NCBI GenBank assembly: GCA_030531305.1
Contig: JAUNNT010000007.1
Coordinates: 1-45,615 of the forward strand
DNA from: Akkermansia sp.
Lineage (GTDB): Bacteria; Verrucomicrobiota; Verrucomicrobiia; Verrucomicrobiales; Akkermansiaceae
Direction: 5' to 3'
DNA length: 45,615 nt
Shown: positions 1 to 45,615 of the stretch, one piece after another
Layout of the letters: each line of letters begins with the position of its first letter
Position numbering within the stretch: the stretch's first letter is position 1
Position numbers and translations under genes: made by a program
The notes under the pieces: model-generated
The model's input: only the letters and a program-made list of their open reading frames with translations
Told to the model about the DNA's origin: nothing
Databases searched by the model: none

Positions 1-242
1 AAGCCGCCGTGCTGGCGGAGCACACCAGCATCTTCTACGAATCCCCCTTCCGCATCGTCAAGACTGTGCAGGCCCTGGCGGAAATCGACCCCGCCGTGCC
101 CGTCTGCGTGGCGCGCGAGCTCACCAAGGTGTACGAGACCTACCACCGCGGCTCCGCGGCGGAGCTGCTGGCGGAGTTCACCGCCCATCCCCCCAAGGGA
201 GAGATGGTCCTGCTCATCGGCGGCCAAAACGCCCCGCGCTGA
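1..242 (+). CDS. rsmI: RsmI C-terminal fragment (16S rRNA 2'-O-ribose methyltransferase)
   Basis: The gene enters from the left edge; the reading frame is open from base 3 and ends at TGA 240-242, so only about the last 79 residues are present. The fragment has the C-terminal RsmI signature: FYESPFRI (a substrate/dimer helix), CVARELTK, then a GEMVLLI beta-strand near the end. RsmI uses S-adenosylmethionine to methylate the 2'-O of C1402 in 16S rRNA, in the cytoplasm. The catalytic Rossmann half is outside the window. It converges on the next gene with only 7 bases between the stop codons, leaving no room for a separate terminator. Family assignment is firm; the start cannot be seen. Confidence 0.9.
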   Translation, partial: AAVLAEHTSIFYESPFRIVKTVQALAEIDPAVPVCVARELTKVYETYHRGSAAELLAEFTAHPPKGEMVLLIGGQNAPR

Positions 243-249
243 TTCCCGC

Positions 250-684
250 TCACGGGCGCGCGTTGCGGATGATGAGCAGCAGGTCGTCCAGCTCCTTGGC
301 ATCCACGCCCTCGTCGCGGATGCGGCCCTCCTCCGTGGAGAGGGAGTCCATGAGCTTGTCGTACTGCGCCTGGGACTTCTCGTCAAGCTCCAGCTTGCCG
401 GGTGCGGCGTTGGGGTCCCTCTTGCTGCCCATGGCGGTGTCCTTCTTGCCGCCGAGGCCGTAGAGCTTCTGCACCTGCTGGTAGGCGCGCTCGGCACCCT
501 TGTTGTCGTGGATGCCCTTGACGATGGAGACGGCCTTTTTCTGGCGCTTCATGAAAGCCTTGCTGTCGGCCTTGAGGGCCTTGGCGGTGAGGCGGTCCTC
601 CTTGGCGTCGCTGTCGGCCTGCGCCAGGGGTGCGGTGCCCACCAGGGCGGCCAGGGCAAGTACGGGAATGAGACGTGTATTCAT
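250..684 (-). CDS. Small exported hypothetical protein (144 aa)
   Basis: The N-terminus is a clear Sec signal peptide: NTR, then a hydrophobic run LIPVLALAALVGTAPL, then AQA before DSDAKE, so cleavage after about residue 23 is likely. The mature part is about 120 residues, strongly charged, rich in Lys, Asp and Glu and predicted to be mostly helical (KALKADSKAFMKRQKKA, ELDDLLLIIRN). I recognise no domain. It lies 30 bases downstream of the gene at 715-996 on the same strand and may be co-transcribed with it. Function unknown; a periplasmic or surface location is inferred from the signal peptide only. Confidence 0.75.
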   Translation of the reverse strand: MNTRLIPVLALAALVGTAPLAQADSDAKEDRLTAKALKADSKAFMKRQKKAVSIVKGIHDNKGAERAYQQVQKLYGLGGKKDTAMGSKRDPNAAPGKLELDEKSQAQYDKLMDSLSTEEGRIRDEGVDAKELDDLLLIIRNARP

Positions 685-714
685 GGCAGGTATGAATGGA
701 AAGCTTTTTTCATT

Positions 715-996
715 TTATCTGGCGGCGGCCACCTTCTCCAACAGGGGCGCGGCGTCGTAGGCTTCCGCCCACTTGCGCAGCTCCTTGCCCTTGTAGGACG
801 ACAGGCCGTCCGCCGTGAGCTGGCGCGCCAGCACGGGCGCGGGTATCAGCATGCACAGGAAGTCGGCGTCCGCCTCGTAGCCGGCCTTCACCTCGCCGCT
901 GCGGGTCATGATGACGCCATCGCACGGGCTCATGGAGTTGAGCTCCACAATGGCGTCCGCCAGCTCCTCCTTGCCGATACTGAAATCCGCTGCCAT
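715..996 (-). CDS. Hypothetical 93-aa protein
   Basis: The open frame extends upstream to 1155, but I chose ATG 996 because a promoter-like pair (TTGAAC, 18 bases, TATATA at 1005-1034 on the minus strand) ends only 8 bases before it, and the upstream residues look like non-coding translation. The 93 residues (MAADFSIGKEEL... ending LLEKVAAAR) are acidic and soluble with no signal peptide or membrane segment. CDGVIMTRSGEVKAGYEADADF could be a beta-hairpin region. No family recognised. It is the first gene of a possible two-gene unit with the exported protein at 250-684. Confidence 0.6.
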   Translation of the reverse strand: MAADFSIGKEELADAIVELNSMSPCDGVIMTRSGEVKAGYEADADFLCMLIPAPVLARQLTADGLSSYKGKELRKWAEAYDAAPLLEKVAAAR

Positions 997-1004
997 ACGG
1001 TGCC

Positions 1005-1034
1005 TATATAGCACAGCCCGCCCACGCGGTTCAA
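1005..1034 (-). promoter_or_regulatory. Promoter of the 715-996 gene
   Basis: On the minus strand TTGAAC (complement of 1029-1034) is followed after 18 bases by TATATA (1005-1010). The start codon at 996 is so close that the transcript would have almost no leader. Confidence 0.5.
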
Positions 1035-1148
1035 GCCTAAAGTGGGAGGGCGCCATTGGAACGGGCGCGCACCGCCGACAATTATCCGTGCCATATGCCC
1101 TTTGCTTTCTTTTCGTCATAATTGTTAGAAAAATGGCGGGAATAGGAC

Positions 1149-1176
1149 TTGACACATATCGGTTTGCGGATAGAAT
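1149..1176 (+). promoter_or_regulatory. gmd operon promoter
   Basis: TTGACA (1149-1154), 16-base spacer, TAGAAT (1171-1176). Initiation would fall near 1183, giving a leader of about 17 bases before ATG 1200. No Shine-Dalgarno sequence is visible in that leader. The same N16 spacing recurs at most promoters in the window. Confidence 0.75.
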
Positions 1177-1199
1177 GCCGCGTCAATTCAATTTCCACC

Positions 1200-2267
1200 A
1201 TGAGAAAAGTAGCATTGATTACCGGCATTACGGGTCAGGACGGATCGTTCCTGGCGGAGTTCCTGATTGAAAAGGGCTACGAGGTCCACGGCGTGCTGCG
1301 CCGCTCCTCGTGCTTCAACACCGGGCGCATCGAGCACCTGTACCTCACCGAGTGGGTGCGAGACCAGAAGAAGCCCCGCCATGTGAACCTGCACTACGGC
1401 GACATGACGGATTCCTCCTCGCTCATCCGCATCCTGCAGCAGGTGCAGCCCACGGAAATCTACAACCTGGCCGCGCAGAGCCACGTGAAAGTGAGCTTCG
1501 ACGTGCCGGAGTACACCGCGGAGGCGGACGCCATCGGCACGCTGCGCATCCTGGAGGCCGTGCGCATCCTCGGCATGGAGAAGACCTGCCGCATCTATCA
1601 GGCATCCACGTCGGAGCTGTTCGGCCTGGTGCAGGAGGTGCCGCAGAAGGAGACCACGCCGTTCTACCCGCGCTCCCCGTACGGTGTGGCCAAGCAGTAC
1701 GGTTTCTGGATCACCAAGAACTACCGCGAGTCCTACGGCATGTTCGCCGTCAACGGCATCCTCTTCAACCATGAGAGCGAGCGCCGCGGCGAGAACTTCG
1801 TCACCCGCAAGATCACCCTCGCCGCCGCACGCATCGCGCAGGGCCTGCAGGACAAGCTCTACATGGGCAACATGGACGCCCGCCGCGACTGGGGCTATGC
1901 CAAGGACTACGTGGAGTGCATGTGGCTCATCATGCAGCAGGACGAGCCGGACGACTACGTGATTGCCTCCGGCGAGATGCACACCGTGCGCGAGTTCTGC
2001 ACCATGGCCTTCAAGGAGGCCGGGATTGAGCTGCGCTGGGAGGGCAAGGGCGTGGACGAGAAGGGCATCGACGTGGCGACGGGCCGCGTGCTGGTGGAGG
2101 TGGACCCCAAGTTCTTCCGCCCGGCCGAGGTGGAGCAGCTGCTGGGCGACCCCACCAAGGCGCGCACCAAGCTGGGCTGGAACCCGCAGAAGACCCCGCT
2201 CTCCGAGCTCGTGCGCATCATGGTGCGGCACGACATGGAGTACGTGAAGAAAATCCACCACGCCTGA
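1200..2267 (+). CDS. gmd: GDP-mannose 4,6-dehydratase
   Basis: Converts GDP-D-mannose to GDP-4-keto-6-deoxy-D-mannose, the first committed step to GDP-L-fucose, using bound NADP in the cytoplasm. The 355 residues fit the family length. Visible: N-terminal Rossmann motif [16 protein letters not shown], the gating region [15 protein letters not shown], the catalytic Ser/Thr-Glu in STSELFG, and the short-chain dehydrogenase YxxxK in SPYGVAKQY. The frame is open further upstream, but ATG 1200 matches the family N-terminus (MRKVALITG) and lies just after a TTGACA/TAGAAT promoter. It is first of a tight three-gene operon with fcl (3-base gap) and the nucleotidyltransferase-cupin gene. GDP-fucose would feed surface glycan or lipopolysaccharide fucosylation. 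Confidence 0.96.
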
Positions 2268-2270
2268 GCC

Positions 2271-3215
2271 ATGATGGAGAAAAACGCGAAAATCTACGTG
2301 GCGGGCCACCGCGGCATGGTGGGCTCCGCCATCGTGCGTGAACTCCGGCGGCAGGGATACGACAACATCGTCACCAGAACGCATGCGGAGCTCAACCTCT
2401 GCCGCCAGGATGCCGTGGAGGCATTCTTCGCGGAAGAGAAGCCGGAGTACGTGTTCCTGGCCGCCGCCAAGGTGGGCGGCATTGTGGCCAACTGCTCCGC
2501 CCTTGCGGATTTCATGTACGAGAATATGGTGCTGGAGATGAACGTCATCCACGCTGCGTGGCAGAACGGCTGCAAGAAGCTGGAATTCCTCGGCTCATCC
2601 TGCATCTACCCGCGGGAGGCGCCCCAGCCCATGAAGGAGAGCTGCCTGCTCACCTCCGCCCTGGAGCAGACCAACGAGGCCTACGCCCTCGCCAAGATTT
2701 CCGGGCTGAAATACTGCGAGTACCTCAACCGCCAATATGGGACGGACTACATCAGCCTGATGCCCACCAACCTCTACGGGCCGAACGACAACTACCACCC
2801 CACCAACAGCCACGTGCTGCCCGCACTCATACGCCGCTTCCATGAGGCCAAGGTGGCCGGCAGCCCCACCGTGACCTGCTGGGGGGACGGAACCCCGCTG
2901 CGGGAGTTCCTGTACGTGGACGACCTCGCCAACCTCTGCGTGTTCCTCATGAACAACTACAGCGGCAACGAGACCGTGAACGCCGGCACCGGCAAGGAGG
3001 TCACCATCAAGGAGCTCACGGAGATTGTGGCCCAGGTGGTGGGCTACAAGGGAGAAATCCTGTGGGACACCACCAAGCCCAACGGCACGCCCCGCAAGCT
3101 GCTGGACGTCTCCAAGGCCGCAGCCCTCGGCTGGCGGTACAAGACCGAGCTGGAGGACGGCATCCGCCTGGCCTACGAGGATTTTCTGAACAATCCCATG
3201 CGTGCGGAAAGGTGA
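2271..3215 (+). CDS. fcl: GDP-L-fucose synthase (epimerase/reductase)
   Basis: Catalyses the 3,5-epimerisation and NADPH-dependent 4-reduction of GDP-4-keto-6-deoxymannose to GDP-L-fucose. 314 residues, normal length. Visible: NADP-binding [10 protein letters not shown], the GSSCIYP strand carrying the catalytic Ser, YALAKISG with the catalytic Tyr-x3-Lys, and YVDDLA near the C-terminal substrate domain. Start is ATG 2271 (a second ATG follows directly at 2274), three bases after the gmd stop, so translational coupling is likely. The pairing gmd-fcl is the standard de novo GDP-fucose route. Confidence 0.96.
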
Positions 3216-3219
3216 GACC

Positions 3220-4026
3220 ATGAGCGACCGCCCGAAAGTGTTTGTCTCCGGCTGCTACGATGATTTGCACAGCGGCCACATCGCCTTCCTCAAGGAAGCC
3301 GCCGGCTATGGCGACGTCTACGTTTCCATGGGCTCGGACGCCACCGTGCTCGCCCTCAAGCACCGCCCCGCCGTCTGTTCCGAGGCCGAGCGCCGCTACA
3401 TGCTGGAATCCATCCGCTATGTGAAAGAGGTTTACATCGGCCCGGACACCGGCAAGGTGCTGGATTTCGCCCCGCTGCTGGATGTCGTCAAGCCGGATAT
3501 CTTCTTCGTGAACGCAGACGGCAGCAGCGAGGAGAAGAAGGCCCTCGTGGAATCCAAGGGCATCCGCTACATCGTCAGCCCGCGCATCCGCGTGGGTGAG
3601 GGCAACGGCGTTATCCGCCCGTTCCCCAAGGTGATGCCGGAGAAGCCCGACAAGCCCCTGCCGCCCATGACCTACTCCGCGGGCGACTGCGACACGCGCC
3701 CGTGGGGCAGCTGGCTGGTGATGGACTCCATGCCGCGCTCCGTGGTGAAGAAGCTCACCATTCTGCCCGGCCAGCGCCTTTCCCTGCAGAGCCACCGCCA
3801 CCGCTCCGAGCTCTGGACCGTGGTGGAGGGCATTGCCTCCGTGCAGTGCGACGACAACCACTACAAGCTGCACCCGGGCGAGCAGGTGTTTTTGCCCAAG
3901 GGCTGCCGCCACCGCCTCGCCAACACCTCGGACTCCCCCGTCATCGTCATCGAAATCCAGTTCGGCAACATCCTCAGCGAGGAGGATATCGAACGCTACA
4001 GCGATGACTACGGGCGCGACGCCTGA
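3220..4026 (+). CDS. Cytidylyltransferase-like domain fused to a mannose-6-phosphate isomerase-type cupin
   Basis: 268 residues in two parts. Residues about 1-145 are a nucleotidyltransferase fold of the TagD/RfaE type: FVSGCYDDLHSGHIAFL contains the HxGH nucleotide-binding motif, followed by the conserved ERRYMLESIRYV helix. The usual ISxT/S end motif is not recognisable. Residues about 165-260 are a cupin like the C-terminal domain of bifunctional mannose-1-phosphate guanylyltransferase/isomerase (RPWGSW, LPGQRLSLQSHRHRSE, PKGCRHRL). Start ATG 3220 has a good ribosome site (GGAAAGGTGAG); an in-frame ATG lies 18 bases earlier inside fcl. Last gene of the GDP-fucose operon and followed by a terminator. 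A role in sugar-nucleotide supply is inferred from context; the substrate is unknown. Confidence 0.8.
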   Translation: MSDRPKVFVSGCYDDLHSGHIAFLKEAAGYGDVYVSMGSDATVLALKHRPAVCSEAERRYMLESIRYVKEVYIGPDTGKVLDFAPLLDVVKPDIFFVNADGSSEEKKALVESKGIRYIVSPRIRVGEGNGVIRPFPKVMPEKPDKPLPPMTYSAGDCDTRPWGSWLVMDSMPRSVVKKLTILPGQRLSLQSHRHRSELWTVVEGIASVQCDDNHYKLHPGEQVFLPKGCRHRLANTSDSPVIVIEIQFGNILSEEDIERYSDDYGRDA

Positions 4027-4049
4027 TGGCGCGTCTGATTGAATATGCT

Positions 4050-4091
4050 CCCGCGCAGCGCGCCGTGCGCGCTGCGCGGGAATTGTTTTTT
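4050..4091 (+). terminator. Rho-independent terminator of the GDP-fucose operon
   Basis: A perfect 13-bp stem (4050-4062 with 4068-4080), loop CCGTG, then a run of six T at 4086-4091. Confidence 0.85.
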
Positions 4092-4179
4092 GAAAATCTC
4101 CACGCTTCCAGCTGGTCCCGCTCCTCTTCGGTGTAGTAAAAATGGCAACATTTGGCATCTAAACCGAGCCGTAATTCCT

Positions 4180-4210
4180 AAAACGTGGCTTTCCAAGAAA
4201 GCCACGTTTT
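4180..4210. repeat. Perfect AT-flanked hairpin upstream of the DUF4143 ATPase
   Basis: 13-bp perfect inverted repeat AAAACGTGGCTTT / AAAGCCACGTTTT with loop CCAAG, ending 12 bases before the -35 box of the ATPase promoter. The half-site AAGAAAGCC recurs inside that promoter spacer (4229-4237). It could be an operator or a second terminator; the following T-rich stretch (4214-4219) fits either. Confidence 0.7.
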
Positions 4211-4222
4211 ATATTTTTTGGC

Positions 4223-4250
4223 TTGACAAGAAAGCCGATTTTGGTAAAAT
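4223..4250 (+). promoter_or_regulatory. Leaderless promoter of the DUF4143 ATPase
   Basis: TTGACA (4223-4228), 16 bases, TAAAAT (4245-4250). The ATG at 4257 sits exactly where transcription would begin, so the mRNA is predicted to be leaderless. Confidence 0.75.
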
Positions 4251-4256
4251 GCGGGC

Positions 4257-5564
4257 ATGGACACCTCATTTCAGGAAACGGCGAAGGTGGTAGTGGACGA
4301 AGGGCTGGAGCGCGAGTTCACGGCCAAGAGCCCGCGCGACACGCGCATACCGATGGTGCCGGATATCGTGAGCGTCTGCATCGGCGTGCGGCGCTGCGGC
4401 AAGAGCACGCTGATGGAGTCGGTCATCCTGAAACTGCTGTCGGAGGGCGTGCCGCGGGAGAATATCGTGTGCATCAACTTTGCGGACGAGCGTCTGCTGC
4501 CGCTGCAATCGGGCGGGTGGGACGCGCTGTACACGGCGTACTACGGGCGCTACCCGGAAAAGCGGAAGCGTGAGACGGTGTATTTCTTCTTCGATGAAAT
4601 CCAGCTGTACCCGCGGTGGGAGCTGTTTGTGGAGCGCCTGCGGCGGGAGGAGAACTGCCGCGTGTTCATCACGGGCTCGTCGTCGCACCTGCTCTCGCAG
4701 GAGATAGCCACGGAGCTGCGCGGGCGCTCGCTCTCCTGCGAGCTGTTTCCGTTCTCGTTCGCGGAATACCTGACGCGTGCGGGTGTGAAGCGCGGCGGCA
4801 GGGGCGCGGCGCGGCGCCTGGCGCAGATGAAGGCGTGGGATGATTTCAAGGCGCAGGGCGGGTTCCCCGCCCTGTACGGGCAGCCGGAGGACACGCGCAA
4901 GCTCATCCACCGCGAGTACCACAACGCGCTCATGCTACACGATGTCATCGAGCGCAACCGCGTCTCCCAGCCGCTGGCCATGCGTCACCTGGTGAACCGC
5001 CTGCTCAACGGCATCGGCACGGTGTTCTCGTTCCGCAAGATGGGGGAGGAGCTCAAGGCCCTGGGCTTCCCCATCACGCGCGCCACCGTGGCGCAATACC
5101 TCCAATGGCTGGAGGACGCCTACTTCATCTTCACCGTCAACGTGTACTCCGCCTCCGTGGCGCGGCAGGCGCGCGAGCTACGCAAGGTGTACTGCGTGGA
5201 CCACGCGCTGGCTGACACCCTCTCCAACGGCGTGCTCAAGAACCGCGGCCAGATGCTGGAGAACATCGTGTTCGTGCAGCTGCGCCGCCAGACGGAACGC
5301 GTGTTCTACTACAAGAGCAAGGGCGGGTTCGAGGTGGATTTCATGGCCGTGCTGCCGGACGGCGAGAAGCGCCTGGTGCAGGTGTGCGCGGATATCTCCT
5401 CGCCCGCCACCCGCAAGCGCGAGCTGCGCGCCCTGCGCGCCGCCATGGAGGAAACCGGGCTGCAGGAGGCGTGGCTCGTTACGGAATGGGAGAACGAGAC
5501 CGTGGAGCTGCCGTGCGGCACCGTGCACGTGGTGCCCGCCGCAGACTACCTCGCCCAAGCCTAA
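4257..5564 (+). CDS. AAA ATPase with DUF4143 domain
   Basis: 435 residues, the usual size of this very widespread but poorly understood family. N-terminal AAA_14 ATPase: Walker A GVRRCGKST (about residues 43-51), Walker B YFFFDEIQ (about 108-115), sensor-like FITGSSSHLL (about 136-145) and the family hallmark FPFSFAEYL. The C-terminal DUF4143 region (about 220-435) contains the conserved core YYKSKGGFEVDF, which resembles a PD-(D/E)xK fold. The family is often called archaeal-type ATPase; no reaction is established. ATG 4257 lies directly at the predicted transcription start. It is a single-gene unit bracketed by AT-rich hairpins at 4180-4210 and 5627-5653, which may be its binding sites. Codon use matches the chromosome. 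Confidence 0.9.
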   Translation: MDTSFQETAKVVVDEGLEREFTAKSPRDTRIPMVPDIVSVCIGVRRCGKSTLMESVILKLLSEGVPRENIVCINFADERLLPLQSGGWDALYTAYYGRYPEKRKRETVYFFFDEIQLYPRWELFVERLRREENCRVFITGSSSHLLSQEIATELRGRSLSCELFPFSFAEYLTRAGVKRGGRGAARRLAQMKAWDDFKAQGGFPALYGQPEDTRKLIHREYHNALMLHDVIERNRVSQPLAMRHLVNRLLNGIGTVFSFRKMGEELKALGFPITRATVAQYLQWLEDAYFIFTVNVYSASVARQARELRKVYCVDHALADTLSNGVLKNRGQMLENIVFVQLRRQTERVFYYKSKGGFEVDFMAVLPDGEKRLVQVCADISSPATRKRELRALRAAMEETGLQEAWLVTEWENETVELPCGTVHVVPAADYLAQA

Positions 5565-5568
5565 CCCC

Positions 5569-5628
5569 GCGCCGCCAGGCGCGCGAACTTTCCAAATTGT
5601 AAATTGTCAATCGTAAATTGTAAATTTT
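5569..5628. repeat. Composite intergenic repeat: GC hairpin plus AAATTGT heptamers
   Basis: A small GC hairpin (GCGCC, loop GCCA, GGCGC; 5569-5582) is followed by GAACTTTCC and five 7-base units at 5594-5628: AAATTGT, AAATTGT, CAATCGT, AAATTGT, AAATTTT. It lies right after the ATPase stop codon. The same architecture recurs at 23117, 26609 and 29082. Confidence 0.8.
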
Positions 5629-5653
5629 TCAAAAAAATGCAATTTTTTTGAAA
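5627..5653. repeat. AT-rich perfect hairpin
   Basis: 11-bp perfect stem TTTCAAAAAAA / TTTTTTTGAAA with loop TGCAA. It could terminate the ATPase transcript in either direction, or be an ATPase-associated palindrome like those at 4180 and 21132-21249. Confidence 0.65.
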
Positions 5654-5659
5654 TTGTGC

Positions 5660-5688
5660 TTGCCAAGCGCAATTTCCGGTGGTAATTT
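5660..5688 (+). promoter_or_regulatory. Candidate rtcB promoter and long leader
   Basis: TTGCCA (5660-5665), 17 bases, TAATTT (5683-5688). If used, it gives rtcB a leader of about 178 bases. The leader holds a 7-bp hairpin CGCGGGA/TCCCGCG at 5795-5816 and a T-loop-like GGTTTCGAAT at 5727-5736. The 5565-5872 gap otherwise holds only the two repeats listed before this. Confidence 0.4.
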
Positions 5689-5872
5689 TCCGCCGCCCTA
5701 TCAAGGAGACTACCTTATCCACTCGAGGTTTCGAATTGACGGAATAGAACAGAAACAACGGCAAGTTCTGCGGCACCGCTGTCGCCTCACGCCGCGCGGG
5801 ATGATGCTTTCCCGCGTGCATGCGCAACAGTCGGCGGCGGAGCTGTCGGCTTGTCACAACCCAAAAGCAAAA

Positions 5873-7120
5873 ATGAACACGAACATCAAAATCTATGCCT
5901 CCATCGTGGATGACCTGGCGCGCAAGCAGCTGCAGACGCTGCTGGCGCAGCCGGCGTTCGCGGACGCGAAGGTACGTATTATGCCCGATGTTCATGCCGG
6001 CAAGGGTTGCGTGATCGGCTTCACGGCCGATCTCGGCAACAAGGTTATTCCTAATATCGTTGGTGTGGACATCGGATGCGGCATGCTCACGGTGAGTCTT
6101 GGCAAGCAGAAGCCGGACTTCGCGGAGCTGGATGCCATCATGCACCGAAACATCCCCACCGGGAAATACGTTCACGGTAGGATTGTGGAGGATTTCCCGG
6201 AGCTGGATGCACTGCACTGCCTGGGCGAACTCAAGCACCTCGACCGCCTGCGCTGCAGCCTCGGGTCGCTCGGCGGCGGCAACCACTTCGTGGAGGTGGA
6301 CGCCGCGGCCAACGGCGAGTACTACCTCGTCATCCACTCCGGCTCGCGCAACCTCGGCAAGCAGGTGTGCGAAATCTACCAGCAGATGGCTATCGACTCC
6401 GTGCGCGGGCTCACCTCGCCCAAGGAGGCCAAGCTGCGCATCATCGCGGAGTACAAGGCCGCCGGGCGCGAGTCCGAAATCCAGGACGCCATCCGCGCGT
6501 ACCGCAAGGAGTACGCGGAGCGCGTGCCCTCCGTGCCGGCAGACCTCTGCTACCTGGAGGGCGAGCTGCGCGAGCGGTACCTCGACGATATGCGCATCTG
6601 CCAGCATTTCGCCACGCGGAACCGCGAGCTCATGGCCAAGGTGATTGTGGAGCGCCTGCACCTGGATGTGCAGGACCAGTTCCACACCATCCACAACTAT
6701 ATCGACCATGAGAGCAACATCGTCCGCAAGGGCGCCATCTCCGCGCGCGCCGGCGAGAAGCTGCTCATCCCCGTCAACATGCAGGACGGCTGTATCTACG
6801 GCATCGGCAAGGGCAACGAGGACTGGAACTTCTCCGCACCGCACGGCGCGGGGCGTCTCATGAGCCGCATGGAGGCCCGCCGCACGCTCTCGCTGGAGGA
6901 ATTCCAGCAGCGCATGCAGGGCATCTACTCCACATCCGTCTCCATGGACACCCTGGATGAATCCCCCATGGCCTACAAGGGTATCGATTCCATCCTCGGC
7001 CACCTGGAGCCCTCCGTGGAGGTCGTCGACGTCTTCAAGCCCATCTACAACTTCAAGGCGGCCGACGACCTGGATCCATGGAAGCGCAAGCGCCTCCACA
7101 AATCCATGAGCGGAACATAA
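5873..7120 (+). CDS. rtcB: RNA 3'-phosphate/2',3'-cyclic phosphate-5'-OH ligase RtcB
   Basis: Joins RNA 2',3'-cyclic phosphate or 3'-phosphate ends to 5'-OH ends with GTP and Mn2+, in RNA repair or tRNA healing. 415 residues. Metal and guanylate motifs are all visible: MPDVHAGKG (about residues 37-45), GVDIGCGM with the metal-binding Cys, SLGGGNHFVE, HSGSRNLG, and near the C-terminus PHGAGRLMSR, whose His (about residue 324) carries the GMP adduct. The frame extends upstream to 5648, but ATG 5873 starts a normal RtcB N-terminus and the upstream residues look non-coding. No rtcA, archease or RtcR regulator is adjacent. The long leader suggests post-transcriptional control, which is inference. 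Confidence 0.95.
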   Translation: MNTNIKIYASIVDDLARKQLQTLLAQPAFADAKVRIMPDVHAGKGCVIGFTADLGNKVIPNIVGVDIGCGMLTVSLGKQKPDFAELDAIMHRNIPTGKYVHGRIVEDFPELDALHCLGELKHLDRLRCSLGSLGGGNHFVEVDAAANGEYYLVIHSGSRNLGKQVCEIYQQMAIDSVRGLTSPKEAKLRIIAEYKAAGRESEIQDAIRAYRKEYAERVPSVPADLCYLEGELRERYLDDMRICQHFATRNRELMAKVIVERLHLDVQDQFHTIHNYIDHESNIVRKGAISARAGEKLLIPVNMQDGCIYGIGKGNEDWNFSAPHGAGRLMSRMEARRTLSLEEFQQRMQGIYSTSVSMDTLDESPMAYKGIDSILGHLEPSVEVVDVFKPIYNFKAADDLDPWKRKRLHKSMSGT

Positions 7121-7125
7121 CCCTT

Positions 7126-7280
7126 CATGGGGTCGACGGGCATCCGACCCCATGCCGGCTCCGGCGGGGGGATGCTCGTATACTCTATCCCCCTGCCGTG
7201 AGCTTCCCGGCATGCCCATTTCAGAAGTTGCGCGCACATGCGCGCGCTCAACACCCAAGCACACCCCTGTGGTCCGGCGC
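7126..7280 (+). ncRNA. Highly structured region after rtcB (possible small RNA or 3' leader structure)
   Basis: Stacked inverted repeats occur in about 155 non-coding bases: CATGGGGTCG / CGACCCCATG near 7127-7155, a GGGGGAT / ATCCCCC hairpin with flanking CGGC/GCCG pairs near 7162-7199 nested inside ATGCCGG / CCGGCAT, and GCGCGC..GCGCGC near 7231-7246. It ends at a terminator. It matches none of the RNAs I can check by eye (SRP, 6S, tmRNA). Confidence 0.3.
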
Positions 7281-7282
7281 TC

Positions 7283-7308
7283 ACGCCTCACCCCGGGGGC
7301 GTTTTTTT
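7283..7308 (+). terminator. Rho-independent terminator downstream of rtcB
   Basis: Short GC stem ACGCC..GGCGT extended by GC pairs, then seven T (7302-7308). It lies against the convergent gene's stop codon at 7307-7309. Confidence 0.65.
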
Positions 7309-8152
7309 ACAACCCGTCGGGCAGGGAGCGGTATTTCAGCCACATGAGGGCGGCGAGCACCGCCAGGGTGAGGACGGTGAAGATGTAGCACGGCGCGCCG
7401 AAGAACGGGATGTCGGAATGGAAGAGGTAACCGTGCCCGAAGAAGTGGCACGCGCAGCCCACCGCCGCCGCGATGAGCACCGCGCCCACCGCGCGGGATG
7501 CAGGCGTGCCGCCGCACAGTTTCCGCACGCCGTATGCCAGCGCCAGTCCCGCCAGCGGGTAGGAAAGCGCCGCCGGGGTCAAGGCGTGGGAGAAAACGCC
7601 GCCGCACAGCAAATCCCTGCCCATGTCCCATACCGTGATGAATGCGGCAACGCACGCCCACGGGGCCACCGGTGTTTCCTGGAAGCGGCGCGCCAGCCAG
7701 TGGCACACCATCACCACGCCCGCGCATACCGCCAGCAGGATGAAGAGGGAGCTGTGCGCGAGCGAGTCTGCCCCGCCGGCGGCATTCGGGAAGGTGCCGA
7801 AGATGGAGGCGGTGCAGGCGGCCATGACGGGCCATCCGCACCAGAGCGCGCAGGTGGAGAGGCGCGAGTAGACGCCGTTGCAGGGCTCGCACTCGCCGAA
7901 CTTGTCATAGATGCCGGCGATGCATTCCGCGCCCGCGCCGAGCGCCGCCACCAGCGCGCCCGCCGTGAACACCGCAAACGGCAGGCTGAACGTGAGCGAC
8001 GCCTGGCTCCACGCCATCCCCCAGTCCGAGGGCGCGCAGAACAACGTGTCCGCGGGTGCGGCGGTCAGGTAGTTGGCCTCCACGCTGCGCAGCATGGCCT
8101 GCGCCAATATGAGCACCAGGACTAGGCAGACGAGGAAGATGCGGTTTCTCAT
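7307..8152 (-). CDS. Polytopic inner-membrane protein, unknown function (281 aa)
   Basis: Begins with a hydrophobic segment (FLVCLVLVLILAQAML) followed by about six more predicted membrane segments, for example FAVFTAGALVAALGAG, LFILLAVCAGVVMVCHWLA, AVGAVLIAAAVGCACHFFG and YIFTVLTLAVLAALMWL. A Cys-rich loop (GECEPCNGVYSRLSTCALWCG) could hold disulfides or metal. No family recognised. It is the last gene of a leftward run, 15 bases after the PutA-like gene, and so is probably co-transcribed with exosortase, epsI and the PutA-like gene. A role in the envelope is an inference from context only. Confidence 0.7.
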   Translation of the reverse strand: MRNRIFLVCLVLVLILAQAMLRSVEANYLTAAPADTLFCAPSDWGMAWSQASLTFSLPFAVFTAGALVAALGAGAECIAGIYDKFGECEPCNGVYSRLSTCALWCGWPVMAACTASIFGTFPNAAGGADSLAHSSLFILLAVCAGVVMVCHWLARRFQETPVAPWACVAAFITVWDMGRDLLCGGVFSHALTPAALSYPLAGLALAYGVRKLCGGTPASRAVGAVLIAAAVGCACHFFGHGYLFHSDIPFFGAPCYIFTVLTLAVLAALMWLKYRSLPDGL

Positions 8153-8167
8153 GGGCGGGGAAGGGGG

Positions 8168-11100
8168 TTACAGGATGTCCGCGGGGGCGTTGCCGCGGCG
8201 GGTTACGACCTGCTCCTGCGTGCAGCAGAGCAGCTCCGAGCGGCCATCCGAGGTGACGGGGCGGGTGATGAGCTCCAGGCGGCAGATGCCGGCGGCGCGG
8301 CGCGTTTCCTCCGTGGCGCCGGGCTGGCGCACGCAGATGCCTTGCCCCGCCAGCGTGGCGAAGCGGCTTTCAAACGCCTGCTGCGTCTCCACCGTGATGT
8401 CCACTCCCACGGGGTAGAGCATGTTCTGCATCCACGGGCGCAGGAGGGCGGTGCTCAGCTGCACGCGGCATCCCGCGGCCAGCGTGGCCATCAGCATGAT
8501 GCACAGGTCGGCGTCGCTCATGTCTCGCTCGGCGCGCAGCGCGAGTTGCAGCGGGCGGTAGGAGAGCACGGTGCGGAACATGGCGTTCTCGCGCAGCACG
8601 TGCTCGCGGCCGAACTCCGCCTCCCATTGCGCGGTGATGGATTTGGCGGCGGTGAGCATGCGTCCCGCATCCTCCGCGGAAGGCGCGGGCTGCAGCGTGA
8701 GCCACGGTTTCACGGGCAGCTGCGGCTCCACGCCGAACAGCGCGGCGGCGTCCGCATCACGCGGCGCGGAAAGCGCGGCGGTGAGCTGCCGCCCGCCCGT
8801 CATGGGCGTGCTGAGCTGACCGTCACCCTGCGGCTGGATGCCGGGGTAGGGGTGGCAGATGCAGTTTACGCAGCGGTTGCAGGCTTCCACATGGCGCTCC
8901 CACAGGTGGATTTCCTCCTCGTCGCGGGAGTAGATGGCGGCGTTCTGTCCCTCCGCCAGTTTCTGCTGGAGGGAGAATGCCTCGTCCGCGGTTTTCACGC
9001 GCAGCAGGCCGATGGCCGGCACGTTCTGCGCGGCCTGGGTGAAGAATCCTCCCGCCTCCACGCCTGCGCGCACGCCAGGCGACCACAGCGCTATCTCCTT
9101 CCCCGCGCGGTGCGGCTGCACCAGCCAGGTCTCGTCCGCATCCATGGCGGTGAGCAGAAGCTCCTGCTCGCGCGTGGGCACGGCGGAGAGCAGCCCCATG
9201 CGCACGCCCTCCACCCAGCCGGGACCGCAGGCGATGGAGCGCACGGCGTCCTGCAGCTCGTTGCGGAATTCCTGGTTGTCGTACACGGAGGCGTGGACGA
9301 TGACGATATGCGGCATTTCCGGGCATTGCCCGGCGTGGGCGAAAACGTTTTGCGCGATGTCGCGCACGGCGGCGTGCCAGTTGGCGGTGGCGGCCAGGTA
9401 CACGCTGGAGCTGCCGCAGCACCCGCCGATGACGGGCTTGCCCGCGGCGGCGGTGCAGAGGGCGGCGCTGCGCGCGGCATCCGCAACCGCCAGCACGGCG
9501 GTGATGCGCGGGTTGGCGGCTAGGCGCACGGCGGCCTCGTCCGTGCAGATGGCGGTGAGCAGGCGCGGCGGCAGAAACTCCTGCTGCTTGAAGAGCTCTG
9601 CAATGCGCACGCCGAGCATCACGGAGCCGAACGGCGGGCGGTACACCACGGCGTTCCCGGTCACCCACGCGGCGGCGATGCCGCCCACGGCGTCCGCCAG
9701 CGGGTGCGCGTCGCCGGGCATCACCGCCACCACGCCGTGGCCGGTCTCGGTAGGCTCCGCGGTCTCCACGTGCAGGCGGCACGCATCCATGGCCAGGATG
9801 ATTTCACGCTCCGCCTCCTCCAGCGTGATGCCGCACTCGCGGATGAGCAGGCCGATGAACGTGGATTCCTTCATCTCCAGCTCCGCCGCCAAGCGCAGCA
9901 GGTGCGCGCGGCGCTCCTCCCACGGCTCCGGCGGTGCGGCGGCGGCTTCCGCGGCGGCGGACACCAGGCTCTCCAGCGTGGCGTCGTCCATGGCGAGGAA
10001 GCGGTAGTCCACGTGTTCCGTGTTGTAGGTGGAGATGCGCTCGCACGGCAGCTCCTCGCTGCCGGGGAATCCGTCGTCGGCCGCCACGAGCGGGCGCTGC
10101 CAGCGGTTGGTCTCGCGCTCGCCCGCGTGGCGCAGGGCGGTGAGCCGCTTGCGGTCGAACATGCGGGCGCGCGGCGTGGGGTGGAACATGCCGTCGCTTT
10201 CGTCGGTGGGCTGTTCCTCCGGCGGCGTCAGGGACTCCGTGAACTCCCTGTGCAGGCGACCCCAGATGAGCGATTGCGGGTCGATGTCGTACCCGGCGGA
10301 GAAGAAGCTGCCGGGGCGGGAAAGCCTGTGCACCAGGTCCAGCAGGTGGCGGGATGCGGCGGCGTCCTGCCCCGCGGGGGTCACGCCGTAGGTGAGGGTG
10401 ACGCGGCATCCCAGCTCGCCGAGCGTGCGCGCCACATGGTTCGCCAAGCCGCCTGCCAGGCAGAACGGCGGCATGCCGGGGCGGCCGCTGCCGGCCCAGT
10501 CTTCCAGCGCGAAGGCGATGTCGAAAAGGTTGTGAGAGCCGATGACGGGCGTGACGGCGCGCGGGTCTGCAGCCATGGCGGCATGCACCATCTGCTTGTA
10601 GCGGGCGTCCGTCTCCGCCTTGGTGCGGCACACGGCGTTGGCGGAGCCGTGGCGGGCGGTGCATTCCCGCTCCTCGTCCAGGTGCGCGCCCTTCACCAGC
10701 AGCAGCTTCAGCGGCGCGGCTCCCGCGGCGGCGCGGTGCCCCGCCCACGTTGCCAGCCCGCGCAGGATGGCCGGCGTGCCCGCCAGGTAGGCCGGAAGCT
10801 CGATGGCCACGTCCGCGCGGTTTAAGTCCTGCCCCTGCAGGGCGAGCGTCAGGGCCTCCGCCACCATGTGCGCGGTGGGGGAGAGCCCGCTTTCCACGAT
10901 GACGGGGCGGGTGCGCCCCTTGGCCAGCGAGAGGCGGAAGATTTTGTGCAGGCGCGCGGCGAGCGTGCGCACGCCCTCCGCGGGCGCGTACGGGGAAAGG
11001 CTGGGGCAGAGGCGCCAGGGCTGCACCACCACGCCGGCGGCATCCTGCCGCTCCAACACGGCCTGCAGGTTTTTCATGTACTGGGCGGCGCCCTTGTTGC

Positions 11101-11614
11101 CGCGCACCACGGGCACCAGCGGATTGAGCGCCACGCCCTGGCCGTCCGTGGAGAGTTGGTGCACGCGCAGCATCAGGCGGCGCACATGCGCCGGCAGCAC
11201 CAGCCCGCCGAACACCGAGTGGAACGCACGGTGCGCCTCCCGAACCGCATACGCCGCCAGACGTTCCGGCAGCATGGCCGCCGCGCGCAGCCGCCATTGC
11301 GAAGCCCTGTTGAAGATGGCGGGTATCTCGCTCTTGCCCCCCGCCAGCTCACGCAGCGTGGACATCTGCAGCGCGGGGTCCGTGGTCATCAGCACATGCG
11401 TGCAGAGCGTGGTCACGAACTGCCGCGCGGCCTCGTCGCTCACCAGGCGGTGCAGGGCGTTGCCCAGCGCGCGCTCCGCGGGGCGGATGCCCTCCCATGC
11501 GGTCACCAGCAAATCCTGCGCCAGGTGCGCCACGGGCTCTGGCACGGCATACGCGCTCTGGCGGCGCGCGCGCGCCTCCTCAAGCTGGCTGGTCATGTCC
11601 TTGGTGCCGCCCAT
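8168..11614 (-). CDS. PutA-like protein (proline dehydrogenase-P5C dehydrogenase fold) with lost catalytic motifs
   Basis: 1148 residues with the two-domain plan of PutA, which oxidises proline to glutamate. The N-terminal half keeps the PRODH barrel landmarks VKGAHLDEE (about 306-314), KAETDARY and IGSHN. However, the segment aligned to the substrate-binding YLVRRL reads HLLDLV, so both Arg are absent. The C-terminal half keeps the ALDH shape, but the catalytic Cys position in xAGQxC is Pro (HAGQCPE, about 758-764; the only Cys is one residue early), the ELGGK Glu region reads GCCGS, and ExFGP reads AQNVP. It may therefore be a pseudoenzyme or a very divergent enzyme. It sits 21 bases after epsI in the same operon. 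Start at ATG 11614; ATG 11596 is an alternative. Confidence 0.75.
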   Translation of the reverse strand: MGGTKDMTSQLEEARARRQSAYAVPEPVAHLAQDLLVTAWEGIRPAERALGNALHRLVSDEAARQFVTTLCTHVLMTTDPALQMSTLRELAGGKSEIPAIFNRASQWRLRAAAMLPERLAAYAVREAHRAFHSVFGGLVLPAHVRRLMLRVHQLSTDGQGVALNPLVPVVRGNKGAAQYMKNLQAVLERQDAAGVVVQPWRLCPSLSPYAPAEGVRTLAARLHKIFRLSLAKGRTRPVIVESGLSPTAHMVAEALTLALQGQDLNRADVAIELPAYLAGTPAILRGLATWAGHRAAAGAAPLKLLLVKGAHLDEERECTARHGSANAVCRTKAETDARYKQMVHAAMAADPRAVTPVIGSHNLFDIAFALEDWAGSGRPGMPPFCLAGGLANHVARTLGELGCRVTLTYGVTPAGQDAAASRHLLDLVHRLSRPGSFFSAGYDIDPQSLIWGRLHREFTESLTPPEEQPTDESDGMFHPTPRARMFDRKRLTALRHAGERETNRWQRPLVAADDGFPGSEELPCERISTYNTEHVDYRFLAMDDATLESLVSAAAEAAAAPPEPWEERRAHLLRLAAELEMKESTFIGLLIRECGITLEEAEREIILAMDACRLHVETAEPTETGHGVVAVMPGDAHPLADAVGGIAAAWVTGNAVVYRPPFGSVMLGVRIAELFKQQEFLPPRLLTAICTDEAAVRLAANPRITAVLAVADAARSAALCTAAAGKPVIGGCCGSSSVYLAATANWHAAVRDIAQNVFAHAGQCPEMPHIVIVHASVYDNQEFRNELQDAVRSIACGPGWVEGVRMGLLSAVPTREQELLLTAMDADETWLVQPHRAGKEIALWSPGVRAGVEAGGFFTQAAQNVPAIGLLRVKTADEAFSLQQKLAEGQNAAIYSRDEEEIHLWERHVEACNRCVNCICHPYPGIQPQGDGQLSTPMTGGRQLTAALSAPRDADAAALFGVEPQLPVKPWLTLQPAPSAEDAGRMLTAAKSITAQWEAEFGREHVLRENAMFRTVLSYRPLQLALRAERDMSDADLCIMLMATLAAGCRVQLSTALLRPWMQNMLYPVGVDITVETQQAFESRFATLAGQGICVRQPGATEETRRAAGICRLELITRPVTSDGRSELLCCTQEQVVTRRGNAPADIL

Positions 11615-11635
11615 GGGTGGATAACAATGTTGAGG

Positions 11636-12334
11636 TTATTTCTCCAGCATGTCCCAGTCGATGAGGTCCGACAGGGTTTCCGAGATGTACGCGCGCAGGT
11701 TGTTCTCCGCGTCCTCGCGGCTCACGCGCAGGACCTCCCCGTAGTAGGTGCCGACCTGGTAGTACGCCCAGCGCTCCACGTAGCCGTGCACCACGCGGTC
11801 GTACATGTCCTGGAACGTGCGCATGAGGTGGCTGGAGATGATGGCATTGTGACCGATGAAGACGTAGTAGTTGACGTGTTGGATGGTGATTTCCCTGCCG
11901 TTGGCCAGCTTCTGGGAGCTCTTGGAGAGGATGCGGGTGAAGGTGAGCTCGCGGCCGTCCTTGAGCTTGAGCTGCACCGGCGCTGTCTGTAGGTCGTAGT
12001 GCCCCTGCGCGGGCAGGCAGCGCTCCGGGCGGTGGATGGAGGTGTTCATATCGCTGCCGGAATAGACGATGGATGCGAACAGTGGCGGCAGCGGGTTCAC
12101 GCTCACGGATTGGTAGACGGCCTTGTTGAACTTGGTGTCGGCGGCCAGGGTGACGCGCTCCACCTCGGATTCCTGCTCGCGCTCGCCGCGCCAGGTTCCG
12201 GCGGTGATGCCCAGCGGCAAATCCGGGCGGATGGCGGATTCCACCAGGGCGTCCTGCGTGGGCATGATTCCCACCAGGGAGAACACCGCGCCCAGAAGCA
12301 GCGCCGGCAGCAGTCCGTATATCCACGCTCTCAT
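11636..12334 (-). CDS. epsI: EpsI-family exosortase-associated protein
   Basis: 232 residues. An N-terminal membrane anchor (WIYGLLPALLLGAVFSLVG) is followed by a periplasmic EpsI/DUF3485 domain with the hallmark order: ITAGTWRGE, FASIVYSGSDMNTSIHRPERCLPAQG (the conserved Ser...HxPExC region), then VNYYVFIG and the C-terminal region after VERWAYYQVGT. EpsI partners exosortases in export and sorting of PEP-CTERM proteins or in exopolysaccharide production. ATG 12334 overlaps the exosortase stop by four bases (ATGA) and has a strong ribosome site (AAAGGAGGTG), so the two are translationally coupled. The PutA-like gene follows 21 bases later. Confidence 0.88.
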   Translation of the reverse strand: MRAWIYGLLPALLLGAVFSLVGIMPTQDALVESAIRPDLPLGITAGTWRGEREQESEVERVTLAADTKFNKAVYQSVSVNPLPPLFASIVYSGSDMNTSIHRPERCLPAQGHYDLQTAPVQLKLKDGRELTFTRILSKSSQKLANGREITIQHVNYYVFIGHNAIISSHLMRTFQDMYDRVVHGYVERWAYYQVGTYYGEVLRVSREDAENNLRAYISETLSDLIDWDMLEK

Positions 12335-13290
12335 GATTGCACCTCCTTTCCGTTGTTGATGCGGCGCACCACCTTGCGCTTCTTCAGGAACGGCAGCTCC
12401 CCCGCCAGCAGCCCGTGCAGCAGCATCAGGCACACCAGGCTCGCGGGAAAGAAGAACAGCAGGCCCGACCAGTCGTGCCACGTCTTGCTGGCGAACGCAG
12501 GGTTCACGTACTCCGCAAACACGAAAATGCTCGCCACGCGGAACGCGTTGGCCAGGATGGACAGCGGGATGGCGCTCAGCGCCAGCACCACGCGCTTCCA
12601 CAGGGAAAGCCCGGATGCCAGGTACGCCCACGCCGTGGAGATCATGATGAGCGCCATGAGCGAGCGCATGCCGGAGCAGCCGCCCGCTATGTTGAAGGCA
12701 TCCCAGTTGCCGGTGGCTGAGGCTATGTTGGTGCCCTCCACCACGGTCTGCACGCCGCAGAGCGTGGCCCCCCAGTGCGCCGCCTTGGTGGCCAGCAGCT
12801 GCATGCCCACCGTGGCCTGCTGGAATCCCGGCAGCGGGATGCACAGCCAGATGAAGAAGAACGGGAACGCGCACTTGGCCGCCGCCTTGCCGCCCCAGTA
12901 GCACCACACCAGCCCCGTGAGCATGAACGGCAGGCTGCCCACCGCTATGCGCCCCTGGTGCGTGCGCACCGCCAGCAGCGCCAGAACCGCCCCGAACCCC
13001 AGCATCCACAGCCCGTGCAGGCTCGGCTTGAACACCACGCCCTTCATCTGCCCCCACGCATGGTGCAGCAGGTACAGGGAGAGCAGCGGCACCATCCAGC
13101 CGTGCTCAAAGTCGTTCTCAGGGTTCCACGCCAGCGTCAGCCAGCTGAACGCCGTCTCATACCCCTCCACGTACGCGGTAAGGGAAAAGTAGTACCACCA
13201 CAGCAGCGCCAGGCACACGCCCAGCCCAATCCAGGCGGGCAGCCCCAGCCGCCACCATTGTTGCGTATTTGTCTCCGGCTCAGTATCCAT
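12331..13290 (-). CDS. Exosortase (transmembrane cysteine transpeptidase)
   Basis: About eight membrane segments in 319 residues. The exosortase triad is visible: Cys in AGGCSGMRSL (about residue 204), Arg in NAFRVASI (about 248) and His in TWHDWSG (about 271), all on the outer face. By family precedent it recognises C-terminal PEP-type sorting signals and cleaves or transfers them, or supports exopolysaccharide assembly. The open frame reaches 13383, but ATG 13290 follows a ribosome site (GCAGGAGGA) and a TTGACA promoter, and the upstream residues are implausible. Coupled to epsI by an ATGA overlap. No PEP-CTERM substrate gene is in this window. Confidence 0.9.
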   Translation of the reverse strand: MDTEPETNTQQWWRLGLPAWIGLGVCLALLWWYYFSLTAYVEGYETAFSWLTLAWNPENDFEHGWMVPLLSLYLLHHAWGQMKGVVFKPSLHGLWMLGFGAVLALLAVRTHQGRIAVGSLPFMLTGLVWCYWGGKAAAKCAFPFFFIWLCIPLPGFQQATVGMQLLATKAAHWGATLCGVQTVVEGTNIASATGNWDAFNIAGGCSGMRSLMALIMISTAWAYLASGLSLWKRVVLALSAIPLSILANAFRVASIFVFAEYVNPAFASKTWHDWSGLLFFFPASLVCLMLLHGLLAGELPFLKKRKVVRRINNGKEVQS

Positions 13291-13318
13291 CGTGAAATTT
13301 GCCGTCCTCCTGCACTTT

Positions 13319-13350
13319 AGTATTGCAATTTTTGCCAAATTGTCAAGAAT
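13319..13350. promoter_or_regulatory. Overlapping divergent promoters of the exosortase operon and prs
   Basis: Leftward: TTGACA (complement of 13341-13346), 16 bases, AATACT (complement of 13319-13324). Rightward: TTGCAA (13323-13328), 16 bases, AAGAAT (13345-13350). Each -35 box overlaps the other promoter's -10 box, so polymerase could occupy only one direction at a time. Confidence 0.55.
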
Positions 13351-13372
13351 AGAGGGGCAACCTTGCTCCATT

Positions 13373-14302
13373 ATGAAACTCATCAGCGGTACCGCTCATC
13401 CACAATTGGCGCAGAACATTGCAGACGTCATGGGCCTGCCCCTCTGCGATGCAACCGTCAACACCTTCCCGGACGGTGAAAGCTTTGTCCAGATCAAGGA
13501 ATCCATCCGCGGCGCGGACGCCTTCATCATCCAGCCCACCTGCCCGCCCACCAACCACAACCTCATGGAGCTGCTGGTGATGGTGGACGCCGTGCGCCGC
13601 GCCAGCGCCAGCCGCATCACCGCCGTCATGCCCTTCTACGGGTATGCCCGCCAGGACCGCAAGGACAAGCCCAGAGTGCCCATCACCTCCAAGCTGGTGG
13701 CCAACCTCCTCACCGCCGCCGGCGTGAACCGCGTCCTCGCCATGGACCTCCACGCCGCCCAGATCCAGGGCTTCTTTGAAATCCCCGTGGACCACCTCCA
13801 CTCCCTCCCCGTGCTCGTCAAGCACCTCAAGGAGAAGTACGTCCACAACATGAGCAATCTGGTGGTCGTCTCCCCGGACATCGGCGGCGTCAAGAACGCC
13901 AAGAGCTACGCCAACGTCCTCGGAACCGAGCTCGCCATCGTCGCCAAGCAGCGCATCTCCGCCACCGAGGTGGACGCTCACGCCGTCATCGGCAACGTGG
14001 AGGGCAAGGATGTCCTCATGATTGACGACATGACCGAATCCGGAGGCACCCTCTGCGCCGCAGCCAAGATTTTGAAGGAGCACGGCGCCGCCCGTATCTT
14101 CGCCGGCGTCTCCCACGGCGTCCTCAACGATGCCGCCCGCGCGCGCCTCAAGGACAGCCCCATCGAGTGCCTCCTCACCTCCGACTCCGTTCCCATGGCC
14201 TACGGCGAGAACGTGGACACCGTGAGCATCGCCCCCCTCCTGGCCCAGGCCATCGCGAACATTCACAACAACGATTCCGTCACCCATCTCTTCGAGATCT
14301 GA
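13373..14302 (+). CDS. prs: Ribose-phosphate pyrophosphokinase (PRPP synthetase)
   Basis: Makes 5-phosphoribosyl 1-pyrophosphate from ribose 5-phosphate and ATP, feeding purine, pyrimidine, histidine, tryptophan and NAD synthesis. 309 residues, class I length. Visible: MKLISGTAHPQLAQ at the N-terminus, NTFPDGES, the ATP-binding flexible region YARQDRKDKPRVPIT, DLHAAQIQGFF, and the PRPP loop VLMIDDMTESGGTL. The frame is open to 13292, but ATG 13373 gives the family N-terminus and follows the AAGAAT -10 element. Transcribed away from the exosortase operon and closed by a terminator. Confidence 0.96.
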   Translation: MKLISGTAHPQLAQNIADVMGLPLCDATVNTFPDGESFVQIKESIRGADAFIIQPTCPPTNHNLMELLVMVDAVRRASASRITAVMPFYGYARQDRKDKPRVPITSKLVANLLTAAGVNRVLAMDLHAAQIQGFFEIPVDHLHSLPVLVKHLKEKYVHNMSNLVVVSPDIGGVKNAKSYANVLGTELAIVAKQRISATEVDAHAVIGNVEGKDVLMIDDMTESGGTLCAAAKILKEHGAARIFAGVSHGVLNDAARARLKDSPIECLLTSDSVPMAYGENVDTVSIAPLLAQAIANIHNNDSVTHLFEI

Positions 14303-14325
14303 CCCAACCGTTCCACCCTTTCCCA

Positions 14326-14364
14326 CCCCGCCGCCGCCCACCAAGGGCTCCGGCGGGGTTTTTG
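14326..14364 (+). terminator. prs terminator
   Basis: CCCCGCCG (14326-14333) pairs with CGGCGGGG (14351-14358), followed by TTTTT. It lies between the convergent prs and helicase genes. Confidence 0.8.
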
Positions 14365-14371
14365 TGCGTGT

Positions 14372-17300
14372 CTAATTCAGTTTGACATCGCCATGTTCCG
14401 CTTGTCGGAGAACAATTTGTGCCAGGAAATCCTTGGTTGACTTGGTGAGGCGCTTGCAGCCGAAGAACGAGGCCACGCCCTTGATGTGGGCATCGCTACC
14501 GACAATGCACTTCAGGTGTCCCTGCATGAATTGTGATGCCCCTGCAATCTCCTTGACGGATATTTCATCCCAATCGCGCGGTCCTTTCTGCCGCAGGGTT
14601 ATCGTTACTGTGTCTTCCTCGTTCGCGGGGCAGTAGAACACGTTCGGGGGGGCGTCACCAATGCTTATGTCGGTGATTTTTCCGATACGCTTGGCGCTCA
14701 TCAGATGGGAGAGGATGAGATTCATGCGGTTCGCCTCCCTCTTGTTGTGCGCAATGCCGAATCTGCGCAACAGGTATTTCAGGCAAACGGGAGACTCCTT
14801 GTCAATGATGTTGAACACCTCATCCATCAGGCTGGTGTCGCTCATTTCAAAGGTGGGGATTGGCAGGATACGCTCATAGGCAACGTATTCCTTGCCTGTC
14901 ACCTCTTCCGGCTTCTCCTGCTCTTTCTCCGGCTGGCTTTCCTCAAGTGCGGGAGCGGCTTCGCCTGATTCCAGCAGGGTAGGCAATTCGCATTCTTCCA
15001 CCGGCCCTGCAGCCTTGTACTCTTCCAGTTTCTTGACGAGCCTGTCCAGGCATGCTTGCGGATGGCGCCACCAATCGACTGCCCAGATGTTGAGCATACG
15101 CCAGCCGTGCATCCGCATGGTTCCGTTGCGCACCACGTCACGGTCGCGCGCCGTGTGGGATGCTGCGTACTCCGGCCCGTCTATCGTGATGCCGCACAGC
15201 ATCCGCTCTTCGTCGTTGGGGTCGGTCACGGCAATGTCCACCCTGTAGTTCGTGGTGCCGATTCCCGTGGCGCATTTCCAGCCTTTCTCCTGCAGTTCGC
15301 GAGCAACGGCAGCGGCTAGACGGTCTCGCCGCAGACGGCTTTCCTCCGCAGAAGACATGGACCCGCTGCGCGCGTATTCCAAGAATGCTTTCAGGTCCGC
15401 CGCGCCGCGCGCCCTGGTTTTGGAGATGTTGATTTCCTCCGGCTTCATGGAAGTGAATACATGCATGGCACAGCGAGCGCGCGTAACTGCCACGTTCAGG
15501 CGCTTTTCTCCACCCGCCAGATTCAGCGGTCCGAACATGGCGGGCATCTTGCCTTTGGCGTCCTTGCCGTAGGTGGTGGAGAAGTAGATGACGCCGCGCT
15601 CGTCACCCTGCACGTTCTCCAGGTTCTTCACGAAGACGTATTCGTGTTCGTCGTCCCCTGAGAAATAGGGCTCCAGCGAGGGGTCTTTGATGCGTTCCTC
15701 CTCCAATAGTTCATTGATGAGTGCCTGTTGAGTGCAGTTGAATGTCACTACGCCCATGCTGGTGGCTTCCGTGTACCGGAATCCCGGTGCGCGCAGCGTT
15801 TCCAGAATGTGGTCCACCACGGCGCGAGCTTCGATGGGGTTCACCCTCTTGGATGCGCCGGATTCGTACACGCCGTTGCAATAGTGGTACTGCACCGCCT
15901 TGTCGTGCGTGCGGGGCGCGGGGAAGGTGGTCATCTTGTTCTCATAGTAGTTCTCGTTGGAGAAGCGGATGAGCGCTTCCGACTTGCTGCGGTAGTGCCA
16001 CGTGAGGTCCATCTGGGGGATGCCGCAAGCCAGGCATTCGTCGAGGATGCTCTCCATGTCCTGCTCTGCAATGGTGTCGTCTCCGTCGTCGGATTGGCTT
16101 CTGCCGAAGAAACTGGTGGGCGGCATCTGGTGCGGGTCGCCCGTGATGATGGCGCTCTTGCCGCGCGCGATAACGCCCACGGCGTCCCAAACGGGGATTT
16201 GGGACGCCTCGTCGAATATCACTACGTCGAACTGTTTGGTATCGGCTGTGAGATACTGGGAGACGGAGAGCGGGCTCATCAGGAAGCAGGGCTTGAGCAA
16301 CGGGGTGATGTTGGGCGTGCTGCTCAAAATTTTTCTCAGGGAGAGGAAGTTTTTCTGCTTGGAGAGCTCGCGTTGCAGGATGGCCGTTTCTTGGCCGAAA
16401 CGAGCAATCGTTCCCGCCTTGCGGGTGAGGAGGTGACGAATGTGGTTGCCGGTGATTTTGCGCAGTCGTTCGTCCCACTGGACGAAATCGCGGATGCGCT
16501 CTTCATGCAGCAGGGGCGAGAACTCGCGCAGCGTTTCCACGCTGTCCACGGCGGCGCGCAATCTCGCACGGGAGAAGTTCACTTCGGCAGCCGCTTCCAA
16601 ATCCTGCGGGGAAACGGCGCCGGAGCGCAGGTTTTCCGCCAGCTCTCCGTAGCCGTTTTCGCGGGCGGCTTGCAGCTGTTTGTTCCAAAGGACGATTTCC
16701 TGCCAGGTGTCCTTGCAGTTGAGCATGCTTTCCGCCCACCCGCGTGCTTCTCCCGGCCCATGCGGTATGAATCCCGTTGATTCGGCCCCCAAGGCATCGG
16801 CAAGTTTCTTTTCAAGCGCTGCAACCTTCTCCTCGGTCTCTTGATTGCGGCTCTGCTCGTCCGCTAGGCGCGCGGTCCCCTCGCCAAGCAGCTTTTCCGC
16901 CAGCGAGGGCGCGTTGTCATGCAACTGCTGCAACTTGTCCGCCAGGATGCGTGCCCTTTGCAGTTCCTTGTCCCCGGTTTCCACTCCCCTGAACAAGGCA
17001 TCAGGCAGGGCGGGAGTGTTGAGCGCCGAGATCTCCTTGCGCAGGTCCCGCATCTCAATGAGCGCCTGTAAGTCTTTCAGGCAATCCGGCTGTTTGGTGC
17101 TGCTGGCGAGCATTTGGAGATAGCGCGCCACCTTTTTCATGGAGAGCCAGCGCAAGGGGGCCGCCTTGAGCATGGTTTGGCGGCATTCCTTGAACCAATC
17201 GCCAAGCTCGGCATCGTCCAGCGCCTTTTCCGGGTACGGAAGCGAGAGGGCCCCTTGCAATTCGCGGTATTTGGCGGCTTTCTCGGCGATTTGCCCCAGC

Positions 17301-20116
17301 GTTTTGAGTGTCTGGGGTGCCTTGTCCGGCATGAGTGCGGCGCAAGCCGTTTCTCCCTCTGCGGCAATCTCCATCATGGTGGGGATGTAGGGGGCTGTCT
17401 TTTTCAGTTCATCTTCGGTGATGCCGAGCTCCTGCCTCAGGTTTTCCGTGGCCTTGTCCTTCTCGCCGGCAAGCTCTGCATACTGCCGCAGCAGCGCGGC
17501 TAGGTCATCCTCCCAGCCGAGAGAGTAGTCGGTGGTGAAGATGCTCTTGGCGCACGCTCCCGCCTTGTCTTGCAATATGCCGTAATGCCTGGCCAATTCA
17601 TGGGTCTGCTGCAACATGGCCGCCTTGCGCTCTGCGGTACAGGTCAAGGGGTTGTCTTCCATGGGCTTGAACACGGGCAGGTGGCCGTGGGCTGCTATGT
17701 TGCTGATGTCGTGGTACAGGCTGGTGCCGTCCGGGTACGGTCTGTGGACTTCCCACGGAAGGAGGTTGAGTTGGTAACGCAGGGTGGCCATGGAGAATGT
17801 CTCCTGGTCCCAAGAATCTTCCGGCAGGGAAACGCTCACGCTTTCCACGGCTGCGCGGAACTGGTTCATCACCTCCTTCATGAGGCACTTGTTGGAGTGG
17901 AGCTCCAGGCAGAAATCCCCCAGCCCTATTTTGTTCAGGCGCTTGCGCACCACTTCCAGCGCCACGGCCTTTTCCGCCACGAACAGCACCGTCTTGCCAT
18001 GCCCCAGGCAGTGGGCAATCATGTTGGCAATCGTTTGGCTCTTGCCCGTGCCCGGTGGCCCCACCAGTACGAAATTTTTCCCGCGTGCCGCTGCCAGTAC
18101 TGCCGCCAGCTGCGATGAATCACAGGGCAGGGGCGTGAACACCTTCGTGGCATCTACCTCGTTGTCCAGCGAATACGGGTCGGGGAAGCCTTCCTGCTCG
18201 GGGAAGCGCCCGCGGTTCTCCGTGGCCAAATGGCCGACAATGGGATGCTTGAGCAGTGCCTCCCTGCGGTCGCTCATGTCTTTCCACATCAGGTATTTGG
18301 CGAACGAATAGGATCCGATGGAGCATGTCTCCACCACTTCCCACCCTTGCATACGGCTCACCGCCTTGCGTACGATGTCGAAGATGCGCGCCACGTCCAG
18401 CCCGGAATCGTCCGTGGGCAAGTCTCCCGCTAGCTCCGGCAGTTTGATGCCGAATTCCTTGTCCAGCAGTTCCAGCAGCGTGTGGTTGATGAGCGCGGTC
18501 TCATCCATCCCGCGCAGCGTGTAGTCCGCGCGGGCGCTGGTGCGGCTGATGCGCACGGGCATGAGAAGGATGGGCGCCAGCATCGAATGGTTGCTGCGGT
18601 CCCCCTGCTGCACCCAGCGCAGGAACCCGCATGCGATGTACAGCGTGTTGGCACCGCTTTCCTCCATTTCTCGGCGAGATGCTCCTTCCAGTCGTTGCAG
18701 GGAGCGGACCAGCGCGGTGCGGGGCATGCTGGAAAGCAGCTCCCTCTTGGGGAACATGGCATAGGCGGCTTCCGACAAGATGCGGCGCGTGTCGTCATTG
18801 TCCGCCTGTTGGACGCGGGTATATGCGCGCCAAGCCGTTTCCGGCAGCGCTTTGATTTTGAATGCGGCACCGGCGGCCAGACCGTCTTCCAATGCCGGGA
18901 CATCCGGGATGACGAGCTGGATGTTTCCCCTTTCATTCAGGCAGGTGTTGAGCAGATTGTTCCGCAGGGAGAGGTCCAGCAGCTTGTGCTGCCACCTCTC
19001 GATACGTCCGGAGGGTTGGGAGGAGAGGATTTCATCCGTCAATTGGATGCCTTTCTTCTCCAGCCCGCTGAGGTTGGGTTCCGTGCATTCTCCCAGTATG
19101 GGCTTGATGCCTTCCGTGTGCCAAATTTGCTCAAGGTCCAGGCAAACGAAATAATCTCCCGTGCTGACGGAGCGGATGCTGTGGGTAGCCGCTTCAACCG
19201 CCGTCTTGAAGTTGAAAGCTTCCTCGTGAACGTTGAGGGCTGTCGTTTCAATGGGAAGAATTTCCCCTTGCTCAACCAGGTTGCGAATGGTGGCAATCGG
19301 GGTGTATGTGAGGGAGGGAAGCGCGGTGTTGCTCATCATGATTCCCACAAATGCATGGCCGTGTGTCAGGAATACTAGGGGATTGAGCCTCAGCCGTGCG
19401 GCACATGCGGCAAACAACAGGGTAGAATCCAAGCATAGGGATTTGCCTTCCTCCTTGATGATGGAAGGAGTGCGCACCCGCTGGCCCACCGTGAAATCGA
19501 GGATTCCCCGCTCTTCCGGGATGTTGTATTCTATACCGTATTCAAGCAGCAAATCCCATAGGCTATTCAATACGGCGCATATGCCTTCCTTGTCGCAATC
19601 ATAGCCGGGCCACACCAGTTCATCCGCCGGATGCTCAATTTTGAGAGAGAGCCGCAAATCCTCCATGATGGCGTTCACCACAGGGTCGTACGGCAGCGTG
19701 AGCGCGGCAAGTGTTTCCGGAAATTCGTGGCCGCCAGCCCAGGCGTTGAAGGCCAGCCATTGGAAATCGTCTTCCTTTTGGGCAAGGAGATTCCCCTCAT
19801 CGTCCTCCAGTTCCACTACCACATGCCCTGGTACTTCGTCTCGTAGCTTGATAAGCTTGTCGTAGTCGTATTTCGGGCATTCCCCGGTCAGGATAAAAGG
19901 CTCGCCCGCCTTGATCTCTCCCAGCGTGTAATGCTGCGGCGCGGCGAAATCCGGCGAGAACTTGATGTTCAAACGCATCCCCTGCAAGTCGGTGTCGCTG
20001 TTGATGGTGATGTTCCATACCACAGACCGCCCGTTTTCCAAATAGATAATGGACGAGTACTTGTTGATGATGAGGTCTATCCTAACGTTTGGGACTCCTT
20101 GGGTGTCGGCGTTCAT
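14372..20116 (-). CDS. DUF4011-SF1 helicase-nuclease protein (1914 aa), hhe-like anti-phage candidate
   Basis: One very large protein. Order of parts: an N-terminal region with a transglutaminase-like stretch (SLCLDSTLLFAACAARL then THGHAFVGI, about 225-262); DUF4011 with SLRNNLLNTCLNERG; an SF1 helicase with Walker A VGPPGTGKSQTIANM (about 684-698), a coiled-coil-rich insertion, Walker B FDEASQIP (about 1300), and C-terminal motifs VQGDERGVI and LNVAVTRARC; a Vsr/DUF559-type nuclease-like domain (YRVDIAV ... CGITIDGPEYAASHTARDRD, about 1620-1660); and a C-terminal DUF3320-like domain. As I recall, DUF4011-helicase-Vsr proteins were proposed as a stand-alone defence system (hhe). A perfect TTGACA-N16-TATAAT promoter precedes it. 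Codon use is slightly less GC-rich than its neighbours. Confidence 0.85.
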   Translation of the reverse strand: MNADTQGVPNVRIDLIINKYSSIIYLENGRSVVWNITINSDTDLQGMRLNIKFSPDFAAPQHYTLGEIKAGEPFILTGECPKYDYDKLIKLRDEVPGHVVVELEDDEGNLLAQKEDDFQWLAFNAWAGGHEFPETLAALTLPYDPVVNAIMEDLRLSLKIEHPADELVWPGYDCDKEGICAVLNSLWDLLLEYGIEYNIPEERGILDFTVGQRVRTPSIIKEEGKSLCLDSTLLFAACAARLRLNPLVFLTHGHAFVGIMMSNTALPSLTYTPIATIRNLVEQGEILPIETTALNVHEEAFNFKTAVEAATHSIRSVSTGDYFVCLDLEQIWHTEGIKPILGECTEPNLSGLEKKGIQLTDEILSSQPSGRIERWQHKLLDLSLRNNLLNTCLNERGNIQLVIPDVPALEDGLAAGAAFKIKALPETAWRAYTRVQQADNDDTRRILSEAAYAMFPKRELLSSMPRTALVRSLQRLEGASRREMEESGANTLYIACGFLRWVQQGDRSNHSMLAPILLMPVRISRTSARADYTLRGMDETALINHTLLELLDKEFGIKLPELAGDLPTDDSGLDVARIFDIVRKAVSRMQGWEVVETCSIGSYSFAKYLMWKDMSDRREALLKHPIVGHLATENRGRFPEQEGFPDPYSLDNEVDATKVFTPLPCDSSQLAAVLAAARGKNFVLVGPPGTGKSQTIANMIAHCLGHGKTVLFVAEKAVALEVVRKRLNKIGLGDFCLELHSNKCLMKEVMNQFRAAVESVSVSLPEDSWDQETFSMATLRYQLNLLPWEVHRPYPDGTSLYHDISNIAAHGHLPVFKPMEDNPLTCTAERKAAMLQQTHELARHYGILQDKAGACAKSIFTTDYSLGWEDDLAALLRQYAELAGEKDKATENLRQELGITEDELKKTAPYIPTMMEIAAEGETACAALMPDKAPQTLKTLGQIAEKAAKYRELQGALSLPYPEKALDDAELGDWFKECRQTMLKAAPLRWLSMKKVARYLQMLASSTKQPDCLKDLQALIEMRDLRKEISALNTPALPDALFRGVETGDKELQRARILADKLQQLHDNAPSLAEKLLGEGTARLADEQSRNQETEEKVAALEKKLADALGAESTGFIPHGPGEARGWAESMLNCKDTWQEIVLWNKQLQAARENGYGELAENLRSGAVSPQDLEAAAEVNFSRARLRAAVDSVETLREFSPLLHEERIRDFVQWDERLRKITGNHIRHLLTRKAGTIARFGQETAILQRELSKQKNFLSLRKILSSTPNITPLLKPCFLMSPLSVSQYLTADTKQFDVVIFDEASQIPVWDAVGVIARGKSAIITGDPHQMPPTSFFGRSQSDDGDDTIAEQDMESILDECLACGIPQMDLTWHYRSKSEALIRFSNENYYENKMTTFPAPRTHDKAVQYHYCNGVYESGASKRVNPIEARAVVDHILETLRAPGFRYTEATSMGVVTFNCTQQALINELLEEERIKDPSLEPYFSGDDEHEYVFVKNLENVQGDERGVIYFSTTYGKDAKGKMPAMFGPLNLAGGEKRLNVAVTRARCAMHVFTSMKPEEINISKTRARGAADLKAFLEYARSGSMSSAEESRLRRDRLAAAVARELQEKGWKCATGIGTTNYRVDIAVTDPNDEERMLCGITIDGPEYAASHTARDRDVVRNGTMRMHGWRMLNIWAVDWWRHPQACLDRLVKKLEEYKAAGPVEECELPTLLESGEAAPALEESQPEKEQEKPEEVTGKEYVAYERILPIPTFEMSDTSLMDEVFNIIDKESPVCLKYLLRRFGIAHNKREANRMNLILSHLMSAKRIGKITDISIGDAPPNVFYCPANEEDTVTITLRQKGPRDWDEISVKEIAGASQFMQGHLKCIVGSDAHIKGVASFFGCKRLTKSTKDFLAQIVLRQAEHGDVKLN

Positions 20117-20139
20117 GGTTGGGTGGTCGTTACCCGCCC

Positions 20140-20167
20140 ATTATACATGAAGCCGTCACCCTGTCAA
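20140..20167 (-). promoter_or_regulatory. Consensus promoter of the DUF4011 helicase
   Basis: On the minus strand TTGACA (complement of 20162-20167), 16 bases, TATAAT (complement of 20140-20145): a full consensus match. The leader to ATG 20116 would be about 17 bases. Such a strong promoter is unusual for a defence gene. Confidence 0.8.
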
Positions 20168-20224
20168 GCAGGGGGCACCGCGGCGGAAATGCGATGGGAT
20201 TGCGCGTCGTGCTGTTCTGGCTGC

Positions 20225-20252
20225 TTGACAGGCGGCTGTGTGCATGTAAAAT
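20225..20252 (+). promoter_or_regulatory. Promoter of the ion channel gene
   Basis: TTGACA (20225-20230), 16 bases, TAAAAT (20247-20252). A ribosome site GGGGAG lies just before ATG 20265. It diverges from the helicase promoter. Confidence 0.75.
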
Positions 20253-20264
20253 TAGGGGAGATAT

Positions 20265-21053
20265 ATGGTAGAGAAACTACAGCGGTTGACGCACAGTCTT
20301 TGGTTCGACATTCTGGTTGCGGCGGTGATTCTGGTGATGGCCGTGAACCTGGGCGTGGGGCTGAGCTGCCCGGAGCATGCCGGCATCGTGGATATGATAG
20401 ACCTGGCATGCTCGATTTTCTTCTGTGTGGAGCTGCTGGTGCGCATTTTGGCATACGGGCGCAAGTGGTACCGCTTCTTCACCAAGGGGTGGAACCTGTT
20501 CGACTTCGTGCTCATCACGGTGACAATGCTGCCGTTCTTCAGCAGCGGGTTGTTGGTGCTGCGCCTGTTCCGCGTGATGAAGCTCGGGCGTCTCTTCTCC
20601 GCCACGCCGCAGCTGCGCATTCTGGTGACGGCGCTGTTCCGCAGCCTGCAACCCGCCGCCGGAGTGTGTTTGCTGCTCCTTATCGTTATCTACATCTATG
20701 CGGTGATTGGTACGGAAGCCTTTGCCGGCAACGACCCGCAGCGTTTCGGTTCGCTTGGCGTCAGTCTCGCGTCCATGTTCAGTTTCATCACCATTGACGA
20801 CTGGTACGATGCCTTTCTGACCGCCTACTACGGCAGCGATGTCATTCAATCCCGCGTGGGCAACGGCGTGCTGGCCGTACCCAGCGCGCCGGAAGCGTTC
20901 GGCTGGCAGGCCGCGCTGTTCTTCTTCTCCTACATGATGATGGTCACGTTCATCATCATGAACCTCTTTGTGGGCGTGGTGATTTCCAGTCTCCAGTCCG
21001 CCCACGAATACCTCAAGGAATGCCACTGCAAGAAAAACGAAGACGGCGAGTGA
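20265..21053 (+). CDS. Voltage-gated cation channel subunit (BacNav/CavAb-like)
   Basis: 262 residues with the single-repeat six-helix plan; four copies would form the channel in the inner membrane. S1 is about residues 13-33, S2 ACSIFFCVELLVRILAYG, S3 FDFVLITVTMLPFF, and S4 LVLRLFRVMKLGRL with four basic residues at every third position, the voltage-sensor pattern. S5 is LLLLIVIYIYAVIG, and the pore helix ends in the filter TIDDWYD. S6 is YMMMVTFIIMNLFVGVVISSL, with the conserved Asn. A pore-loop insertion of about 25 residues separates filter and S6. The filter matches the Asp-rich form that makes engineered CavAb calcium-selective, so Ca2+ selectivity is inferred. It has its own promoter; no obvious operon partner. 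Confidence 0.88.
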   Translation: MVEKLQRLTHSLWFDILVAAVILVMAVNLGVGLSCPEHAGIVDMIDLACSIFFCVELLVRILAYGRKWYRFFTKGWNLFDFVLITVTMLPFFSSGLLVLRLFRVMKLGRLFSATPQLRILVTALFRSLQPAAGVCLLLLIVIYIYAVIGTEAFAGNDPQRFGSLGVSLASMFSFITIDDWYDAFLTAYYGSDVIQSRVGNGVLAVPSAPEAFGWQAALFFFSYMMMVTFIIMNLFVGVVISSLQSAHEYLKECHCKKNEDGE

Positions 21054-21131
21054 CCCGCGGGCGGTATTGTTATACGCCCCCGCTTATCGGGTGGAGGCTG
21101 CGTTGGCGAAGAGGTCAACCCCAATCAACCA

Positions 21132-21249
21132 CCATTTGTAAAAAAAATGCCATTTCTTTTACAAATGGGCGCCGACGTGTAAAGAAAATCGGATTTTTTT
21201 TACATGACAGGCTGCTCATGTTAAGAAAATGGCGTTTTTTTAACATGAG
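21132..21249. repeat. Three tandem hairpins with a common AT core
   Basis: H1 21132-21168 (CCATTTGTAAAA arm, 12 bp plus 4 bp after one mismatch), H2 21178-21204 (TGTAAA arm, core AAAATCGGATTTT), H3 21215-21249 (CTCATGTTAA arm, 10 bp plus 4). Each has a unique outer stem, a run of A paired with a run of T, one non-Watson-Crick pair just inside the stem, and a GC-containing centre. The 329-base gap 21054-21382 holds nothing else except the ClC promoter. Confidence 0.8.
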
Positions 21250-21342
21250 GATGGGGTTGTGGCAGTTGAAAACGGAACTTGTGGTGAAAATGCAAGGGCG
21301 CGACCAAGAAAGGCTGCAGGTTCCATCCATGAACATTGGGGA

Positions 21343-21370
21343 TTGCAGTGGGGCGGGGGCATGGTACAAT
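21343..21370 (+). promoter_or_regulatory. Candidate promoter of the ClC gene
   Basis: TTGCAG (21343-21348), 16 bases, TACAAT (21365-21370), 12 bases before ATG 21383. The -10 box is good; the -35 box is weak. Confidence 0.5.
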
Positions 21371-21382
21371 AACGGGGTAACC

Positions 21383-23110
21383 ATGAACCGCTCTGCGTAC
21401 CAGCGCCGGATGATTCTGCTGCGGGTGATGCGCGCGCTGCGCATCGGGCAGCGGCAGGCGGTGCTGGTGCAGGCGCTTCTGCTGGGATTGGCGGGGGCGG
21501 TGGCCGCGCTGGCGTTCGATGCGGCCATCGACGCGGTGCAGTGGGTGTATACGGGGTTTGCGGGCACGCGGGTGGACTGCTTCATGCAGCTGCCGGGCTG
21601 GGCGCGGGTGCTGCTGCCCGCCGCGGGCGCCATCCCCGCCGCGCTGGTGCTGCTGTTTGCCATGCGGGTGGATAAACGCCCCATGCCGGAATACATGGAA
21701 TCCTTTTCCCTGGGGGACGGGCGCCTGCCGCGCCGCCAGGGCTTCCTGCGCAGCCTCTCCGCCGTGCTCTCCATGGGCAGCGGTGCGTGCATCGGCAAGG
21801 TGGGTGCCATCATCCAGGCCTCCGCCGTGGCGGCCTCCGCCGCGGGGCGCGCGCTGCACGTGTCGCCCTCCCGCCTGCGCCTGCTGGTGGGCTGCGGTGC
21901 GGCGGCGGGCATGACCGCGGCCATCCACACGCCGCTGAGCGCCTGCCTGTTCGTGTGCGAGGTGCTGGTGGGCACCTTCAGCATCGGCTACATGGCGCCG
22001 CTGCTGGCGGCCACGTGCGCATCGTACGCGCTGCTGTGGCTGCTGGGCCGCACGGATGCCATTTTCGCGGCGGACGCGGCGCAGGTGGTGTTCGGCTCCC
22101 TGCCGCAGGTGCTGCTCTGCGCGGTGCTGGCGGTGGCCGCCGCCCTCTGCGGGCGCGGATGGGTGTGGTTCGCCAAATGGATGCGCCGCCGGCTGGACGG
22201 CCGCCCCGCGTGGCTGCCCGTGCGCATGGCCGCGGCGGGCCTGCTGGTGGGCCTGGTGGCGTATGAAGACCCCTTCATCGTGGGCAATGGGCAGGAGGCC
22301 ATCGCGGCCCTGCTGGCGGGCTGCCTGTCCACCCCGCATGCGGCGGCGCTGCTGTGCTGCAAGGTTCTGCTGGTGGCGGTGGTGTTCGGCGTGGGCACCA
22401 TGGGCGGCATGCTCATGCCCACGCTGATGATCGGCTGCTTCATCGGCGCCCTGTTCGGCGCGGGCGCGGAATCCCTGGGGCTTGGCGGCGGCGCGCTGCC
22501 GTACGCCCTGGTGGGCATGGCCGCCTTCTTCGGCGTGGCCGCGCGCGCCCCCATCACCGCACTCCTTCTGGTGATTGAATTCACCATGAACGCCTCGCTC
22601 ATCTTCCCGCTCATGCTAGCCGTGGCCGTGGCATACGGCGTGGCGCGCCTCCTGCCCGCCGGCTCCCTCTACGACCGCGCGCCCGACTCCACCGCGTTCG
22701 ACGGCCCGCCCTCCGCCCTCCGCGTGGAGGACGTCATGCGCCGCAGCCCCCTGCAGGTGCACACCTCCGCCCCGCTGGACCGCGTGCTCCACCAGATGCT
22801 CCGCCACCCCGACGAGAACGTGCCCGTGGTGGGGGCCGACGGCCGCTACGCCGGGCTGATCCTGGCATCGGAACTCCCCGACACCCCGGACGGTTCCGCC
22901 CCCGCCGCATCCGACCTCATGCACGCGGACGCGCCCGTCCTCTCACCCTCTGACGGCTTGCCAGAGGCCCTGCGCGCCTTCCAATCCACCCCGCTCAACT
23001 CCCTCCCCGTGGTGAACCCCGCCACCGGCGCCCTCTGCGGCATCGTCTCCCGCACGGAGCTCTACCGCACCGGAATCCTCCTCCTCCGCAAGGCCGTGGC
23101 CCGCGATTGA
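21383..23110 (+). CDS. ClC-family chloride channel/transporter with CBS domains
   Basis: 575 residues. The ClC core spans about residues 1-430: GSGACIGKVGAIIQ is the region normally reading GSGxxxGREGP, CGAAAGMTAAIHTPLSACLFVCE follows, then GVGTMGGMLMPTLMIGCFIGALFG and GVAARAPITALLLVIEF. Two CBS domains fill about 450-575 (VEDVMRRSPLQVHT, ADAPVLSPSDGLPEAL). The gating glutamate of GREGP is Val here and the following Pro is Ala, a pattern known from ClC-K channels; this argues for passive channel behaviour rather than Cl-/H+ exchange. I chose ATG 21383 because it follows a TACAAT box, while the upstream open frame crosses the three hairpins. Monocistronic; converges on the sulfatase. Confidence 0.9.
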   Translation: MNRSAYQRRMILLRVMRALRIGQRQAVLVQALLLGLAGAVAALAFDAAIDAVQWVYTGFAGTRVDCFMQLPGWARVLLPAAGAIPAALVLLFAMRVDKRPMPEYMESFSLGDGRLPRRQGFLRSLSAVLSMGSGACIGKVGAIIQASAVAASAAGRALHVSPSRLRLLVGCGAAAGMTAAIHTPLSACLFVCEVLVGTFSIGYMAPLLAATCASYALLWLLGRTDAIFAADAAQVVFGSLPQVLLCAVLAVAAALCGRGWVWFAKWMRRRLDGRPAWLPVRMAAAGLLVGLVAYEDPFIVGNGQEAIAALLAGCLSTPHAAALLCCKVLLVAVVFGVGTMGGMLMPTLMIGCFIGALFGAGAESLGLGGGALPYALVGMAAFFGVAARAPITALLLVIEFTMNASLIFPLMLAVAVAYGVARLLPAGSLYDRAPDSTAFDGPPSALRVEDVMRRSPLQVHTSAPLDRVLHQMLRHPDENVPVVGADGRYAGLILASELPDTPDGSAPAASDLMHADAPVLSPSDGLPEALRAFQSTPLNSLPVVNPATGALCGIVSRTELYRTGILLLRKAVARD

Positions 23111-23116
23111 CACTCC

Positions 23117-23164
23117 CGCACGCAGGGCGTGCGCGAATTTTTCAAATCGTCAATTGTAAATCGC
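23117..23164. repeat. Composite intergenic repeat between convergent ClC and sulfatase genes
   Basis: Perfect 7-bp GC hairpin CGCACGC / GCGTGCG with loop AGG (23117-23133), then GAATTTTTC and heptamers AAATCGT, CAATTGT, AAATCGC (23144-23164). Possibly a bidirectional terminator. Confidence 0.75.
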
Positions 23165-23174
23165 AAAGTGGACA

Positions 23175-24644
23175 TTACCCGCGGTGGAGGCTTTCCTGCA
23201 GGCGTGCGTGCATGGCTTGCACGCGGTCGGGGTGTTGGGGTGCCACGTCGTGCTTTTCTTGGATGTCGTTGGCGAGGTCGTAGAGGCGGTCGGGCTGGTT
23301 GTTGCGGCCCATGACGAGCTTCCAGCTGCCCTGGCGGAGGGCGAGGGTGCCGCCGCCGCTCTCCACAATCTCGCCGCGCCCGGCGGCATCCTGCCCCAGC
23401 AGGGCGGCGGGGTGGGATTCGCTGTCCGGCAGGGCATCCGTGGGAACGTCCACGCCCGCGATGGCGGCGAGGGTGCGCGAGAGGTCCACCTGGCTCATGA
23501 GCGCGGCGCTCTGCTTGCCGGCGGGCACGTGGCCGGGCCAGCAGACGATGAAGGGCATGCGGGTGCCGCCCTCCAGAATGCCGTACTTGCCGCCGCTGTA
23601 GGGGGCGGCGGGGTTGTGGCCCTTGCAGTCCACGTCCGCGTTGTCCAAATAGCCGTCGGAGATGACGGGGCCGTTGTCGCTGGTGAAGATGAAGAGGCAG
23701 TCGTCATACCCGCTTTCCGTGAGGGCGGCGCGGATGCGGCCGAGGCAGTCGTCCATCTGCAGGGTTACATCCCCGCGGATGCCCAGCCCGCTCTTGCCGC
23801 AGAAGCGCTTGTGCGGGTCGCGCGGCACGTGGATGTCGTTGGTGCAGAAGTAGAGGAAGATGGGTTTGCCCGCGCTCTCCTTGATGAAGCGCACGGCGTC
23901 GTCGGTGATGGTGTCGGCCAGGTCCTGGTCCTTCCAGAGGGCGGCAGTGCCGCCGCTCATGTGGCCGATGCGCGAGATGCCGTCGATGATGGTCTTGTCA
24001 TGCTGGTGGTCGGCGGGGCGGCCCCACTTCTTGAGCAGCTCCGGGTGCTCCTCGCCCGTGACCTCGCCGGGGAAGGGCTTGCGGTAGTCGATGCGGATGG
24101 GGTCCGCGGGGTCCAGGTTCACCACGCTGCCGTTGCGCAGGTAGACGCATGGCACGCGGTCCGCGGTGGCGGCCATGATGAAGGAGTAGTCGAACCCGAC
24201 CTCCGCGGGGCCGGGTGTGATGTGGGAGTTCCAGTCGGTGGGCTGGTTGCCGCGGCCGAGGCCGAGGTGCCACTTGCCGATGGCGGCGGTGCGGTAGCCT
24301 GCCTTCTGCATGAGGGCGGGCAGGCCCGGGCGCTCGTCCTTGGTGGGCAGGGCCAGCTTGGCGTCGCCGTCCAAGATGGTGGTGTTGTTGCGCCAGGCGT
24401 ACTGCCCGGTGAGCAGCGAGCAGCGCGAGGGCGTGCACACCGAGTGCGTGCTGTGCGCATCCGTGAACGTGAGCCCCTGGTCCGCCAGGCGCTCCAGGTT
24501 GGGGCACGGCGCCTTCTCGCAGCCGTACGCCGAGGTGTCGTGGTAGCCCAGGTCGTCCGTCAGGAAGATGACGATGGCCTGGGGCTTCTCCGCCGCCAGC
24601 AGGGGCAGCGCCGCCAGCAGCGTGGGCAGGAGCGCGCGTTTCAT
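23175..24644 (-). CDS. Exported type I sulfatase
   Basis: 489 residues beginning with a signal peptide (KRALLPTLLAALPLLAA). The formylglycine motif CTPSRCSLLTG starts at about Cys70, so the enzyme needs an anaerobic or FGE-type maturase. Metal and substrate residues are visible in FLTDDLGYHD, GKWHLG, NDIHVP and FTSDNGP. It would hydrolyse sulfate esters of glycans outside the cytoplasm; in a gut Verrucomicrobiota, mucin sulfate is the obvious candidate, but the substrate cannot be read from sequence alone. Start ATG 24644 is 4 bases after the stop of the 40-residue MetS-like gene, so it is the last gene of an NSS transporter-MetS-sulfatase operon, an odd combination. Confidence 0.92.
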   Translation of the reverse strand: MKRALLPTLLAALPLLAAEKPQAIVIFLTDDLGYHDTSAYGCEKAPCPNLERLADQGLTFTDAHSTHSVCTPSRCSLLTGQYAWRNNTTILDGDAKLALPTKDERPGLPALMQKAGYRTAAIGKWHLGLGRGNQPTDWNSHITPGPAEVGFDYSFIMAATADRVPCVYLRNGSVVNLDPADPIRIDYRKPFPGEVTGEEHPELLKKWGRPADHQHDKTIIDGISRIGHMSGGTAALWKDQDLADTITDDAVRFIKESAGKPIFLYFCTNDIHVPRDPHKRFCGKSGLGIRGDVTLQMDDCLGRIRAALTESGYDDCLFIFTSDNGPVISDGYLDNADVDCKGHNPAAPYSGGKYGILEGGTRMPFIVCWPGHVPAGKQSAALMSQVDLSRTLAAIAGVDVPTDALPDSESHPAALLGQDAAGRGEIVESGGGTLALRQGSWKLVMGRNNQPDRLYDLANDIQEKHDVAPQHPDRVQAMHARLQESLHRG

Positions 24645-24648
24645 GGCG

Positions 24649-24771
24649 TCAGCGGTTCTGCTGGCTGTTCTGCTTCTTGTCTGCGCGCACCAGCAGGGTG
24701 CTGCACCAGATGAACAGCGTCCACACGGCGGCCACGGAGACAGACATGGTGATGATGCCGGTAAGTGTCAT
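24649..24771 (-). CDS. MetS-like small transporter subunit (40 aa)
   Basis: A 40-residue frame with a single membrane helix: MTLTGIITMSVSVAAVW, TLFIWCSTLLV, then a basic tail RADKKQNSQQNR. Its ATG overlaps the TGA of the NSS transporter by four bases (ATGA), and its stop lies 4 bases before the sulfatase start. This matches the MetS family of small subunits that accompany NSS-type methionine/alanine importers (MetPS in Corynebacterium). Size, topology and coupling support it strongly; the sequence match was judged by eye. Easily missed by gene callers because of its length. Confidence 0.75.
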   Translation of the reverse strand: MTLTGIITMSVSVAAVWTLFIWCSTLLVRADKKQNSQQNR

Positions 24772-26513
24772 GAGCGGGGTTTCCTTTCTGTTGGTTCACC
24801 CGGAAGGGTCTTGTTGCGGAATCTCTTGGAGGTGTGCACCACCAGGCAGCAGAACACCGTGGTGATGACCACCCACAGCATCGGCAGCACCGCCCCCGCC
24901 TTGAGTTCCAGAAGGTCGCGCACCGGCTGGCACACCTCGTTGAAGATGTTGTCGTACAGCCAGGAGACGAAGATCACGCCCAGGATGCAGGGGGCGGACC
25001 AGTTGATGACGAACTTCAACAGGCCGGTGGGAACGTGGATGAGCGCGCCGCGCTGCAGCTCCTCGATGCCGCGGTCCGTGCCGATGACCCAGCGGAACAT
25101 GATGAAGTACAGGGCGGTGATGATGTAGAGGCTCATGGTGCCCATCCAGAAGTCCAGGGTGGAGAGGGCCACCATGCCGTCGCCGGAGAACCAGGCCACC
25201 ATGAGGGCGCCGACGAAGATGAGGAAGTTGACGATGGCGACGCTCTGGACGCGCGGGATGCCCCAGTATTCCTCAATGAAGGCGATGGAGGGTTGCACCA
25301 GCGAGATGGAGCTGGTGATGGCGGCCACGAACAGCAGCAGGAAGAACACCGTGCCGAAGAGCTGCCCCAGCGGCATGGCCGCGAACACCTGCGGCAGCAC
25401 GTTGAAACCAAGCCCGAACGTGCTCGCCCCCGCTGCCGCCGCCACGCCCAGGAACGACACCGCGGCGGGGATGATCATCAGGCCCGCCAGGCCCACCTCC
25501 ACCGCCTCGTTGGCGGCGTTCGCGGTGAGCGAGCTCAGCGCAATGTCCTTCTTGGGCTCCACGTAGCTGCTGTAGCACAGGATGACGCCGAAGCCGATGG
25601 ATAGCGTCCAGAAAATCTGCCCGGCGGCGGCCACCCACAGGTTGGGGTTGAGCAGGCCGTGCCAGATGTCGATGGATTCCGCGCGCACGGACACGCCGGG
25701 GTTGGCCTTCTGCACCTTCTCGATGAACGCCTTGGTCTGCTCCGGGGTGGAGTTGGCGGGCACCATGTCCAGCGTCTTGGTGCCGCCCTTGCCGTCGTCG
25801 GTCACCAGCACCACCTTGTCGGGGTTCCACATGTAGCCCAGGCCCTGCTCCACGCTGCGCTCCGGGTATGCGGGGTCCGGCGTGCCCAGGGTGAGCACGC
25901 GCACCAGGATGGCGATGGCGATGAGCAGCAGGATGGGCATGCTCCACTTGCAGAACCACTCGATGCCCTTCACCACGCCGCGGTACAGCAGGTAGAAGTT
26001 GGCGAACAGCGCCAGCAGGAAGAAGATGATGAGGCTGCTTTCCTTCAGGAAGATGTTGCCGTCCGCGTCCGCGCCCGTGAAGTGCGTGAAGAAGTCGCCG
26101 AACTGCTCCGGCGTCTCCAGGTTCAGGTCGCCCAGCGCCGTGTGCCATGCGTAGCCCAGCGTCCAGCCCTCCAGGTCCATGTAGTACATGCCGATGCCCA
26201 GCGGGGCCACCACGCCGAACACGCCCAGGTATTTCCACTTGTGCGCGTAGTCGGAAAGCAGGGTGAAGATGGATGCGCAGGAGTGCCCGCCCAGCCGGCC
26301 GCCGCAGCGCCCCAGCGACCATTCCATCCAGCTGAGCGCCAGCCCCATGAAGACGAACGCGCAGAAGTACGCAATCATGAACGCGCCGCCGCCGTACTGC
26401 GCCGCCAAGCCTGGAAAGCGCAGGAAATTGCCGAATCCCACCGCGCTGCCGGCCACCGCCAGCACCACGGTCAATCCGCTGCTCCAAGAATCTCCCCTTT
26501 TACCCTTTGCCAT
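24768..26513 (-). CDS. Sodium-dependent NSS/SNF-family transporter (MetP-like)
   Basis: 581 residues, about 12 membrane segments. The family signature in TM1 is GSAVGFGNFLRFPGLAAQYGG, where the unwound Na+/substrate site lies, after WSSGLTVVLAVAG. Later segments include FWTLSIGFGVILCYSSYV and SSISLVQPSIAFIEEYWG. It couples uptake of an amino acid or similar solute to sodium. The long loop at about residues 200-270, including DPAYPERSVEQGLGYMWNP, is periplasmic. Overlap with a MetS-like subunit points to methionine or alanine as substrate (inference). Promoter TTGACA-N17-TAGGAT lies upstream. Confidence 0.9.
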   Translation of the reverse strand: MAKGKRGDSWSSGLTVVLAVAGSAVGFGNFLRFPGLAAQYGGGAFMIAYFCAFVFMGLALSWMEWSLGRCGGRLGGHSCASIFTLLSDYAHKWKYLGVFGVVAPLGIGMYYMDLEGWTLGYAWHTALGDLNLETPEQFGDFFTHFTGADADGNIFLKESSLIIFFLLALFANFYLLYRGVVKGIEWFCKWSMPILLLIAIAILVRVLTLGTPDPAYPERSVEQGLGYMWNPDKVVLVTDDGKGGTKTLDMVPANSTPEQTKAFIEKVQKANPGVSVRAESIDIWHGLLNPNLWVAAAGQIFWTLSIGFGVILCYSSYVEPKKDIALSSLTANAANEAVEVGLAGLMIIPAAVSFLGVAAAAGASTFGLGFNVLPQVFAAMPLGQLFGTVFFLLLFVAAITSSISLVQPSIAFIEEYWGIPRVQSVAIVNFLIFVGALMVAWFSGDGMVALSTLDFWMGTMSLYIITALYFIMFRWVIGTDRGIEELQRGALIHVPTGLLKFVINWSAPCILGVIFVSWLYDNIFNEVCQPVRDLLELKAGAVLPMLWVVITTVFCCLVVHTSKRFRNKTLPGEPTERKPRS

Positions 26514-26529
26514 AACTGTTTACGCGGCT

Positions 26530-26558
26530 ATCCTAACCGCCCGCCGCACCATTGTCAA
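26530..26558 (-). promoter_or_regulatory. NSS operon promoter
   Basis: Minus strand TTGACA (complement of 26553-26558), 17 bases, TAGGAT (complement of 26530-26535), about 16 bases before ATG 26513. Confidence 0.65.
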
Positions 26559-26565
26559 GCATATC

Positions 26566-26670
26566 CGCGCGCGCTCCCCGCGCGTGGGCGAATTGCCAAA
26601 AAAAATCCCCGCGCCATCAGGCGCGGCTATATTTCCAATTGTCAATCGTCAATTGTAAATCGTAAATTGA
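26566..26670. repeat. Composite intergenic repeat between NSS and ABC genes
   Basis: Two GC hairpins (26566-26586; and CCGCGCC, loop ATCA, GGCGCGG at 26609-26626) followed by five heptamers at 26636-26670: CAATTGT, CAATCGT, CAATTGT, AAATCGT, AAATTGA. The array ends 4 bases from the ABC gene's stop codon. Confidence 0.8.
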
Positions 26671-26674
26671 ATCG

Positions 26675-27526
26675 CTAATCCCCCCTTTTCTCCGCCAACT
26701 TGGCCCGAATACCCTTCAAGAAGACGCTTTCCAGCGTGTTGCGGGCGGGAGCGGTGCCCACCCAGGCGTCCCCCGCCACGGCGCGCAGCTGCTCCAGCAG
26801 CTCCGGCGTGGGGTTGGACAGCGTGACCTCGGTGCGGCGGGAGTCGCGCGTCAATTCGTCCACGGAGCCCTCCGCAATCAGGTTGCCCTGGTAGAGGATG
26901 CCCACGCGGTCGCAGACCTCCTGCACCTGCTCCAGCAGGTGGGAGCAGAGGAAGATGGTGGTGCCCTGCGCGCGCAGGTTCATGATGATGTCCCGGATGG
27001 TGCGGGAGCCGAGCGGGTCCACCCCGGCGGTCGGCTCGTCCAGCACCAGCAGGCGCGGACGCTGCACCAGCGCCTGCGCCAGGCCCACGCGCTGCAGCAT
27101 GCCCTTGGAATATCCGCCCAGGCGCCGCTGCGCCGCCTCGCGCAGCCCCGTGAGCTCCAGCAGCTCGTCCGTGCGCTCGCGCAGCGCGGCGCCGCGCAGA
27201 CCGCACAGGCGGCCGTAGAAGCGCACGGTTTCCGCGCCGGTGAGGAACTTGTAGAAGTACGGGTTTTCCGGCAGGAAGCCAATCTCCCGGCGGTTGACGG
27301 AAGCCGCGGCGGGGTGGCCGAACACGCGGCAGGAGCCGGCATCCGGGCGCAGCAGGCCCACCAGCATTTTCATGATGGTGCTCTTGCCGCTGCCGTTCGG
27401 GCCGATGAGGCCGTACACGCCGCCTTCCTCGATGTGCAGGCTCACGCCCTTGACGGCATAGACCCCGCCCTTTCCCCAATGCCCGGGGAAGCTCTTGTGC
27501 ACGGAATCTATCTCCACCGCCGCCAT
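26675..27526 (-). CDS. ABC transporter ATP-binding protein, orphan
   Basis: 283 residues. Walker A GPNGSGKST (about 42-50), signature YSKGMLQRVGLAQAL (about 139-153), Walker B LLVLDEPTAGVD and the H-loop LCSHLLEQV. The C-terminal extension of about 60 residues (DELTRDSRRTEVTLSNP...) is typical of the CcmA/NodI/DrrA exporter-type ATPases. No permease gene is nearby, so its membrane partner must be encoded elsewhere or is lost. It lies 40 bases after the M20 peptidase; that gap is filled by TTAGGA repeats, whose AGGA units look like multiple ribosome sites in this direction. Confidence 0.9.
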   Translation of the reverse strand: MAAVEIDSVHKSFPGHWGKGGVYAVKGVSLHIEEGGVYGLIGPNGSGKSTIMKMLVGLLRPDAGSCRVFGHPAAASVNRREIGFLPENPYFYKFLTGAETVRFYGRLCGLRGAALRERTDELLELTGLREAAQRRLGGYSKGMLQRVGLAQALVQRPRLLVLDEPTAGVDPLGSRTIRDIIMNLRAQGTTIFLCSHLLEQVQEVCDRVGILYQGNLIAEGSVDELTRDSRRTEVTLSNPTPELLEQLRAVAGDAWVGTAPARNTLESVFLKGIRAKLAEKRGD

Positions 27527-27538
27527 GCCTTCCCCTTC

Positions 27539-27568
27539 CTAATCCTAATCTTAATCCTAATCCTAATT
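27539..27568. repeat. TAATCC hexamer array
   Basis: Five degenerate 6-base units: CTAATC, CTAATC, TTAATC, CTAATC, CTAATT. It overlaps the stop codon of the M20 peptidase gene and fills the gap to the ABC gene. Related arrays at 30332, 31443 and 41068. Confidence 0.85.
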
Positions 27569-28907
27569 ACTTCGCATTCGCCATCAGCCTGAGCATATTC
27601 TTCGCCATCTCGATTCCCTTCTCGAAAATCTCCACGCGCATGTTCTCGTTGGGCGAGTGGATGCGGGCGTCCGGCAGATCAAGCCCCAGGAAAAGGGCAT
27701 CCTTGCCGAGCACCTTGGAAACCTCCGCGATAATCGGGATGGAGCCGCCCTCGCGCACCAGCACGGGCGCGTTGCCGAAAGTCATCTCCTGCGCCTTCTG
27801 CGCCGCCTTGCCGAACGCGGAGTTCGGGTCGCTCAGGTAGGCGTCGCCCGCGTGCTGGCGGGTGAACTTCATGCGCACGCTCGGCGGGCAGACCTTCTTG
27901 AAGTGGGCCTCCACCTTGTCCATCACGGCCTCGGGGTCCTGGCCGGGCACCAGGCGGCAGCTCATCTTGGCGAACGCATGCGTGGGGATGACGGTCTTGG
28001 AGCCCTCGCCCTCGTAGCCGCCGGAAATGCCGTTGAGCTCGAAGGTGGGGCGGGCGTACACGCATTCCGCGCCGGTGAAGCCCGTTTCCGTGCGCAGCTG
28101 GGGCACGCCGGTGAGCTCGGCCAGCTCGGCATCGCTCATGCCGGGCACGCGGCGCCAGCTCTCGCGCTCCCACTGCTCGATTTCGTGCACGCCGTCGTAG
28201 AAGCCCTCCACGGCCACGTGGTTGTTTTCATCGTGCGTGGTGGCGATCATCTCGCACAGGGTGGTGATGGGGTTGGCCACCGCGCCGCCGAAGATGCCGG
28301 AGTGCAGGTCCATGGCGGGCGCGGAAACCTCCAGCTCGAAGCAGCACAGGCCCTTCAGCCCGTATGAGAACGACGGGATGTCCGGCGCGGCCATGCCCGT
28401 GTCGCTCACCACGATGACATCGCACGCCAGGTCCTTCTGGGCCTCCGGCGTGCGGATGAACTTGAACAGGCTCTCGCTGCCGCGCTCCTCCTCGCCCTCC
28501 AGCAGGTAAATCACGTTGAGCGGCAGCTTGCCGTCCTCCTGGATCACCTCCTGCGCGCCGAGGATGTGCGCCATGATCTCGCCCTTGTCGTCGGACGCGC
28601 CGCGAGCGTACACGCGGCCATCGCGGATTTCAGGCTTGAAGGGGTCGCTCTTCCACTCCGAGATGGGATCCACGGGCATCACGTCGTAGTGGCCGTAGAT
28701 GAGCACCGTGGGCGCGCCCTCCACCTTCGGGCTGTGCGCCACCACAATCGGGTGGATGTCCGTCAGGTGCTTCTTCGCGTCGAAACCCAGCGAGCCCAGC
28801 TTCTCCACCAGGAAATCCGCGCAACGCTCCACATCCTTCGCATACTCCGCCACCGCGGACACGCTCGGGATACTCAAAAAGGCAAAAAGGTCATCTATCT
28901 TGCTCAT
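27567..28907 (-). CDS. M20-family metallopeptidase (dipeptidase)
   Basis: 446 residues. Di-zinc ligands are visible in order: GHYDVMP (His, catalytic Asp), GASDDKG (bridging Asp), LEGEEERGS (catalytic Glu and ligand Glu), VVSDTGM (Asp) and a C-terminal His. The lid/dimerisation domain occupies about residues 205-330 (DLHSGIFGGAVANP). Closest in layout to cytosolic non-specific dipeptidases, so it probably releases amino acids from short peptides. Promoter TTGCCA-N17-TAGGAT ends 6 bases before the ATG, making the transcript nearly leaderless. The ABC ATPase gene follows. Confidence 0.92.
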   Translation of the reverse strand: MSKIDDLFAFLSIPSVSAVAEYAKDVERCADFLVEKLGSLGFDAKKHLTDIHPIVVAHSPKVEGAPTVLIYGHYDVMPVDPISEWKSDPFKPEIRDGRVYARGASDDKGEIMAHILGAQEVIQEDGKLPLNVIYLLEGEEERGSESLFKFIRTPEAQKDLACDVIVVSDTGMAAPDIPSFSYGLKGLCCFELEVSAPAMDLHSGIFGGAVANPITTLCEMIATTHDENNHVAVEGFYDGVHEIEQWERESWRRVPGMSDAELAELTGVPQLRTETGFTGAECVYARPTFELNGISGGYEGEGSKTVIPTHAFAKMSCRLVPGQDPEAVMDKVEAHFKKVCPPSVRMKFTRQHAGDAYLSDPNSAFGKAAQKAQEMTFGNAPVLVREGGSIPIIAEVSKVLGKDALFLGLDLPDARIHSPNENMRVEIFEKGIEMAKNMLRLMANAK

Positions 28908-28913
28908 GCCCCC

Positions 28914-28942
28914 ATCCTACCACCCCGTCCCCCGTATGGCAA
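28914..28942 (-). promoter_or_regulatory. M20 peptidase promoter
   Basis: Minus strand TTGCCA (complement of 28937-28942), 17 bases, TAGGAT (complement of 28914-28919). The start codon at 28907 is about where transcription would begin. Confidence 0.6.
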
Positions 28943-28963
28943 GAAACAACGTGGTGTGAACGC

Positions 28964-29141
28964 GATTTCGGATTGAGGATTTGGGATTTCGGATTTGGAA
29001 TTTGTGGGTAGAGCCGCGCCCGCAGCCGCGCCAGCGTTCACTGCCCATCCGGCAGCATGCCGGATGGGCTTGAAATTCCCCGCGCCGCCCGCGGCGCGCT
29101 AACTTTCCAAATTGTAAATCGTAAATTGTCAATTGTAAATC
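28964..29141. repeat. Cluster of two heptamer arrays and two hairpins upstream of tdh
   Basis: Six GATTTSG-type heptamers (28964-29005); a perfect 11-bp hairpin CCCATCCGGCA / TGCCGGATGGG (29044-29068); a GC hairpin GCGCCGC / GCGGCGC (29082-29097); then heptamers AAATTGT, AAATCGT, AAATTGT, CAATTGT (29109-29136). Apart from the M20 promoter and the tdh dyad, these fill the non-coding gap. Confidence 0.8.
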
Positions 29142-29142
29142 A

Positions 29143-29196
29143 GGTGTCATTCCACTTTCCCCTTGCATCGGCAAGGGAAAAGTGTAGAATGACACC
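29143..29196. promoter_or_regulatory. Long inverted repeat enclosing the tdh promoter
   Basis: Left arm GGTGTCATTC then CACTTTCCCCTTGC; right arm is its complement with two extra bases and one mismatch, ending GAATGACACC. Inside it lie TTGCAT (29163-29168), 16 bases, TAGAAT (29185-29190). ATG 29200 follows 9 bases later, so the mRNA is nearly leaderless. The dyad could be an operator. Confidence 0.7.
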
Positions 29197-29199
29197 CAT

Positions 29200-30231
29200 A
29201 TGAAGGCTCTCGTCAAAACAAAGGCTGACAAGGGGCTCGAGCTGTTGGACGTACCCATGCCCGAAGTCGGACCCAACGATGTTCTCATCAAGATTTACAA
29301 GACCGCCATCTGCGGCACCGACATGCATATCTGGAACTGGGACCCGTGGGCCCAGCAGACCATCCCCATCGGCATGCACGTGGGCCACGAGTACTGCGGC
29401 ATCATCGAGAAGGTGGGCGCGGCCGTGACCGCCTACAAGCCCGGACAGGTCGTCTCCGGCGAGGGCCACATCGTCTGCGGCCACTGCCACAACTGCCGCC
29501 GCGGCATGTACCACCTTTGCCCGAACACCCAGGGCGTGGGCGTGAACCGCCCCGGCGCCTTCGCGGAGTACCTCTCCATCCCCCAGAGCAACGTGGTGCC
29601 CATCCACCCGGATATGTCCATGGAGATCGCCTCCATCCTGGATCCCCTCGGCAACGCCACCCACACCGCCCTCTCTTGGGATTTGGTGGGTGAGGACGTG
29701 CTCATCACCGGCGCGGGCCTCATCGGCTCCATGGCCACCGCCGTCTGCAAGAAGGCCGGCGCCAAGAGCGTCACCGTCACCGATATCTCTGACTTCCGCC
29801 TCGGCCTCGCCAAGAAGATGGGCGCCGACCGCACCGTCAACGTCAAGGACGGCGACTCCATCGACCAGGCCAAGAAGGACCTCGGCATCGACGAGGGTTA
29901 CGGCGTGTGCCTGGAGATGAGCGGCGCGCCCTCCTGCCTGCAGGATGTCATCAAGCACTCCATGTACGGCGGCCGCATCTCCCTGCTTGGCATCCAGCCC
30001 GGCGGCTCCGGCATCGACTGGAACACCTTCGTCTGGAAGGGTCTCAAGATGAAGGGTATCTACGGCCGCGAGATGTTCTCCACCTGGCAGAAGATGGACG
30101 CCATGATCCGCTCCGGCCTGGACGTCTCCCCCATCATCACCCACCGCCTGGACTACACCGACTTCAAGGACGGCTTCGACGCCATGAACTCCGGCAAGTC
30201 CGGCAAGGTCATCCTCACGTGGGCCAAGTGA
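29200..30231 (+). CDS. tdh: L-threonine 3-dehydrogenase
   Basis: Oxidises L-threonine to 2-amino-3-ketobutyrate with NAD+; the product is cleaved to glycine and acetyl-CoA by Kbl, which is not encoded here. 343 residues, normal length. Visible: catalytic Zn site [12 protein letters not shown] (Cys about 38) and GHEYCG; structural Zn cysteines in [18 protein letters not shown]-binding GAGLIGS; and the substrate-loop region [13 protein letters not shown] typical of Tdh. Expression is probably controlled through the 54-base inverted repeat that spans its promoter. Followed by GTACTAG heptamers and a hairpin. Confidence 0.96.
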
Positions 30232-30233
30232 AT

Positions 30234-30261
30234 GTACTAGGTACTAGGTACTATGTACTAT
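30234..30261. repeat. GTACTAG heptamer array
   Basis: Four perfect-period units directly after the tdh stop: GTACTAG, GTACTAG, GTACTAT, GTACTAT. A GC hairpin CGGCG / CGCCG follows at 30272-30285, the same hairpin-plus-array pairing as elsewhere. Confidence 0.85.
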
Positions 30262-30294
30262 TTGTAATGTTCGGCGGCTGCGCCGCGTGATTTC

Positions 30295-30327
30295 AACGTC
30301 CATCCGACGTTCCGCCGGATGGACGTT
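30295..30327 (+). terminator. Hairpin downstream of tdh
   Basis: Perfect 12-bp stem AACGTCCATCCG / CGGATGGACGTT with a 9-base loop; only a short T-run follows. The CCATCCG core also appears in the 29044-29068 hairpin, so it may be a repeat as well as a terminator. Confidence 0.55.
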
Positions 30328-30331
30328 TCTC

Positions 30332-30361
30332 TTAATCCTAATCCTAATCTTAATCCTAATT
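30332..30361. repeat. TAATCC hexamer array before hisC
   Basis: TTAATC, CTAATC, CTAATC, TTAATC, CTAATT, ending 3 bases before the hisC ATG. No Shine-Dalgarno sequence is left in this leader. Confidence 0.85.
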
Positions 30362-30364
30362 ATC

Positions 30365-31444
30365 ATGTCCGAAGCTAACCCCTATATCCGTTCATTGATT
30401 GCCTACAAGGCCGGAAAGCCCATTGAGGAAACCGCGCGCGAGCTCGGCATGGACCCCGCGTCCATCATCAAGCTCGCCTCCAACGAGAACCCCATCGGTC
30501 CCTCACCCAAGGCCGTCCAGGCCATGCAGGAAACCCTCACCCGCACCCACATCTACCCCGACGGCGGCGCGCACGACCTCCGCGAGCGGCTCGCCGACTT
30601 CCACGGCGTGCAGCTGGAGCAGATCGTCACCGGCGCCGGCAGCAGCGAGCTTATCACCCTGCTCGCCATGATCTACCTCAACAGCGAAACCAACGTTGTG
30701 GCCGCCGACCGCAGTTTCATGATGTACAAGGTGGCCGCCCAGTGCTTCAACGCGGGTTACGTCTCCGTGCCCAACAAGCCCGACTGGTCGCACGACCTCC
30801 CCGCCATGCTGCAGGCCATCACCCCGCAGACACGCATCGTCTTCATCGCCAACCCCACCAACCCCATCGGCACCATGGTCGGTCAGCAGGAAATCGACGC
30901 CTTCATGGACGCCGTGCCGGACCACGTCCTGGTGGTGTTCGACGAGGCGTACATCGACTTCGCCGACGAGCAGCCGAACACCATCAAATACGTGGAGCAG
31001 GGCCGCCGCGTGGCCGTCCTGCGCACCTTCTCCAAGGCGTACGGACTCGCCGGCCTCCGCGTCGGCTACGCCATCACCCGCCCCGACATCGCCGACCTCC
31101 TCCACCGCGTCCGCTGCGCTTTCAACGTGTCCGTTCCCGCGCAGGCCGCCGCACGCGCTGCCATCAACGACACCGAGCACCTCGCCCGCACCGTCGAGAC
31201 CGTGCGCCGGGGCCGCCGCCAATTTTACGACGCCCTGGATGCCCACCACATCCCGTACGTTCCCACCCAAACCAATTTCATCCTCGTCAACGTAGGCAAC
31301 GGACGCGCCTGCTTCAACAAATGCCTCGCCAAAGGCATCATCCTCCGTCCCATGGATGAATACGGCCTCCCAGAGCACGTCCGTATCACCATCGGCACAC
31401 CAGAGCAGAACGAACGCTGCCTAAACGCACTCCTGGAGGAGTAA
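30365..31444 (+). CDS. hisC: Histidinol-phosphate aminotransferase
   Basis: PLP-dependent class I/II aminotransferase that converts imidazole-acetol phosphate and glutamate to histidinol phosphate; some HisC also act on aromatic amino acids. 359 residues. Visible: the N-terminal SNENPIGPSPKA, GAGSSELI (cofactor phosphate region), NPTNPIGT, FDEAYIDFA, the PLP-lysine segment TFSKAYGLAGLRVGY and the C-terminal Arg in RPMDEYGLPEHVRITIG. ATG 30365 fits the family; the frame extends upstream only through the repeat array. Not in a his operon. The stop codon is embedded in another hexamer array. Confidence 0.94.
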   Translation: MSEANPYIRSLIAYKAGKPIEETARELGMDPASIIKLASNENPIGPSPKAVQAMQETLTRTHIYPDGGAHDLRERLADFHGVQLEQIVTGAGSSELITLLAMIYLNSETNVVAADRSFMMYKVAAQCFNAGYVSVPNKPDWSHDLPAMLQAITPQTRIVFIANPTNPIGTMVGQQEIDAFMDAVPDHVLVVFDEAYIDFADEQPNTIKYVEQGRRVAVLRTFSKAYGLAGLRVGYAITRPDIADLLHRVRCAFNVSVPAQAAARAAINDTEHLARTVETVRRGRRQFYDALDAHHIPYVPTQTNFILVNVGNGRACFNKCLAKGIILRPMDEYGLPEHVRITIGTPEQNERCLNALLEE

Positions 31445-31590
31445 TTAGGATTAAGATTAGGATTAGGATTAAGAAAATTCGCGCGCGCTGCGCGCGCCGA
31501 ATTCTCAAATTGCTTGCCTCGGCGAAGCTTTAGCGGAGACGGGTAAATTGCTTGCCTCGGCGTAGCCCGCAGGGCGGAGACGGGTCAATT
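31443..31590. repeat. Large composite repeat after hisC
   Basis: Hexamers AATTAG, GATTAA, GATTAG, GATTAG, GATTAA (31443-31472), then a GC hairpin bounded by AATTCG..CGAATT (31476-31502), then two tandem copies of a block of about 40 bases (AAATTGCTTGCCTCGGCG ... GGAGACGGGT, roughly 31507-31586), then a CAATTGT heptamer. It shows hexamer, palindrome and heptamer parts joined in one element. Confidence 0.8.
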
Positions 31591-31603
31591 GTAAATCTGA
31601 GGG

Positions 31604-32866
31604 TCATTCCCTCAGAATGACCCCTTGCGCTTGCAAAAGCGCCTCCACCAGCATCAGCCGCGGGTTCCAGCCCAGCAGCCAGATGCAATCCAGCAGCCAG
31701 TACACCTCCGTGCAGTACGCCAGCTGCGCCTCGCGCGGCGCGTCCGACATGCCGGCGACCCGCCCCGCCAGCAGCTCGATGAGCTCGTGCAGGCGGCGCG
31801 TTTGCGGGTGTTGCGCAAGCAGCTGCTCCAGCTCGGCCTTGATTTTCGCGGGCGGCTCGTGGTGCGGGAAATCCTGCCAGCCGTCGATGCCCACGTCCAG
31901 CCGACGCAGCATGTCCGCCAGCAGGTGCAGCTTGTCCTCCGTCCATGCGCGGAAATCCCAACGCAGGAAATGGCCGTCGCGCGCCTCGCGCAGCAGCTCC
32001 GCAATGAAGCTGTGCGACAGCCCGCCCTGCGACAGTTTATAGTACGGCAGCTTGATTTTCTCCGCAGCGCCGTCGCGGATGAGCACGGCGATGGCTCGCG
32101 CGTCGCACTCGTTCACCGCCGCCTGCAGCAGCGAACGGTGGTGGTGCCGCAGCGCAGCCGAGCCCGCCTCGCCGCGTTCCGACAGGTATTGCAGCGTCTC
32201 CCACGCGTAGGGCGCGTCCATGTTTTCCCACGCGTAGGGCGCGTGCAAGTGGTCGTTCAGGTAGTAGTCCACCGTCACAATCAGGCGCTCCTCCTCCGTG
32301 CCGGGTACGCCGGAACCCGACTGACGGTGCGCCACCAGGTACTCCACCAGCGGGATGGACCCGCCCAGCGCCGCCTGCCTGATTTCATACTCGCCCACGC
32401 AGGCGCCGCGCTCCACCAGGCACTCCACGATGCGGCGGTCCTTCTGACGCGCCGCAATGATCAGGCTCTCCGGCCCGCCATCCGCGCCGTGTTCCACCAG
32501 CAGACGCACGATGTCCACGAACCCGCGCTTGGCCGCAAGCTCCATCGGCGTGCGCCACTTCTTCCGCAGGCTGTCGTCGGAACCGCGCTCCAGCAGCAGC
32601 GCAACCATCGCCGTCTGCCCGCGCCGAACCGCATAGTGCAGCGCAATACCATGCGCCGCATCCTCCGCGTTCACATCGTCGCCGGCATCCAGCAGCATCC
32701 GCGCCGCCTCAACCTCCCCCAACGCCGCTGCCACATGCAGCGCCGTCACTCCATCCGCCTTCTCACTGAACGCCGCCCTCAGCAACGCCCGAACCCGCTC
32801 CAAGTCGCCGCTCTCCACAGCCTCCCGGAGCCCATCTATCCTATTTTGCTTATCCATTTGATTCAT
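31604..32866 (-). CDS. Ankyrin-repeat protein (about 420 aa)
   Basis: No signal peptide. The N-terminal half (about residues 10-190) has five or so ankyrin units, for example DGVTALHVAAALGEVEAARMLLDAG, GIALHYAVRRGQTAMVALLLERG and TPMELAAKRGFVDIVRLLVEHGA; ankyrin repeats bind other proteins. The C-terminal half is helical with no recognised domain. ATG 32866 or 32857 is the likely start; the frame is open to 32920, but a consensus promoter occupies 32921-32948 and its transcript would begin near 32914. It is the last host-composition gene before the AT-rich defence island. Partner unknown. Confidence 0.8.
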   Translation of the reverse strand: MNQMDKQNRIDGLREAVESGDLERVRALLRAAFSEKADGVTALHVAAALGEVEAARMLLDAGDDVNAEDAAHGIALHYAVRRGQTAMVALLLERGSDDSLRKKWRTPMELAAKRGFVDIVRLLVEHGADGGPESLIIAARQKDRRIVECLVERGACVGEYEIRQAALGGSIPLVEYLVAHRQSGSGVPGTEEERLIVTVDYYLNDHLHAPYAWENMDAPYAWETLQYLSERGEAGSAALRHHHRSLLQAAVNECDARAIAVLIRDGAAEKIKLPYYKLSQGGLSHSFIAELLREARDGHFLRWDFRAWTEDKLHLLADMLRRLDVGIDGWQDFPHHEPPAKIKAELEQLLAQHPQTRRLHELIELLAGRVAGMSDAPREAQLAYCTEVYWLLDCIWLLGWNPRLMLVEALLQAQGVILRE

Positions 32867-32920
32867 AATGTAGTTGCAAAGTCCCGGCAAGAGGAATACC
32901 CCCTCACCAAAACCGCGCAA

Positions 32921-32948
32921 ATTCTACACCTCCCCACCCAAATGTCAA
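32921..32948 (-). promoter_or_regulatory. Promoter of the ankyrin gene
   Basis: Minus strand TTGACA (complement of 32943-32948), 16 bases, TAGAAT (complement of 32921-32926). From 32950 to 33120 I see no gene, repeat or boundary sequence; base composition shifts to AT-rich here, marking the left edge of the island. Confidence 0.75.
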
Positions 32949-33149
32949 GCTCTATCCCACCACGCTGCCAATGAAAAGTCATGTCAGTGGCTTGATGAGA
33001 GTCCATTGAAACACCTTCGACGCTAATACACACCATCATACAACCGCCACATTAAAATCATACTTGAAAACACACAAAACAATACCCAGGCCGTAGATAA
33101 CTGATTGCAACGCATAAACCATGCCGAATAGACCCCATTCGCCACATAT

Positions 33150-33165
33150 GTCTATTATACTAATC
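33150..33165. promoter_or_regulatory. Operator-like half-palindrome upstream of the first HpaII-type enzyme
   Basis: Shares the exact 15-mer ATGTCTATTATACTA (33148-33162) with the palindrome at 34434. It covers a TATACT -10-like box but there is no good -35 box, which would fit activator-dependent expression. Confidence 0.5.
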
Positions 33166-33192
33166 TATACATTTAGAGCGAATTGTTGTAAC

Positions 33193-34359
33193 ATGAAAAA
33201 CAATATGAAAAAACAAAGTAATAAATCCAAACAGTACAATAGAGGAGAGTGGGGCGAGTCCTATGCATTAAGCTGCATTTTAAGAGATCGGAGCATTCCT
33301 CTTTGCAACCACAAACTTGATGTAACAAACACTCAAATCCCTATTATATCAGTCCAATTTAAAACAGGAACTAAACATTTTACATACATTTTTGACGAAA
33401 AACGTCAAGGATGGAAATTGAAAAATAATGAAAATAAACGATTTACTCGATTATCCATCAAACAAGCATCGTCCATTTCCTCAACTCTTGAACAGGCCCT
33501 ACGAACGTCAAGTTATAAATTCGACAATAAATTTATTAACCTAATTAAAAAAATCGGCTTGTATCCCAATTCAAAAGCCTCACAAACAAAAACAGATATC
33601 CTCCTAAAGATACACGATATTAAATGTGGGTACGATGTTGAATTGGGATACAGCATAAAATCATTCATAGGGAGCAACCCTCCGACCCTGTTCAATGCGA
33701 GTGGAAAGAATACTGTTTACAAATTCAAAGTTACAGGAATAAGACTACCCAAGTTTAAGCAAATTATGGACAAAGCTCTAGAAATGCACAATGACAAGAA
33801 TGTAAACGACTGGTTTGTCCAAACTGTCAAATTGCTCATTGTCAATAAGGGATATTTTGATCCAATATATGATTCTCCAGAAACATTATCATTTAACTTG
33901 GAGTATATAGATTTAAAAATGCAAAAAATTCTGTCTAATCTTATACGCATACACAATACAGAGCGAGTATCTTCCGTTGAGGATGCTGTTGAAATCCTTA
34001 AATCTTCTAACCCATTAAGATTACAAAATATCAACTTATATGAGTATAAAGTTAAAAAATTTTTAGTTGCTTCTGCATTTGGAATGACTGCGGCAAAACA
34101 ATGGGATGGGACTGAACAGGCAAATGGTGGGTTTATTATAGTCACTCCTGAATATCGTTTACTCATGTATCAGCCGTATAACCGAAACAACTTAGAAAAC
34201 TACTTATATAAAGCATGCAAATTTGATAGACCTAAGATGAACAGCAAAAGCAATACGGGGCTGCACATTGAGGGAAGGAACAAAATAATAGACTTTGCAT
34301 TTCAAATTAGATTTAAATCTTTTGCTGCAATCAAAAAATCTTTACAAACACTACCTTGA
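33193..34359 (+). CDS. HpaII-family type II restriction endonuclease, AT-rich copy
   Basis: About 388 residues. It shares with the protein at 35828-36955 and with the HpaII family the motifs GYSIKS(F)xGS, LFNASG, YKVKKFLVASAFGMT, GGFIIVTP and the C-terminal KFDRP ... FAFQIRF. HpaII cuts CCGG; the same target is inferred. The frame is open back to 33121. I chose ATG 33193 because the family N-terminus is short (GEWGESYALSCIL aligns with GEWSEVYAFFHLM of the second copy); ATG 33205 is also possible. The gene is strikingly AT-rich, about one third G+C by eye, unlike everything to its left, and was surely acquired separately. The methyltransferase starts 127 bases downstream. Confidence 0.82.
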   Translation: MKNNMKKQSNKSKQYNRGEWGESYALSCILRDRSIPLCNHKLDVTNTQIPIISVQFKTGTKHFTYIFDEKRQGWKLKNNENKRFTRLSIKQASSISSTLEQALRTSSYKFDNKFINLIKKIGLYPNSKASQTKTDILLKIHDIKCGYDVELGYSIKSFIGSNPPTLFNASGKNTVYKFKVTGIRLPKFKQIMDKALEMHNDKNVNDWFVQTVKLLIVNKGYFDPIYDSPETLSFNLEYIDLKMQKILSNLIRIHNTERVSSVEDAVEILKSSNPLRLQNINLYEYKVKKFLVASAFGMTAAKQWDGTEQANGGFIIVTPEYRLLMYQPYNRNNLENYLYKACKFDRPKMNSKSNTGLHIEGRNKIIDFAFQIRFKSFAAIKKSLQTLP

Positions 34360-34433
34360 GCATTTCTTGAGTAGCGCTGAATCACCAAGTACCATGCTAC
34401 GTTATACGGCTTGTGTGCATCGTTAGCGCGCAT

Positions 34434-34481
34434 GTCTATTATACTAGACTTCTCAAACCAAAGATGTCGAGTATAATCAAC
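34434..34481 (+). promoter_or_regulatory. Twin operators and promoter of the HTH-methyltransferase gene
   Basis: Operator 1, 34434-34449: GTCTATTATACTAGAC, palindromic except one pair. Operator 2, 34466-34481: GTCGAGTATAATCAAC, an imperfect match with the same TATA centre. Centres are 32 bases apart, about three helical turns. Promoter TTCTCA (34450-34455), 16 bases, TATAAT (34472-34477); operator 2 covers the -10 box. The layout resembles the C-boxes of restriction-modification controllers. The rest of 34360-34433 shows nothing. Confidence 0.6.
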
Positions 34482-34486
34482 ATGCC

Positions 34487-35815
34487 ATGAACGATGCAGA
34501 TATACTTCCCAGGCTAGGTGCGGCACTTCGTCAGATGCGACTTGAAGCTGGTTTTAGCCAAGAACAACTGGCTAAAGTAAGTGGCGTAGCCCGCTCTTTC
34601 ATCATTAATGTGGAAAGAGGCGATACCAATCTTTCAATCGTCAACCTCGCGAACATCACTAATGCCATGGGCGTGGATCTTGCCACTTTCATGGGCAACC
34701 TTGACAAAACTTCCCCCATTGATGCGGGTGGAAGTGCAGATGGTGTCGCAGGGGAGCTCGTCAGGGAGGGCATTGTACGCGATTTGTTCGTGGACGAGGA
34801 GCAAGGCGCGCCCCAATACGGCGAACTGCGCTCCATTGACCTTTTCGCGGGCATCGGCGGCATCCGCATGGGATTCGACCAGGCGTTCGGCAAAAACATC
34901 AACACCGTGTTTGTGTCGGAATGGGACTCCTTCGCGCAGAAGACCTATGCAACAAACTTCCCCAGCATTCACCCCATCAACGGCGATATCACCAAGATTG
35001 ACGAGAAGGACGTTCCCGATTTCGACATCTGCCTGGCTGGCTTCCCCTGTCAGGCATTCAGCCTTGCCGGCCAACGCAAGGGCTTTGACGACGACTACAA
35101 GGGCATGTCGCGCGGCACGTTGTTCTTCGATGTGGCGCGCATTTGCTCGCACCACAAGCCCAAGGTGATTTTCTGCGAGAACGTCAAGGGGCTCACTATC
35201 CACGACAAGGGCAAGACGTTCAAGATTATCACCGGCACGCTCGAACAGATGGGCTACAAGGTGTTCCACAAGGTTCTCAACTCGAAAGATTTTGGCGTGC
35301 CCCAAAACCGCGAGCGCATCTACATCGTGGCGTTCCGCAACGATATCGCGCCCGACAATTTCAACTTCCCGCGTCCCACAGGCAAGAAGGTGTGCATCCG
35401 CGACATCATGGAAGAAAAGCCGGTCCCCGCGAAGTACTACCTCAGCACGCAGTACATGGACACGCTGCGCCGACACAAGGAAAGGCACGCCGCCAAGGGC
35501 AACGGCTTCGGCTACGAAATCCGCGAGCTGGACAGCATTGCGGGCGCCATCGTGTGCGGCGGCATGGGCCGTGAGAGAAATCTCATCATCGACAAGCGAC
35601 AGAAAGATCTCAAGCCCACCACGCATATCAAGGGAGAAGTGAACCGCGAGGGCATCCGCAAAATGACACCCCGCGAATGGGCGCGTCTCCAGGGCTTTCC
35701 GGACTCTTTCAAACTTCCCCTTTCCGATGTCCACCTCTACAAGCAATTCGGCAACAGCGTGACGGTCCCCGTCATCCGCGCCATTGCAGAACAAATCAAA
35801 AAAGTCATTCTTTAA
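34487..35815 (+). CDS. XRE helix-turn-helix fused to DNA cytosine-C5 methyltransferase
   Basis: 442 residues. Residues about 5-65 are an XRE/lambda-repressor HTH (LRQMRLEAGFSQEQLAKVSGV, RSFIINVERGDTNLS), the fold of controller proteins. Residues about 105-440 are a complete C5-methyltransferase: motif I DLFAGIGGIRMG, IV GFPCQAFSLAG with the catalytic Cys, VI ENVKGL, VIII QNRERIY, target region near RNLIIDK, IX ARLQGFP and X QFGNSVTVP. It would protect the site cut by the HpaII-type enzymes; CCGG is inferred. ATG 34487 lies 9 bases after the -10 box; ATG 34482 is not in frame. The second restriction gene follows after 12 bases. Confidence 0.93.
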   Translation: MNDADILPRLGAALRQMRLEAGFSQEQLAKVSGVARSFIINVERGDTNLSIVNLANITNAMGVDLATFMGNLDKTSPIDAGGSADGVAGELVREGIVRDLFVDEEQGAPQYGELRSIDLFAGIGGIRMGFDQAFGKNINTVFVSEWDSFAQKTYATNFPSIHPINGDITKIDEKDVPDFDICLAGFPCQAFSLAGQRKGFDDDYKGMSRGTLFFDVARICSHHKPKVIFCENVKGLTIHDKGKTFKIITGTLEQMGYKVFHKVLNSKDFGVPQNRERIYIVAFRNDIAPDNFNFPRPTGKKVCIRDIMEEKPVPAKYYLSTQYMDTLRRHKERHAAKGNGFGYEIRELDSIAGAIVCGGMGRERNLIIDKRQKDLKPTTHIKGEVNREGIRKMTPREWARLQGFPDSFKLPLSDVHLYKQFGNSVTVPVIRAIAEQIKKVIL

Positions 35816-35827
35816 CACCACAGTACC

Positions 35828-36955
35828 ATGCCAGAACAACTACTCACAGGCAACGTTGGGGAATGGAGCGAGGTTTACGCCTTCTTCCATTTGATGGGGA
35901 CGAACGAGCTTGTTCCCTGCGATAGTAACCTTCAATCACTACCCGACAACCATCTCCCAGTCATTGCCATCTATCGTGGTGAAGGACCAAACGGGAAGAT
36001 TGCATACGTCTACAAAGATGAAAACGGCGGGACATGGGAAATCTACCTCAATGACCTGGTGTGTGGCTCTGTGCCTGCAGCGGATGGTAAAGCGGAAGCC
36101 ACTTTCCTTCTGGAAGCATTGCTTGCTTCTATCCGACAACAGAAGAAAAACAACCTGCAATTCCCCAAAGCGCAAAAGTTCCTCGAACGCCTTTGTGACT
36201 GCCGCTTGAAAGCCAAGGCCACAGATAAGGAGGACATAGCCTTGCGCATCCAAGACATCCGCGCTGGACAGGCCGTAACATGCGGCTTCAGCATCAAGTC
36301 ATATCTCGGCTCGGAACCCACGCTGCTCAACGCCAGCGGCGACGGCACTAACATTCTGTACCGCATAGACAACATTACATCTGACCAAGTCAAAGAAGTT
36401 GAGGCAGCCGTTGAAGCCGACCCGAGACACAAACTGCAGGTCCTCATGCGGGAGCTTCGCGCACAAGGGGCTACCTTCACCTGTTGCGGTCTGCTCAATC
36501 CACAATTTGAAAAGAACCTACTCTTCATAGACACAGCAATGCCCCTCCTCATTGGAGAATTGATGCTGATGCACTACTGTTCCAACGAGAAGAGTGTGAG
36601 TCTTGTTACTGAACTGGTTGCAGAAAATGATCCTCTCCGGTTCGGAGACAAGGAGCTATACCGCTACAAGGTGAAGAAATTCTTGGAAGCGGTTGCCCTC
36701 GGCATGACGCCCAGCGCCAAAAATTGGAACGGAGCTGAAGATGCCACAGGCGGCTTCCTCATCGTCAAGCCAGACGGCGAACTCGTCACCTACCATCTCT
36801 ACAACAGGCAGGCTCTCGACGAGTATCTGCTCCTCTACACCAAGTTTGAGCGTCCATCCACCTCAAGGCACAAATACGGCTTCCTCTACACAGAAGAAGA
36901 CGGCCACCTCTACCTGAAACTCGCCCTGCAAGTGAGGTTCTGCAAAGCTGGCTAA
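35828..36955 (+). CDS. Second HpaII-family type II restriction endonuclease
   Basis: 375 residues, near the length of HpaII. Motifs GFSIKSYLGSEPTLLNASG, YRYKVKKFLEAVALGMTP, GGFLIVKPDGELVTYHLYN and KFERP ... LALQVRF match the copy at 33193-34359, but overall identity is low, so these are old paralogues or independent acquisitions rather than a recent duplication. Base composition is intermediate and close to the methyltransferase. Start ATG 35828 is 12 bases after the methyltransferase stop, an operon arrangement with the methylase made first. Probably the cognate enzyme of that methylase; cleavage of CCGG is inferred. Confidence 0.88.
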   Translation: MPEQLLTGNVGEWSEVYAFFHLMGTNELVPCDSNLQSLPDNHLPVIAIYRGEGPNGKIAYVYKDENGGTWEIYLNDLVCGSVPAADGKAEATFLLEALLASIRQQKKNNLQFPKAQKFLERLCDCRLKAKATDKEDIALRIQDIRAGQAVTCGFSIKSYLGSEPTLLNASGDGTNILYRIDNITSDQVKEVEAAVEADPRHKLQVLMRELRAQGATFTCCGLLNPQFEKNLLFIDTAMPLLIGELMLMHYCSNEKSVSLVTELVAENDPLRFGDKELYRYKVKKFLEAVALGMTPSAKNWNGAEDATGGFLIVKPDGELVTYHLYNRQALDEYLLLYTKFERPSTSRHKYGFLYTEEDGHLYLKLALQVRFCKAG

Positions 36956-36986
36956 GCAAGCAAAACGAACAACCAACTGACCCTTC

Positions 36987-39900
36987 ATGAGCAACACAGA
37001 TATCGCCATAGAAGATGTCCACAGCACCGATCTCGACAGATGGGCAGACCGAACAGAAGCCAGAGACGAGCTCCCAGAAATTATAAAAAGGCTTATCTAT
37101 TCTGCTGGAGACCAAATAAAGGAGTTAGACGTTCATTCACGAGAAGACAACCATGTGCCAGGGTGGGACGGCGAAGTAGACAACACAGCTAAGCACAACC
37201 ATATTCCACTAGGAAAATCATACTGGGAAATAGGAACGAACAAAAACGCGCAACAGAAAGCAAACAGTGACTATAACAAAAGAACTAAAAGCACGGATAT
37301 TGTAATTCGACAGAAATCAACATATGTATTTGTTACACCAAGGCTATGGGAGAAAAAGGAAGAATGGGTAAGAGAAAAACAGAATAAGAACGACTGGAAT
37401 GCAGTTAAAGTTATCGATCGAAGAGAACTCGTAGACTGGATAAATCAAGAACCAATCGTCAAACTTAATTTCTTAAAAAAATACCTGCGAATTGAAATAG
37501 AAGGTGTATCCGACTTAGAATCTAAGTGGTCTATGTGGAGTAATTCCACAACAACAGGAATGCCAAGATATTTATTTAATGCAGAAATAGAAAAACACAA
37601 ACTAAAATTCAAAAAATGGCTTGCAAGCAAACCTGAAAAGACCTTTGTAATTTCTGCAGATTCTGAGCTCGAGGGAGTTGCATTTGCGAAATGCCTACTT
37701 GATTTAAAAGATTTATACTCTTATAGATTAAATAGCATATTTTTTGCGAAGGAAGAATCAATCTCATCATTTGTACTCGGCAAGCGAAATTGTATAGCAA
37801 TTGTTGCCAATTCTGATTTGGCAGATGTATGCTTTGCAAATGGTTGCTCCCACATAGTACAAATAATTACGAGGGGAATGCCTGTAGATCATATAGATAT
37901 TTCGCTAGGTCTACTGGATTATCATAGCGTGAGGTTATTTGCGAGCGAGAACAAGGGAAAGAATATAGAAGTAATTGCGAGAAACTGCGGCTATAGCAGG
38001 ACCCTTATAAGGCAAGAATTAAGCAAATCTGCAAAAGCGCCTAAATGGATCGCTAGTGATTGTAATATACAAATAGTCAAAATTCTTAGCTTCCTTGGAT
38101 GCATCGGTACCAATGAAGAGAATTTAGAACAGGCGGTAATTGACTTAAGCTTAGGTGAGTTTAAGAAATATGCAGATTTCCAAAAAGCTTTTGCAAATCT
38201 TTTGCAGTTGGATGAAACACCTGTCTGGTCCTGCAAATGCGGAGTATCTCCAAAAGGCGTATGTAGATATATTGGCGTGCAATCACCTATGAACTCCATA
38301 AAATTTGCACACATTGAAATTGACAAGGAATTTATAGAGAGGTTGGATGTAATAACAAAGCGAGCATTCATTACAGAAAGTAATAAATACTCTGATAGTA
38401 CGCGAAGACACTTACTCAATGCGCTACTAATTTGCTCTGAATATGGTCTTATATGGGAACTATCTGGATATGAAAAACTAATTGCACTTTGCAAAAATTT
38501 AACTACAGATGTACTCGAGAACTGCAAAAACAATTGTTCTTTGACTAAAAATACACAATATTTCAGCTATTTTGCGGAACTCTCACCCGATTTATTTATT
38601 GAGTTTATTGAGCAAAATGATTTATCAAACGATATAAATTCAGCATTAGCGGATGCAATTCACATACTAGGGAAAGCTCCTGCTTATTTAAAGAGGATTA
38701 TATTGCTTCTTGGAAAATGGCACAAGAATTGCAACGACGAAGAAACGCAGGATCGTCTAGAAGAAATAGCCAATGCGTTCCTTAGTTGCGCCATACCTCA
38801 AACCAATGCAGATTTCTCTCAACGCCTCGACTGTCTAAATGCTCTAGCAGATATTTGTCCTGATCTCTGTTGGGAGGTTTGCATCAAGCAGTTCTTTGGT
38901 GGTTCAGCTGTAGCCATTGTTTATCCAGGAGCTCTTTATAGAACAAGGGAGTTCTCATGCCACCGTTCTGGCCCGCCATCTGCGGAGGAGATATTCAAAT
39001 ACCAGCAAGCTGCGCTTGGGCACATGCTGAAACTATGTACAGGAGTTGCAGAACGCACACTTAAGGTAATCAATATTATACCCGTTACAAGGAACGAACT
39101 TCATGCAGATATATGGAAGCGTGTAAGTCAGAACTTCGCTTTATTTGAAAAAGCTGATCAAGGAAGAATATGCGGAGAGTGTTTAGATGTGTTAGACAGC
39201 CTGCTTAACATCTATAAAAATAATGAAGCATATCAAACTGGTTTGCGGTTCTTTCAAACCATAACATCTGATAATATATTTTTAAGAAATATTGACCTAT
39301 TTTATATAGATTATACAAACAACGATCACGACTTAACACACATCAAAAATTTAATAATTGAGTGTTTTCAAAACAGCATAAACATCTTTGAATATATCAA
39401 AAAAATAGATAAAATTGACATGTATTCTTTGGGGTGCGTATTCTCCGAGTTTGAAGATTTTAATTTTGACGATTTTTTTAAATCATGGATAAAATGCAGT
39501 GATGCGCCCGTGCAGCACTTATTTAGATTTTCTCGTGGTTATATTTCAAATTATGCTGAAAGATCTTGCATAAAGTTTTTAGAAAACATCTTCCCTCTGC
39601 TATCTATAGAACAACAAGCTGCGTTTGCTCTTTGCTTCAATCGCTCGGCATTGATGTTTTCATTTATAGAAAATCACGGCACCGAACTGTGTAAGATTTA
39701 CTGGGGAAAAATCGATTATTTGAAACTTGATAAGTTTGATGTAGACGAGATTAATGCCCTATCATATTGCATAAAAAATCACAGGGAGGATTTAGCGTTA
39801 AGGTCAGTATTGTATTCATACAAAAAAGTACCAATGCGACTTTTAAAAATCATCTTATGTCTATATGCAAGGTCTTCTTGGTGCGATGGGTCAGGATGTT

Positions 39901-40577
39901 ACGACTCGGATATTGCGCGACTTGTAGAATACTTGTGTGCAAATAATGAATTGAATCTATTAGGTTGTGCAGACATTGAGTACAGAGTTGGCCTTCTTAT
40001 TCACGGCTCTCGATACCCATATATATCAGAGTATTTTGCTTTACACCCGAAACATTTTGCTCGTGTTATAAATTTTCTCAACACCGAAAGCAAAAAATTG
40101 ACCGAGAATCAACTGAAAATCAAACATTTAACACGTTTGCATCTGTTGTTTGAGAGGTTATCCATTCCCTTATTTTGCAAACAAATGAGCTCATGGTGTG
40201 CAGATGTATACCGACTTTCCAAATCAGCAAGAAAGGATGTAGACTATTGCATCGGAAATATTTTAGTAGCAGGCCCAGCTACCAAGATTAGCAATTGGAT
40301 GAACACTGATATTTGCAATTGCATCGAAAAATACTACACTCAAAACTTGGCATCTGGATTTTTTATCGCAATATCTAACTCGCTTGGCTGCACATCACGT
40401 CCCATAGATGCTGGTGGGATTCATGAACATAATTTAGTTGATTATTTGTCTGATTTTATCAACACTAAACTTGCCTCTTTTCCAAGAACTGGTGAAGTTT
40501 TGTCCTCTTACGTAGACTCGCTAAAATCTCAGGCAAATGATGAAGACAATTCTGCTATACTTATGAAGCGCGCTTAA
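36987..40577 (+). CDS. Large AT-rich protein with nuclease-like N-terminus and degenerate NTPase-like region (1196 aa)
   Basis: Not a family I can name. Residues about 15-170 look like a PD-(D/E)xK nuclease: PGWDGEV (Asp61), SYWEIGTN (Glu81), then KANSDYNKR (Lys91) and a beta-strand STYVFVTPRLW. Residues about 200-355 resemble a STAND-type NTPase without its P-loop: KTFVISADSELEGVAFAKCL stands where Walker A would be, and ARNCGYSRTLIRQEL followed by APKWI resembles a recurrent motif of large bacterial defence-island proteins. Residues 380-1196 are helical, Cys-rich and repeat-like without clear periodicity. Composition is markedly AT-rich. It lies 31 bases after the second restriction gene and 7 bases before vsr. 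Candidate abortive-infection or restriction effector; inference only. Confidence 0.8.
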   Translation: MSNTDIAIEDVHSTDLDRWADRTEARDELPEIIKRLIYSAGDQIKELDVHSREDNHVPGWDGEVDNTAKHNHIPLGKSYWEIGTNKNAQQKANSDYNKRTKSTDIVIRQKSTYVFVTPRLWEKKEEWVREKQNKNDWNAVKVIDRRELVDWINQEPIVKLNFLKKYLRIEIEGVSDLESKWSMWSNSTTTGMPRYLFNAEIEKHKLKFKKWLASKPEKTFVISADSELEGVAFAKCLLDLKDLYSYRLNSIFFAKEESISSFVLGKRNCIAIVANSDLADVCFANGCSHIVQIITRGMPVDHIDISLGLLDYHSVRLFASENKGKNIEVIARNCGYSRTLIRQELSKSAKAPKWIASDCNIQIVKILSFLGCIGTNEENLEQAVIDLSLGEFKKYADFQKAFANLLQLDETPVWSCKCGVSPKGVCRYIGVQSPMNSIKFAHIEIDKEFIERLDVITKRAFITESNKYSDSTRRHLLNALLICSEYGLIWELSGYEKLIALCKNLTTDVLENCKNNCSLTKNTQYFSYFAELSPDLFIEFIEQNDLSNDINSALADAIHILGKAPAYLKRIILLLGKWHKNCNDEETQDRLEEIANAFLSCAIPQTNADFSQRLDCLNALADICPDLCWEVCIKQFFGGSAVAIVYPGALYRTREFSCHRSGPPSAEEIFKYQQAALGHMLKLCTGVAERTLKVINIIPVTRNELHADIWKRVSQNFALFEKADQGRICGECLDVLDSLLNIYKNNEAYQTGLRFFQTITSDNIFLRNIDLFYIDYTNNDHDLTHIKNLIIECFQNSINIFEYIKKIDKIDMYSLGCVFSEFEDFNFDDFFKSWIKCSDAPVQHLFRFSRGYISNYAERSCIKFLENIFPLLSIEQQAAFALCFNRSALMFSFIENHGTELCKIYWGKIDYLKLDKFDVDEINALSYCIKNHREDLALRSVLYSYKKVPMRLLKIILCLYARSSWCDGSGCYDSDIARLVEYLCANNELNLLGCADIEYRVGLLIHGSRYPYISEYFALHPKHFARVINFLNTESKKLTENQLKIKHLTRLHLLFERLSIPLFCKQMSSWCADVYRLSKSARKDVDYCIGNILVAGPATKISNWMNTDICNCIEKYYTQNLASGFFIAISNSLGCTSRPIDAGGIHEHNLVDYLSDFINTKLASFPRTGEVLSSYVDSLKSQANDEDNSAILMKRA

Positions 40578-40584
40578 CGAAGTG

Positions 40585-41055
40585 ATGGACACGATGACAC
40601 CAGAGCAGCGGCACCGGGTGATGGTGGCGAACAAGAGCAAGGACACGAAGCCTGAGGTGGCGGTGCGACGCTTGCTGCATGCGCTGGGGTATAGGTTCAG
40701 GATTCACCGGAAGGATTTGCCGGGGAAGCCGGATATTGTGCTGCCGAAGCACAGGACGGTGATTTTTGTGCACGGATGCTTTTGGCATCACCACGAGGGC
40801 TGCAAGGCGGCGAGCACGCCCGCAAGCAACATCGATTTCTGGCAGACGAAGTTCCGCCGCAACCGGGAGCGCGATGCGCAGGTGAAGGCGCAGTTGGAGT
40901 CGATGGGCTGGAAGGTGATCGTCATCTGGGAGTGCGAGGTGAAAACAATCCTCGCGCAGCGCGATATTCCCGCGCTGCGAGCGGGCAACGATCTCCCCGC
41001 GTACGGATGTGGCGAGGAGGACGGGATGCTGCAAGCGGCAGAGGACGAGCCGTAG
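40585..41055 (+). CDS. vsr: Very short patch repair endonuclease
   Basis: 156 residues. Nicks 5' of T in T:G mismatches that arise when 5-methylcytosine deaminates, so it fits beside a C5 methyltransferase. Visible: TPEQRHRVMVANKSKDTKPEVAVRRLLHALGYRFR, catalytic Asp in GKPDIV, and the metal/zinc ligands in HGCFWHHHEGC and WEC near residue 110. ATG 40585 is chosen; GTG 40582 and ATG 40594 are alternatives. It begins 7 bases after the AT-rich large gene but is itself as GC-rich as the chromosome, so it likely belongs with the host or was acquired from a different donor. Confidence 0.95.
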   Translation: MDTMTPEQRHRVMVANKSKDTKPEVAVRRLLHALGYRFRIHRKDLPGKPDIVLPKHRTVIFVHGCFWHHHEGCKAASTPASNIDFWQTKFRRNRERDAQVKAQLESMGWKVIVIWECEVKTILAQRDIPALRAGNDLPAYGCGEEDGMLQAAEDEP

Positions 41056-41067
41056 CCGCGTTGCAGC

Positions 41068-41149
41068 AATTAAGAGTAGGAGTAAGATTAGGATTAGGAA
41101 AATTTGCGCGTCTGGCGACGCGTGGGGAATTTCGCGTGTGTACACACGC
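41068..41149. repeat. Composite repeat after vsr
   Basis: Hexamers AATTAA, GAGTAG, GAGTAA, GATTAG, GATTAG, GAAAAT (41068-41103), then hairpin CGCGTC / GACGCG (41107-41122), then a perfect 16-base palindrome GCGTGTGTACACACGC (41134-41149). Same order of parts as at 31443. The rest of 41150-41435 has no convincing gene; a 93-codon open frame at 41200-41481 runs into the repeat and is probably not real. Confidence 0.75.
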
Positions 41150-41435
41150 AGCCGTGAGGGGCGTTCAGCGGCGCGGCCATAGGCCAGCCGCGAACGCGCT
41201 TGCCGCGCGTCAGCGCACGGCAAGCAAACGGCGTCGCGGTGATGCCCCGCATCTCCGCGACACCGCGAGCCGCGCGAGCAAAGCCCGCGCCACGAACTAC
41301 ACACCCCAGCACTCTCAATCCCGGAAATATATATACTTCCCCGACTAATAACTCTGCGCTCCTTTGCCGGGCAAAAAGCCCAGAAATTCCCAAACAATGC
41401 GGGTTTTCGGGCGTATCACCTGCGCATAGCGGGGC

Positions 41436-41500
41436 GATTGGGGATTTGCGATTTCGGATTTTGGATTTGGGATGTGCGTAGCGCGGGGTGCGCGCTACGC
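41436..41500. repeat. GATTTGG heptamers joined to a palindrome that overlaps a stop codon
   Basis: Six heptamers: GATTGGG, GATTTGC, GATTTCG, GATTTTG, GATTTGG, GATGTGC (41436-41477). The palindrome GCGTAGCGC / GCGCTACGC (41476-41500, loop of 7) contains the stop codon of the metallophosphoesterase on the minus strand. Confidence 0.8.
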
Positions 41501-42205
41501 GAGGGGCCAGGGGAGGAGCTCGTTGATGTCGAGGATGCGGAAGCGTGTGTTGAGGAGGGAGAAGGCATCCGAGAAGTGCCAGTGGCCGGCGAACCAATGG
41601 GCGGGAGAGTAGGCGCGGTGGATTTCCGCGAGGAGGTCCTGTTCTTCCGTGATGTCGCCGCAGAGGCGGCGGTCTGCGAAACGGAGGGCGGCTGCGGCTA
41701 CGAGGCCGGGCGTGGCCTTGGGCGGGGTGGGGGAGGTGTGGGCGAGCACGAAATCATAGTGCCGCGCGGGGCGGGAGCGGAACAGCGCGGCGTTCACGCC
41801 CTCGACATCGGGCCAGCAGGTGAGGCCGGGGGTGCGCGCGTTGCGGTCGATGGACACGGCACCGCCCACTACGATACCGATCTTGCCGCCGATGGAGATT
41901 TCCTCGAAGTCGTGCAGGGCGTGGATATGGGTATACGGCGCGAGGTAGTCGGAATCCCCGTGGAAGCATGCGGGGTTGTCGTGGTTGCCGCGCAGGACGT
42001 ACAGCTCCGAGTTCATGGTGTGCAGCAGCATGTCCACGCCCGCCCACTCGTTCGGGGCTTCGTCGGGGAATCCGAATCCGGCATCGCCGAGCAGGATGAC
42101 GGCGGCATCGCGCACGCCCGTCACCGCGAGCGCGCGCAGAGGCGGCAGGGTGTTGGCATGTGTGTCGCCGAGGAGGAAAACAGTTGTTTGCGGGATAGTG
42201 GTCAT
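41495..42205 (-). CDS. Calcineurin-like metallophosphoesterase
   Basis: 236 residues. All five metal/catalytic blocks are visible: LLGDTHAN, LGDAGFG, RGNHDNP, LAHTSP and GHWHF. This is the YfcE/Ser-Thr-phosphatase-like superfamily; the substrate cannot be told. The N-terminus reads TTIPQTTVFLLGDTHANT; ATG 42205 is chosen because it gives a short, typical lead-in, although the frame is open to 42259. A TACAAT box on the minus strand about 20 bases upstream may be the promoter. It ends inside a palindromic repeat also found at the end of the next gene. Confidence 0.88.
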   Translation of the reverse strand: MTTIPQTTVFLLGDTHANTLPPLRALAVTGVRDAAVILLGDAGFGFPDEAPNEWAGVDMLLHTMNSELYVLRGNHDNPACFHGDSDYLAPYTHIHALHDFEEISIGGKIGIVVGGAVSIDRNARTPGLTCWPDVEGVNAALFRSRPARHYDFVLAHTSPTPPKATPGLVAAAALRFADRRLCGDITEEQDLLAEIHRAYSPAHWFAGHWHFSDAFSLLNTRFRILDINELLPWPLA

Positions 42206-42289
42206 GGGAGTTGGAACTGCCGTTATTGTAGCAAATTCCGGCCCCTTTGGCGAGGCCAAAAGAGCGGGGAAACAGGGATGCGGCTTGGA

Positions 42290-42327
42290 ATTCGGGATGT
42301 GCGTGGCGCGCGGGGTGCGCGCTACGC
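42290..42327. repeat. Second copy of the stop-codon palindrome
   Basis: GAATTCGGGATGTGCGTGG.. then GCGCGCTACGC: an 11-bp stem (42301-42311 with 42317-42327, one G-T pair) closely matching 41471-41500. It too contains the stop codon (complement of 42322-42324) of the gene to its right. Confidence 0.75.
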
Positions 42328-44226
42328 GGGAGACAGCTGGTCCACGGAGATTTCATCCGTGCAGTGGGAGGGCCAATCGCATTCGGGGCGGTGGCAGGGG
42401 TGGCAGGGCAGGTGGCGGCAAACGGTGCGGTGGTTGTCGCCCAGGGGGCGGTAGCGGTCTGCGAGGCGGCTGGCCATGATGACGGTGCAGGGTGTGCCGC
42501 AGAGGGCGGCGAGCTGGGGCAGCAGGCCGTCCACGGCATAGAGGCGGCAGTTTTCACCCAGGTGCAGGTGCACGTCCTCCGGCGCGCAGACGAGGCAGGG
42601 GATGCCGAGGCGCTGCGCCATCTCTTCCGCGCGATCCTTGTCCTGCGGCAGGGCCAGCAGGGAGGGGGAATCCAGGCGCGCGCAAAGCTCCGCCCATTTT
42701 TCCTCCGCCCAGGAATCCGCATGGCCGAGGGAGGAGAAGGGCGCCACAAAGTTGCCGGAGGCCGCTGCGTTGCCGTATCCGCTGGCGGCGTAGGCGGCGT
42801 TTTCCACGGGTACGTCGTGCGCCTTTTGCAGGAGGGAGAGGTAGTCCTCCGCGCGGTGGCGCGGTGCTGCGAAGTGCAGGCCCGTGTACTTGGTGCGGAA
42901 GGCGCGCTTGGGCTTGGCCAGCGGGTTCTCCGCGAAGCCGCTCACGTACAGCGGGCCGAGGCGCTTGGTCAAATCCCGGAACACGCGCCTGTTCTCGCTG
43001 AACATGAAGAGGTAGTCGTACGGGCCGTCCTTGTAGAGTTCGTCTTCCTCCAGCTGGGCGGAGGGCGGGGTGGGGCCGTCCGTGCACACGGCGTGGGCGA
43101 TGTAGTCCTGCGTGCGCCAGAAGGCGAGCTGCGCCTGCGGGCAGACGATGTTCAGCTGGGCGTCCGGGCGCGAGGTTGCCAGCACGCGCAGCGCGGGGAT
43201 GAGCAGCACGGCTTCCTCAAACTCCTCCGGCACGCAGACGATGATGCGGAAGGGCAGCAGGCCGGGCGTTTGCATGGCGAGCGCCCAGTCCTCCGGGTCC
43301 TGCTGCGGAGCGAACTGGGCGGTGGATTTCCAGCGGTGGTGCATCCAGAAGCCGTCCAGGATGTTTTCCCTCTGGCATTCCTCGATGGCGCGGTTCACCA
43401 GCATGGTGAGCGCGGCGGTGCCCTCGCAGCCCTCCGGCACCTCAATCACGCGGCCCATCTCCGCATCCCAGCGTCCCAGCGCGGTGTTGCGCGTGAACAC
43501 GGAGACGAGGTGGGCCTTGCCCTTGCAGCGGCGGTACAACAGCGCGGGCAGCGGCGTCACCCCGGTGATCTTGCGGAAGTACGGCACGTACACGCCCTCG
43601 TTGGTGAACTGGTCGCACAGCACGCCGAGCAGCCCTCCGCGCGCGGCGAAGCGCAGCACGGCGCGCAGGCCGTCCTCCTTGCTGAGCATCTCGCAGCCGT
43701 AGCGGGTGCGGGATTTGTAGACCCAATCCTCGATGAGCGGGTTGCTGAGTTTGCGGTACATGGAGCCGTAGTGCTCCACCCTGGGGTAGCGGCTGCGCAC
43801 GCGGCCCAGGATTTCCCAGTTTCCGGCGTGCGGGATGCACGCAATGCCGCACTGGCCGTCCACCCCGTGCGCCTCGAATATATCCCGCCCCAGGATGCGG
43901 ATGGAGCGGTCCATCTCGCCCTCGCTCATCAGCCCGGTCTTGAGCGCGCAGAACAGGTTCATGGTGGTGCGCACCATGTTGCGGCGCACCATGGGCGCCA
44001 GCTTGTCCGCGCGCAGCGCGGGGTCCACCGTGATGCGCAGGTTGCGCGCCACAATGCGGCGGCGCGACGGCGCGCAGAGCCACACGGCGTACCCCGCCAT
44101 GCGCCCGCAGAACGCCACCGCGCGCACATCCGTGATGCGCAGCGCGCCGCACAGCCCCTTGTATGCCCAAAGCGCCAGCTTGTCGCGCAGCTTCGGGCGG
44201 GCCGCCTGGGATTCGGAATCAGGCAT
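42322..44226 (-). CDS. LpxL/HtrB-type acyltransferase fused to a GT9 (heptosyltransferase-like) domain
   Basis: 634 residues. Residues about 15-310 are a lipid A late acyltransferase: membrane-proximal helix, the HxxxxE motif in PHAGNWEILG (about 132-141), RGGLLGVLCDQ and NILDGFWMHHRWK. Residues about 325-610 are glycosyltransferase family 9: IIVCVPEEFEEAVLLIPALRVLA, PYDYLFMFSENRR, FVAPFSSLGHADSW, and a C-terminal Cys cluster CRHLPCHPCHRPEC. It would act at the cytoplasmic face of the inner membrane in lipopolysaccharide core/lipid A assembly. The fusion couples acylation and glycosylation in one chain. No LpxL-GT9 substrate can be deduced. The lipoprotein gene lies 6 bases upstream. Confidence 0.85.
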   Translation of the reverse strand: MPDSESQAARPKLRDKLALWAYKGLCGALRITDVRAVAFCGRMAGYAVWLCAPSRRRIVARNLRITVDPALRADKLAPMVRRNMVRTTMNLFCALKTGLMSEGEMDRSIRILGRDIFEAHGVDGQCGIACIPHAGNWEILGRVRSRYPRVEHYGSMYRKLSNPLIEDWVYKSRTRYGCEMLSKEDGLRAVLRFAARGGLLGVLCDQFTNEGVYVPYFRKITGVTPLPALLYRRCKGKAHLVSVFTRNTALGRWDAEMGRVIEVPEGCEGTAALTMLVNRAIEECQRENILDGFWMHHRWKSTAQFAPQQDPEDWALAMQTPGLLPFRIIVCVPEEFEEAVLLIPALRVLATSRPDAQLNIVCPQAQLAFWRTQDYIAHAVCTDGPTPPSAQLEEDELYKDGPYDYLFMFSENRRVFRDLTKRLGPLYVSGFAENPLAKPKRAFRTKYTGLHFAAPRHRAEDYLSLLQKAHDVPVENAAYAASGYGNAAASGNFVAPFSSLGHADSWAEEKWAELCARLDSPSLLALPQDKDRAEEMAQRLGIPCLVCAPEDVHLHLGENCRLYAVDGLLPQLAALCGTPCTVIMASRLADRYRPLGDNHRTVCRHLPCHPCHRPECDWPSHCTDEISVDQLSPA

Positions 44227-44232
44227 CCGCGC

Positions 44233-44637
44233 TTAGTCCACCTTGTAGATTCGGGGAATCAGGAAAGGTTTGCGGGTGTAGGGGTCCCACACGCGGTCGT
44301 TGGCACCCTTGCCTTGGCAGTCCAGCTGGTGGTAGGGCGGGTGCGGCGAGGTGATGATGCCCGCGAAGTTGCTGGGAACGCCGTAGGGCGTGCCGTCTGC
44401 AGCGTGGCGGATGTGGGAGACCTCGTTGCCGGAGGGCGGCAGCGCCACGGGGTCCACGCGCAGCCAGTTCTGGCTGGCGGGCTGGCCGTTCACATCGTCG
44501 ATGACGTGCGGCGGGCGTTCGCCGGGGTAGACATCGCGCCAGAACTGCTGTGCAATGACCTGGTGGATGCATGAGCTCATGGAGACCGCGCCGAGGGCGG
44601 CCAGGGCTATGGTGGCAATGCGGTGTTGTTTCATCAT
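44233..44637 (-). CDS. Small putative lipoprotein (134 aa)
   Basis: N-terminus MMKQHRIATIALAALGAVSMSSC is a lipoprotein-type signal with Cys23, though Met at the -3 position is not ideal for the lipobox. The mature part (VYPGERPPHVIDDVNGQPA, SHPPYHQ and DPYTRKPFLIPR) is Pro-rich with no recognised domain. ATG 44637 is chosen; ATG 44634 is equally possible. Preceded by the membrane-anchored gene at 44652 with a 14-base gap and followed by the acyltransferase-GT9 gene after 6 bases, so the three form an operon probably concerned with the outer envelope. Confidence 0.75.
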   Translation of the reverse strand: MMKQHRIATIALAALGAVSMSSCIHQVIAQQFWRDVYPGERPPHVIDDVNGQPASQNWLRVDPVALPPSGNEVSHIRHAADGTPYGVPSNFAGIITSPHPPYHQLDCQGKGANDRVWDPYTRKPFLIPRIYKVD

Positions 44638-44651
44638 GGTTCGGGATTTGT

Positions 44652-45488
44652 TTATGAGAAGGAGTTCATGGGGGTGAGCAGCACGGTGGAGTCGCGGCCG
44701 TTGCCGCCCTTGGTGAAGGTGGGGAAGTACCCGTGCTCGCGGATGGTGTTGAAGAAGTCCCTGTAGCAGGCGGTGAGCGTTTCCAGCGCCGGCTGCAGCA
44801 CGCGCATGTACTGCTGCGGGAAATCCACGCAGCCGATGCGCCCGCCGCGCGGCGACCCGCCGAGCATGGGCTCCCCGCCGCTGATGTCCATGCGCACGGT
44901 CTGGCGCCCGCGTTCCGTCACGCGGTGGAAGGTGAGGTACACCGAGGTGGTCTGGTGCAGGTTGGAGCCGATGAGACGGTCGATGATGAACTCGCAGTAG
45001 CCGTCGTGGATGCGCAGGGCCACGCCCTCGCTGTGCGAGACGATGGCCAGCACGCCCGTCTGGCGCATGCGGCAGGTGTCGCGCAGGTAGCGGTTGATTT
45101 CCGCCTCGGTGAAGACCACCTCGCCGCCGTTCGCGTTGCGCAGGATGGCCGTCAGGTCGCGTGCGGCGCCCTTGTCGGTGTACCCGGCGATGTCGTGCAT
45201 GTCCTGCGGCACCCACATGCTGATGGCGAGCCAGTAGAGGAACGCGGCGAAGAGGAGGAAGATGGTGCAGGTTGCCAGGTGCCAGCCGTTGAGGCTTTTC
45301 CAGAAGGAGGTTTCCTCCTCCGGCTCGGCGGACTCGTGCGGTTCAGGCTCGTCCGGGTGGCGCTGGTAGACGCCGCTTGCGGGGATGTCCTCGCCGCGGG
45401 ATTCCAGCTCGCCGCGAAAGAGGTCGCCGTACAGCGGATTGTCTTTCGCTATGCGTTTGGTGCGTCGTCTGTTGCCGGAGGGAGCCAT
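44652..45488 (-). CDS. Single-pass membrane protein, unknown function (278 aa)
   Basis: A basic, then acidic, cytoplasmic N-terminus (about residues 1-65) is followed by one membrane helix (ATCTIFLLFAAFLYWLAISMW, about 70-90) and a periplasmic domain of about 185 residues. That domain has a beta-rich look: GEVVFTEAEINRYLRDTCRM resembles the part of lipoprotein-like domains that reads FTEAELN.YL, then VALRIHDGYCEFIIDRLIG and SVYLTFHRV. No named family recognised. First gene of the three-gene operon. A TATAAT box (complement of 45506-45511) lies 17 bases before ATG 45488; no good -35 box. From 45512 to the end no gene is seen. Confidence 0.75.
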   Translation of the reverse strand: MAPSGNRRRTKRIAKDNPLYGDLFRGELESRGEDIPASGVYQRHPDEPEPHESAEPEEETSFWKSLNGWHLATCTIFLLFAAFLYWLAISMWVPQDMHDIAGYTDKGAARDLTAILRNANGGEVVFTEAEINRYLRDTCRMRQTGVLAIVSHSEGVALRIHDGYCEFIIDRLIGSNLHQTTSVYLTFHRVTERGRQTVRMDISGGEPMLGGSPRGGRIGCVDFPQQYMRVLQPALETLTACYRDFFNTIREHGYFPTFTKGGNGRDSTVLLTPMNSFS

Positions 45489-45615
45489 GTCCGATACCAG
45501 CAGGCATTATAAGCTGCGGGGCGGGGAAAGGGAAGCAAAAAACGCCTGTATGGCAAGCAAACGTTCATTGCAAAATTAAATGCGACAGGCAAGGGGGCAC
45601 ATAAAAAGGGTGCAT

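What the first reader, a model, noticed from the sequence alone, without database searches (positions are those of the whole stretch)
20750..20900. Natural voltage-gated channel with the calcium filter TIDDWYD
Most bacterial channels of this type have TLESW-like filters and pass Na+. The Asp-Asp-Trp-x-Asp pattern here equals that engineered into NavAb to make calcium-selective CavAb (TLDDWSD). S4 keeps four regularly spaced basic residues, and a pore insertion of about 25 residues precedes S6.
Basis: partly seen in the sequence, partly recalled or inferred. Interest (0 to 1): 0.6.

Follow-up and report, generated by a model that had tools for sequence, protein, structure and literature searches.

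The report
Bacterial channel with triple-aspartate calcium-like filter
The window holds an intact gene for a bacterial voltage-gated ion channel whose filter naturally carries the three aspartates that researchers once engineered to make a sodium channel pass calcium, although well-studied similar channels suggest it could instead be a sodium channel that calcium blocks.

Summary
An intact 262-residue Ion_trans gene lies at 20265-21053 (+). Its filter is TIDDWYD (aa 176-182, nt 20790-20810). S4 has R100/R103/K106/R109, the charge-transfer residues are present, and about 21 extra residues lie between filter and S6. AlphaFold2 (pLDDT 90.7) gives the NavAb/NavMs/CavAb fold.

D3, D4 and D7 match CavAb, and that filter favours Ca2+ in three canonical scaffolds. 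But the long P2-S6 loop and acid-rich filter resemble the NavPp/CavMr ("AnclNav") group. There, published D4 filters give Ca2+ block or weak selectivity, and CavMr selects Ca2+ through Gly4. The closest relative (48-49%, same genus) has TFEGWQE, a Gly4 filter. The pair's place in the tree is unresolved.

DDW is not unique: TGDDW[ST]D occurs in eight same-genus genomes, and TLDDW[KR] recurs in the family.

New context: the gene sits with an anti-phage ProA gene in a ~6.95 kb segment missing from a sister species. The only other clade member adjoins an Avs4-like gene. Other ProA loci lack the channel (29 of 29), so a functional defence link is speculative.

Verdict: a new variant of a known kind, directly testable by patch clamp.

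The parts
20265..21053 (+). Voltage-gated cation channel gene, 262 aa, six transmembrane segments, short C-terminal tail
   Evidence: frame; Ion_trans E 8.1e-38; fold
20790..20810 (+). Selectivity filter TIDDWYD, aa 176-182
20559..20597 (+). S4 voltage sensor with R100, R103, K106, R109
20418..20507 (+). S2-S3 stretch with F53, E56 and D80, which match the charge-transfer residues recalled from NavAb
   Evidence: invariant in 57 rows, coordinates; role recalled
20832..20903 (+). Long loop between P2 helix and S6 (about aa 190-213), about 21 residues longer than in TLESWSM channels, no cysteine
20225..20260 (+). Promoter-like TTGACA-16-TAAAAT (20225-20252) and Shine-Dalgarno-like AGGGGAG (20254-20260)
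14369..21324 (.). About 6.95 kb segment (ProA + channel + hairpin array) absent from the orthologous site of sister genome G031, where 22 other bases lie between the flanks
14372..20116 (-). Divergent neighbour: anti-phage ProA / PDC-S37, DUF4011 helicase-nuclease, 1914 aa
21132..21249 (.). Three AT-rich palindromic repeats of period 41 behind the channel, inside the variable segment

Best explanation
A homotetrameric, depolarisation-opened cation channel of the bacterial Nav/Cav fold. Four subunits place 12 aspartates (D178, D179, D182, four of each) around the pore mouth. The most likely result is a pore that binds Ca2+ tightly and passes it in preference to Na+, letting Ca2+ in when the membrane depolarises. 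Shown here: intact gene, predicted fold, voltage-sensor residues, filter sequence, rare and patchy occurrence in a variable segment. Inferred: tetramer, voltage gating, any current, Ca2+ preference.
For: Fold: pLDDT 90.7, best solved matches NavMs, CavAb, NavAb, Z 18.5 to 19.1 over 215-217 residues. Sensor: R100, R103, K106, R109, F53, E56, D80. Filter: D3, D4, D7 as in filters that give Ca2+ preference in NaChBac, NavAb and NsvBa (PCa/PNa about 30 in the last; PMC4225499 passage; PMC4436565 and PMC10120453 passages). Sister L003 has the Gly4 filter TFEGWQE, the CavMr kind of solution, and its pore module's best solved matches are L-type Cav chains.
Against: Filters with D4 in NavPp and CavMr backbones are Ca2+-blocked or weakly selective (PMC7041947 sections 8, 9). 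Tyr at position 6 was not tested in what I read, and position 6 matters in CavMr. One tree gathers the pair with the NavPp-type core (49/62), another keeps it outside (97/88). No functional data.
Confidence: 0.52

Rival explanations
1. A NavPp-like channel: it passes Na+ (or is poorly selective), and Ca2+ lodges in the aspartate-rich mouth and blocks it.
For: NavPp TLEDWTD has PCa/PNa 0.308 with Ca2+ block; TLEDWSD and TLEDWAD on that backbone stay blocked; CavMr G4D falls to 7.73. The window shares the long P2-S6 loop of TLEDWTD channels.
Against: NavPp keeps Glu at position 3; D3 with D4 and D7 was not tested on that backbone in the sections read. The sister has a Gly4 filter. Tree placement with NavPp-type channels is not secure.
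Confidence: 0.33
2. A decayed or non-conducting accessory gene product: the pair evolves fast and the protein no longer works as a channel.
For: Long stem branch of the pair. C-terminal region much shorter than in L004 and L005. Rare: 2 of 76 same-genus genomes.
Against: Open frame with promoter-like and ribosome-site-like signals, voltage-sensor and S6 residues kept, confident model.
Confidence: 0.07
3. A membrane-acting component of anti-phage defence: the channel opens when infection depolarises the cell and the ion flow halts phage growth, together with ProA here and the Avs4-like protein in the sister.
For: Both clade members adjoin defence genes; ProA and channel share a segment absent from sister G031. 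Of 15 other channel loci (30 neighbours) none has a full-length defence match; 3 of 30 proteins, at 2 loci, have partial or generic-domain hits. Fisher p 0.007, or 0.044 if those two loci count.
Against: 1 of 30 ProA loci has the channel, the window's own. The Avs4-like gene is in 1 of 254 genomes and its N-terminus looks like it has its own nuclease motif (by eye). n is 2 and the hypothesis was formed after the fact. Insertion hotspots gather defence genes anyway.
Confidence: 0.08

Closest known systems
CavAb (engineered NavAb, TLDDWSD) and the NaChBac TLDDWAD mutant
   Same: Fold (Z 18.5 to the CavAb-series entry 4ms2_A); T1, D3, D4, W5, D7 of the filter
   Different: Natural, not engineered; I2 and Y6; about 21 extra residues before S6; 28% identity in the structural alignment; selectivity unmeasured
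NavPp and the TLEDWTD channels of the AnclNav group
   Same: Acid-rich filter with D4 and D7; long P2-S6 loop starting YGS/YGC
   Different: D instead of E at position 3, Y at position 6, no loop cysteines, very short C-terminal tail; tree placement unsure. NavPp itself was not in hand
CavMr (TLEGWVD), native prokaryotic calcium channel
   Same: One-domain channel with a long P2-S6 loop (as described in PMC10120453); the sister L003 has a Gly4 filter
   Different: The window has D4, not the G4 that CavMr needs; no loop disulfide possible. CavMr itself was not in hand
L003, channel of same-genus genome G019 (TFEGWQE)
   Same: 48-49% identity, same loop type, sister at 100/100, short tail, defence-gene neighbour
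   Different: Filter differs at five of seven positions (2, 3, 4, 6, 7), with Gly at position 4
TGDDW[ST]D channels in eight same-genus genomes and TLDDW[KR] channels of the family
   Same: DDW in the filter; TGDDW[ST]D and one TLDDWKD also have D7
   Different: Distant sequences (24-31% identity for the TGDDW type); Gly at position 2 or Lys/Arg at position 6; different loops

Membership tests
Bacterial one-domain Nav/Cav channels (BacNav fold) | Ion_trans domain with S1-S6, P1 helix, filter, P2 helix | tested here: met
Bacterial one-domain Nav/Cav channels (BacNav fold) | S4 with regularly spaced basic residues and acidic charge-transfer partners | tested here: met
   R100, R103, K106, R109; E56, D80
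Bacterial one-domain Nav/Cav channels (BacNav fold) | Homotetramer with voltage-gated current | not testable with these tools
   needs expression and recording
AnclNav group (NavPp/CavMr) | Filter like TLESW but with more acidic residues | tested here: met
   TIDDWYD, three acidic residues
AnclNav group (NavPp/CavMr) | Branch separate from canonical BacNavs together with NavPp/CavMr-type channels | tested here: inconclusive
   49/62 with the core in one tree; outside a 41-row core at 97/88 in another; no alternative rejected (p-AU 0.248 to 0.325). NavPp and CavMr themselves not included
CavMr-type calcium channel | Glycine at filter position 4 | tested here: not met
   D179; the sister L003 does have Gly4
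CavMr-type calcium channel | Disulfide in the P2-S6 loop (as described in PMC10120453) | tested here: not met
   no Cys in the loop
CavAb-type calcium-selective filter | D3, D4 and D7 around Trp5 | tested here: met
   TIDDWYD
CavAb-type calcium-selective filter | Ca2+ preferred over Na+ | not testable with these tools
   needs recording in Ca2+ and Na+
Anti-phage defence system component | Conserved gene linkage with ProA | tested here: not met
   1 of 30 ProA loci, the window's own
Anti-phage defence system component | Protection against phage | not testable with these tools
   needs a plaque assay in a laboratory host

The most novel reading that the evidence does not exclude
A natural calcium channel using the CavAb aspartate mechanism, from a tiny channel clade that travels with anti-phage genes, where voltage-triggered Ca2+ entry acts as a defence response to phage-induced depolarisation.
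Probability: 0.06. Interest if true: 0.85.

Novelty: new variant of a known kind. Interest (0 to 1): 0.47.

Why it matters
CavAb is a standard demonstration of how a short filter can be made calcium-selective, but it is artificial, and the native prokaryotic calcium channel described in the papers I read, CavMr, relies on a different residue (Gly4). A native channel with the CavAb aspartates, and a 48-49% identical sister with a Gly4 filter, form a natural pair for asking whether evolution uses both routes and whether filter letters or backbone decide selectivity. If Ca2+-selective, it would be a native example of the engineered solution. If Ca2+-blocked, it would show that the motif alone does not predict selectivity.

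Tried and rejected
Uniqueness of the filter: rejected. TGDDW[ST]D in 8 of 76 same-genus genomes, TLDDW[KR] in 10 of 28 further family loci including one TLDDWKD, and 2 TLDDWR[TN] in the first 120 rows. The DDW label needs at least 5 changes on the tree.

Firm placement among AnclNavs: tried with three trees and five clade tests or checks; not resolved. The results disagree and long branches are involved.

Obligate partner of ProA or of the Avs4-like protein: not supported.

Operon with the ClC gene downstream: not supported. ClC orthologs at 97% and 83% identity exist in G031 and G001, which have no channel match.

Phage or plasmid carriage: no close relative. 9 pattern matches in viral contigs, none a relative. 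38 plasmid records, all under 60% identity. One faecal record labelled Bacteriophage sp. has a channel with a different filter region.

Rfam: no family at 19900-21700. Mobile-element ends: no target-site duplication seen by eye at the junctions printed.

Literature. No listed paper gives TIDDW as a channel filter (the single hit is an anticoagulant study). The primary CavAb and NaChBac mutant papers (Tang 2014; Yue 2002) were seen only as cited in others.

Full report
What is there. The window carries an intact open frame, ATG 20265 to stop 21053 on the + strand, 262 residues. It has a Shine-Dalgarno-like AGGGGAG four bases before the ATG and a promoter-like TTGACA-16-TAAAAT at 20225-20252 (2 promoter-like sites in the scanned stretch against 0.6 expected). 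Pfam gives Ion_trans, E 8.1e-38. It is the only Ion_trans match found in its genome. The filter TIDDWYD is residues 176-182, nt 20790-20810. S4 carries R100, R103, K106 and R109. F53, E56 and D80, which match the charge-transfer residues recalled from NavAb, are invariant in a 57-row alignment.

Fold. AlphaFold2 on the 57-row alignment gives mean pLDDT 90.7, with P1 helix 164-175, filter, P2 helix 180-189, a loop to 213, then S6. Foldseek's best matches are NavMs, CavAb and NavAb. VIA-align gives Z 19.1 for NavAb 6mvy_A and 18.5 for the CavAb-series entry 4ms2_A, with rmsd 2.3 and 2.7 over 217 and 215 residues. This is a bacterial Nav/Cav fold. It cannot tell Na+ from Ca2+ selectivity.

Relatives and filters. 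In 120 distinct rows the filters were TLEDWTD 56, TLESWSM 19, TLDNWGD 6, TGDDWTD 4, TGDDWSD 4, various TLEGWx forms and others; TIDDWYD occurred once. In 28 later family loci, 10 had TLDDW with K or R next, one of them TLDDWKD. So Asp-Asp-Trp-x-Asp also occurs in TGDDW[ST]D channels of eight same-genus genomes and in TLDDWKD. What is rare is this filter in this loop context. On a 60-row tree DDW versus other needs at least five changes, so DDW does not mark one lineage.

The insertion. Between filter and S6 the window has about 21 more residues than TLESWSM channels. Most TLEDWTD channels have a similar loop, often YGSD or YGCD, with a second cysteine further on in the latter. The window reads YYGSD with no cysteine. 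A review says CavMr has such a loop with a disulfide (PMC10120453, passages). The loop therefore favours kinship with the NavPp/CavMr type, but loops can be gained or lost.

Tree. The window and L003 are sisters at 100/100 in both careful trees and 99 in the quick one, on a long stem. In one tree they join the 36-row core at 49/62; in another a starred branch (97/88) leaves them outside a 41-row core. Joining them to canonical channels (p-AU 0.322), to TGDDW channels (0.248) or to short-loop channels (0.325) is not rejected. The filter and loop columns were left out of all trees. Placement is open.

What the filter should do. For: the aspartate filters TLDDWAD and TLDDWSD give Ca2+ preference in NaChBac and NavAb, and LDDWADG gives PCa/PNa of about 30 in NsvBa (PMC4225499 passage; also PMC4436565 passages, and PMC10120453 passages). 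Against: in NavPp (TLEDWTD) PCa/PNa is 0.308 with Ca2+ block. NavPp T6S and T6A, which copy Ca2+-selective filters, remain blocked. CavMr G4D falls to 7.73, from more than 200 in wild type (PMC7041947, sections 8 and 9 read in full; other passages). The authors conclude that the structural backbone matters as well as the filter. The D3+D4+D7 set was not tested on those backbones in the sections I read. I put Ca2+ preference slightly above even and a Ca2+-blocked Na+ channel at about a third.

The sister. L003, from a same-genus genome, is 48-49% identical and has TFEGWQE with Gly4. The best solved-structure matches of its pore module are L-type Cav alpha-1C chains, where its TFEGW aligns with an identical TFEGW in the third repeat (the higher-scoring domain there is the fourth repeat). 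The window's pore module instead matches bacterial channels best. The two sisters thus carry two different filters of kinds linked to calcium, differing at five of seven positions.

Surroundings. The gene lies divergent to a 1914-residue protein that passes the NCBIfam model for anti-phage ProA (1570 bits, cut-off 1500) and matches PADLOC PDC-S37. Downstream lies a ClC gene, whose likely start is 21383. In genome G031, whose flanks are 96-97% identical, homology stops at window 14368 and resumes at 21325, with 22 bases between. A ~6.95 kb block holding ProA, channel and the hairpin array is therefore present here and absent there. Gain or loss was not polarised: the G001 site has no DNA match to the window upstream of ClC. 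GC is 0.585 in ProA and 0.578 in the channel against 0.642 upstream and 0.723 in ClC. In the L003 genome the channel is followed 23 bp later on the same strand by a 1479-residue protein matching PADLOC Avs4 (E 1e-112).

Is this a defence link? Two of two clade members adjoin defence genes. As a control I scanned two neighbours each at 15 other channel loci (15 of the 19 whose neighbours were listed). None had a full-length defence match; 3 of 30 proteins, at 2 loci, had partial or generic-domain hits. Fisher p is 0.007, or 0.044 if those two loci count; the idea was formed after seeing the neighbours. Against it: 56 of 254 family genomes have ProA, and of the 30 ProA loci examined only the window's had a channel-profile hit. 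The Avs4-like gene occurs in 1 of 254 genomes. Shared insertion hotspots are the simpler explanation.

Novelty. Candidate prokaryotic channels with acid-rich filters like that of CavAb were already reported (PMC7041947, passage), and one native calcium channel is characterised there. The searches listed no paper that I saw to describe a native TIDDW or TLDDW filter, though most subscription journals are absent from the library. I rate this a new variant of a known kind.

Limits. One genome assembly; no functional data; NavPp and CavMr sequences were not in hand; no call names the organism.

Noticed in passing
window 21132-21249: Three palindromic AT-rich repeats with period 41 (TGTAAAGAAAATCGGATTTTTTTTACA type) behind the channel; the stretch folds at -56.5 kcal/mol, z -7.9, and the pattern occurs nowhere else in the genome. 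Function unknown; possibly a terminator or a mobile remnant.
   Followed up: partly
window 20140-20167 (-): A perfect sigma-70-like promoter (12 of 12) for ProA lies divergent to the channel's own promoter-like site in the same short intergenic stretch.
   Followed up: no
L148-L156, L158 (same family, one genus code): A clade of channels with TLDDWK or TLDDWR filters, a positive residue beside the aspartates at position 6, and no long loop. Their selectivity would be worth measuring too.
   Followed up: partly
L011-L015, L130-L132: Eight same-genus genomes carry a distant channel with filter TGDDW[ST]D; it resembles the TGEDW of Cav1.2 domain II named in PMC4436565.
   Followed up: partly
L162 3122-8364 (-): The sister channel stands 23 bp upstream of an Avs4-like gene on the same strand; that gene is found in 1 of 254 family genomes.
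   Followed up: partly
L232 (MT835812.1) 16494-17198: A record labelled Bacteriophage sp. from human faeces holds a one-domain channel whose filter region reads SPDSGIIRPVM, with no TxExW motif, behind a gene that looks like a prepilin peptidase (by eye); the record looks bacterial rather than phage.
   Followed up: no
window 14372-20116 and genome G000 contig C77 52080-56609: The genome holds two ProA-like genes; ProA relatives are in 56 of 254 family genomes, many of them in this genus.
   Followed up: no

Follow-up and report, generated by a model that had tools for sequence, protein, structure and literature searches.

A C5 methylase with a fused restriction-controller domain and predicted operators at two promoters of an Akkermansia HpaII-type locus

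A C5 methylase of an Akkermansia-like gut bacterium carries in its first ~70 residues a DNA-binding domain that, on homology, belongs to the C-protein (restriction controller) family, and the palindromes at its own promoter and ahead of a neighbouring endonuclease gene are predicted with high confidence to be the operators of this domain. The fusion, the three sites, the conservation of these sites and their tie to one helix-turn-helix (HTH) clade are observed; their arrangement makes it probable that a single protein protects the genome and at the same time determines the amount of the DNA-cutting enzymes. The locus lies in a stretch of 45,615 nucleotides (the window) from a 2.3 Mb, 93%-complete assembly of 109 contigs. 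Its features are listed below; M is the methylase gene, R1 and R2 are endonuclease genes and G569 is a genome of the same genus.

32978–34431, no strand: stretch missing from G569 (leader and R1), ending exactly before the second 15-mer copy
33150–33165, + strand: predicted R1 operator, GTCTATTATACTAATC; left half-site intact, right half degenerate; PWM score 16.5 (control maximum 8.9)
33166–33194, + strand: putative R1 promoter, weak; −35 TATACA (33166–33171), spacing 17, −10 TAACAT (33189–33194), from consensus and spacing only
33205–34359, + strand: R1, HpaII-family endonuclease (PF09561, 2.7e-62), 34% GC; start 33205 preferred over 33121 and 33193
34434–34449, + strand: op1, GTCTATTATACTAGAC; 7/8 positions pair; centre ~42 bp upstream of the inferred M transcript start
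34450–34477, + strand: M-R2 promoter; weak −35 TTCTCA (34450–34455; 4/6), spacing 16, −10 TATAAT (34472–34477)
34466–34481, − strand: op2, GTTGATTATACTCGAC; spans the −10 box; centre 32 bp from that of op1
34487–35815, + strand: M, C5 methylase with fused controller domain; 442 aa, catalytic part at residues 115–439
34526–34687, + strand: XRE/C-protein domain of M, residues 14–67
35828–36955, + strand: R2, HpaII-family endonuclease (PF09561, 1e-88), starting 12 nt past M
36987–40577: gene for a 1196-aa protein, 37% GC, after R2 in the defence cargo slot

A C5 methylase here adjoins endonucleases of the RE_HpaII family, as in HpaII-type restriction–modification (R-M) systems, and the recognition sequence would, going by the family, be CCGG. 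All three genes lie on the + strand, and the locus is not an SsoII-like divergent methylase/endonuclease pair with one shared intergenic operator. M and R2 presumably form a single operon, in which case R2 shares the control of the methylase promoter. The GC content of R1 (34%) compares with 56% in the catalytic part of the methylase and 52% in R2. Twin HpaII-family endonuclease genes recur in other genomes (L006, L024, L057 (beside one methylase) and G156), and the window is not unique in having them. The 1196-aa protein has no match in Pfam, PADLOC or NCBIfam. The interval 32978–40583 is a defence hotspot with the same flanks in different genomes (an ankyrin gene on the left, 40584 onward on the right; L191, L192). 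Its cargo is R1-M-R2 and the 1196-aa protein in the window, M-R2 with Thoeris-like ThsA-macro and ThsB-TIR genes in G569, and different in G189, where it includes DNA-methylase-like genes.

The preliminary description of this DNA had read an XRE helix-turn-helix at the N-terminus of the methylase, and Pfam places HTH_3 at residues 14–67 (E 7e-12), ahead of the C5-methylase domain at 115–439 (E 5e-101). Compared with solved structures, residues 1–74 match C.BclI (7.8e-13), C.AhdI (3.9e-10) and the R-M controller 3clc (2.5e-6), which we take to be C.Esp1396I, with other XRE proteins ranking below; a profile from six relatives raises these matches to 9e-19, 3e-15 and 1e-13. Membership of the HipB/antitoxin group was rejected, NCBIfam couple_hipB scoring under its cut-off. 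The domain is not a free small polypeptide, as a C protein is, but part of a 442-aa methylase; its closest relatives are free-standing. In the wider family, free XRE genes of ~80 aa lie directly 5′ of C5 methylase genes, and in G032 and G050 the gene order is C-M-R, with R of the HpaII type and upstream DNA that resembles classical C boxes (TATAGTCCGTGGACTAATAGTC in G050). Because relatives carry free controller genes directly before methylases, the joining of such a gene to its neighbour would be a natural origin of the fusion. Two XRE-fused C5 methylases of another type (L213 and L214, in G011 and G019) have C-box-like upstream sequence (TCATAGTCnGTC...ATAGT) and are possible independent C-methylase fusions. 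Viral contigs yielded no confirmed relative for either the HTH segment or R1.

A 15-mer (ATGTCTATTATACTA) said to be common to the R1 upstream region and the methylase promoter is indeed present in exact copies at 33148–33162 and 34432–34446; at up to two mismatches these are its sole sites in the assembly, a further copy being possible in the missing part of these 93%-complete, 109-contig data. The near-perfect palindrome described at the methylase promoter (op1) and the second one centred 32 bases away on the −10 box (op2) likewise hold at their positions, while the R1 site pairs at 5/8 positions, its right half-site being degenerate. Four such matches occur in the window, where dinucleotide-preserving shuffles of the window give an expectation of 0.03. 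The motif consensus, GTnnATTATAsTnnAC, is not a classical C box. CCGG is absent from both promoter regions, so that, judged by sequence, the methylase promoter is overlapped by a palindromic operator of its own that is distinct from the putative methylation site. A genome-wide scan, proposed earlier as a check, found the 16-mer not to be common: a single additional site lies within two mismatches (C41:35628), about the chance expectation, and the ORFs tested near it had no Pfam match. A general regulon of the 16-mer was ruled out on this count. Across the phylum, matches were scattered and not above a reversed control pattern, the nearest (G100) falling within a coding region.

The same M-R2 operon occupies the same chromosomal site in G569, between the same flanks (89.6% and 90.5% identity), with R1 missing. 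R2 is 97% identical and the methylase 90% overall, its catalytic part being nearly identical and its N-terminal 112 residues 64% identical. Op1 of G569 (GTCCAATATACTGGAC) differs from that of the window at positions 4, 13 and 6; since positions 4 and 13 are pairing partners, the palindrome is retained through a compensatory change of its arms. Op2 of G569 lies within CGAATGTTGactataatCAACATTCG, where perfectly paired arms of nine bases flank the −10 region, and the centres of the two sites are 33 bp apart (32 bp in the window), whereas the intervening DNA has diverged. An N-terminal identity of only 64% between two M alleles with nearly identical catalytic domains (window 34487–34822, 112 residues, against L160) suggests fast evolution or domain swapping of the controller part.

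The two sites at the window methylase promoter and their two G569 counterparts gave a PWM, which was scanned over 110-nt upstream regions of other XRE genes, with 217 upstream regions as controls (maximum 8.9). Among the free-standing relatives, the closest four reached 19.0 (G171), 10.7 (G191), 9.7 (G574) and 9.7 (G177), and two more close relatives, found later by alignment search when the PWM was already fixed, scored 12.4 (G553) and 17.7 (G565). All six thus exceed every control; G574 and G177 are near-copies, leaving about five independent confirmations, each at p < 1/217. In the 110 nt upstream of more distant XRE genes the scores are at control level, as they are for three of the four Akkermansia HTH-fused HpaII methylases L003–L006; the fourth, L005, reaches 7.9, a value as high in 3/217 controls. 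The promoters of L003–L006 are canonical. It is this pattern, in which the motif is conserved in the G569 locus and in the six closest free-standing relatives and absent from distant XRE genes, that makes the sites very probable operators of the fused domain. Together with the C-protein homology, it gives good support to the original proposal, that a controller is fused to the methylase and that both promoters hold matching operators.

The partners of the free-standing controllers are of two kinds: a MunI-type R-M system in G574 and its near-copy G177, and a Schlafen group 3 helicase protein in G171 and G191; on inspection of the sequence only, the partner genes in G553 and G565 resemble Schlafen group 3 helicase genes. 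At L205, L206, L221 and L222 a free C-like XRE gene directly precedes that for a Schlafen group 3 helicase (confirmed by Pfam in L205 and L206), and the same operator motif lies ~58 bp ahead of the inferred start of transcription. The Schlafen-linked XRE protein may thus control a defence gene outside R-M.

Homology between the window and G569 ends at 32977 and restarts exactly at 34432, where the second 15-mer begins, and these breakpoints leave the R1 gene bracketed by the 15-mer. In the endonuclease tree R1 forms a very long branch within the Akkermansia clade, with every fully invariant residue retained. To the left of the first 15-mer copy, the sequence bears a weak resemblance to that flanking op1 on the same side in G569 (p ~0.05). 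The R1 operator may have been made by duplication of op1 at the insertion, which would account for the exact identity over 15 bases and would also place R1 under the same regulator. These very features leave a sizeable minority chance that, with the methylase sites as true operators, the R1 copy is a mere 15-bp duplication scar without regulatory role: homology with the R1-less allele resumes precisely at the second 15-mer, the right half-site is lost just past the 15 copied bases, and the left flank keeps its weak likeness to that of the G569 site. A scar and a function are, however, compatible, the PWM score of the copy is still well above all controls, and a plausible R1 promoter has the site at −43, the position that it takes at other promoters. 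This promoter had been described as lacking a −35 box; there is no good one, but with ATG 33205 as the start, which lines up by eye with that of a related endonuclease in L164, a weak TATACA can be placed, and the −35 of the methylase is also weak. We regard functional control of R1 by the fused controller, whether by activation or by repression, as moderately probable.

With transcription starts inferred from −10 hexamers, the site centre falls at −42/−43 in five promoters (M of the window and of G569, both MunI controllers, and R1 with ATG 33205) and at about −58/−59 in the four Schlafen-linked loci. The −35 box is poor in M of the window (4/6, spacing 16) and of G569 (3/6), though TTCTCA at spacing 16 could serve as one; in the Akkermansia fused methylases without the motif, a perfect TTGACA is followed by TATACT at spacing 17. 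Not every member needs activation, since a good −35 (CTGACA) is present in the MunI-linked promoters. In both the window and G569, the DNA alone presents the two-operator arrangement of C proteins, in which OL precedes the core promoter and OR overlaps it. A weak −35, op1 at ~−42, which is a classical activator position, and op2 over the −10 box make activation followed by repression, in the C-protein manner, at least as likely as pure autorepression.

Under the model that we favour, with some reserve, as a whole (fused controller, op1 activation, op2 repression and R1 capture, of which binding, direction and timing are deduced), dimers of the fused domain would bind op1, op2 and the R1 site. 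Low basal transcription would yield some methylase; occupation of op1 would then boost the methylase-R2 operon, and occupation of op2 at higher methylase levels would shut it down. The methylase level, and hence the protection of the genome, would in this way set R2 expression. R1, a later insertion, would have joined the same control via its op1 copy, most likely being activated from about −43. A point against this model is the risk that an activator-dependent methylase would bring on entry to a new cell, unless both endonucleases were more dependent still on the activator.

The activator-plus-repressor mode at the methylase promoter is, taken by itself, reasonably likely. It is unlikely, by our estimate, that the protein is a pure repressor in the manner of M.SsoII or EcoRII, binding both methylase sites cooperatively (32 bp, about three helical turns) solely to repress its own operon, with R1 repressed or affected indirectly. 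Known regulatory methylases do repress their own genes, op2 spans the −10 box and op2 of G569 is the most perfect palindrome; yet op1 lies upstream of the core promoter at an activator position, as it does in unfused relatives, and the −35 boxes are weak. The autorepression originally proposed for the methylase accordingly keeps the backing of op2, while as the sole mode of control it is disfavoured by the weak −35 and the site near −42. That the palindromes are no operators but chance or generic promoter sequence is highly improbable: the motif core, ATTATA, reads as a −10 hexamer in reverse and the real −10 lies within op2, but chance was rejected on genome-wide counts and conservation, with genome uniqueness, the compensatory change in G569 and 6/6 closest XRE promoters above 217 controls all against it.

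More tentatively, the methylase may be an autogenous activator-repressor switch in which the level of protection feeds directly into endonuclease expression, a second endonuclease having been captured when it inserted at the activating operator and duplicated it, and in which an operator code common to sister controllers of unrelated defence genes (MunI R-M and a Schlafen-type helicase) makes cross-talk possible. If the model is true, a C-protein domain on the methylase and an operator pair let the protecting enzyme directly gate both endonucleases. Free controllers before methylases, the fused controller, and R1-bearing and R1-less alleles of one chromosomal site form a series in which the evolution of this wiring can be tested.

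By its architecture the locus belongs with the HTH-fused regulatory C5 methylases, of which M.SsoII, M.Ecl18kI, M.EcoRII, M.MspI, M.ScrFIA and M1.LlaJI are established as repressing their own genes (PMC3695355, PMC3874152, PMC12707154); by 2014 the Pfam count of proteins that combine an HTH with a C5 methylase stood at 68 (PMC3978073). No description of such a locus in Akkermansia was found in the open-licence literature. The locus shares with the regulatory methyltransferases the N-terminal HTH and, in the promoter of the methylase itself, a palindromic operator other than the methylation site (PMC3695355, PMC3874152). The N-terminus of SsoII has been termed highly similar to C proteins (PMC6100179). 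As described, SsoII and Ecl18kI use a single 15-bp site between divergent genes to repress the methylase gene, whereas the window combines a pair of sites arranged as for activator plus repressor with a tandem M-R2 order and, ahead of another endonuclease gene, a third site. A plasmid C5 methylase (L245), considered for comparison as a candidate of the SsoII type, could not be assigned to that type. The fused methylases of G011 and G019, of the same family, have the same domain order as possible C-M fusions, but differ in a methylase of ~42% identity, another operator type and an unrelated downstream gene.

In the cited papers, regulatory methylases repress their own gene, and activating controllers are separate proteins or endonuclease fusions. 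Active C-endonuclease fusions are known, and CR.NsoJS138I and its relatives likewise hold the controller inside an enzyme of the system, with both activities, the partner being the endonuclease there and the methylase here (PMC3850674). C.Kpn2I is a C protein that also acts at a methylase promoter, but it is free and represses that promoter, through a site within its own coding region (PMC6237814). With C.BclI, C.AhdI, C.Esp1396I and C.PvuII the fused domain shares a homologous DNA-binding domain and an operator pair, one site upstream of the −35 region and one on the promoter (compare PMC3695507); it differs in being fused to a methylase where they are free proteins of ~80 aa, and in its motif GTnnATTATAsTnnAC and centre spacing of 32–33 bp in place of the classical C box. 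The predicted operator layout, at about −42 and over the −10 box, resembles the activator/repressor pair of the C proteins more closely than the single repressor site of M.SsoII.
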